Positions 1 through 37,428 of a stretch of DNA of 37,428 nt are shown piece by piece. The notes beneath the pieces were generated by a model that was given only the letters and a program-made list of their open reading frames with translations, did no database searches and was not told where the DNA came from. A program made the translations under genes and the position numbers. The stretch lies in NCBI GenBank assembly GCA_025782395.1, contig JALGZD010000109.1, positions 1 through 37,428 of the forward strand, written 5' to 3'. Numbering within the stretch: the stretch's first letter is position 1; every line of letters begins with the position of its first letter. This stretch comes from a bacterium. GTDB lineage: Bacteria; Joyebacterota; Joyebacteria; Joyebacterales; Joyebacteraceae.

Positions 1-630
1 CCCCTCGACGTATCCCAGTCCCATGGGCAACATGGGCTGGGTGCGATCCAGCGCCTGGATCTGAGTCTTCTCATCCACACACAGCACCATGGCGTTGTCC
101 GGCGGGTTCAGGTAGAGCCCGACGATGTCGCGGACCTTCTCCACGAAGAGCGAGTCCGTGGAGAGCTTGAAGTGTTTCTGCCGGTGCGGCTGGATCCCAA
201 ACGCTCGCCATACTCGCTGAACCGTGGACTTGGAGAGCCCTGTTTCGGCCGCAATCGCGCGGCAGCTCCAGTGGGTTCTCCCCTCGGGTTTGCTCTCGAG
301 GGTCTTTCGGATGAGAGCGGCGATGCGCTCGTCGTCGATCGACCGTGGACCCCCGTCGTCGATCGACCGTGGACCCCCGGGACGTTGCTCATCGTACAAC
401 CCTGCGATGCCACGCGTCGCAAAGCGGCGGCGCCACATTCCCACGGTGGCGCGGGACAGACCCACCGCGGCGCCGATCTCGATGTTCGTCTTTCCCTCGG
501 CCGCCAGGAGCACCACCCGGACGCGTCGCACCAGGAAGTTCGGCAGCGAACGAGACCGCGTCATAGCTTCCAGTTCCGCGCGGCCCTGGTCGCTCAAGGT
601 AACAGCTACTGCATTTGGACCCCGGGACAT
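1..630 (-). CDS. IS630-family transposase, N-terminal part (partial)
   Basis: This is the N-terminal 210 residues of a DDE transposase that would cut and paste its own element at TA sites. The start includes a helix-turn-helix region (NIEIGAAVGLSRATVGMWRRRF), followed by a second HTH-like stretch (THWSCRAIAAETGLSKSTVQRVW). Next come a FKLSTDSLFVEKVRDIVGLY block and VLCVDEKTQIQALDRTQP, where the Asp of VDEK is expected to be the first catalytic acidic residue of the DDE triad. The rest of the catalytic domain is cut off at base 1. ATG 630 is chosen over ATG 636 because AGGAGG directly abuts ATG 636 but lies 6 nt from ATG 630. An in-frame tandem duplication of eight codons (GGPRSIDD twice) lies between the two HTH regions and may or may not be tolerated. 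Confidence 0.85.
   Translation of the reverse strand, partial: MSRGPNAVAVTLSDQGRAELEAMTRSRSLPNFLVRRVRVVLLAAEGKTNIEIGAAVGLSRATVGMWRRRFATRGIAGLYDEQRPGGPRSIDDGGPRSIDDERIAALIRKTLESKPEGRTHWSCRAIAAETGLSKSTVQRVWRAFGIQPHRQKHFKLSTDSLFVEKVRDIVGLYLNPPDNAMVLCVDEKTQIQALDRTQPMLPMGLGYVEG
331..378. repeat. Perfect 24-bp tandem duplication inside the transposase gene
   Basis: Bases 331-354 and 355-378 are identical 24-mers in direct tandem. Each encodes GGPRSIDD on the minus strand, so the frame is kept and eight residues are inserted in the linker between the two helix-turn-helix parts of the IS630 transposase. IS630 relatives normally carry one such G-x-PR segment here. Confidence 0.9.
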
Positions 631-655
631 AGGCATCCTCCTCTCACTCTGACGA

Positions 656-684
656 AGGATACCATCTACCCAATATACTGTCAA
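656..684 (-). promoter_or_regulatory. Sigma-70-type promoter of the IS630 transposase
   Basis: On the minus strand TTGACA (684-679) is followed by a 17-bp spacer and TATCCT (661-656). A start point would fall near 650, just upstream of the AGGAGG ribosome site and ATG 630. The -35 is a perfect consensus match and the -10 keeps T, A, T and the final T. Confidence 0.6.
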
Positions 685-759
685 GGTAAACATGGGACAC
701 TACACTAGCAAGTCGCCACGAACAGACGACACCATGTGGGGACAACGCAGGAGGATTCG

Positions 760-1287
760 GTGAGACGGCATATAGTGGTTATTGTCACGGCCTTGACCGT
801 GCTCGGCGCTCTTTCTATGACCTCCGCGGCAGGGGATCTGGCCTACATTCATTCGGAGCGCATTCGCCTTGAGTACGACGGGGCGAGGGACATCGATAAT
901 CAGTTGCAGGCAAGCGTCAACGACTGGAAGGTGCAGGCACGTGAGATGGAGTCGGGGATCCAGGCGCTCATGATGGAACTTGAGAGCCAGCGGCTCTTGT
1001 TGTCCAATGAGGCATCGGCCGAGAAGCAGCAGGCAATCCAGGAACGGCAGCTGGCCTATGAGTCGTTTCTCAATGAGATCTGGGGAATGAGTGGCTCGGC
1101 TGCTCGCCGCGAGGCGGAACTCTGGATGCCTGTCATTGAGAGGATCAACGCGATTATCCAGAAGATCGGGTCGGAAGGCGAGTACGACATGATCTTCGAC
1201 GCCTCGATGGGAAGCATTGTCTATGCACCGCCGGGGATAGATCTCACACAGCAGGTGATCGACGCGCTCAACGGGGACACCGAGTAG
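760..1287 (+). CDS. Skp/OmpH-family periplasmic chaperone
   Basis: This is a 175-residue secreted protein of the OmpH/Skp type, which holds unfolded outer membrane proteins in the periplasm on the way to the BAM complex. The N terminus has two arginines, then a hydrophobic stretch ending in SAAG, which is a signal peptide. The mature part is mostly charged, Gln/Glu-rich helix (about residues 45-125) of the kind that forms the Skp tentacles. It ends with the family's short beta motif, here YDMIFDASMGSIVYA, followed by DLTQQVIDAL. The GTG at 760 is chosen because AGGAGG ends 5 nt upstream; an upstream GTG at 736 has no ribosome site. Position just before lpxD is the classical skp-lpxD order and supports the assignment. 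Confidence 0.8.
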   Translation: MRRHIVVIVTALTVLGALSMTSAAGDLAYIHSERIRLEYDGARDIDNQLQASVNDWKVQAREMESGIQALMMELESQRLLLSNEASAEKQQAIQERQLAYESFLNEIWGMSGSAARREAELWMPVIERINAIIQKIGSEGEYDMIFDASMGSIVYAPPGIDLTQQVIDALNGDTE

Positions 1288-1356
1288 CGCAGTACGGCGC
1301 GGCCTGGATCGCAGTCACCGCTGCTCCGCGTTCCGTGGAGCCTTGGGAGTTCCGTC

Positions 1357-2397
1357 ATGGAGATGACCGTAGCCGAGATCGCCGCACTGGTGGGAGCGGA
1401 GGCAGACGGTGATGTGTCGGCCGTAATCAGCGGAGTTGCTCCGATCGACGAGGCCGAGCCTGGACATATCACTTTCCTCACCAACCGGAGATACGAACGT
1501 CACCTCGCGACCACCGGCGCGACCGCCATCATCGTACCGCAGGAATATGAGCGGTCCCCGGCGATCGCGGGCAAGACCGTTCTCCTTGCTGCGAATGCAT
1601 ACGCAACGTTTGCGAAGGTCGTCGGGCTTTTCGAGGACCGGAGTTCGTCACTCGCCGTAGGCATCCATCGCACTGCTTTTGTGGCCGACACGGCAGTGCT
1701 GGGCAAGGACGTCGCCGTGGGTCCGTGCGCGACCATCATGGGCGGCGCTCGCATCGGAGATGGATCCGTGATAAACTCCGGAGTTTATGTAGGGCCTGAT
1801 GCCCTGGTGGGGAGCGGCACGACCATTCATGCAAATGCCACGGTCCGTGAGCGCGTTTGCATCGGTGACAGGGTCATCGTTCATTCCGGTGCTGTCATAG
1901 GCAGTGATGGATTCGGTTTTGCGCGTGACGGGGGCGTCAATCTGAAGATTCCCCAGATTGGTATCGTCGTCGTGGAAGACGATGTTGAGATAGGGGCTAA
2001 CGTGACCATCGATCGGGCGACCATAGGGGCCACGACGATTCGCCATGGCACCAAGATCGACAACCTCGTGCAGGTAGCGCACAATGTGACCATCGGAGAG
2101 GATTCCGTGATCGTGGCGCAGACCGGGATATCAGGCAGCACGCGCGTCGGCAAGGGCGTAGTGCTCGCCGGACAGTCGGGAATCGTCGGTCACATAGAGA
2201 TTGGAGACGGCGCGGTAGTCGCTGCCCAGGCGGGCGTGATGAGTTCCGTGCCGGCAGGCGCGTGCGTGTCGGGCTATCCAGCCAGGAGGCACTCTGTCGC
2301 CAAGCGGATCAGCGCCTGTGTGACGAATCTCCCGGTCCTCTTCAGGCGGGTCAGGGCTCTGGAGAAGCGACTCGAAGAACTGGATAGGGAGGATTGA
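1357..2397 (+). CDS. lpxD: UDP-3-O-(3-hydroxyacyl)glucosamine N-acyltransferase LpxD
   Basis: LpxD transfers a second hydroxyacyl chain from acyl carrier protein to the 2-amino group of UDP-3-O-acyl-glucosamine, the third step of lipid A synthesis, in the cytoplasm. At 346 residues it matches the usual 340. An N-terminal uridine-binding domain (about 1-100, with the PGHITFLTN block) is followed by many left-handed beta-helix hexapeptide repeats (about 105-290). The catalytic histidine is visible as H242 in the NLVQVAHNV block, and IGSDGFGFA (181-189) is a family signature. A GGGAG lies about 8 nt before ATG 1357. The stop overlaps the lpxC start by one base (TGATG), which suggests coupled translation. 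Confidence 0.95.
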
Positions 2398-2831
2398 TGG
2401 CGCGGAGCCGACAGCGGACTCTGGGGAGCGAGTGTTCCTTCACAGGGATCGGTATTCACTCGGGGCAGGAGACGACGGTCACATTCAAACCAGCGCCTCC
2501 GAACAGCGGCATCGTTTTTGTGAGGGTAGACCTGCCGGGGTCGCCTTCGCTGGAGGCGCTGATCCGCCACGCGGTCACGTCGGATGATGCTACCAGGCGG
2601 ACGATGCTCTCCTCGAAGGGCGTCACCATCATGACCGTGGAGCACGTTCTGGCAGCTCTCACGGGCATCGGTCTCGACAACGTGATCGTGGAGCTTGATC
2701 GCGACGAGCCTGCCGAGCCGACTGACGGAAGCTGTGATCCCGTCGTCGAGCTCCTGACGAAGACAACCCAACCATCGGAACGCAGTATGCCAGTTTTGAG
2801 ATCAACGAAGAGACATTCAGAAAGGAGATAG
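2397..2831 (+). CDS. lpxC: LpxC deacetylase, N-terminal fragment of a broken lpxC-fabZ gene
   Basis: LpxC is the zinc-dependent UDP-3-O-acyl-GlcNAc deacetylase that commits the cell to lipid A synthesis. This fragment holds domain I: QRTLGSECSFTGIGIHSG, the TVEHVLAAL motif with the first zinc histidine and its neighbouring glutamate, and DGSCDPVVELL. After ELLTK the frame departs from the family and stops at 2831. The family-like sequence resumes in another frame at about 2762, but roughly 45 residues expected between the DGS block and the HP-x-IG block are absent. The gene therefore carries an internal deletion of about 130-140 bases that also shifts the frame. AGGGAGG lies 4 nt before ATG 2397. 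The gene is expected to be essential, so an assembly error is as likely as real loss. Confidence 0.85.
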   Translation: MARSRQRTLGSECSFTGIGIHSGQETTVTFKPAPPNSGIVFVRVDLPGSPSLEALIRHAVTSDDATRRTMLSSKGVTIMTVEHVLAALTGIGLDNVIVELDRDEPAEPTDGSCDPVVELLTKTTQPSERSMPVLRSTKRHSERR

Positions 2832-3577
2832 CACCGGCGCGGACGTACGCCCTCAAGCGCGACATCGATGGTCTCAAGAAGCAGGGGCTCATCAAAGGCG
2901 GAAGTCTGGAGAACTCCGTGGTCGTCGGTGACGATGGGATAATCAACAAGGGTGACCTCCGCTTTCCCGATGAGTTCGTGCGCCATAAGATCCTCGATCT
3001 GATGGGTGACTTGGCACTTCTCGGGATGCCGATCAGGGGGCACGTTTACTCTTCGAAATCAGGACACGCCTCTAACGTGAAATTCGTGCGAGCCCTTCGG
3101 GACGCGATTTCGGCCGGCAAGATCCGATACAAAGAGACCAGCAGTTGGGAAATAGACGACATCGAGAAGGTACTTCCGCACCGCTTTCCGTTTCTCTTCG
3201 TCGACAAGATCCTGGAACTGGGCGACAGAAGGGTCGTCGGTCGTAAGAACTTCTCGATGAACGAGTGGTTTTTCACAGGGCACTTTCCCGGCTACCCAGT
3301 AGTCCCCGGGGTCGTGTTGTTGGAAGCCATGGCACAGGTTGGGGGATTTCTGCTTCTCTCCAAGATCGAGAAACGTGAGAGGGAAAGCACGCTGGCCTAC
3401 TTCATGGCTATTGAGCACGCGCGTTTCAGACGGCCGGTTCTGCCCGGTGATACCGTGCGTTTCGAGATGGAACTCCTGCGATTGCGCAGAGGAACCTGCA
3501 AGATGCAGGGGAATGCGTACGTTGACGGGGAGCTTGTGGCAGACGGTGTGTTCTGGTCGCAAGTCGTCGAACGGTGA
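2762..3577 (+). CDS. lpxC/fabZ: LpxC C-terminal part fused to FabZ (3-hydroxyacyl-ACP dehydratase)
   Basis: This frame continues LpxC from DNPTIGTQYASFEI through EIAPARTYAL, KGGSLENSVVV, the zinc motif FVRHKILDLMGD (His and Asp ligands) and SGHASN, which holds the general-acid histidine. From about 3148 it runs into a full FabZ hot-dog domain: IEKVLPHRFPFLFVDKI, then GHFPGYPVVPGVVLLEAMAQ with the catalytic His and Glu. FabZ dehydrates 3-hydroxyacyl-ACP in fatty acid synthesis. The LpxC-FabZ fusion is established for Bacteroidetes and relatives. The earliest start codon in this frame is GTG 2918, too late for working LpxC. If the break is real, FabZ could only be made by internal initiation. 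The stop overlaps the lpxA start (TGATG). Confidence 0.88.
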   Translation, partial: DNPTIGTQYASFEINEETFRKEIAPARTYALKRDIDGLKKQGLIKGGSLENSVVVGDDGIINKGDLRFPDEFVRHKILDLMGDLALLGMPIRGHVYSSKSGHASNVKFVRALRDAISAGKIRYKETSSWEIDDIEKVLPHRFPFLFVDKILELGDRRVVGRKNFSMNEWFFTGHFPGYPVVPGVVLLEAMAQVGGFLLLSKIEKRERESTLAYFMAIEHARFRRPVLPGDTVRFEMELLRLRRGTCKMQGNAYVDGELVADGVFWSQVVER

Positions 3578-4362
3578 TGGGGATGCCAGTGAGCCGGATA
3601 GACGCCAGAGCGGTGATCGATGAAAACGCGCGATTGGGAGACGGAGTCATCGTTGGACCATTCGCTGTCATAGGGCCAGGTGTGACCATTGGAGACGGAA
3701 CGAAGATCGGACCGGCGGCCTTCATTGAGAAGGACACCACGATCGGGAAGGACTGCTTCGTAGCACACGGTGCTGTCGTCGGCAGCGACCCCCAGGACCT
3801 CAAGTACAACGGAGAGCGGACGCTCCTGACAATCGGCGACAGGACAACGATCCGGGAATTCGCTACCGTCAACCGCGCCGCGGGCGCGGGTGAGGCGACC
3901 ACCATAGGCAATGATGTTCTGATCATGGCCTATGTCCACATCGCGCACAACTGTATCATCGGGGACAATGTGGTGATAGTGAACGCTGTCAGTCTCGCGG
4001 GCCACGTCGAAGTCGGGGAGTGCGCGATCATCGGAGGAGTGACGCCGGTGCATCAGTTCGTGCGGATAGGGAAGTACAGCTTCGTTGGTGGGGCGTCGCG
4101 CATCTCGAAGGACGTCCCTCCGTATTTCAAAGTGGCGGGCATTCCGACCAGGCCGATCGAAGTCAATACCGTGGGGCTTCAGCGTCATGGTTTTTCCGAG
4201 GAGGCCCTGAGCCAGTTGAGGCAGTGCTACAGGCTTCTCTACCTCTCGGATCTGAACACCACACAAGCTCTGTCCAGGATACGGGCCGAGATGCCGACGA
4301 GCGAGGAGACAAAGACCCTCGTCGCTTTCGTCGAGTCCTCGTCCCGGGGCATCCTGAAGTAG
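3577..4362 (+). CDS. lpxA: UDP-N-acetylglucosamine 3-O-acyltransferase LpxA
   Basis: LpxA catalyses the first lipid A step, moving a 3-hydroxyacyl chain from acyl carrier protein to the 3-OH of UDP-GlcNAc. The 261-residue length is normal. Left-handed beta-helix hexapeptide repeats fill the first two thirds, the catalytic histidine is H124 in YVHIAHN, and the C-terminal helical part carries the family block NTVGLQRHGFS. ATG 3577 overlaps the fabZ stop by one base; ATG 3583 is an alternative start six bases on. The adjacent dehydrogenase gene raises the question whether the acceptor is UDP-GlcNAc or its 3-amino analogue, which cannot be read from the sequence by eye. Confidence 0.95.
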   Translation: MGMPVSRIDARAVIDENARLGDGVIVGPFAVIGPGVTIGDGTKIGPAAFIEKDTTIGKDCFVAHGAVVGSDPQDLKYNGERTLLTIGDRTTIREFATVNRAAGAGEATTIGNDVLIMAYVHIAHNCIIGDNVVIVNAVSLAGHVEVGECAIIGGVTPVHQFVRIGKYSFVGGASRISKDVPPYFKVAGIPTRPIEVNTVGLQRHGFSEEALSQLRQCYRLLYLSDLNTTQALSRIRAEMPTSEETKTLVAFVESSSRGILK

Positions 4363-4447
4363 CCTCCCACGAGGCAGCCAGCGACCACGTGGGGAGATCC
4401 GCGTTCTCCGGATGCCGCAGGTCTTGCGGCGGAAACAAGGGGATGTG

Positions 4448-5410
4448 ATGCTCAGAGTCGGCGTCATCGGTGTCGGTCATCTTGGGAGATTCCATACGCG
4501 CGTCTATTCCGTCCTCTCTTCCTGTGAGCTTGTCGGTGTCTACGATGACGACAGGACTCGCTCGGGCGTCATAGCTGATGAGTTTTCGACGCGTGCGTTC
4601 GATTCAATGAGTGAGCTTCTGAACGGTGTGGAGGCCGTGAGCATCGCCGTGCCGACGATGGCCCACCATCGGGTCGGTCTGCAGTGCCTCAAGAGCGGTG
4701 TCCACACTCTCATCGAGAAACCCATCGCCTCGACCGTGTCGGAAGCAGAGGAACTTGTCGCCGCTGCTGAGGAGCGAGATCTCAGGCTTCAGATCGGTCA
4801 TATCGAGCGCTTCAACCAGGCCATTCGTGCCGCGCTTCGTGAGATAGACAGCCCCATGTTCGTTGAGGCGCACAGGCTTGGTGTTTTTGCGCCCCGGGGG
4901 ACGGATGTGCCCGTCGTTCTGGATCTCATGATTCACGATATCGATCTCATACTCGCGGCGGTCGATTCTTCGCTTGAGCGGATCGATGCTGTCGGTGTCC
5001 CGATCCTCTCACCGAATGTGGATATCGCGAACGCGAGGCTGACCTTTGCGGACGGATGCGTAGCGAATCTGACGGCGAGCCGTGTCTCGAGGGAGAGAAC
5101 CCGCAAAATCCGTTTCTTCCAGTCCGACGCGTATATCTCAGTTGATTGCATGGCGCCGAAGGTGGAGATCTTCAGAAAGAAGGACGTTTCTCCTGAGAGA
5201 CTACTCGAGATCGCCACGGGCAAGATCGAGGGAGGTCTCGACGACGTTGTCGATTTCACGACACCGGCGATGGATGGAGCCGACGCGCTCGAAATGGAAC
5301 TGGCTTCGTTCCTGCGATCCGTGTCTGCAGGGGAAAGTCCGGCGGTCAGCGGGGAAGACGGCCTCAAGGCTCTCGAGGTTGCGACGGAGATCCTGAGACA
5401 GATCGGCTAG
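4448..5410 (+). CDS. Gfo/Idh/MocA-family NAD-dependent sugar dehydrogenase (GnnA-like position)
   Basis: This 320-residue oxidoreductase starts with a Rossmann fold (VGVIGVGHLGRFH, GxGxxG at 8-13). It has the family EKPIA motif and then an IGHIERFNQA block typical of nucleotide-sugar members. The second half is the Gfo/Idh C-terminal sheet domain. Genes of this family between lpxA and lpxB are known in several phyla. In Acidithiobacillus the homologue GnnA oxidises UDP-GlcNAc at C3, so that GnnB can aminate it for an amide-linked lipid A. No transaminase of the GnnB type is present in this window, so that role remains inference. AAGGGGA lies 4 nt before ATG 4448. Confidence 0.8.
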   Translation: MLRVGVIGVGHLGRFHTRVYSVLSSCELVGVYDDDRTRSGVIADEFSTRAFDSMSELLNGVEAVSIAVPTMAHHRVGLQCLKSGVHTLIEKPIASTVSEAEELVAAAEERDLRLQIGHIERFNQAIRAALREIDSPMFVEAHRLGVFAPRGTDVPVVLDLMIHDIDLILAAVDSSLERIDAVGVPILSPNVDIANARLTFADGCVANLTASRVSRERTRKIRFFQSDAYISVDCMAPKVEIFRKKDVSPERLLEIATGKIEGGLDDVVDFTTPAMDGADALEMELASFLRSVSAGESPAVSGEDGLKALEVATEILRQIG

Positions 5411-5497
5411 ACTTCCAACGCGCGCCATCCCACATCTTCACGGTCCGTTGCATTCAAGTGTGCTCCACAAGCCCGGCGGCGTCTTCGGAGGACGACG

Positions 5498-6637
5498 ATG
5501 AGTCATCGGAGTCGATCGCTTCTTATCATTGCCGGTGAGGCTTCCGGCGATCTCCACGCCTCCAAAGTCGTGACCCGCCTCAAGGAACTCGCTCCCGACA
5601 TCCGCATCTTTGGCGTCGGTGGAGATCGAATGCGGACGGCCGGCATGGAGCTCAGCTACCATTCGAGCGACTTCGCCGTCGTGGGCTTCATCGAGGTCAT
5701 CCGTCACATCCCGAAGCTCAAACGTGTGATGAACCAACTCCTCAAGATGGTCTCGCGAAGGCAGACCCGGCTTGCGCTCCTCATCGACTACCCCGGCTTC
5801 AATCTCGTCCTTGCCCGCAAGCTCAGAGCGGCTGGGGTGAAGGTTTTCTACTACATAACTCCTCAGGTCTGGGCGTGGGGCGAGAGACGCGTCAGGAAAA
5901 TATCGGAGCGCACCGACAGGGTGGCGGTCATCCTGCCCTTTGAGCAGCAGTTCTACGCAGCCAGGGGCGTCGACGTAGATTTCGTCGGACATCCGCTTCT
6001 GGATGAACCGGAGATAACGGCTTCACGCGTGCCCAAGACCGTCCTCCCGACACATCCCGTGATAGGTCTTCTTCCCGGCAGCAGACGCGGGGAGATAGCC
6101 CGGCACCTCCCGCCGATGCTCGGGGCGGTCCGCATCCTCAGACAGGAGTTCGGGGAGATCGATGTCAAACTCGGTCTGGCTGAGGGAATGACGCCGGAGG
6201 ACCTCAATGTGGGTGGATCTGCGGCGTCGCACGGCGTGGAGATACTGGCTCCCGGAAGCGCTCACGACCTCATGGCCGATGCGACTGTTCTGGTCGTCTC
6301 TTCAGGAACGGCGACGCTGGAGTCGGCTTGTTTCGGGACGCCGATGGTGATTGTCTATCGAACATCACCGCTCTCGTACGCCATCGGCCGTCTGCTTGTG
6401 AAGATCCCGCACATAGGACTGGCGAACGTCGTCGCCGGTGAGAGGGTCGTCCCTGAACTCGTGCAAGCGGATCTGACACCGGAACGGTTGGCCGCAAGCG
6501 TATCAGCCTATCTGAAAGACGCGGAATTGTATGCCGACACGTCGCGCCGTCTCCTTGAGATCCGGGGACTTCTCGGGGATCCGGGCGCCGGTGACAGGGT
6601 TGCGCGCAGCGTTCTGGCCATGATGGAGGAAGCATGA
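5498..6637 (+). CDS. lpxB: Lipid-A-disaccharide synthase LpxB
   Basis: LpxB joins UDP-2,3-diacylglucosamine to lipid X to form the tetraacyl disaccharide 1-phosphate on the inner face of the inner membrane. The protein is 379 residues (E. coli 382) with GT19 landmarks: IIAGEASGDLHA at the N terminus, FGVGGDRM, IDYPGFNL, YYITPQVWAWG, FVGHPLLDE, GLLPGSRRGEI and the C-terminal VSSGTATLESACFGTPMV. GGAGGA lies 5 nt before ATG 5498. The stop overlaps the next start (ATGA). The hydrolase that makes lipid X (LpxH, LpxI or LpxG) is not encoded between lpxA and lpxB or elsewhere in this window. Confidence 0.95.
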   Translation: MSHRSRSLLIIAGEASGDLHASKVVTRLKELAPDIRIFGVGGDRMRTAGMELSYHSSDFAVVGFIEVIRHIPKLKRVMNQLLKMVSRRQTRLALLIDYPGFNLVLARKLRAAGVKVFYYITPQVWAWGERRVRKISERTDRVAVILPFEQQFYAARGVDVDFVGHPLLDEPEITASRVPKTVLPTHPVIGLLPGSRRGEIARHLPPMLGAVRILRQEFGEIDVKLGLAEGMTPEDLNVGGSAASHGVEILAPGSAHDLMADATVLVVSSGTATLESACFGTPMVIVYRTSPLSYAIGRLLVKIPHIGLANVVAGERVVPELVQADLTPERLAASVSAYLKDAELYADTSRRLLEIRGLLGDPGAGDRVARSVLAMMEEA

Positions 6638-7362
6638 CGGCGCTGGGGAAAGAGGACACCGGGTCTGGCGGGGCGAGATTCTCTTGGGGCGACCTGTTCC
6701 TGATGAGGATCGTGGAGTTCGTGGGTCCTGCACTAGTCAGAACGCTTGGAGCAACGTGGCGAACGCGCGTCGTGAATTTCGAAGCCGTCGAGAGGGTTCA
6801 CGCAAAGGGCCGGGTCATAGTGCACGCCTTCTGGCACGGCCACATCCTGCCTCTCGAGTACGTCTATCGCGGAAGACGGATATTCGTGCTCTCATCGTGG
6901 CATCGCGATGGCGAGATGAGTGCAAGGTTGATGACGCGTCTCGGATACGGTGTCGAGCGAGGTTCAACGAGTCGGGGCTCGGCCAGGGGGCTCTTGAAGA
7001 TGATTGCGCGGGCACGGAGCGGATGCGATCTTGCGATCACGCCGGACGGACCTCGTGGTCCGGCGCGACACGCACAATCCGGGATCTTGTATCTGGCCGT
7101 CAAGTCCGAAGCGGTCATCATCCCCGTGGCCGCCGCGGCGAGCAGGTACCGCAGGCTATCAAGCTGGGACGGTTTCCTGATTCCACTGCCTTTCTCGAGG
7201 GTTGTCGTCGTGCATGGAGAGCCGTTCGAACCGGCGGACCCTGATCTCGGGAGCGCGAATCTGGAAGTGGAGGCCGGGCGGCTCAGTTCGGAACTGGACA
7301 GGCTTACGGAGTCGGCCGAGAAGATGTTGAAGGCCGGGAATGACTCCGGCGCGGACGACTGA
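6634..7362 (+). CDS. DUF374-family lysophospholipid/lipid A-type acyltransferase
   Basis: A 242-residue membrane-associated acyltransferase of the LPLAT superfamily, DUF374 branch. The catalytic histidine block is seen as FWHGHILPLEY, followed by SSWHRDGE, the VERGSTSRGSARGL strand-turn and the ITPDGPRGPAR block that is diagnostic for DUF374. Members usually sit beside waaA and lpxK in organisms without classical LpxL/LpxM. The natural inference is that it adds a secondary acyl chain to Kdo-lipid A, although the family's substrate is not settled. The start overlaps the lpxB stop by four bases (ATGA), so it is translated from the same message. Confidence 0.85.
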   Translation: MTALGKEDTGSGGARFSWGDLFLMRIVEFVGPALVRTLGATWRTRVVNFEAVERVHAKGRVIVHAFWHGHILPLEYVYRGRRIFVLSSWHRDGEMSARLMTRLGYGVERGSTSRGSARGLLKMIARARSGCDLAITPDGPRGPARHAQSGILYLAVKSEAVIIPVAAAASRYRRLSSWDGFLIPLPFSRVVVVHGEPFEPADPDLGSANLEVEAGRLSSELDRLTESAEKMLKAGNDSGADD

Positions 7363-7424
7363 AGCTCTTTGGAACAAGGGGTCGATGCCGACGGGTGCTT
7401 GAGGATGGAAGGCGGCGAGTTGGG

Positions 7425-8741
7425 ATGCAGCCCAGAGAGTTCCGGCGCAGTCCCGGATACAGATTCTACAGATGGCTTACGACTCTTCTGTGGTGGGTCG
7501 CGATACCGTGGTCTGTTTTCGCTCGGTCGAGGGGGCGAGCGGAGTGGCGGGAGAGGCTCGGGAGATCCCCCGAGGTTGTTCCGGGCTCGCTTTGGCTTCA
7601 TGTCGCGTCGGTGGGGGAGATCACGGCGGTTTTTCCTCTCCTGCGTGCTCTCTCGGACCGAGGTGAACGCATCGTTGTGACAGCCGTCACCCGGACAGGT
7701 GTCGAGGTTGCTCGATCACTCCTTGAGGACGTCTGCTGCGTGTCGTTTGCACCTCTGGATTTTCCGGCCGCCGTGTCCCGGACGCTGTCGAGGATGCGGC
7801 CACGTGCGCTCATTCTTGCGGAGACCGAACTGTGGCCGAATCTGCTGGCTCTCGCCGAGAGTGCCCGGCTTCCCGTGGCTGTCGTGAACGGGCGCCTCTC
7901 GGAGCGCACGGTTGGTCGGTCCGAGGGACTCCTGTCACCGCTCAAGGGGGGAGGAAGGGTTCTAGCGCTTGCCGCAGTTCAGACGGAAGTCGATCGCGAT
8001 CGATTCCTTCGCCTGGGTGTGTCGCCGGGCCGGGTGCACGTTGTGGGCAATCTCAAATTCGACACACCGGCTCACCCTCTCTCGGACGACGAGCGACGGA
8101 GAATGCGAGCATCGCTGGGGATGGAACAGGATGAGAAGGTCGTTGTGTTCGGCAGCGTTCGCTCGAAGGAGGAGAGCGGCATCGCAGGAGTCCTGGGCGA
8201 GCTGTTTCGCGAGATCCCCGACTTGCGCGCAGTCGTGGCACCCAGGCACCTGGCGCGGATAGTCGCCCTCGAGGAGAAGCTGGCAGAGGCCGGCATCGCC
8301 ACGATTCGCCGCACGCGCCTGGGGGATGAGAATATAGTGGACAAACGATCGGTCGTGCTGCTCGATACGACGGGAGAGCTCTCGAGTCTGTACGCCGTTG
8401 GCGACATCGCGTTCGTCGGAGGGAGTCTTGAGAACTACGGGGGTCACAATCCCCTGGAGCCTGCGGCGCAGCACGTGCCGGTTCTGTTCGGTCCCCACAC
8501 CGACAGCATGAGGGAGAGCGCGCAGCAGCTCCTGGCCCTGGGAGCAGCGAGGCAGGTTGGGAGCTACGATGAACTTGCGTCGGAGCTCAAGACCCTGTTG
8601 TCGGATGAGCCCGCATTGGCTTCTATGACGACCGCGGCCGCGCGCGCCCTGGATTCCGGTAGGGGAGCCACAGTGAGAACCATCAGACTTCTGGAAGGGG
8701 CGGGGATGCTGATGTCGGCAGCTGAGGGGAGTGATCTGTGA
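7425..8741 (+). CDS. waaA: 3-deoxy-D-manno-octulosonic acid (Kdo) transferase WaaA
   Basis: WaaA (KdtA) adds Kdo from CMP-Kdo to lipid IVA at the inner membrane. The N terminus has a membrane-anchoring hydrophobic stretch (RFYRWLTTLLWWVAIPWSVF). It is followed by LWLHVASVGEITAVFPLL, whose glutamate in SVGE is the catalytic base of GT30. The ILAETELWPNLL block, VGNLKFD and the C-terminal VGGSLENYGGHNPLEPA motif are all typical. ATG 7425 gives the usual N terminus (438 residues); an in-frame GTG at 7395 would add ten residues and neither has a convincing ribosome site. The stop overlaps the lpxK start (GTGA). Confidence 0.93.
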   Translation: MQPREFRRSPGYRFYRWLTTLLWWVAIPWSVFARSRGRAEWRERLGRSPEVVPGSLWLHVASVGEITAVFPLLRALSDRGERIVVTAVTRTGVEVARSLLEDVCCVSFAPLDFPAAVSRTLSRMRPRALILAETELWPNLLALAESARLPVAVVNGRLSERTVGRSEGLLSPLKGGGRVLALAAVQTEVDRDRFLRLGVSPGRVHVVGNLKFDTPAHPLSDDERRRMRASLGMEQDEKVVVFGSVRSKEESGIAGVLGELFREIPDLRAVVAPRHLARIVALEEKLAEAGIATIRRTRLGDENIVDKRSVVLLDTTGELSSLYAVGDIAFVGGSLENYGGHNPLEPAAQHVPVLFGPHTDSMRESAQQLLALGAARQVGSYDELASELKTLLSDEPALASMTTAAARALDSGRGATVRTIRLLEGAGMLMSAAEGSDL

Positions 8742-9862
8742 GCGCATCCTGGCGGAGAATTCCCGGGCCGTGGCGAGTAGCCGTCGAGTGGTGGGGAGCC
8801 GTCGCCGGAGGACGTCGCAGCGTGAAGCATCCTGCACTTCTGCTCATGTGGCTTCTCACGTTTGCCTCGTTGCCGTACTCGATTGCCGTGTTCGTTGTCC
8901 TGCGTTTGAGGTCCATGCGTCCGGTGCGCGTCGACGTCCCCGTTATCTCCGTCGGGAACATGGTGGTCGGTGGAACCGGGAAGACGCCGATCGTCATCTA
9001 TGTGGCCCGACGACTTGTGAAGGCAGGGCACTCGGTGGCCGTGGTAAGCCGCGGCTACGGTCGGAGCGGCGGTGGCGTGGTGCTTGTCTCTCGCGGGGAG
9101 CGTCCCATCGTTGCCTGGCGAGAGGCCGGGGATGAGGCCTATCTGACGGCGCTTCTGACCCGTGGGGCCGCTGTCGTCGTCGCGAAGAGACGGGCCGACG
9201 GCATCCGGTACGCCGTAGACAGGCTAGGGGCAGGTGCTATAATTCTTGATGATGCCTTTCAGCATCTGCAGGTGGCACGGGATCTCGACGTGGTCGCAGT
9301 GGATGCGCTTCACCCGATCGGCAACGGCATGATGTTCCCGGCCGGGACTCTGCGGGAGCATCCTCTAGGCATCACGAGAGCCGGTCTGATCATTGCGACG
9401 CGGTGCGATTCGGCAGGCGGGGCGGATCGGGTGCGCGGGACTCTGGGAGCGCTTGCCCGTGCCGTGCCCGTAGTCGAGACACGGATGCGGCCGGCGGAGT
9501 TCTGGGACGTAGCGACAGGGAAGGCATTGGAGCCCGGAGCTTTCATGGCGAGTCCACTTCTGGCCGTTTCCGGGATCGGGGATCCTGGTGGTTTCTTCAG
9601 CATGCTCGAGGGTCTGGGTTTTGCCTTGGCCGACCGCGTGGCCTTCCCGGACCACCACGCGTACGACACGCAGGATCTCGCCGAGCTGGAAGAGCGACTC
9701 GAGGCGGTCGGAGCGCGTGCGGTGTTGACGACTGAGAAAGATGCTGTGAGACTGGGCGGGTGGCGCCCCGCGGTTCCTGTCATCGCCGTGGGTATCGATC
9801 TTGAAGTGCTCAGGGGACAGGAATTCCTGGATGACGCGCTGGCCACAGTGATGAGGTTCTGA
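8738..9862 (+). CDS. lpxK: Tetraacyldisaccharide 4'-kinase LpxK
   Basis: LpxK phosphorylates the 4' position of the lipid A disaccharide using ATP at the inner membrane. The protein has an N-terminal hydrophobic anchor (about residues 33-57), then VDVPVISVGNMVVGGTGKTP with the P-loop GGTGKTP at 78-84. SRGYGRS, the ILDDAFQHL block and the late VLTTEKDAVRL block follow, all hallmarks of the family. The GTG start at 8738 overlaps the waaA stop. It is the last lipid A gene of this operon; an 85-bp gap then precedes nadA. Confidence 0.94.
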   Translation: MSASWRRIPGPWRVAVEWWGAVAGGRRSVKHPALLLMWLLTFASLPYSIAVFVVLRLRSMRPVRVDVPVISVGNMVVGGTGKTPIVIYVARRLVKAGHSVAVVSRGYGRSGGGVVLVSRGERPIVAWREAGDEAYLTALLTRGAAVVVAKRRADGIRYAVDRLGAGAIILDDAFQHLQVARDLDVVAVDALHPIGNGMMFPAGTLREHPLGITRAGLIIATRCDSAGGADRVRGTLGALARAVPVVETRMRPAEFWDVATGKALEPGAFMASPLLAVSGIGDPGGFFSMLEGLGFALADRVAFPDHHAYDTQDLAELEERLEAVGARAVLTTEKDAVRLGGWRPAVPVIAVGIDLEVLRGQEFLDDALATVMRF

Positions 9863-9947
9863 CGGAGTCGGCCTGCGGCACGGCGCCGGGGTTCAATGGC
9901 AAGTCGATCCTGCAATGGATCTGTTGTTGTAGTGGTATGGAGGCAAG

Positions 9948-10898
9948 ATGCATCTTGAAGAGTATGCGAGCCTCACCGTGGAGGAACTGGGCTCGATCGT
10001 TGAGGGATTCAAGAAGTCGAAGAAGGCAGTGGTTCTCGGACACAACTACCAGGTGCCCGAGGTCCAGATGCTGGCTGACCACCTGGGCGATTCCCTCAGG
10101 CTGGCGCAACTGGCCACGAAGACCGATGCGGAGCTCATAGTGCTCTGCGGCGTCAGGTTCATGGCCGAGAGCGCAGCCATTCTGAATCCGGGCAAGAGGG
10201 TGGTAATCCCGTCACTGGAGGCCGGTTGTCCGATGGCGGACATGGCCACTCCGGAGCAGGTAGAGGCAGAGAGAAAAAAGCATCCGGACGCTGCTGTCGT
10301 CTCGTACGTCAATACATCAGCCGAGGTCAAGGCGGTGAGCGACGTATGCTGCACGTCCTCAAACGCGGTCCAGGTAGTAGCGGCAGTAGACGCCGACGAG
10401 GTTATCTTCGTGCCTGACAGAAACCTCGGAGCGTACGTTGCTTCCAAAACGAGCAAGAGAATTATCCTCTGGGAGGGACACTGCTACGTCCATGATATGT
10501 TCGGGGTTGAGGACATCAGGCTGGCTCGCGGTGCGCATCCCGGCGTGCCCGCCGTGGTCCATCCCGAGTGTCCGCCTGTCGTGATCGACGAGGCGGATTT
10601 CGTCGCGTCCACCGGTGGCATGATGAAACTCGCTGCGGAGCACGATGAGTTGATCGTAGGCACGGAGATCGGTCTTGTGGAGCGCATGAACCGCGAGTAT
10701 CCCGATAGGAACTTCTACCCGTTGTCCGCCTTCGCTGTCTGCAGGGACATGAAGATGACCGACCTGCCGCGGTTGGCATTCGCCCTTGAGCACGAGCAGT
10801 ACGTCGTCGAGGTGCCCGAGGAAACAAGAGTACGTGCGGAACGCGCGCTCATAAGGATGCTGGAGATGTCTCCGGGCCTGAAAGGGCCTTCATCCTGA
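9948..10898 (+). CDS. nadA: Quinolinate synthase NadA
   Basis: NadA condenses iminoaspartate with dihydroxyacetone phosphate to quinolinate, the second step of de novo NAD synthesis. The 316-residue form lacks an N-terminal extension. Three cysteines sit where the [4Fe-4S] cluster ligands are expected: C94 (EAGCPMAD), C208 (VHPECPP) and C265 (FAVCRDMK). GHNYQVPEVQ, VSYVNTSAEVKA and STGGMM are also family blocks. GGAGG lies 4 nt before ATG 9948. It is followed 16 nt later by nadB, its usual partner, which supplies the unstable iminoaspartate. Confidence 0.96.
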   Translation: MHLEEYASLTVEELGSIVEGFKKSKKAVVLGHNYQVPEVQMLADHLGDSLRLAQLATKTDAELIVLCGVRFMAESAAILNPGKRVVIPSLEAGCPMADMATPEQVEAERKKHPDAAVVSYVNTSAEVKAVSDVCCTSSNAVQVVAAVDADEVIFVPDRNLGAYVASKTSKRIILWEGHCYVHDMFGVEDIRLARGAHPGVPAVVHPECPPVVIDEADFVASTGGMMKLAAEHDELIVGTEIGLVERMNREYPDRNFYPLSAFAVCRDMKMTDLPRLAFALEHEQYVVEVPEETRVRAERALIRMLEMSPGLKGPSS

Positions 10899-10914
10899 TG
10901 AGGAGATACCGAGG

Positions 10915-12519
10915 ATGAACACCGACTACATCATCGTAGGCAGTGGGATCGCCGGTCTGACGTTTGCTCTCAGCGTAGCAGAGAGCGGCCGCGTCGTCAT
11001 CGTTACCAAGAAGGACGATGCGGAATCGGCGACGAACATGGCGCAGGGCGGCATAGCAGCCGTGGTCGACGCCGCCGACAGCTTCGCCGCACACGTGGAG
11101 GACACGGTTGAGGCCGGCGAGGGACTCTGCAACCGCGAGGCAGTTGAGATCGGGGTCAGGGGGGGGGCGGCGGCCGTTGCCAAACTGACGGACTGGGGGG
11201 CCGAATTCACCACCGAACAGAGGGCGGACGGAGCCCAGACGTTCGCACTGGGCCGGGAAGGTGGGCACTCTGCCCGCAGGATCATCCACGCTGCCGACAT
11301 GACCGGCAAGGAGATCGAGAGCTCACTCCTCGCGGCCATCAACGATCATCCCAACATAGAGATCCTCGAGGATCACATCGCGCTTGATCTGATCGTGCGG
11401 GACAGTCCCGCAGGCGAACGCGCGTGCGTCGGCGTCTATGTTCTCGATGAGGGCACGTGCAGCGTTATCTCGATCGTTGCAAGCGTCACCGTGCTGGCAA
11501 CCGGCGGGTGCGGCAGGGTCTACCTCTATACCACCAACCCCGACATTGCCACGGGAGACGGGATTGCGATGGCCTTCAGAGCCGGTGTCCCCGTCAGAAA
11601 CATGGAGTTCGTTCAGTTCCATCCAACGTGTCTCTACCATCCGGATGTCAGGTCGTTTCTCATCTCGGAAGCCGTACGTGGCGAGGGAGCCCTTCTTCTG
11701 AGTATGTCCGGTGAACGGATCATGGACGGTGTCGATTCCAGGCGGGAACTGGCTCCCAGAGATGTCGTGGCGAGAGCCATCGACAGAACGATGAAGATGA
11801 CCGGTGACAAGCACGTCTACCTGGACATCTCACACCTCGATGCCGACCGCGTGAGATTGCGTTTCCCGAACATCTACGCGAAGCTCGCAGAACTCGGTAT
11901 CGACATGACGACCGATCCGATACCGGTTGTTCCCGCCGCTCACTATCTCTGTGGCGGCATCGAAGTGGACATGGATTGCAGGACCGCGCTTCGAGGTCTA
12001 TTCGCGTGCGGTGAGGTAGCGCACACGGGGATGCACGGCGCCAACAGACTGGCGAGCAACTCGCTTCTGGAAGCCGTTGTCTTCAGCGCTCGGGCCGCCG
12101 AAGTGGTGAAGCGTGAGCTTGGGGACCGGGAGGATGTCTCCGATTCGGCTGGGTATTGTGTGTGGGAAGGCAATGCTCCCGGTCCGGTGTCGGAGGGTGT
12201 TCTCATCGATTACAACTGGGATATTGTCCGCCGATTGATGTGGGACTACGTAGGGATCGTCAGAAGCGAACGTCGTTTGGAACTGGCAGTTGAAAGAATG
12301 GCGACCATTAGACGTGAGGTTACCGAGTACTTCGACCGCTATTCTCTGAACAGCGATCTGGTCGAGCTCAGGAACATCGCGCTTGTGGGTGAGTTGATTG
12401 TTCGCTGTGCACTCAACCGCCGGGAGTCGCGGGGGCTGCATTACATGGAGGATTACCCTGAACGGGACGACGCGCGATTCAAGAGGGATACGATCCTGAT
12501 GGGAGGGAGCATCCTATGA
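10915..12519 (+). CDS. nadB: L-aspartate oxidase NadB
   Basis: NadB oxidises L-aspartate to iminoaspartate with FAD, using oxygen or fumarate as acceptor. The 534 residues show the dinucleotide fold DYIIVGSGIAGLTFAL at the N terminus, NMAQGGIAA, the substrate-domain block GREGGHSARRIIHAAD, QFHPT, and the C-terminal GANRLASNSLLEAVVF. A helical domain typical of the succinate dehydrogenase/fumarate reductase flavoprotein family ends the protein. AGGAG lies 9 nt before ATG 10915. The stop shares four bases with the next start (ATGA), tying NAD synthesis to the AmmeMemoRadiSam genes on one message. Confidence 0.96.
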   Translation: MNTDYIIVGSGIAGLTFALSVAESGRVVIVTKKDDAESATNMAQGGIAAVVDAADSFAAHVEDTVEAGEGLCNREAVEIGVRGGAAAVAKLTDWGAEFTTEQRADGAQTFALGREGGHSARRIIHAADMTGKEIESSLLAAINDHPNIEILEDHIALDLIVRDSPAGERACVGVYVLDEGTCSVISIVASVTVLATGGCGRVYLYTTNPDIATGDGIAMAFRAGVPVRNMEFVQFHPTCLYHPDVRSFLISEAVRGEGALLLSMSGERIMDGVDSRRELAPRDVVARAIDRTMKMTGDKHVYLDISHLDADRVRLRFPNIYAKLAELGIDMTTDPIPVVPAAHYLCGGIEVDMDCRTALRGLFACGEVAHTGMHGANRLASNSLLEAVVFSARAAEVVKRELGDREDVSDSAGYCVWEGNAPGPVSEGVLIDYNWDIVRRLMWDYVGIVRSERRLELAVERMATIRREVTEYFDRYSLNSDLVELRNIALVGELIVRCALNRRESRGLHYMEDYPERDDARFKRDTILMGGSIL

Positions 12520-14036
12520 AAGCCGCGCGGCTCATGTCTGCACTGCTCGCGATAGCCATCGTAGCTGCATCCGGAACAGCAGGGTGCGCTGAAGGAGGTG
12601 AAGAAGGCATGAACACAGAACGCGTCAGTGGAGAGACGCGTCGTCCGGTGGTGGCCGGGACGTTCTATCCCGGTGACCCTGCGATCCTGGCGCGCGATGT
12701 AGACGGCTACCTTCTGGAAGCCGGCGATGAGCCCGTCGAGGGTGAGATCATTGGCATCGTCTCGCCGCACGCGGGATACCTTTATTCGGGCGGTGTCGCC
12801 GCTCACGCGTATGCGATGCTCGATGGGCTTCTGTACGACACGGTCGTCGTCGTGGGTCCGTCCCACAGGTATGGCTTCAGTGGCAGCTCCGTCTACGGCG
12901 GCGATGGCTACGAGACTCCGCTCGGTGTCGTGCCTGTTGACCGGGAGCTGTCGGATGCAATAGCCGGGTTCTCGGACGCGCTTCGTTACGTGCCGGAAGC
13001 CCATGCCTCCGAGCACTCGCTCGAGGTGCAGGTGCCGTTCCTTCAGCGGACCCTCACCGGATTCAATCTGGTCGCGATAATCATGGGTGACCAGCGTGAG
13101 ACAAGTGTGCGCGGTCTTGCTGCGTCCATAGTGGAAGCGGTGAAGGCCTCCCTGGAGAAGCGTGTGCTGCTGGTGGCGAGTACTGATCTCTCACACTATC
13201 ACAGGCAATCCGAGGCGGTCGAGCTCGACCAGAATGTCGTCGAACGAATTGAGGCGTTTGATGCGGACGGGCTTCTCTCCGATCTTGCGAGTGGGAAGTG
13301 TGAGGCATGTGGGGGCGGACCCACGGCGGTCGTGATGATGGCCGCGAAGGAGCTGGGGGCCGACGAGGCGAGAGTCATGAAGTACGCGACGTCCGGAGAT
13401 GTGACGGGTGACGTGAGTCAGGTCGTCGGCTACCTGTCGGCCGTTCTTGTGAAACGCGGCGGCGCGGGACGGCCCTACGAGGGTCTCACGCGCGAGGAGA
13501 AGGTCGCGCTTCTGGAGCTGGCCCGAGGGACGATCATCGCTGCGCTGAGGGGGACTCCGGCGCCGAAGTTGTCGATCGACACGGATGCGCTCAGGATTCA
13601 CTGTGGCGGGTTCGTGACGCTTGACAAGAACGGGAGGCTCCGTGGGTGCATCGGCTATGTTCAGGCGGTCAAGCCGCTGGCTGAGACCGTTTCGGAGATG
13701 GCGGTGCAGGCGGCCCTTCATGATCCCCGCTTCGCTCCGGTCACCGCTGATGAGATTGATGATCTGGAGATCGAGATATCGGTGCTCTCTCCGCTCGTGC
13801 CGGTGATGGACGTGGCAGAGATCGAGGTGGGGCGAGACGGTCTCGTTATCCGTGCCGGAGGTGCGAGCGGCCTGCTTCTGCCACAGGTCGCCTCGGAGCG
13901 GAATTGGGATCGTGAGACCTTCCTTGACCAGACATGTGTGAAGGCGGGGCTTCCAGCCGGCAGCTGGAGGAGCGAGGGCGTAACGATCCTCAGGTTCACT
14001 GCCGAGGTCTTCAACGAGAAGGAGATGGGGCTCTAG
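12516..14036 (+). CDS. amrB-amrA: AmmeMemoRadiSam system: fused MEMO1 (AmrB) - AMMECR1 (AmrA) protein with N-terminal signal
   Basis: This 506-residue fusion joins two parts of the AmmeMemoRadiSam system, whose reaction is still unknown. Residues about 40-315 are the MEMO1 dioxygenase-like domain. The three metal ligands known from MEMO1 are present: H85 (SPHAGY), H117 (VGPSHRYG) and C265 (EACGGGP). Residues about 325-500 are AMMECR1 with its signature LRGCIG (375-380) and HDPRF. The N terminus has a hydrophobic stretch (LMSALLAIAIVAASG) ending at Cys24 in TAGC, a weak lipobox, so export or membrane anchoring is likely. ATG 12516 overlaps the nadB stop. A strong AAGGAGG 10 nt before in-frame ATG 12609 could also give a form without the signal. 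Confidence 0.88.
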   Translation: MKAARLMSALLAIAIVAASGTAGCAEGGEEGMNTERVSGETRRPVVAGTFYPGDPAILARDVDGYLLEAGDEPVEGEIIGIVSPHAGYLYSGGVAAHAYAMLDGLLYDTVVVVGPSHRYGFSGSSVYGGDGYETPLGVVPVDRELSDAIAGFSDALRYVPEAHASEHSLEVQVPFLQRTLTGFNLVAIIMGDQRETSVRGLAASIVEAVKASLEKRVLLVASTDLSHYHRQSEAVELDQNVVERIEAFDADGLLSDLASGKCEACGGGPTAVVMMAAKELGADEARVMKYATSGDVTGDVSQVVGYLSAVLVKRGGAGRPYEGLTREEKVALLELARGTIIAALRGTPAPKLSIDTDALRIHCGGFVTLDKNGRLRGCIGYVQAVKPLAETVSEMAVQAALHDPRFAPVTADEIDDLEIEISVLSPLVPVMDVAEIEVGRDGLVIRAGGASGLLLPQVASERNWDRETFLDQTCVKAGLPAGSWRSEGVTILRFTAEVFNEKEMGL

Positions 14037-14049
14037 CCCCGCCAGCCGA

Positions 14050-15177
14050 GTGAGACTGCAGCACTCCATCCTGTCCGGGCTTCTGATCGTCGTTGCCGCC
14101 GCTGTCGTTGCGGCCGGGACGGTGGGGTTGGTTACCTCCGGGCTTGGTGGTGGGGAGGGGTATGTTGACGCGCGCGTCGCGAGCTACTGGGAGGCCCTGG
14201 ACAATGGTTACATCAGATGTGAGCTCTGTCCTCGTCGGTGCGTTGTGCCTCCTGGAGAGCGAGGGTACTGCGAGGTGCGGGAGAACCGGGACGGGGTCTA
14301 CTACACCCTGACATACGGGAATCCGTGCGCCGTGCATGTCGACCCGATCGAGAAAAAGCCGTTCTACCATTTCCTGCCCACGACGACCGCTTTGTCGATC
14401 GCGGTGGCCGGCTGCAATCTTGACTGCAAGTTCTGCCAGAACTGGCAGATATCGCAGGCCAGACCGGAAGAAACCTACAACTACGTTCTGGCCCCTGATG
14501 ATGCTGTCGACCTGGCGATTGCGAGTGGGTGTCGCTCGATCGCCTACACGTATTCGGAGCCGACCATTTTCTTTGAGTACATGCTGGACTGCGCGAAGAC
14601 CGCGCACGAGCGCGGAATACGAAATGTCTACCACTCAAACGGGTTCATCAACGAGGAGCCTTTGAGAGAGCTGTGCCGGTACCTTGACGCTGCCAATATC
14701 GATCTCAAGGGCTACAGTGATGACTACTATCGGGAGATGACCGGTGGATCGCTCGCCCCTGTACTGAGAGCACTCCGCATTCTCATCGAGGAGGGCGTTC
14801 ATCTGGAGCTGACGACACTCGTGGTCCCAGGTGGGAATGATCAACCGGATACCATACGGGACATGTGCCGCTGGATTCACGCGAACCTGGGCGACTCCGT
14901 CCCGCTCCACTTCTCACGTTTTCATCCTCAGTATCGTCTCCTGGCGCTTCCGCCGACTCCGGTCGAGACCCTCGAAGAGGCGAGGAGGATCGCTCTGTCC
15001 GAGGGGCTCAAGTACGTCTACATCGGCAACGTCCCCGGACATGAGGCCAACAGCACATATTGCCCGAACTGCGGGAGCAGAATCATCTACCGCATAGGGT
15101 ACCGGGTGGACCCCGCGGGGCTCATTGACGGTCGTTGCGCGGCCTGCTCAACCGCCGTGGAAGGCGTGTGGGAGTAG
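14050..15177 (+). CDS. amrS: AmmeMemoRadiSam system radical SAM enzyme (AmrS) with N-terminal membrane segment
   Basis: A 375-residue radical SAM protein of the AmrS group. The cluster motif CxxxCxxC is at C122, C126 and C129 (AGCNLDCKFCQNW). The AmrS-specific cysteine cluster lies before it (C57, C60, C64, C74), and a zinc-ribbon-like CPNCG...CAAC tail ends the protein. Residues about 7-30 form a hydrophobic helix, which most cytoplasmic radical SAM enzymes lack; it could be an anchor with the enzyme on either face. GTG 14050 lies 13 nt after the fusion partner's stop. No clear ribosome site precedes it, so the exact start is uncertain, but the hydrophobic stretch is in frame with the enzyme. 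Confidence 0.88.
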   Translation: MRLQHSILSGLLIVVAAAVVAAGTVGLVTSGLGGGEGYVDARVASYWEALDNGYIRCELCPRRCVVPPGERGYCEVRENRDGVYYTLTYGNPCAVHVDPIEKKPFYHFLPTTTALSIAVAGCNLDCKFCQNWQISQARPEETYNYVLAPDDAVDLAIASGCRSIAYTYSEPTIFFEYMLDCAKTAHERGIRNVYHSNGFINEEPLRELCRYLDAANIDLKGYSDDYYREMTGGSLAPVLRALRILIEEGVHLELTTLVVPGGNDQPDTIRDMCRWIHANLGDSVPLHFSRFHPQYRLLALPPTPVETLEEARRIALSEGLKYVYIGNVPGHEANSTYCPNCGSRIIYRIGYRVDPAGLIDGRCAACSTAVEGVWE

Positions 15178-15190
15178 CGGGATGTCACTG

Positions 15191-15219
15191 TTGACAGAGA
15201 CGAAGTCATTGTCTAGAGT
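15191..15219 (+). promoter_or_regulatory. Sigma-70-type promoter before the beta-helix gene
   Basis: TTGACA at 15191-15196, a 17-bp spacer, then TAGAGT at 15214-15219. A start near 15226 would leave a leader of about 70 nt before ATG 15297. The box pair matches others in this window (32477, 33663). Confidence 0.6.
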
Positions 15220-15296
15220 CTTAGTTGACGTTGGTACAGGTAGAAGCGGACCGGATTTCTGACAGACCCTCTGAAGCACTGAGAAGGAGGAGCTTC

Positions 15297-16298
15297 ATGC
15301 GTTCTCTCTTGGCGGCTCTTGTGATCACAATCCTGGCTGCTGCCGCCGCGGCGACCGTCATCGATGTTCCGAATGAGGACGAGGGACTCAACTGCATTCA
15401 AGATGGCATTGACTTCGCAGTGGTCGGGGACACGGTGCTGATCCATGCCGGGGTCTACGACAGCGTTCATTTCGCATCGACTCCTCTCGGAGAGCGCTCT
15501 GCCGTCTGCATCATCAAGGACGGTGTGACCATTCGGGGAATCGACAGGGACGACGTGGTGATTGATCACACGCTGGCTGACTTCGGGATTCTATGTCTCG
15601 CTGTAGGAAGCACAAGTCAGATCAAGTGTCTGACGATCGTCGGCGGTATCGCAAAGGGGACGGACGGGGGTGATGAAGAGGGAGACGGTCGCGACCTCAG
15701 GGCCGGAATCGGCTGTCTTGAGTCGGCTTCTCCCACAGTGCGCTACGTGACCATCGAGGAAAGCTCGACCGGGATTGTGTGCAGGACTGACTGCGCGCCG
15801 ACAATCGAGAGCACGGAGATCGCGCGTTGTTCCCATCACGGAATCTATCTCTACGAGAACGGCGCGTCGCCGGTTGTTATCAATCAGGTGACTCTTGCAG
15901 CGAACTACGACTACGGTGTCAAGCTGTTTGGAGGGTCGGCGACGATCACGAACTCGTCCATCACACACAACCACAAGAGCGGCGTCTATGCTTACCTTGC
16001 GGACCCAACCATCGAGTACTGCAACCTCTACTGGAACGACTACGGCAGTAATCCGCCGGAGAACTACGGCGGGAGCCTGAATGACCTGACCGGAATCGCC
16101 GGGAATATCTCGGAAGAGCCTTTCTACTGTGATTACACGGGGGGCGCCGGGTACGACTATCACGTCTGCTTCGAGTCACCGAATATCGGCGGCGGGGCCG
16201 GCGGTGTCGACATAGGAGCTTGGGGAGGCGGATGTTCCGATTGTGTCTCTCCGGTCGAGGTGACTTCGTGGGGTGCGATCAAGGCGCTCTATCGATAA
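15297..16298 (+). CDS. Secreted right-handed parallel beta-helix repeat protein
   Basis: A 333-residue exported protein with no assignable enzyme activity. Residues 1-19 are a signal peptide (MRSLLAALVITILAAAAAAT). The start of the mature part (IDVPNEDEGLNCIQDGIDFA...DTVLIHAGVY) is the usual entry of pectate-lyase-like beta-helix surface proteins. Repeating coils follow, for example VTIRGIDRDDVVID, PTVRYVTIEESSTGI, PVVINQVTLAANYDYGV and PTIEYCNLYWNDYG. The extreme C terminus is SWGAIKALYR, which looks like an appended tail rather than part of the helix and could be a sorting signal. AGGAGG lies 7 nt before ATG 15297; upstream in-frame codons lack a ribosome site. It has its own promoter and terminator. 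Confidence 0.8.
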   Translation: MRSLLAALVITILAAAAAATVIDVPNEDEGLNCIQDGIDFAVVGDTVLIHAGVYDSVHFASTPLGERSAVCIIKDGVTIRGIDRDDVVIDHTLADFGILCLAVGSTSQIKCLTIVGGIAKGTDGGDEEGDGRDLRAGIGCLESASPTVRYVTIEESSTGIVCRTDCAPTIESTEIARCSHHGIYLYENGASPVVINQVTLAANYDYGVKLFGGSATITNSSITHNHKSGVYAYLADPTIEYCNLYWNDYGSNPPENYGGSLNDLTGIAGNISEEPFYCDYTGGAGYDYHVCFESPNIGGGAGGVDIGAWGGGCSDCVSPVEVTSWGAIKALYR

Positions 16299-16324
16299 AT
16301 CTGCGAGATAGCCGGCAATGATGT

Positions 16325-18802
16325 TCAGGGCCTCGCCATTCGGGCGGGGCCCTTCCTACTTCGGGAAGCGAACTCTTGCTTGAGGAGTGTTGGGAGAGGG
16401 ATGAGCAAGGCGAGAAGAGCGAACGAGTTCAGCACCCCAAGAGCCTTCATTGCTTCTTGGAGTCCCATGACGGGTAGCAGGAAAACGGCGGCGGCTGTCG
16501 CTCCGAGTGCCGCTCCGAACAGGTCGGCTGCGTAGAGGCGGCCTCCTGTCACGCGGATAGACCCGGCTCCCGGGCGGCCCGGGGAGCGTCGTGACGCATA
16601 AATGGCAGCCGCCATGGGGAACTGCGCACCCGCAAGAAGGGCGGAGGCAACGACCACGATGGGGAAGAAGGCCGCCCAGTCCACAAGGCTTTCGGGTGGA
16701 AGCTCGGATATCGCGCGCACGGCGCTGGCGAAGAGCAGAGGGAGGAAGCATATCCCAGCTTGGAGAACGACGAAGGGAGAGAGGTCCGTGCGCCGTCGAG
16801 CCATGCGGGAACCGGCCCACCCGCCCGTTGCGAGTCCTCCCATGAACGCGGCTGTGATCAGTGCGAGATCCCTGTAGACATAGCCGTAGAGGCTTTGAAA
16901 CGCGATAATCGCGCCGATCTCCAGGCTCATCTCAGTGAACCCGACAACGATGATCGCGAGCACGACGGCGGACCTGAATGCGATCCACGCGAGGTCGTCC
17001 GCCTGGTCGCCGGCTGTTGCCGCACGGGTGAAACGGCGCCGGCGGAGCCGGACGAGTGCTGCCGGGGCCAGAGTAAGTGCAAGAGCCAGTGCGCCCACGG
17101 CGAACGCGTTCTTCAGCGTGAACACGGCGGCGGCCGAGGAGAAGATCCTAGGAGTGGAGCCGAAGTGGCGATTCCACAGGACGAGGGAAAGCAGGTAGCC
17201 GGCTGGTGCGAGATCGTGATTGATCGGAGCATCCGCTCTCTGGACGGCATCCTCGAGCGAGGCGATCCGCTCCGGGCGCAGCCTGTCCCGCAGGTAGTAG
17301 TCGCGGAAATGCACGACGTCGAGTCGGCGTTCATCGACCCGCCGTGATATTTCCACGGCATCCCTTGTGATGAGATTGCCATCCATCGTGGCCAGAATGT
17401 GGCACGGGTCGCCGGGAAAGAGCACCACGCTGTCGAAGACCTCGGACATCGTGCGCCTCACGCACTCGAGGAAGCGTGCCAGCTCGTCGCCGACGTAGTT
17501 CTCCGAGGACGTCGCGGAGATGGCCACAAGACCGCCCGGAGACAGCGCGACTGAGACTTCCCGGAAGAACTCCTCGGTATAGAAGCGATTCAGGAAAGCG
17601 GTCGTAGGGTCAGGCACGTTGACGATAACGACGTCGTAGGTTCCGGAAGAAAGCTGTTTCACGAACAGGCGTGCGTCCGTGAAGACGGTCGAAACCCTGG
17701 TGTCATTGAGCCCGGTGGTAAGAGCGCGCCCGTCTACCGCAATCGCTTCCCGTATGAGGTGCGGATCCAGTTCGACGTAGTCCAGAGTGAGAACCGCCGG
17801 GTGCTTGAGTATCTCCGCGATAGAACCACCCAACCCTCCTCCCAGGAGAAGAACGGAGCGGGGAGATGGATGCTCGATCATCGCCAGGTGGACCGCCTCC
17901 TCCGCAGCAAGTCTGTTGGGAGAGGACGCGACGAGCAAGCCGTTCTCGTAGATGCTGCTTTGGGTTCCTGTACGCGTAGTCACGATGCGACCGTAGATGG
18001 AGTCGCTCGTGGTTACGAACCCGAGTTCCCTCCACTGCGCGGCCACGGTCGCGCGATCCAGTCTACCGCCGGGCCCGGCGAGGGCGAGAGCAGAGAGAAC
18101 AAGAACAACAACAGGGGCCACCATTTCGCGGAGTCGCGGTCGCGATACGCCGGTCAAGACGAGGGAAAGGCCGGCCAGAGAGCAGAGGAGTCCGGAAAGG
18201 AGTGCGATGTTCAGTGTATCGACGCTGCGAAGCAGGATGAAGCTCAGGAGTGCACCGGCGACCAGAGCTCCCAGTGCCTCGTAGATGTAAACGTCGCCTA
18301 CCAACTCGGCCGCGAGGAATGCGCTTCCGAGACAATCGCGGCGGGCCGGAGCACGCTCGCGGGATGCTACCGCCGCCGACAGGGCGAACATGAAGCCCGA
18401 AAGAAGTGTGAAGGGCGCGACGGAGACAATCGCACCGAGAACGAGCGGCTGGAGCCCCGTGAGCTCTCCGGGTGCGATGCCGACGAGTCGACCTCCCATT
18501 CTCGAGAGCAGGATGGCTACAGGGGAGAGAACCGCCAACATTGCGAAGGCAGCAGCCAGTGTCCCTCGGCCGGCACGATCGAGACCGGGCATGCGGCTCG
18601 CGATGGCGCTTCCTGCGGCGGCCGAGATCAGCCATGTGGACAGGGTGATGCCGAACGACATCTCGTTCCCGCGCCACGCGACCATAAGTTCACGAAGGAG
18701 CAGTGCCTGGATCGTGAGCGTGGCGAAGCCCAGAACGGCGAACGCCAGTCGTGGAACAAGCGTGCGGCTCGATGGCATTGAGTGTTCTCGACGTGGTATC
18801 AT
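16325..18802 (-). CDS. Membrane-embedded spermidine synthase-like protein (fused transporter-type TM domain and SAM-methyltransferase fold)
   Basis: An 825-residue polytopic protein. About seven hydrophobic helices (residues 15-250) precede a soluble spermidine-synthase-like Rossmann domain (about 265-510), and several more helices (about 585-810) follow. The soluble part shows YGRIVTT, then SVLLLGGGLGG with the SAM/dcSAM glycine loop, VELDPHLI, FTDARLFV and YDVVIVNVPDP. Such fused proteins are frequent in environmental bacteria, but their aminopropyl donor or acceptor activity is unproven. No SpeD-type decarboxylase is in the window, so polyamine synthesis is only a family-based guess. The start at 18802 has no good ribosome site; ATG 18778 is an alternative. 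It is the only long minus-strand chromosomal gene here. Confidence 0.82.
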   Translation of the reverse strand: MIPRREHSMPSSRTLVPRLAFAVLGFATLTIQALLLRELMVAWRGNEMSFGITLSTWLISAAAGSAIASRMPGLDRAGRGTLAAAFAMLAVLSPVAILLSRMGGRLVGIAPGELTGLQPLVLGAIVSVAPFTLLSGFMFALSAAVASRERAPARRDCLGSAFLAAELVGDVYIYEALGALVAGALLSFILLRSVDTLNIALLSGLLCSLAGLSLVLTGVSRPRLREMVAPVVVLVLSALALAGPGGRLDRATVAAQWRELGFVTTSDSIYGRIVTTRTGTQSSIYENGLLVASSPNRLAAEEAVHLAMIEHPSPRSVLLLGGGLGGSIAEILKHPAVLTLDYVELDPHLIREAIAVDGRALTTGLNDTRVSTVFTDARLFVKQLSSGTYDVVIVNVPDPTTAFLNRFYTEEFFREVSVALSPGGLVAISATSSENYVGDELARFLECVRRTMSEVFDSVVLFPGDPCHILATMDGNLITRDAVEISRRVDERRLDVVHFRDYYLRDRLRPERIASLEDAVQRADAPINHDLAPAGYLLSLVLWNRHFGSTPRIFSSAAAVFTLKNAFAVGALALALTLAPAALVRLRRRRFTRAATAGDQADDLAWIAFRSAVVLAIIVVGFTEMSLEIGAIIAFQSLYGYVYRDLALITAAFMGGLATGGWAGSRMARRRTDLSPFVVLQAGICFLPLLFASAVRAISELPPESLVDWAAFFPIVVVASALLAGAQFPMAAAIYASRRSPGRPGAGSIRVTGGRLYAADLFGAALGATAAAVFLLPVMGLQEAMKALGVLNSFALLALLIPLPTLLKQEFASRSRKGPARMARP
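16328..16354. terminator. Hairpin terminator between convergent genes
   Basis: A ten-base-pair stem (16328-16337 with 16343-16352, one G-U pair) closes a five-base loop, then TTCCT. It lies 30 nt after the beta-helix stop and overlaps the last codons of the convergent spermidine-synthase-like gene. It best serves the plus strand, as the T run is poor in both directions. Confidence 0.55.
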
Positions 18803-18894
18803 GGTGCGTTGAGTCTAACAGCGGGGGATAGGAGAAAGGGAGTGGATGGGACCGAACTCTGCATCCTGTCTTAGGTTAGACGCCCAGAAAACGG

Positions 18895-18924
18895 TTGACA
18901 CTCGCGAGAGGGGTTTGTTAGCCT
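18895..18924 (+). promoter_or_regulatory. Probable promoter of the large LPS operon
   Basis: TTGACA at 18895-18900 is followed by an 18-bp spacer and TAGCCT at 18919-18924. The -10 is imperfect but resembles the TAGACT boxes elsewhere in the window. A start near 18932 would give a leader of about 130 nt before ATG 19065, containing the palindrome at 18959. The 262-bp gap 18803-19064 is otherwise non-coding. Confidence 0.45.
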
Positions 18925-18958
18925 TCGATGCAGCAACGCTCGGCGGTGCTGCGGTTTT

Positions 18959-18980
18959 CTGCATTGCACAAGCAATGCAG
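18959..18980. promoter_or_regulatory. 22-bp perfect palindrome in the LPS operon leader
   Basis: CTGCATTGC (18959-18967) and GCAATGCAG (18972-18980) are perfect inverted repeats separated by ACAA. It sits about 30 nt after the expected transcription start and about 85 nt before the first gene. No T run follows on either strand, so it is not an intrinsic terminator. It may be an operator for a dimeric repressor or a leader hairpin. Confidence 0.5.
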
Positions 18981-19064
18981 AGGGTATGGTACGTCTTCGG
19001 CAAGCGAGTCCGCGGATGTCCTCGTCGTAGCCTGCATCTGGGCGCGCGGTCTCCGGGAGGCGTG

Positions 19065-20228
19065 ATGTCACGGAATGAGGACCGGGAAAAAACCCAGATC
19101 GCCGAATTCCTGACCCACTCTGCGGGGGGCCGGGGAAGCGGGGGAAGCCGTCATCCAAGGCTCGCCCGCTTCATCAGAATGTATGTCCAGCGCTTCAGGC
19201 GTCCGGAGCTCATCTCTTTCTCGCAGGCTTTCAGTCAGGTGAATCGCATTCTGGTCATACCGGAGCGAGGCGTCACAGGCGCGCTGTTCGCCGTGCCGAC
19301 GTTGCGGGCGATGAGACGTGGCTTTCCCAACGGGAAGATCGCAGTGCTCGTTCACGACGAGGACAAGGATCTTCTGGAGGGGAGTGTCGAAGTCGACAGG
19401 GTGATAGGGTACAGCCTTCCCCGCGGAATCAAGCGCTACTCGGCCCTCCTTGCTCTCGCCAAGCGCTTCAAGTCGTACCGTCTGGATCTGGCAATCATCC
19501 TGGACAGGGAGTTCGATCTGGAGAGGGTCTTTCTCTGCTACCTCACTGGTGCACCGGTGAGGGCGGGACTCCAGAGCGACGAGAGCCATCCGTTTCTGAA
19601 TCTTGAAGTGAGCCGGAACGTCTCGGGCAGCACGCGCGCGCAGCTTGGGATTGAGATCGCACGCATCATGGGGATAGACGTTACGGGGTTGCATCTTAGC
19701 TGGAAGGTCCCCGAGCGAGAGCGCCGACTGGCCGAGCAGCTCATTCACTTCAGAAAGCCTCGTGAGGACGAATTGCTCATAGGATTTGACCCCGGGCCTG
19801 GACGAGGCGGGACTTCGATCTCCGTTTCGCAGCAGGCGAGGCTCCTGGACCGGCTCTGCCTGGATTTCCGCGCACGGGCGATTCTGCTGACTGCGCCCGA
19901 GCATGACGATGTGGTCAGGAGGTTGGAATCGATGTTGTCGCGGGACCCGATCGTCGTGCAGCAGCGGCGGACGCGCGATGTCGTGAGTCTCCTGAGTCAG
20001 TGCGATCTCTTCGTGGCCGGCAACACCGACCTCGTCTACTTCGCAATAGCTTTGGATGTTCCGACGGTATCGCTCATGACGCCCCCGGAGATGGAGGAGA
20101 AGGCGCTCCCGGAGTCGGAGTACCTCGCGGTCGTGGAGCTGACTCCTGGTGCGAGATTCCCCATAGAGGACTTCATGGAGAGCACCCAGTCGGTTCTGCT
20201 GAAGGGCGCTCCGAAAGAGAAGGCGTAG
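19065..20228 (+). CDS. GT9 heptosyltransferase-like protein, divergent donor site
   Basis: A 387-residue protein with the two-domain GT-B layout of ADP-heptose LPS heptosyltransferases. Its N-terminal domain shows RILVIPERGVTGALFAVPTLRAM and a following KIAVLVHDED strand. In the C-terminal domain the usual GNDSGPxH donor-binding block is replaced by GNTDLVYFAIALDVPTVSL, losing the conserved Asp and His. It may therefore use a different donor or be inactive. ATG 19065 is chosen because GGGAGG lies 4 nt upstream; the open frame reaches back to 18846 but that part is non-protein-like and contains the promoter. It is the first gene of the long LPS operon and ends one base before msbA. Confidence 0.75.
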   Translation: MSRNEDREKTQIAEFLTHSAGGRGSGGSRHPRLARFIRMYVQRFRRPELISFSQAFSQVNRILVIPERGVTGALFAVPTLRAMRRGFPNGKIAVLVHDEDKDLLEGSVEVDRVIGYSLPRGIKRYSALLALAKRFKSYRLDLAIILDREFDLERVFLCYLTGAPVRAGLQSDESHPFLNLEVSRNVSGSTRAQLGIEIARIMGIDVTGLHLSWKVPERERRLAEQLIHFRKPREDELLIGFDPGPGRGGTSISVSQQARLLDRLCLDFRARAILLTAPEHDDVVRRLESMLSRDPIVVQQRRTRDVVSLLSQCDLFVAGNTDLVYFAIALDVPTVSLMTPPEMEEKALPESEYLAVVELTPGARFPIEDFMESTQSVLLKGAPKEKA

Positions 20229-20229
20229 C

Positions 20230-22218
20230 ATGAGACAGTTCCTGCGCCTGATGCGATATGTGAGGCCGTACTGGCGTCGCCTTCTGGCGGCGCTGGTGTG
20301 TATGACGGTCTTCGCGGCTCTGAGCGGTCTGTCGCTCGGTATGATCCTCCCCTTTGCGAACGTGCTCTTCGAGGAACAAACGCTTGTGGGTGCCGGCGGC
20401 GCGGAGACGGCCATCGTTGCGCCTGTTGACAGCGCAGGCGAACCTGCGGGGAGCGCAGGCGAACCTGCGGGGAGCGCAGGCGAATTGCTCGGGACTGTGG
20501 TGAACGACATAGAGGGCGGCGACATCGGGCTCGGTGGCGCCAAGCAAGAACTCCGCGCCCGGCTTCTTGCGGTTTTCGCGAGCGACACGCCCCAGTCAGC
20601 GCTTCTCAAAATCAGTCTGGGGCTGATCGTTGTCTTCTTCGTGCGCGCCCTTTTCCGCTATCTCCAGATCCTCCTGATGATCACTCTTGAGCAGCGCATC
20701 ATCCGGGATTTGAGGAACGCTCTGTTCTCTCATCTCACCAGACTGTCGCTCTCCTTTTTCCAGCGCGAGCGGACGGGACAGCTCATCTCGCGCGTAACGA
20801 ACGATGTCATGCTCGTGCGCGGCGCACTGGTAGCGACTTTCGCCGACATGTTCAGAGAATCGCTCCTGGCCGTTATGTACCTCGGCGTGGCCGTGTGGAT
20901 AAGCTGGCATCTCTCGATCATTACCATACTGGTACTTCCTCCGATGATGCTGCTCATCGGGAGAATCGGAATCCGGCTCCGACGCCGGAACGTCCGCATT
21001 CAGGAGAAGATGGCCGACATCACATCGACTCTCGAGGAGTCGATCTCCGGCATCAGGGTTGTTCAGGCGTTCGGCATGGAGGAGTATGAGAAGGGACGGT
21101 TCTTCTTCCACACCGCGGGGTACCTGAGACGGTTCGTCAGAATGGAGTCGCTCGGCGCGCTGGCCGGGCCGCTAACAGAGTTCCTCGGGGTCGTTGGCGT
21201 GGTTGCCATCCTCTGGTACGGTGGGCGTCAGGTGCTTCTGGCGAAGACGATCTCGTCGGATTGGTTTCTGATTTTCCTCGCTGCTTCGCTTTCGACAATG
21301 CAGCCTTTGAGAAATATCTCGAGGGCCAACACTCGACTCCAGACCGGGCTCGCAGCCGCCGGCAGGGTCTTTGACACCCTCGACGCCGAGCCTGCCGTCA
21401 AGAGCGCTCCCGATGCCGAGCCCATTCACGGGTTCGACGAGGCCATTCGCTACGAAGACGTGGCCTTCAGCTACGAAACCGGACTGGATGTGCTCCATGG
21501 TGTTGATCTTTCGATACGGCGAGGTGAGGTAGTGGCGATCGTTGGTCCCAGCGGGGCGGGGAAGTCGACACTGCTGGATCTTCTGCCGCGCTTCTATGAT
21601 CCGACGGCTGGACGCATCACAGTTGACGGACGTGACATCAAAGAAGTGGAACTGAGTTCTCTTCGAGGCCTCATGGGAATCGTCACGCAGGAGACCATAC
21701 TGTTCAATGATACGCTCGGCGCGAACATCGCCTACGGCGTAGAGGGCGCCGGCCACGAAGATATCGCTGCCGCGGCGGAGGCGGCTAACGCGCGGGAGTT
21801 CATCGAGGCGATGCCGGACGCGTACGACACGGTGATCGGTGAGCGTGGAACACGGCTTTCCGGGGGCGAGAGGCAGCGCGTCGCCATCGCTCGGGCCATA
21901 CTCAAGGATCCTCCGATACTCATTTTCGATGAGGCGACGTCGTCGCTGGATACCGAATCCGAGCGACTCGTACAGGGCGCTATAGAGCGACTGCTCAAGG
22001 GCAGAACGGTCCTGATCATTGCCCATCGCCTGTCGACCGTAAGAAATGCCCACCGGATTATCGTGGTCGACGGTGGTTCAATCGTGGAGAGTGGCACCCA
22101 TACCGAGCTCATGCAGCAAGATGGTTTGTACCGGCGTCTCTACGAGATGCAGTTCGGCGACGAGGATGGAGACGGCCGTGGCGATGACAGAATCCGGAAG
22201 CAGCAGTCCGCTTCCTGA
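20230..22218 (+). CDS. msbA: MsbA-type lipid A export ABC transporter (permease-ATPase)
   Basis: A 662-residue half-transporter that, as a dimer, flips lipid A-core or a related lipid-linked glycan across the inner membrane with ATP. A six-helix exporter domain (about 1-370) precedes the ATPase with Walker A GPSGAGKST (439-447), signature LSGGERQ (543-549), Walker B ILIFDE (563-568) and the H-loop IAHRLST. Typical MsbA is about 580 residues; the extra length is mainly a periplasmic insertion between the first two helices (about 48-110). That insertion contains SAGEPAG repeats encoded by a 21-bp tandem repeat. Position among LPS glycosyltransferases supports the lipid A role. GAGAAGG lies 7 nt before ATG 20230. 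Confidence 0.88.
   Translation: MRQFLRLMRYVRPYWRRLLAALVCMTVFAALSGLSLGMILPFANVLFEEQTLVGAGGAETAIVAPVDSAGEPAGSAGEPAGSAGELLGTVVNDIEGGDIGLGGAKQELRARLLAVFASDTPQSALLKISLGLIVVFFVRALFRYLQILLMITLEQRIIRDLRNALFSHLTRLSLSFFQRERTGQLISRVTNDVMLVRGALVATFADMFRESLLAVMYLGVAVWISWHLSIITILVLPPMMLLIGRIGIRLRRRNVRIQEKMADITSTLEESISGIRVVQAFGMEEYEKGRFFFHTAGYLRRFVRMESLGALAGPLTEFLGVVGVVAILWYGGRQVLLAKTISSDWFLIFLAASLSTMQPLRNISRANTRLQTGLAAAGRVFDTLDAEPAVKSAPDAEPIHGFDEAIRYEDVAFSYETGLDVLHGVDLSIRRGEVVAIVGPSGAGKSTLLDLLPRFYDPTAGRITVDGRDIKEVELSSLRGLMGIVTQETILFNDTLGANIAYGVEGAGHEDIAAAAEAANAREFIEAMPDAYDTVIGERGTRLSGGERQRVAIARAILKDPPILIFDEATSSLDTESERLVQGAIERLLKGRTVLIIAHRLSTVRNAHRIIVVDGGSIVESGTHTELMQQDGLYRRLYEMQFGDEDGDGRGDDRIRKQQSAS
20431..20484 (+). 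repeat. 21-bp tandem repeat (2.6 copies) inside msbA
   Basis: Identical 21-mers at 20431-20451 and 20452-20472 are followed by a 12-base partial copy at 20473-20484. Each encodes SAGEPAG in frame (from residue 68) within the predicted periplasmic loop after the first membrane helix. Unit length keeps the frame, so copy-number change would only lengthen or shorten the loop. Confidence 0.9.
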
Positions 22219-23239
22219 GGACAGCATACTTGTTGTTCGGATGAGCTCGGTCGGCGACATCGTTCTGACCGAACCGGTGACGGCAGCTCTCAGGAGCGCG
22301 TATCCGGACGCGCGAATCGGGTTCATCGTCAAGCGGAAATACGCCGATCTCGTTGCATCCAATCCGGCAATAGACACGGTTCATCTTCTGGACGACAGTT
22401 CCTGCTCGGCCCTGAGGCGGTTGTGCCGTGAAGTGCGAGCGGGAGGCTACACGGCCGTCGTGGACCTTCACAGGAACGCCCGAAGCTTCGTCTTGACCGT
22501 GTGCTCGCGCGCGCCTCTGGCCACTGCCTACAGAAAACGAGAACTCGGGGATTCCCTGAGAGTCCGTCTCGGGCGACGTCCATTCCGGGCGTTCAGAAAG
22601 ACGGTCGAGCGGTATCTGGATGCGCTTGCTCCTCTGGGCTTGAGACCGGCTTACAGGAAGCCTCGCTTCTATCTTTCGCCCACCGACACGGAGTGGGCGG
22701 CCCGCTATCTTGATGAGCTTGGGCTCGCACGGGGTGCATACGCCGCAGTAGTTCCAGGAGCGCTGTGGCCCACGAAGCGCTGGCCACCGGGGCGATTTGC
22801 CGCCGTCGCAAGTGCCCTTGTTGCGGAATTCGATCTCAACGTCCTTCTGCTTGGATCGATGTCGGAGCGGAAACTCTGCGATGATATCGCCGGAAATGCA
22901 GGTACCGGTGTGCTCGTGGCAGCAGGGGAGACGAAACTCGGGCAGATGGCGGCGCTCATCGAGAGTGCGCGGATTTTCGTCGGAAACGACAGCGGCCCAA
23001 TGCACATCGCTGCGGCGCTCGGCACGCCGACCGTGGCGATCTTCGGCCCCACCGATCCGGGGCAGTTCGACTTTGAGGACAACGAGATCGTCTACGCGGA
23101 TCTCGACTGCAGTGCCTGCTCGTTCTACGGCACGAAAGTGTGCAAGCTTGGCCACTGGGAATGCATGCAGAGCTTGAGCTCCGAACTGGTCCTTGCGGCA
23201 GCACGACGCCTTCTCAAGATTGCGGGTGATGGTTCATGA
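22184..23239 (+). CDS. GT9 ADP-heptose:LPS heptosyltransferase family protein
   Basis: A 351-residue GT-B enzyme that would add heptose, or a related sugar, to the LPS inner core on the cytoplasmic face. The N-terminal SILVVRMSSVGDIVLTEPV block, VDLHRN, PGALWPTKRWP and the donor motif VGNDSGPMHIAAALGTP are intact. The tail has the family cysteine pattern (CSAC...KVC...WECM). Start choice is uncertain: ATG 22184 is preferred, but GTG 22178 and ATG 22166 are in frame. All overlap the end of msbA, so translation is coupled. Confidence 0.85.
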   Translation: MTESGSSSPLPEDSILVVRMSSVGDIVLTEPVTAALRSAYPDARIGFIVKRKYADLVASNPAIDTVHLLDDSSCSALRRLCREVRAGGYTAVVDLHRNARSFVLTVCSRAPLATAYRKRELGDSLRVRLGRRPFRAFRKTVERYLDALAPLGLRPAYRKPRFYLSPTDTEWAARYLDELGLARGAYAAVVPGALWPTKRWPPGRFAAVASALVAEFDLNVLLLGSMSERKLCDDIAGNAGTGVLVAAGETKLGQMAALIESARIFVGNDSGPMHIAAALGTPTVAIFGPTDPGQFDFEDNEIVYADLDCSACSFYGTKVCKLGHWECMQSLSSELVLAAARRLLKIAGDGS

Positions 23240-24270
23240 GGTACCTTGTCGTTCAGACGGCCTTTCTCGGAGATGCTGTTCTGACGCTCCCGCTTCTCTC
23301 AGTCCTCAGGCGAAGCGGCGGTTCGAATTGGATCGGGGTAGTGGCATCGCCTCCGGGGGCGGAGTTCCTCCGGAAGCAGGGAGTCGCGGACTCGGTCGTA
23401 GAGTACGACAAACGAGGTGTTGATCGCGGGCTCAGTGCGTACCGGCGCCTCATCAGCAAGATCAGGGAACTTGAGATCGATGTTGCGCTCATACCGCACC
23501 GCTCGTTTCGGAGCGCGCTTCTTCCAGCGCTGGCCGGTGTGCCGGTTCGCACAGGATTCGACAAGAGCGGCGGACGGCTCTTCCTTACTGATGTCGTCAA
23601 GTACAGGTCCCGGGACCATGAGGTCGAGCGCGTGGTCGCACTTGCCGAACCGGTCGGTCTCGCCCTGGAGAGCGGACGGGTGCCTTTCGACGTTCGGGTC
23701 CCGCCTGGAGAGGCCGACGCGCTCGGTGCCGTGCTTTCCGAACGTGGTATCGAAGCCGGGCGCGCACTCGTGGCCATCAGTCCCGGAAGCAGGTGGCCTA
23801 CGAAGCGCTGGCTGCCCGATCGCTTCGCCGGTGTTGCGCGGGCGCTGTCTGGTGAGCGTGGTATGACGGCCGTAATCGTCGGGTCGGATGCCGACAGAGA
23901 GATAGGGGCAGCGGTGTCGGCCTCCGCTGGTTCGGATGTGGTCGATCTTACGGGCAGGCTTGGGCTGGGTGAGTGGGTGGCTCTGCTCGATCGGGCCGAA
24001 TTGCTGATTTCAAACGACTCAGCTGCGGTTCATGTGGCAGCCGGTGTCGGAACACCCGTCGTGGCAATCTTCGGGCCGACCGTTGAAGGCCAGGGCTTTG
24101 CACCATACATCGATCGCGCTGTGATCGTGGGTGTAGATCTCCCGTGTCGTCCCTGCGGTCGGCATGGAGGTGATCGATGTCGTCTGGGCACGCACGCCTG
24201 CATGACGGGAATCAGTGAATCCGATGTGTTCAATGCCGCCAACCTGCTCTTGGGCGGACCGAGATTGTGA
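23236..24270 (+). CDS. GT9 heptosyltransferase (WaaF-like)
   Basis: A 344-residue GT9 enzyme. MRYLVVQTAFLGDAVLTLPLL is the usual opening of WaaF-type heptosyltransferase II, and ISPGSRWPTKRW, ISNDSAAVHVAAGVGTP and the terminal CRPCG...CRLGTHACM block follow. It is likely to transfer heptose or a similar sugar onto the growing core. The start overlaps the preceding stop (ATGA), and its own stop overlaps the next ATG (TGATG). Confidence 0.85.
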   Translation: MRYLVVQTAFLGDAVLTLPLLSVLRRSGGSNWIGVVASPPGAEFLRKQGVADSVVEYDKRGVDRGLSAYRRLISKIRELEIDVALIPHRSFRSALLPALAGVPVRTGFDKSGGRLFLTDVVKYRSRDHEVERVVALAEPVGLALESGRVPFDVRVPPGEADALGAVLSERGIEAGRALVAISPGSRWPTKRWLPDRFAGVARALSGERGMTAVIVGSDADREIGAAVSASAGSDVVDLTGRLGLGEWVALLDRAELLISNDSAAVHVAAGVGTPVVAIFGPTVEGQGFAPYIDRAVIVGVDLPCRPCGRHGGDRCRLGTHACMTGISESDVFNAANLLLGGPRL

Positions 24271-25397
24271 TGGACGCGCTCCTGATCACAGATTCGATGA
24301 TATGGACGGCAGAGACGGAGTATGCCCTTTCAGTGGCGTCGGCCGAGGTGTCAGCCGGTCTCTCAGTCACGGTCGCTGCGCCGCGTGGGAGCGCGATGGC
24401 GTCGCGCGTCACCGGGCGCATTCGTCTCGCAGAGCTCCCGGGAGCTGAGCCTTCGCGGTCGATAGCGGATTTCACTGCCTGTGTCAGGCGGTTAGCGTCC
24501 CTGGTGCGCGTGGGGCGGCCGGAGATCGTGCATTCCTCTCGCGCGACAGCTCATCTCATGGCGGTTTTGGCATGCGGTCGATCTGTTCCCATCGTACATC
24601 TCAGAGGAGGAGCGACGCCGCCTTCGCGACGTCTGCTGAACCGGTTTCTCTACCGTACTATGACGTCTGCCGTCATCGTATCATCAGGACGCGTGGAGAG
24701 CTGGGTGGCCGACGGACTCGGTATGGACGCGAGTCGCGTCTTCCGTGTGTACGCTCCTATCGATGTGGGACGATACGCCGCATCAACGCCGGACACTGAA
24801 CTCCTCCGGGAACTTGGGCTTGCGCCGGAGTCTCGAGTCATCGTGAATGTGGCGCGGCTCGCGCCGGTCAAGGGACATGGTGTTCTCCTGGATGCGATGC
24901 GGATCATCATCAGGCGCGTTCCGGAAGCTGTGCTCGTGCTGGTCGGCGAACCATGGTCCGGGCAGCCTGAGGGGCTCGTGCGACGGGCCGAGCGACTCGG
25001 GATCGTTTCCAACGTACATTTCGTCGGACGTCGAGAAGACGTTCCGCGGTTCCTGGCATCGGCAGAGCTGTGTGTGTCATCCTCTCTGGCAAGTGAAGAG
25101 AACTCGCGCGCCGTCAGCGAGTATATGGCCGCGGGATGTCCCGTGGTAGGAACCGGTGTAGGCGTCGTTCCGGAACTCGTTGTGGATGGAGCGACTGGAC
25201 TCATCGCTCGACCGGGCGATGAGGAAGAACTGGCTGAGTGCATCGTCACGCTTCTTACGGATCGGGAGCGAGCGAAGCGCATGGGGGCAGCGGGCCGGAA
25301 CCGGGCTGAGAAACTTTTCTCCAGGGAAGCGTTCTCGTCTTCCCTGGAAAGCGTCCTCGATCGCGTGGGAATCGGCGCACGAGGAGGCGTCTCGTGA
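24270..25397 (+). CDS. Glycosyltransferase family 4 protein
   Basis: A 375-residue GT-B glycosyltransferase. The C-terminal donor domain shows VNVARLAPVKGHGVLLDA, VGEPW, VHFVGRREDVPRFLASAELCVSSS and SEENSRAVSEYMAAGCPVVGTGVGVVPELV, the GT4 signature with the conserved glutamate of the E-x7-E pattern. The acceptor and sugar cannot be named from sequence; the context indicates LPS core or O-chain. ATG 24270 is chosen over GTG 24267 because it forms the TGATG overlap with the upstream stop. Confidence 0.85.
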   Translation: MDALLITDSMIWTAETEYALSVASAEVSAGLSVTVAAPRGSAMASRVTGRIRLAELPGAEPSRSIADFTACVRRLASLVRVGRPEIVHSSRATAHLMAVLACGRSVPIVHLRGGATPPSRRLLNRFLYRTMTSAVIVSSGRVESWVADGLGMDASRVFRVYAPIDVGRYAASTPDTELLRELGLAPESRVIVNVARLAPVKGHGVLLDAMRIIIRRVPEAVLVLVGEPWSGQPEGLVRRAERLGIVSNVHFVGRREDVPRFLASAELCVSSSLASEENSRAVSEYMAAGCPVVGTGVGVVPELVVDGATGLIARPGDEEELAECIVTLLTDRERAKRMGAAGRNRAEKLFSREAFSSSLESVLDRVGIGARGGVS

Positions 25398-26497
25398 GAG
25401 TGCTCTTCATCAACTCGATGAGGGCGTTCGGTGGGGGCGAGCGGTGGCTGCTCGAAGTGGCTGCCGGATTGGTTGCCAGAGGGCACGAAGCAAGTATTGC
25501 GGCGCGGCAAGGAAGCGCGCTTGCGACGCTCGCTCGCAGAGACGGTCACCCGGTGTTTGAGTTTCCAATGCGCGGGGATGTCGACCTGCAGTCGATCATC
25601 GGGATCACGAGGCTGATGAAGCGCGGCGGATTCGATGTCGTCAGCGTCAACGTGCAACGGGCGGTGAGACTCGGAGCAGTGGCAGCGTACTTCGCGGGGA
25701 TAGAAGCCGTTGTCGAGCGTCGCGGGCTTCTCTTCCGGCTCAAGAACACGGCGCGCAATCGCCTTATCTACAAGCGACTCATCAGCCGCGTAATAGTCAA
25801 CTGCGAGGCCATCCGGCACGACATCGCATCGTCCGGCGTCGTGCCGGTGCGGCGGATAACCGTCATTCCGAACGGGATAGATCCGTCGCGCGTCGTAGGT
25901 GGCGAAGGAAACGAGTTGAGAAATGAACTTGGCATAGGCGAGGAGACCCGCATCATAGTCATCATCGGGCGCCTTGTGTCAGACAAGGGACACGGCGTTG
26001 CGCTTGACGCGTTTTCGCGCGTACTCGCCGAAAGCCCTGACAGTTGTCTTCTGGTCGCAGGATCGGGCAGGCTGCTGGATGAACTCCGGCGGCGAGCCGG
26101 ACCGCTTGGCGCGGCCGTGCGCTTTCTTGGACACCGTGACGATATCCCCGCTGTTCTGGATGCCGCCGACGTCACGATGGTCACGAGCTTCCGCGAGGGG
26201 ATGCCGCACGTGGTTCTCGAGAGCATGGCGGCAGGCACCCCTGTAGTGGCCACGCCGGTGGCAGGGATACCTGAACTGATAGAGGACGAACGGGACGGTC
26301 TCATCGTTCCGATGCATGATCCCAGTGCGACGGCGAAGGCTGTTCTCCGGCTCTTGAGTGATGACGGACTGGCGCAGCGCCTTGCAGCGAATGCCGGGGA
26401 GCGTGTGCGTATGGAGTTCTCGCTCGATCTTATGGTCGACCGCGTGGAAGCATGTTTTGAAGGGGAAGCTGCGGCCGCGATCAGGGGAGAGCTATGA
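25394..26497 (+). CDS. Glycosyltransferase family 4 protein
   Basis: A 367-residue GT4 enzyme. The N terminus VLFINSMRAFGGGERWLLEVAAGL carries the GGGE acceptor-side loop typical of GT4. The donor domain has IPNGIDPSR, IGRLVSDKGHGVALDAF, FLGHRDDIPAVLDAADV and SFREGMPHVVLESMAAGTPVVATPVAGIPELI. It is probably another LPS sugar transferase. GTG 25394 overlaps the preceding stop (GTGA). It is distinct from the neighbouring GT4, so the pair is not a recent duplication. Confidence 0.87.
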   Translation: MRVLFINSMRAFGGGERWLLEVAAGLVARGHEASIAARQGSALATLARRDGHPVFEFPMRGDVDLQSIIGITRLMKRGGFDVVSVNVQRAVRLGAVAAYFAGIEAVVERRGLLFRLKNTARNRLIYKRLISRVIVNCEAIRHDIASSGVVPVRRITVIPNGIDPSRVVGGEGNELRNELGIGEETRIIVIIGRLVSDKGHGVALDAFSRVLAESPDSCLLVAGSGRLLDELRRRAGPLGAAVRFLGHRDDIPAVLDAADVTMVTSFREGMPHVVLESMAAGTPVVATPVAGIPELIEDERDGLIVPMHDPSATAKAVLRLLSDDGLAQRLAANAGERVRMEFSLDLMVDRVEACFEGEAAAAIRGEL

Positions 26498-26507
26498 GGG
26501 GGGAGCT

Positions 26508-27632
26508 GTGAGGGAGCGGGAGTTCCATCCCGAGAGCGTGCGTTCTATCCTGGTGATAAGGCTCTACTTTCTCGGCGACGTCTTGCTTTCGACACCGGTG
26601 ATAGCGGCTCTGAAAAACAGGTTTCCTGACGCACGGCTCTCGGTGCTCATCAAGAAGCGAGCGCTGGACATACTGGTGGGTAACCCTGCGGTTGATGATG
26701 TGATCATATACGATGAGCCGGAGCGATATCACAATCCGGTATGGCAGTTGAGGCTCGCATCGCGGCTGAGGCGGGCGCGGTATGATCTGGCCGTTGACCT
26801 GACCGGTGATCTCAGAAGCTCGCTGCTGCTTCTCGCGGCTGACCCGGGCTTCAGGACGGGGGTCAATCATGCCGGTCTTGGGTGCCTCCTCGACAGGAGG
26901 ATCCCATACAGATCGACCGGACATGTCGTGGATCACCTTCTCAGCGCTTTGCTTCCGCTCGGCGTGGATGCGGGCGAAGAAACACCTTCGCTCTATCTGA
27001 CAAAGGAGGAGCAGATCCAGGCGCGCGACCTTCTCGAGTCGCGTGGGATCACAGCCGGCGAGAGCTTTGTCATGCTCTCACCGGGCGCTGGGAGTCGGCT
27101 CAAGCGGTGGAGGCCTGAGCGGTTCGGCAATCTGGCGGAGCGGATCAAGAAGGAACTTGGACTCAGCTCCGTTGTGACGGGTGCAACCGGCGACAGGGAG
27201 CTTGCGGATGCCGTCGTAGCTTCCTCCGGAGGAGCGGCTGTCAGCCTGGCGGGCGCAACGGATGTCCGTCTCCTGGCTGCTGTTGCGGCAGAGGCCGTGA
27301 TCTTCGTCGGGAACGACAGTGGTCCGATGCACATCACGGCTTCTCAGGGAACTCCGATCGTGGCTCTCTTCGGAGCGAGCACGCCCGAACGCTTCGCTCC
27401 TCGGGGTGCGCGATCGCGGATCATCTGGCACCGGTTTGATTGCAGCCCGTGCGATCAGCGTCGCTGCGGGAGACCCGATGGATCCTGCATGGATGCGATA
27501 GAGGTGGCGGAGGTGCTGGGCGCTGTCACGGAGCTGTTGAGCGAAGTGGGTACCACTGCGGCAGCGCGGGGTGTGGAGCGAAACACGAGCGGCGGTGAGC
27601 CTTCAGACAACGCCGGAGAGCAACAGGAATGA
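26508..27632 (+). CDS. GT9 ADP-heptose:LPS heptosyltransferase family protein
   Basis: A 374-residue GT9 enzyme, the fourth in this operon. RSILVIRLYFLGDVLLSTPVIAAL, AVDLTGDLRSSLL, LSPGAGSRLKRW and VGNDSGPMHITASQGTP are intact family blocks, with the cysteine-rich tail CSPCDQRRC...GSCM. GTG 26508 is chosen because a GGGGGGAG run lies 3 nt upstream; the open frame extends back to 26358 inside the previous gene but has no support. A low-complexity C-terminal stretch (about residues 345-374) is unlike its paralogues. Confidence 0.85.
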   Translation: MREREFHPESVRSILVIRLYFLGDVLLSTPVIAALKNRFPDARLSVLIKKRALDILVGNPAVDDVIIYDEPERYHNPVWQLRLASRLRRARYDLAVDLTGDLRSSLLLLAADPGFRTGVNHAGLGCLLDRRIPYRSTGHVVDHLLSALLPLGVDAGEETPSLYLTKEEQIQARDLLESRGITAGESFVMLSPGAGSRLKRWRPERFGNLAERIKKELGLSSVVTGATGDRELADAVVASSGGAAVSLAGATDVRLLAAVAAEAVIFVGNDSGPMHITASQGTPIVALFGASTPERFAPRGARSRIIWHRFDCSPCDQRRCGRPDGSCMDAIEVAEVLGAVTELLSEVGTTAAARGVERNTSGGEPSDNAGEQQE

Positions 27633-28795
27633 GCACTCCCGACATCATCTGTCTTTCGACGAACCATTGGACCGGGCTTCCGACCAGCAAGCAGCATCTC
27701 ATGTCGGTTCTGGCCAGGAGTGGACGCGTTCTCTACGTGGAGCCTCCGCTGGACATCTTCTCCGTTCTCGGACGCCGACGTCGATGGGGCAAGTTGAGCG
27801 GGATGAGAGAAGTCCAGGAGCGGCTATGGGTTCTGTCTCCCGTGGTTGTCGTCGATAGCTCGTTGCCGAGTAAGAGGACTACCTTCCACCGGGGCTTTCT
27901 GCCAAGAGTGGTGAGCGCCGCGCGCAGGCTCGGGTTCGAGAGCCCCGTCGTCTGGAGTTTCTCACCGGAACACGTCGTGTATGCGGGAGGTCTCGGGGAG
28001 TCGGTTCTCATCTATCACGCCGCAGATGATCCGGCAGGCCTCAGCCGTGACCCGGATACGACACGGATGCTTGAACGGGAACTGATGGAACGCTCGGATA
28101 TCGTCTTTGTGGCTTCGCAGTCGCTCTATGAGGCGCGCAGCGAGTTCGGCAATATCCACAGACTCAAGAACGCAGCCGACGTCGTGCACTATGGACGAGT
28201 ACTCGTCGGGGACGCGTCTGCATCGCTCGACGCTTTCCTGACGGCGCTTCGGAAGCCACGCGGCGTGCCTCGTGAGCTGGCCGGTCTTGAGGGACCCGTG
28301 ATCCTGTACGGTGGCGCCGCCTATGGATGGTTCGATTTCGAGCTCGTCGCAGATCTGGCGAAGATGCGACCGGACTGGAACCTGGTTATGGTTGGTCCCT
28401 CTGAGCGCCCTGCTCCTCCGCCCGGTGTATTGAGTGTGGGGCGGAAGCGCTACGACGAATTCCCGTGGTACGTCGCGGCCGCGGACGTCACGATCCTTCC
28501 GTTGAGGGAGGGCTCGCACTCGAGGAACTGCGACCCGATCATCCTCTTCGAGTACCTGCTATGCGGGAAGCCCGTCGTTGCGACACCGTTCCCCGCCGCG
28601 GCCGAGCACGGGGATCTCGTCACAAGGGCGAGTGATGCCGCCGGCTTCGAGAAGGCCATCTCTTCCGTTCTGGATGCGGGCACGTCCACGAAGCTGATCA
28701 GAAGAAGAGTGAAGTACGCGCTGGACAACACGTGGGAGAATCGAGCTGAAGCAGCGCTCGGGCTCATTGAGAAGGCCGGGGAGAGAGCGCGATGA
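27629..28795 (+). CDS. Glycosyltransferase (TuaH/GT1-like)
   Basis: A 388-residue GT-B-fold protein. Instead of a classic GT4 N terminus it has IICLSTNHWTGLPTSKQHLM and VLYVEPPLDIFS. The pattern VVWSFSPEHVVYAGGL, LIYHAADD, SDIVFVASQSLYEAR and the C-terminal RNCDPIILFEYLLCGKPVVATPFP resemble the TuaH-like group that acts on surface polysaccharides. The exact sugar is not predictable. It overlaps both neighbours by four bases (ATGA), so it belongs to the same translated unit. Confidence 0.75.
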   Translation: MSTPDIICLSTNHWTGLPTSKQHLMSVLARSGRVLYVEPPLDIFSVLGRRRRWGKLSGMREVQERLWVLSPVVVVDSSLPSKRTTFHRGFLPRVVSAARRLGFESPVVWSFSPEHVVYAGGLGESVLIYHAADDPAGLSRDPDTTRMLERELMERSDIVFVASQSLYEARSEFGNIHRLKNAADVVHYGRVLVGDASASLDAFLTALRKPRGVPRELAGLEGPVILYGGAAYGWFDFELVADLAKMRPDWNLVMVGPSERPAPPPGVLSVGRKRYDEFPWYVAAADVTILPLREGSHSRNCDPIILFEYLLCGKPVVATPFPAAAEHGDLVTRASDAAGFEKAISSVLDAGTSTKLIRRRVKYALDNTWENRAEAALGLIEKAGERAR

Positions 28796-30030
28796 CCGCG
28801 ACTGGACAGCGAGCGACCGTGCCTTTCTCGCACAGGCGAGTGCGAGGGGTCTTCGACGGGCTCCAGTCGTTCGGTCTGGTGGTGTTCCTGGTCGGTCTTC
28901 CCTTCTCTGAGGCGGCGAAGAGCACAGGTCTGGCTCTCGCGGTCGTTGGGTTCGCCGGGAAACTGGTCCTCGGCCACAGACCGTTGCTTGGACGAGGCGG
29001 TGTTCTTGCAGCGCTCGGGATCTATTTCGCCGCTGCCACATTGTCGGTTATCATGGCGGCGCCTGAGATGCGGAGACCCCACGAACTCCTGACGCTGGCA
29101 ATGACGATCTTTCCCTTCCTTCTTGTCCTCGATTCGATCGTCTCGCGTCCCTCACGGCGCCTGTTTCTGACCGGCGCGGTTCTGACCGGGGCGGTCGTGG
29201 CCTCTGTCCTCTGGTACGGCAGCTACGACGCAGGTTCCTTCTACCGACTTAGTCTCGGTTCCATAGAGAATCCGGTACCGGCGGGGGAGTACCTGGCCAT
29301 CTGCCTTGTTCTGGGGACGGCCGTTCTCTTCGCCGAAATCCGTGCTGCGGTAGTCGCGCCGATCACGGCTTTCTCTGTGGGCTCGGTGGGAGTAGCGCTC
29401 GCGCTGACGCAGTCACGTGGAGCCCTCCTCGGGGCGACGTGCGGTGTGGCGGCCGTTGTCTGGGCCACGATACGAAAGCGGAGGTATGTGGCAGCGGTGG
29501 TCGCGATCGCCGTGGCAGGGATCCTGGCGTTCGCGGCAGCAAAGCCTGACTCGAAGATCGCAGAGGGTCTCGACTTCCAATCCAGAAACACGCAGGCGAG
29601 ACTGGAGATATGGCGTCAGACCGGCGGTCGCATCCTCGAACGGCCTGTCACAGGGCATGGCCTCGGCAGTTTCCCGCTCCTCGGCGTCACCTACTTCGAT
29701 GGCCGCGTCGTGGAGTACCCACTCAACGCGCACAATGTCTGGATCAACAGCCTGGCGGAGACGGGGATTCTGGGCACCGGCGCGCTGCTCGTGTATCTGG
29801 TGCTCGTGTTGAGAGGAATAGGGGGTTCGCTCAGACGCGCAACTCATCCGCTCGACAGAGCTCTGTCAATAGGGACCCTTGGAGGAGTACTCGTATCGTT
29901 CGTGGCGGGGCTCACGGCTGTCTCAGTGGATGCGGAGCCCGGGATGCTCTTCTTCACGATCGCGGCCATCGGTGTCAGCGGGCGGAGTCTTCAGGATGCC
30001 GAGGTGGGGGAGGTGCGGGATGTCGCGTGA
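28792..30030 (+). CDS. O-antigen ligase family protein (WaaL-like)
   Basis: A 412-residue integral membrane protein with about ten to twelve hydrophobic segments. The pattern TQSRGALLG, then a large periplasmic part with RLEIWRQTGGRILERPVTGHGLGSF and NAHNVWINSLAETGILG, is that of the Wzy_C/O-antigen ligase family. The histidine in NAHN matches the catalytic position discussed for WaaL. It would join undecaprenyl-linked O-chain to lipid A-core in the periplasm; a polymerase (Wzy) role is the main alternative. It overlaps the upstream stop (ATGA) and runs 11 nt into the next gene. Confidence 0.82.
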   Translation: MTATGQRATVPFSHRRVRGVFDGLQSFGLVVFLVGLPFSEAAKSTGLALAVVGFAGKLVLGHRPLLGRGGVLAALGIYFAAATLSVIMAAPEMRRPHELLTLAMTIFPFLLVLDSIVSRPSRRLFLTGAVLTGAVVASVLWYGSYDAGSFYRLSLGSIENPVPAGEYLAICLVLGTAVLFAEIRAAVVAPITAFSVGSVGVALALTQSRGALLGATCGVAAVVWATIRKRRYVAAVVAIAVAGILAFAAAKPDSKIAEGLDFQSRNTQARLEIWRQTGGRILERPVTGHGLGSFPLLGVTYFDGRVVEYPLNAHNVWINSLAETGILGTGALLVYLVLVLRGIGGSLRRATHPLDRALSIGTLGGVLVSFVAGLTAVSVDAEPGMLFFTIAAIGVSGRSLQDAEVGEVRDVA

Positions 30031-30604
30031 AGGACTCGCGGTGTTTCTCGACAGAGACGGTGTGTTGACCGTTGAACGGAGCTACATCACTCGTCCGGGT
30101 GAGCTCGAGCTCTTACCGGGGGCTGCGCGCGCGGTCGGAGCCTTGAACAACGCAGGTGTTCGGGCCGTCGTAGTCAGCAACCAGTCCGCCGTCGCCAGGG
30201 GACTCATGACCGAGGAAGAGCTGGCGGCCGTCCACGGTCATCTCGAGGAACTTCTTGAAGAAGAAGGAGTGTTTCTCGATGCTGCGTACTACTGCCCCAA
30301 TCTTTTTGGGGCCCGTGTGGCGCGGTTCGCGCGCGACGATTCCTGCAGGAAACCGCGCACCGGGATGCTCGAACAAGCGGCCCGCGATCTCGGGATCGAC
30401 CTCGCAGCTTCCTACATGATAGGAGACCAGATGACGGACATCGAACTCGCGAGAGGCGCCGGACTGACTGCCGTACTCGTGCTGACAGGAAAGGGCCATG
30501 AGACCCAGGCGGTTCTCAGCGAGCGAGGACTTGAGATCGACCATGTCGCTGTCGAGATCGGCGCGGCTGTTTCGTGGATACTCAACCACATGGAGAAGCG
30601 ATGA
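30020..30604 (+). CDS. gmhB: GmhB-like HAD phosphatase (heptose-1,7-bisphosphate 7-phosphatase), altered zinc site
   Basis: A 194-residue histidinol-phosphatase-type HAD enzyme. GmhB dephosphorylates heptose 1,7-bisphosphate on the way to ADP-heptose, the donor for the GT9 enzymes beside it. D11 and D13 (FLDRDGV) are the nucleophile pair; VVSNQSAVARG, CRKPRTGM and IGDQMTDIELA complete the fold. Numbering is collinear with E. coli GmhB around the zinc loop. Of its four ligands C92 and C109 are kept, while H94 is Asn and C107 is Asp, so zinc binding is doubtful. ATG 30020 is chosen for the GGGGGAGG 7 nt upstream; the frame is open back to 29879 inside the ligase gene. Confidence 0.82.
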   Translation: MSREGLAVFLDRDGVLTVERSYITRPGELELLPGAARAVGALNNAGVRAVVVSNQSAVARGLMTEEELAAVHGHLEELLEEEGVFLDAAYYCPNLFGARVARFARDDSCRKPRTGMLEQAARDLGIDLAASYMIGDQMTDIELARGAGLTAVLVLTGKGHETQAVLSERGLEIDHVAVEIGAAVSWILNHMEKR

Positions 30605-31494
30605 CAGGGCGGGAACACGGACGGGCTGCGGTCGTCACGCGGGCTTCCCTTGTCACGAGGGCGGCAGCCTCCGAGTGGCCTGCGCTCCCCGTGCTCGTGG
30701 CGCTGATCGCCACGCTCGCCGTGCTGTTCGCGCCGCTGCCGGTCATCGGAGCCCTCGACGATAGCGTGGTGCCCGTGGCGCTTGTGGCGGACGGCGAGCC
30801 GACGACGCCTCCGTTCGGCGTAGGGGAGCGGCTGATCTTCGATGTCAAATACGGTTTCGTGTCCGCCGGGACGGCCGTATTGAGCATCCCGGAGATGACA
30901 TGGCACCGCGGTCACCTGTGCTACCAGATCCTCTCCATCGCGGAGTCGAACGCGTTCATATCCGCCTTCTTTCCTGTCAGAGACGTTGCGGAATCGCTGC
31001 TCGACGCGCGCGAGATGGTATCCAGAAGGTTTGAAAAGCGTCTCAGAGAAGGCAACTTCCGCGCCCACGATCTGGTAGTGTTCGATCACGACCGGCACAT
31101 CGCCATCTATCCGAAAAAGGGACGCGTTGTACCGCTTGCGCTCAACGCACAGGACATACTATCGTCGCTCTACTATGTGAGAATGATGAGACTCGAGGTC
31201 GGGAGTTCCGTGTCGATCGAGAACCACGCCGACAAGAAGAACTATCCACTGGAGATCAAGGTGCTCCGCCGCGAGCGGGTAAAGGTCCCGGCTGGGGAGT
31301 TCGACTGCATCGTCGTCGAGCCCGTGATGCGGACGGGTGGACTCTTCAGTCAGAAGGGAAGGCTATGGGTCTGGATGACCGACGATGACACTCATATGCC
31401 GGTGCTCATGAAAAGCAAGATCGCCATTGGTTCCATATCGACTGTTCTCAAAAGCTACGAGCGCGCGGAGCACATCCGATTGCAGTTTCCCTAA
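30601..31494 (+). CDS. DUF3108 domain protein, exported or membrane-anchored
   Basis: A 297-residue protein of unknown function. After a charged leader, residues about 28-50 are hydrophobic and act as a signal or anchor. The DUF3108 domain follows: GVGERLIFDVKYGFVSAGTAVLSI, SRRFEKRLREGNF, LNAQDILSSLYYVRMM and VKVPAGEFDCIVVEPV. The fold is a beta-rich one thought to sit in the periplasm. Its place at the end of an LPS operon hints at an envelope role, but no activity is known. ATG 30601 overlaps the gmhB stop (ATGA); GTG or ATG codons farther upstream lie in gmhB. Confidence 0.82.
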   Translation: MTGREHGRAAVVTRASLVTRAAASEWPALPVLVALIATLAVLFAPLPVIGALDDSVVPVALVADGEPTTPPFGVGERLIFDVKYGFVSAGTAVLSIPEMTWHRGHLCYQILSIAESNAFISAFFPVRDVAESLLDAREMVSRRFEKRLREGNFRAHDLVVFDHDRHIAIYPKKGRVVPLALNAQDILSSLYYVRMMRLEVGSSVSIENHADKKNYPLEIKVLRRERVKVPAGEFDCIVVEPVMRTGGLFSQKGRLWVWMTDDDTHMPVLMKSKIAIGSISTVLKSYERAEHIRLQFP

Positions 31495-31503
31495 GGAGGT
31501 CGC

Positions 31504-32466
31504 ATGTCATCACGCTTTCAGGAAATTGATCTTTCGAAGCTCACCAGGGTTCCGATCGAGAAACGCGGTGGCACGGTCAACGTAGACAGCTTCGTGAGTC
31601 CTGTCGAACCCGGTCGGGAGATCGACGGTCTTCTCTCGATGATACCTGGGACCTTTGCGGGCGCCGATTTCAAGAAGGCGGTGGCCGCCGTCGCTTCCTC
31701 GGGGCTCGCGGGAAGACCTGGATTGGCGATGTTCGGGGCGCACTTCATCAAGTGTGGGCTGAGTCGTCTCCTGATCGATCTCATGGAACGCGGCATCGTG
31801 ACGGCCGTTGCGATGAACGGAGCTTGCGCCATTCACGATTACGAGATTGCGATGTGGGGTGTGACGTCGGAGGACGTTGCGGGGAGACTGGAGGATGGGA
31901 GCTTCGGCATGTGCTCGGATACCGCGGACGGTATCAACGGTGCGATAGTGGAGGGAGCGAAGCGGGGAGCCGGTTTCGGAGAGAGCATAGGAGAGCGGAT
32001 CGTCGGCGATCGGGCCCCGCATCTCGACGCCAGTATACTCGGCCGCGCGTCCGAGCTCGGGATACCCGCGACCGTGCACGTCGGTCTGGGAACCGACATC
32101 GTTCACCAGCACGCGTCTGCGGACGGCGCAGCGATCGGAGAGACAAGCCTCCGGGATTTCCGGATCGTGACGCGTGTGGTCGGAGGGTTGGAGGAGGGGT
32201 GCGTTCTCAATATCGGCTCCGCAGTCATTCTGCCGGAGGTGTTTCTGAAGGCGTTCTCAGTAGCCCGGAATCTTGGATTCGTGAGGGGGGCACTGACTAC
32301 GATCTCGATGGACATGAACGAGCCGTACAGGGTGCTCACCAATGTCATCAGGAGGCCGACAGCTCATCGAGGCACAGGGATTGCGCTTAGAGGTCGCCAT
32401 GAGCTTCTTTTCCCGCTTTTCTGGGCGGCCGTGATCCGGGGTATGCAGCGAGGTAGGACGCGATAG
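31504..32466 (+). CDS. Deoxyhypusine synthase-like family protein, catalytic lysine absent
   Basis: A 320-residue protein whose layout follows deoxyhypusine synthase. Residues 78-116 (GAHFIKCGLS...LIDLMERGIVTAVAMNG...IHDYEIA) align with the enzyme's N-SSGLR-x-II-x-LV-x8-TTGG-x-x-x-D block. EDGSFGM follows, and the C-terminal ELLFPLF (300-306) aligns with SLVFPLL. True deoxyhypusine synthase attacks with a lysine in WGKI just before that C-terminal block; here the segment is RRPTAHRGTG without lysine. Bacteria lack eIF5A, so the substrate must differ; these bacterial homologues have no proven role as far as I know. TAAGGAGGT gives an ideal ribosome site 5 nt before ATG 31504. A nine-base gap follows the DUF3108 gene. 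Confidence 0.65.
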   Translation: MSSRFQEIDLSKLTRVPIEKRGGTVNVDSFVSPVEPGREIDGLLSMIPGTFAGADFKKAVAAVASSGLAGRPGLAMFGAHFIKCGLSRLLIDLMERGIVTAVAMNGACAIHDYEIAMWGVTSEDVAGRLEDGSFGMCSDTADGINGAIVEGAKRGAGFGESIGERIVGDRAPHLDASILGRASELGIPATVHVGLGTDIVHQHASADGAAIGETSLRDFRIVTRVVGGLEEGCVLNIGSAVILPEVFLKAFSVARNLGFVRGALTTISMDMNEPYRVLTNVIRRPTAHRGTGIALRGRHELLFPLFWAAVIRGMQRGRTR

Positions 32467-32476
32467 CTAATAGATG

Positions 32477-32505
32477 TTGACATCAGACAAAGCTTGTGAT
32501 AGACT
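32477..32505 (+). promoter_or_regulatory. Strong sigma-70-type promoter before the structured RNA
   Basis: TTGACA at 32477-32482, a 17-bp spacer, TAGACT at 32500-32505. The -35 is perfect and the -10 matches four of six consensus bases. It begins 10 nt after the deoxyhypusine-synthase-like stop, and transcription would start near 32512. Confidence 0.65.
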
Positions 32506-32511
32506 AGCATT

Positions 32512-32740
32512 GATCGTCAGTAGAGAAGAAGAGCCGGCTTCAAGCGCGAAAGGACTCGCATCGCACCATTGCTAAGGGCTTTTTCTCACGTCTGACAGTG
32601 CACTAAGTAAGGTGCCGAGGCACGCTGCCCGCAAAGAGCGCGGGTGTTGTCGCTGCTGTCGGATGGGACTCGCCCTTGGCTGACGAAGAACCTAACGAAT
32701 CACGGCCGGGTGTGTCCCAGCGAGACACCCGGCTTTTCTT
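32512..32740 (+). ncRNA. Candidate structured non-coding RNA or leader RNA
   Basis: The 374-bp gap 32467-32840 has no gene but has a promoter, folded elements and an intrinsic terminator, so an RNA of about 230 nt is expected. Possible long-range stems are CGTCAG (32515-32520) with CTGACG (32680-32685), and GCTAAGGGC (32571-32579) with GCCCTTGGC (32672-32680, one G-U pair); both claim base 32680, so one stem is a pair shorter. Local hairpins are GTGC-CGAG-GCAC (32612-32623) and CCCGC with GCGGG (32628-32644). I could not match it to 6S, tmRNA, RNase P, SRP or the riboswitch classes I know. It may act alone or as a leader controlling the exopolysaccharide gene at 32841. No open frame of note lies in it. 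Confidence 0.5.
32705..32740 (+). terminator. Rho-independent terminator
   Basis: GCCGGGTGT (32705-32713) pairs perfectly with ACACCCGGC (32725-32733) around an 11-base loop and is followed by TTTTCTT. It would end the RNA started at about 32512. It lies 100 nt before the sugar transferase start, so it could also work as an attenuator. Confidence 0.85.
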
Positions 32741-32840
32741 GTGTGCGGGCCTTGATTGAGGCGCAATCCGGGCGAAGCAGGGACGATGGGAAGGCCGGCG
32801 GAGACAGATAGAGACGTGCTCGCATGACAGGAGTGGGGCT

Positions 32841-33533
32841 TTGTACTTCGTCGATGAACGATTCGGATACGGAACGATCGAAGAGCTCACGCGGGGCGAT
32901 GTCGAGCGGGACAGCCTTGTGCGCGGCGAGTTCTACAGACGGTTCGTGAAGCGGCCTTTCGATGTGATCGTAAGTCTTGTCGGCCTTATTCTGCTCTCAC
33001 CTCTCTTTCTGGTGATCTCCCTTCTGATCAAGCTTGACTCGCGCGGTCCCGTGCTTTTCAGCCAGTCGCGCGTAGGGAAGGATGGCCGGGAGTTCGCGTT
33101 CCACAAGTTCAGGTCCATGGTGATTGATGCCGAGGCGCAGAAACACACTCTCATGCACCTCAACGAACTCGACGGTCCGGTTTTCAAGATCAGCGAGGAT
33201 CCGCGCATAACACGCATCGGTCGCCTCCTGAGGAAGACCAGTTTTGACGAGTTCCCACAACTGATCAATATCCTCAGGGGTGACATGAGCCTCGTCGGTC
33301 CGCGTCCTCCGCTTCCCGGCGAAGTTGAGAAGTACGAAGGCTGGCAGCGTGAGAAGCTATCGGTGCTACCCGGGATCACGTGTCTCTGGCAGATCAGTGG
33401 GAGGAACCACATCGGGTTCACGGAGTGGATGAGGCTGGACATCGACTACATCCGACGGCAGTCCCTGGCGATGGATCTGAGGATTCTTGCCAGAACGTTG
33501 CCGGCGGTGCTCATGAGAAAGGGAGCGTACTAG
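32841..33533 (+). CDS. Initiating sugar-phosphate transferase (polyprenyl glycosylphosphotransferase)
   Basis: A 230-residue PF02397-type enzyme that moves a sugar-1-phosphate from UDP-sugar to undecaprenyl phosphate to start a polysaccharide repeat unit. It has one membrane (re-entrant) helix in KRPFDVIVSLVGLILLSPLFLVISLLIK. GPVLFSQSRVGKDGREFAFHKFRSM, then DPRITRIGRLLRKTSFDEFPQLINILRGDMSLVGPRPP and LPGITCLWQISGRN follow. It lacks the N-terminal four-helix/CoA-binding-like part of WcaJ or WbaP, so it is the small monotopic form. The start is TTG 32841 with AGGAG 7 nt upstream; no ATG in this frame lies near. The sugar is not predictable. Confidence 0.9.
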   Translation: MYFVDERFGYGTIEELTRGDVERDSLVRGEFYRRFVKRPFDVIVSLVGLILLSPLFLVISLLIKLDSRGPVLFSQSRVGKDGREFAFHKFRSMVIDAEAQKHTLMHLNELDGPVFKISEDPRITRIGRLLRKTSFDEFPQLINILRGDMSLVGPRPPLPGEVEKYEGWQREKLSVLPGITCLWQISGRNHIGFTEWMRLDIDYIRRQSLAMDLRILARTLPAVLMRKGAY

Positions 33534-33578
33534 GAAGAATCGACTGCGAGAACCAGGCGCAGTGGCACCACATCGTGG

Positions 33579-33634
33579 ATCCGGCAGCGGGTGCGTCATC
33601 AGCAGTCCTTACTCACACCGCATCGCTGCCGGAT
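33579..33634. terminator. 11-bp perfect inverted repeat, probable terminator or leader hairpin
   Basis: ATCCGGCAGCG (33579-33589) pairs with CGCTGCCGGAT (33624-33634). Inside, GGTG (33590-33593) can pair with CACC (33616-33619). TCCCGTATTTT follows, a weak T run. It is 45 nt after the sugar transferase stop and upstream of the next promoter, as expected for a terminator, though the loop is long. Confidence 0.45.
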
Positions 33635-33662
33635 TCCCGTATTTTGTCAAGATTGGTTTACA

Positions 33663-33691
33663 TTGACAGCGCATGCACGCTCCAATAGACT
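33663..33691 (+). promoter_or_regulatory. Sigma-70-type promoter before the membrane glycosyltransferase
   Basis: TTGACA at 33663-33668, a 17-bp spacer, TAGACT at 33686-33691, identical in both boxes and spacing to the promoter at 32477. A start near 33698 gives a leader of about 54 nt before ATG 33752. Confidence 0.6.
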
Positions 33692-33751
33692 CCGTGGTCG
33701 CTACCGCAGGCCCCGTCGGCTCACTGACTGGGTAGCAGAACCGGGACTCGG

Positions 33752-35329
33752 ATGGTGGGTCGAAGAACAGACAGAATCGGGAAGCGCTCGGGCTCGGGTT
33801 CGGCGTTTCTCCCTCTTGCTGCCGTTGTCACGCTCGGCGGGCTCATGCGTTTCTATGGAATAGGCGCGCAGAGCCTCTGGGTGGATGAGCTCTGGAGCAT
33901 CAAGGCCTCATGCATCGGGGGAGGACTCTCCCCGGTCGCTGTCTTCGGCAACATGCAGGGGCCCGCGCATGCTGTCCTCGTGCATGCCGTGGCGCATCTG
34001 TCCGACAGTGAGACCGTGCTGCGCAGCATCTCCGCCCTCTTCGGAACGGCAACAATCGCGGTCATCTACGCTCTGGCCAACGATCTCTTCGATAGAAGGA
34101 CCGCCCTTCTGGCCGCGCTTCTGACAGCGGTCTCGCCGTTTCTGATCTGGTATTCGCAGGAACTCCGCAACTACTCGATGGTGATCTTCTTCGCGGCTCT
34201 GTCGACACTGGTGACCTGGCGCCTGGTCGAGCGCAAGAGCGCCTCGTGGCGTACGTTCGTGCTCGCCACGGTGTTGGGGCTCCTGTCGAATCTCTCCGCC
34301 GTTTTCCTGGCTCTTGGGCACTGGGTCTTCGCGGTTCCCAGGCTTGTCAAGGACCGTGCATTCCGAGTGAGGTGGATTCTGGCCTTCGGGGTCGTGCTGG
34401 TACTCGTTTCTCCCTGGATCTGGGGACTCGCCGGCTGGGCGAAGACGGATCGCGTTGGGGAACGGATAGGCATTGTCTCCAGGCGGGACACCTCGGAGCT
34501 TCTGAGGGGAGAGACGACATTCACCCCGATGGCGATACCGTATTCCTTCTACGTCATGGTCTTCGGCTACTCGCTAGGGCCATCGAGTGTCGAACTGCAC
34601 ACAACCCCGCCGGCGTCGGCGTTTATGAAACATGCGGCGTACGTGGGCCCCGCTGCTCTCGTACTTGCTCTGGTGGTTTTTCTGGGGCTCCGGAGCTTCT
34701 CCGAGTCGCGAGCGCGACTCCGTCTGCTCCTCCCGACGGTTCTCGTGCCCGTTGTCGGAACATCAGTGCTTGCGATTCTGAACGTGAAGGTGTTCAATCC
34801 GCGCTACATTGCGGTGGCGCTCCCGCTGATCCTTGTTCTCATCGCGGCGGGGGCGACCCGGCTGAGGGGATTGCCCGGCACAGTGATGGCGGGTCTCCTG
34901 ATCGTCCTGAGCTGCTGGTCCGCAGGCAATTACTACTGGTGCCCCACCTACTGGCGCGAGGATGTGAGAAGTGCTGTTCAGTACATCAAGGAGCGGGAGA
35001 CCGCCGGGGACGTTGTCCTCGTGCCTGTTGTGACGGATGTTTTCGATCACTACTATGAAGGTGAACAAGAGCGCTTCCTTCTCTACCCGGGCCAGGCCGG
35101 GAGTGACGCCGAAGTTGCGGAGCGTGTGACCTCCGGTGTGGCCGGGCATCAGAGACTCTGGTTCGTGAGTTCGAGGTCGTGGCATGTCGACCCCGAGGGG
35201 CGGATCCCGGCGTCTCTTGACAGTCGGTACGATTTGCTCGATTCGGCTCATTTTCCGGGCGTTGAGGTGAGCCTCTATCGCCTGGGCGAAGGAACAGTGC
35301 TCTCAGCGCCAGAGCAGGCGCGGAGATGA
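33752..35329 (+). CDS. PMT/ArnT-like (GT39/GT83-type) membrane glycosyltransferase
   Basis: A 525-residue polytopic GT-C protein with about ten to twelve helices. The first periplasmic loop has SLWVDELWS, the acidic DE motif that serves catalysis in dolichyl/undecaprenyl-phosphate-sugar dependent transferases. SPFLIWYSQELRNYS and, late, NPRYIAVALPLILVL (the conserved RY block) support the family. It would add a single sugar to a glycan or lipid on the periplasmic side using a lipid-phosphate donor. The acceptor is unknown, but the exopolysaccharide setting suggests decoration of that polymer. ATG 33752 has no strong ribosome site. It has its own promoter. Confidence 0.8.
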   Translation: MVGRRTDRIGKRSGSGSAFLPLAAVVTLGGLMRFYGIGAQSLWVDELWSIKASCIGGGLSPVAVFGNMQGPAHAVLVHAVAHLSDSETVLRSISALFGTATIAVIYALANDLFDRRTALLAALLTAVSPFLIWYSQELRNYSMVIFFAALSTLVTWRLVERKSASWRTFVLATVLGLLSNLSAVFLALGHWVFAVPRLVKDRAFRVRWILAFGVVLVLVSPWIWGLAGWAKTDRVGERIGIVSRRDTSELLRGETTFTPMAIPYSFYVMVFGYSLGPSSVELHTTPPASAFMKHAAYVGPAALVLALVVFLGLRSFSESRARLRLLLPTVLVPVVGTSVLAILNVKVFNPRYIAVALPLILVLIAAGATRLRGLPGTVMAGLLIVLSCWSAGNYYWCPTYWREDVRSAVQYIKERETAGDVVLVPVVTDVFDHYYEGEQERFLLYPGQAGSDAEVAERVTSGVAGHQRLWFVSSRSWHVDPEGRIPASLDSRYDLLDSAHFPGVEVSLYRLGEGTVLSAPEQARR

Positions 35330-35348
35330 AGGAGAACGGCCGTAACCG

Positions 35349-35364
35349 TGGCACGAGTTATGCT
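35349..35364 (+). promoter_or_regulatory. Possible sigma-54 (-24/-12) promoter of the export genes
   Basis: TGGCACGAGTTATGCT lies 71 nt before the export lipoprotein start. The GG and GC pairs have the exact 12-base spacing required by RpoN. One base departs from the consensus TTGC (here ATGC). A start near 35375 fits a 60-nt leader. No activator binding site could be recognised by eye. Confidence 0.4.
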
Positions 35365-35434
35365 TTAAGACCTGTCGAGTCGGAGTCCGGTGAGGGGCTT
35401 GACTGCATACAGGTGCGTCAGGGGGATTGACTCT

Positions 35435-36217
35435 ATGCTGTCCAGGAAGGGAAGACTGCTGATGGTGTTTCTGGGCGCCGCTCTGATATCGTGCGCCCAG
35501 GGTTGTGGTACGGCGCGCACGGACACCGGGGCGCCCGATGCGGCTCCATCTTCTGTGAGGACGGCGTCATCTTTGCCCGACGCGGGTCCGGCCGGGACTG
35601 ACGCCGGCGAGTACAGGCTGAGGAGCGGTGACCGGATCGACGTGGACTTCCTGGTCGACGACACGTTGGATTTCAGTACGCCGGTGACCCCGAGCGGAAC
35701 GGTGAGCGTACCGCTGGCTGGGGAGATTGTGGCGGCAGGGAAGACGACAGGTGAGCTTGCCACGGCAGTCGAGGAAGCCATAGGCGGATATCTCCTGGAT
35801 CCGACAGTGACGATTGTCATCGCGGGGATCGCGAAGCAGCCGATCTTCGTGATCGGCGAGGTTGACAAACCCGGGCGCATCGAGGCGACGGGTGATCTGA
35901 CCGTATCAGGCGCACTGGCCGTGGCGGGCGGACTCCTGCCCTCGGGGAAACCAAGCAGCGTGATGGTGATCCGGACTACCGGAGTCGAGGAGCCGACCGC
36001 GATCCGCGTGGATGTGACGAAGATCCTGACCGGACGCGATTTCTCGGAGGACATCGTTCTCGTTCCGAACGATGTAGTATATGTTCCGAAGTCAGTGATC
36101 GGGAAGATCAACGAATTCGTGGATCTCTTCTTCGACAACATCGCTCCTGCCCAGCTGTTCTACCTGCGGGGCTACGATATGGCGCACCGTGGGGACGACG
36201 GGCGAGTCTGGTACTAG
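35435..36217 (+). CDS. Polysaccharide export lipoprotein (Wza/OPX family)
   Basis: A 260-residue outer membrane polysaccharide export protein that would form, as a ring, the exit channel for the exopolysaccharide. The lipoprotein signal is clear: a basic start, a hydrophobic stretch and the lipobox LISC with Cys20. The PES domain starts at YRLRSGDRIDVDFL and includes TPSGTVSVPLAGEI and LLDPTVTIVI. A SLBB domain follows (PIFVIGEVDKPGRIEATGDLTVSGALAVAGGL). The protein ends soon after VYVPKSVIGKINEFVDLFFDNI, the usual short membrane helix region. AGGGGGA lies 8 nt before ATG 35435; an upstream in-frame start at 35390 is less likely. Confidence 0.9.
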   Translation: MLSRKGRLLMVFLGAALISCAQGCGTARTDTGAPDAAPSSVRTASSLPDAGPAGTDAGEYRLRSGDRIDVDFLVDDTLDFSTPVTPSGTVSVPLAGEIVAAGKTTGELATAVEEAIGGYLLDPTVTIVIAGIAKQPIFVIGEVDKPGRIEATGDLTVSGALAVAGGLLPSGKPSSVMVIRTTGVEEPTAIRVDVTKILTGRDFSEDIVLVPNDVVYVPKSVIGKINEFVDLFFDNIAPAQLFYLRGYDMAHRGDDGRVWY

Positions 36218-36251
36218 CTTGCCGCCGCGGCGTTTGAGGAAGGATACCGGC

Positions 36252-36980
36252 TTGGAAGCCAGCAACCGGGGAGTGCAGGACACATCGCTTTTGCGCGACG
36301 TCGTGTACGTCATGTTCAAGAGGAAGACCGTGCTGATCACGCTTGCCGTGGTCGGAGCGGCCATCATGATATACGGTCTCAAGACGAATGTGCCGAGCTA
36401 CGAGGCGTCGGCGCGCGTACTGATAAAGCGTCAGCACCAGGGATACGTCATGCCCTCGGAAACACGCGCTGTGCTCAAGCGTGCCGAGGTCATCAACTCC
36501 GAGATATCGATAATCACCAGCACGGCTGTTGCCGAGGCCGTGGTAGACAGGCTTGAGCTCGCGACGGGGGATGGTCGGCCGCTGGCCGTCTATCGCATGT
36601 CGAAGATGATCAAGGCGCAGGAGCAGCCGGAGTCTGATATCATAGACATCTCGTTCCGTCACAGAGATCCCAGGATGGCGGCCGATGTCGTGAATGCCGC
36701 TCTCGATGCCTACCTTGAGATCAGAAAAGCCGTCGCACTCAACTACGATGCGGTCATCTATCTGGATGAGCAGGCGGAGAGGGTTCGGGCCAAGCGTGAC
36801 TCGACCGCCGTAGCGATAGCGCGTTTCAGTGGAGAGAGGGGCGAGCTCGTGCACGGGCGTCGTGCCGAGCAGCGAATGGGGCTCCAGAACCGTTTCAGCA
36901 ATGAGCTCGCGACCTTGAACTCACACATTCAGTCGTTTGAGGAGAAGCTGGCCCGAGCGGTGAGATCTACGATATGGTGA
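36252..36980 (+). CDS. Wzz/GumC-type chain-length determinant, N-terminal fragment (frameshifted)
   Basis: This inner membrane co-polymerase sets polysaccharide chain length and couples to the Wza-like channel. The fragment has a first membrane helix (VLITLAVVGAAIMIYGL) and the Wzz beta/alpha part (YEASARVLIKRQ, SEISIITSTAVAEAVVDRL, DIIDISFRHRDPRMAADVVNAALDAYLEIRKA). The coiled-coil region then begins. At about 36960 the frame is lost and stops after RSTIW at 36980, while the coiled coil continues in another frame. One missing base would restore it. TTG 36252 has GAGGAAGGA 7 nt upstream; GTG 36189, overlapping the export gene, is the alternative start. Confidence 0.8.
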   Translation: MEASNRGVQDTSLLRDVVYVMFKRKTVLITLAVVGAAIMIYGLKTNVPSYEASARVLIKRQHQGYVMPSETRAVLKRAEVINSEISIITSTAVAEAVVDRLELATGDGRPLAVYRMSKMIKAQEQPESDIIDISFRHRDPRMAADVVNAALDAYLEIRKAVALNYDAVIYLDEQAERVRAKRDSTAVAIARFSGERGELVHGRRAEQRMGLQNRFSNELATLNSHIQSFEEKLARAVRSTIW

Positions 36981-37428
36981 CCGTCCGACAGGCCAAGAAC
37001 CGGCTGGTCGAACTTGAACTGACTCTGGCAGGGGCCTCTTCGAAGTACACGCTCGACCATCCGGAGGTCCTGAAGCTCAGGCGGCAGATCGCGGCCACGC
37101 AGGAGGTTCTGCAGAACGAGGTGAGACAGGCCCTCGCTCGGCTGCAGATGCGCGTCGATGAGTGGAAGGCCGAGCGCCGCGCCGTGATCGACATGCTGGA
37201 TGATCTGCACAATGAAGACGAGGACATAGCGGAGAACCTGCTCACTATCAGGCTTCTGGAGCAGGATCTCTCCATCCATGCGGACATGTATGCGATCATC
37301 ATGGACAGGCGGGAACAGTTCAGGATCACGGCGGCTACCGATCCGAATCTTCTGAACATCGGTATCGTGTCGAAGGCCGCAATCCCGGCGAAGCCGACGC
37401 CTCAGCCGGTGAACATGAGAGTCGTCGT
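36962..37428 (+). CDS. Wzz/GumC-type chain-length determinant, continuation in a second frame (partial, runs off window)
   Basis: From EIYDMVTVRQAKNRLVELE onward this frame has the family's coiled coil and the typical block SSKYTLDHPEVLKLRRQIAA, seen in GumC/EpsB-like proteins before the second membrane helix. It ends at the window edge with IGIVSKAAIPAKPTPQPVNM, a proline-rich segment that in relatives precedes the second transmembrane helix and sometimes a tyrosine kinase domain. An ATG at 36974 is the first start codon of the frame but has no ribosome site, so this is the rest of the preceding gene, not a separate one. Confidence 0.8.

Follow-up and report, generated by a model that had tools for sequence, protein, structure and literature searches.

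A candidate attenuator-like leader RNA upstream of the exopolysaccharide operon of Candidatus Effluviviacota

Does the gene-free stretch that precedes an exopolysaccharide (EPS) operon encode a free-standing small RNA, or is it the leader of the operon behind it, sensing a signal and allowing read-through? Both possibilities were raised by a sequence-only reading of the window, i.e., the whole 37,428-nt stretch of DNA analysed here. Comparison with related genomes indicates that the locus most likely represents a new, phylum-restricted family of cis-regulatory RNA upstream of the EPS operon, with a presumed attenuator-like action. The host phylum, Candidatus Effluviviacota, was named recently; it belongs to the global seep microbiome and was described from metagenome-assembled genomes (MAGs; PMC11323493). 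The relatives' records that bear titles are also MAGs, and a text search of PMC11323493 returned nothing on riboswitches or exopolysaccharide.

The locus and its distribution

The first gene of the EPS operon (32841–33533, forward strand, TTG start) encodes an EPS-initiating sugar transferase (Bac_transf, PF02397, E 2.1e-66; TIGR03025-like). It is followed in the window by further operon genes on the same strand (33752–36980), with domain matches to PMT_2, Poly_export (Wza-like) and Wzz; in two relatives examined, the operon runs on with genes for an AAA ATPase and a protein resembling Wzy, and in one of them with glycosyltransferase genes. On the other side, a conserved neighbour, a gene of the GSU2086 family (31504–32466, forward strand; NCBIfam NF052581, E 3.9e-109), stops 11 nt short of the leader promoter's -35 hexamer and is read in the same direction. 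ORF inspection and comparison across relatives revealed no conserved gene within the leader stretch, in agreement with its initial description as gene-free. Two further observations concern the surroundings. In the window, as in most genomes of the phylum, genes for a DUF3108 and a GSU2086-family protein stand next to each other (30574–32466, forward strand), with a glycosyltransferase cluster on one side and the EPS operon on the other. At 16325–18802 on the reverse strand lies a gene for an 825-amino-acid protein whose only assigned part, a match to a spermine/spermidine synthase domain, covers about 130 central residues.

The promoter proposed by the sequence-only reading spans 32477–32505 on the forward strand and comprises TTGACA (32477–32482), a 17-nt spacer and TAGACT (32500–32505) with an extended -10 TG, giving 10 of 12 consensus matches. 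It is the sole match in the 1.5 kb scanned, where 0.4 would be expected, and it is kept in all 19 RNA-bearing genomes in the form TTGACA-N17/18-TGTGATA[CG]A[AC]T. The transcript is predicted to start near 32510, so that the structured leader RNA, about 230 nt long, would extend over 32510–32740 (forward strand), up to the end of an intrinsic terminator. The latter (32705–32740, forward strand) consists of the hairpin GCCGGGUGUG / ACACCCGGC (stem 32705–32733, folding energy -22.4 kcal/mol) and a U-rich tail, TTTTCTT in the DNA, and its stem shows 100% of cells paired in the 19-genome alignment. The promoter and the terminator of the initial description are confirmed. A strict terminator scan passed over the terminator, probably because of its interrupted loop, and one genome has only a poor U-tract.

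BLASTN detected the region in 19 of the 20 genomes of the phylum, including all 13 that are at least 90% complete, and a covariance model (R1) matched these 19 as well, once in each except G014, where it matched twice. Outside the phylum, none of 366 genomes contained the RNA under stricter filters, and the plasmid collection searched gave no match to the region. The exact core pattern described below was found at 17 loci of a species-genome collection, apparently within phylum genomes already identified. In every RNA-bearing genome (19/19) the RNA directly adjoins the sugar transferase gene on its upstream side; the 20th genome, which is 73% complete, lacks both, the nearest thing to the gene there being a relative with 43% identity. 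Across the 20 genomes, the RNA and the gene are therefore either both present or both absent. G014, a 57%-complete MAG, carries two copies of the RNA with the sugar transferase gene, on contigs C291 and C330; the C291 copy, on a short contig, is probably contamination, as it is nearly identical to the copy of another genus (G012). Conservation, named at the outset as bearing on function, is the strong evidence for the RNA; the window's own folding energy is only mildly unusual (z -1.96).

The fold was initially said to resemble no known RNA class, and the database searches agree with this. At the gathering threshold of Rfam 15 no family matches the region; a permissive search gave only two chance microRNA matches in the window region and, in the 18 relatives, one chance match that lies outside the RNA. 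6S RNA (RF00013) was considered and rejected, with no match at the locus in a search of 13 phylum genomes. The same search revealed no convincing 6S RNA in the phylum. Weak sub-threshold matches of about 100 nt to the 6S model occur in several phylum genomes (e.g., on contig C19 of G007 and contig C2 of G005) and may correspond to another rod-shaped RNA, such as SRP RNA.

A conserved core, stem P1 and an alternative pairing with the terminator

Conservation within the RNA is mosaic. A 33-nt block composed of the core and the 5' strand of stem P1 shows 86% identity between genera, followed by the P1 3' strand (81%) and the terminator (75%), whereas the 5' segment, the inner domain and the linker reach only 39%, 43% and 26%, respectively. 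The core itself, CGAAAGGACUCGCAUCGC (32547–32564, forward strand), is near-invariant in the alignment and reads CGAAAGGACUCRCAUAGC in most relatives. The inner domain is variable in sequence yet folds stably in all 19 genomes (mean z -2.1). No pairing partner of the core common to the genomes was found among the inner, linker and terminator segments, and a pseudoknot with any of them was rejected for this reason. A 5' stem formed by GAG and the CUC of the core is seen on alignment inspection in several lineages, inconsistently across them, and was also rejected. The genomes hold no consistent further copies of the core and no consistent complementary targets, the sole extra being a site with one mismatch in G016. 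The core, which lies next to P1, is the likely site at which a signal would be read.

Stem P1 is formed by GCUAAGGGC (32571–32579) and GCCCUUGGC (32672–32680), both on the forward strand, the latter being the putative switching strand. Its nine pairs show 98.8% of cells paired in the 19 genomes. Together with a three-pair extension and the terminator, 98.5% of cells are paired, in comparison to 34–52% in slid controls, and five pairs are changed on both sides. In 500 shuffles, neither the observed proportion of cells paired nor the covariation score was ever reached; the shuffles ignore relatedness, so this result counts as support and not as a p-value. P1 is one of two long-range stems drawn from the sequence at first. 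The other, an outer stem between 32515 and 32685, has six pairs in the window, four to five in the same genus and one to four elsewhere, so it is not conserved and has been dropped. Inside P1, stem P2 connects GUCUGACA (32590–32597) with UGUCGGAU (32657–32664), also on the forward strand, and carries a compensatory change from G-C to A-U between near relatives within the window's genus. RNAalifold applied to the whole alignment returned only P1, the three-pair extension and the terminator, since the inner domain aligns poorly by sequence.

The P1 3' strand, RCCCUUGGC, is complementary not only to the P1 5' strand but also to the 5' arm of the terminator, GCC-GGGYG (32705–32712, forward strand), with a UU bulge. 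Every one of the 19 genomes can form this second, antiterminator pairing (-12.2 to -21.0 kcal/mol), which shows 95.9% of cells paired, as opposed to at most 43% when the strands are slid against each other. The most variable of its complete pairs is A-U in 10 genomes, G-U in six and G-C in three, with no mismatch. Matched strands beat permuted ones, 54 of 2000 permutations being as good; the covariation comes mostly from one column pair, and the shuffles again ignore relatedness. In 14 of the 19 genomes, the terminator arm has no equally good partner elsewhere in the leader. The arm is not a generic terminator sequence, as the window shows no enrichment of GCCGGGYG (seven found versus 5.8 expected). 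A conserved alternative pairing that excludes the terminator, as an attenuator would need, is thus present in 19/19 genomes, although energetically it comes second to P1 in 17 of them: before the terminator is complete, P1 is favoured in 17/19 genomes by 0.1–11 kcal/mol. Unaided folding hence predicts termination, and in the energy model expression would require that P1 be opened by a factor or through kinetic effects.

A cis-acting leader and its rivals

The distance between the terminator and the gene bears directly on the question of leader versus small RNA. In 16 of the 19 genomes only 26–43 nt separate the terminator end from the start codon; the gap is 97–99 nt in the three others, which belong to the window's genus and include the window itself. 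The initial remark had placed the RNA end 100 nt before the EPS-initiating enzyme (terminator to 32740, gene from 32841). No promoter was found in this gap, the best candidates giving 5–7 of 12 matches versus 10–11 of 12 for the leader promoter. With a short gap free of a promoter, the operon seems to depend on read-through. The locus therefore has the layout of an attenuator, namely a promoter-proximal structured RNA with a terminator just before the gene and a promoter-free gap behind it. Constant position alone would be weak evidence, as synteny among the phylum genomes also takes in the upstream genes. Conservation, position, P1, the terminator, the alternative pairing and the promoter-free gap are nevertheless all apparent from the genomes themselves, and on these grounds we regard the RNA as probably the EPS operon's own 5' leader, a cis-acting transcription attenuator with a riboswitch-like layout.

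What follows, namely transcription itself, the switch, its direction and the ligand, is inferred. Transcription would begin at the strong leader promoter, and the conserved core and P1 would form first. A closed P1 would let the terminator behind it fold, and the operon would stay silent. If nothing keeps P1 closed, the P1 3' strand could instead pair with the terminator 5' arm, the terminator could not form, and RNA polymerase would read into the sugar transferase gene. The signal would be read at the core beside P1, most probably from a small molecule and less probably from a protein.

Three other explanations have to be weighed against the cis-acting leader. The RNA could be a free-standing, trans-acting small RNA that merely happens to lie upstream of the EPS operon, with the terminator as its 3' end. 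Its own strong promoter and terminator and its single copy per genome would suit such a role, and a terminated leader could act in trans too. However, this reading does not fit with a next gene that starts 26–43 nt past the terminator without a promoter in 16/19 genomes, or with an RNA that is never seen apart from the sugar transferase gene; nor is a second or complementary site for the core consistently present across the genomes. Hfq was also absent from all 20 phylum genomes (controls positive), which bears on Hfq-dependent small RNAs only. We therefore consider a free-standing small RNA improbable. Of the two options put forward by the sequence-only reading, the read-through leader is clearly favoured by the promoter-free gap, the co-occurrence with the gene and the alternative pairing in 19/19 genomes.

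Processive antitermination, in which the RNA would modify RNA polymerase to pass both the adjacent terminator and distant ones in the EPS operon, appears about equally improbable. EAR acts in this manner in the Bacillus subtilis eps operon, where it antiterminates several distal terminators (PMC7858274); the class of target is identical, and the EPS operon downstream of our RNA is long as well. The epsC RNA/EAR (RF01735; PMC2864571, PMC7858274) and the leader share a structured RNA, an EPS operon and terminator passage, but the leader matches the former neither in sequence nor in structure, the Rfam epsC model giving no match, and epsC is confined to Bacillales. Processive antitermination would also leave the conserved local antiterminator pairing unexplained. 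Moreover, each of the 13 phylum genomes searched has at most one NusG and hence no NusG paralogue of the RfaH/LoaP type, and an RfaH/LoaP-dependent leader was rejected on the same basis. The last explanation, a plain operon-end terminator with a constitutive promoter, would make EPS expression a matter of constant, unregulated leakage. Although the upstream gene runs on the same strand and ends so close to the -35 hexamer, and although P1 plus terminator is the default folding, leakage accounts neither for a near-invariant core (86% versus 26–43% for the 5' segment, inner domain and linker) nor for the conserved alternative pairing, and we judge it very unlikely.

Candidate signals and relation to known systems

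The search for what might control the cis-acting leader proceeded largely by elimination. The hairpin GCGA-AAGGAC-UCGC, present in some genera, is suggestive of CsrA binding, but CsrA was found in none of the 20 phylum genomes (controls positive) and a CsrA-binding leader was rejected. A leader-peptide attenuator was rejected as well, since no reading frame with a start is common to the 19 genomes. With CsrA, Hfq, a NusG paralogue, a leader ORF and a partner or second site of the core all not found, direct sensing of a ligand or the action of some other protein remains. Each genome of the phylum encodes three to seven GGDEF domains, which makes c-di-GMP a reasonable candidate signal. It is conceivable, if somewhat short of an even chance in our estimate, that the leader represents a riboswitch class that is new and restricted to Ca. 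Effluviviacota, and that it gates the whole EPS operon by sensing a second messenger or a metabolite related to EPS (e.g., c-di-GMP or a nucleotide sugar).

Transcriptional OFF riboswitches follow a terminator/anti-terminator model (PMC7266159). The leader resembles them in its core beside a stem, its adjacent terminator and a strand common to the stem and to the pairing that excludes the terminator; it differs in matching no known class and in the strength of its P1, for which the energy model gives closure as the default. A c-di-GMP riboswitch would make plausible biology, given GGDEF domains and an EPS target, but the leader matches no Rfam model. The wcaG RNA motif (RF01761; PMC2864571) likewise lies upstream of EPS genes and is a candidate for cis regulation; the leader gives no match to it, and wcaG comes from marine metagenomes and cyanophages (PMC2864571).

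The leader would be a family of cis-regulatory RNA found in a single phylum, and it adds to the orphan riboswitch candidates one whose target operon is clear. It offers a defined handle on the possible control of matrix or capsule in these bacteria.
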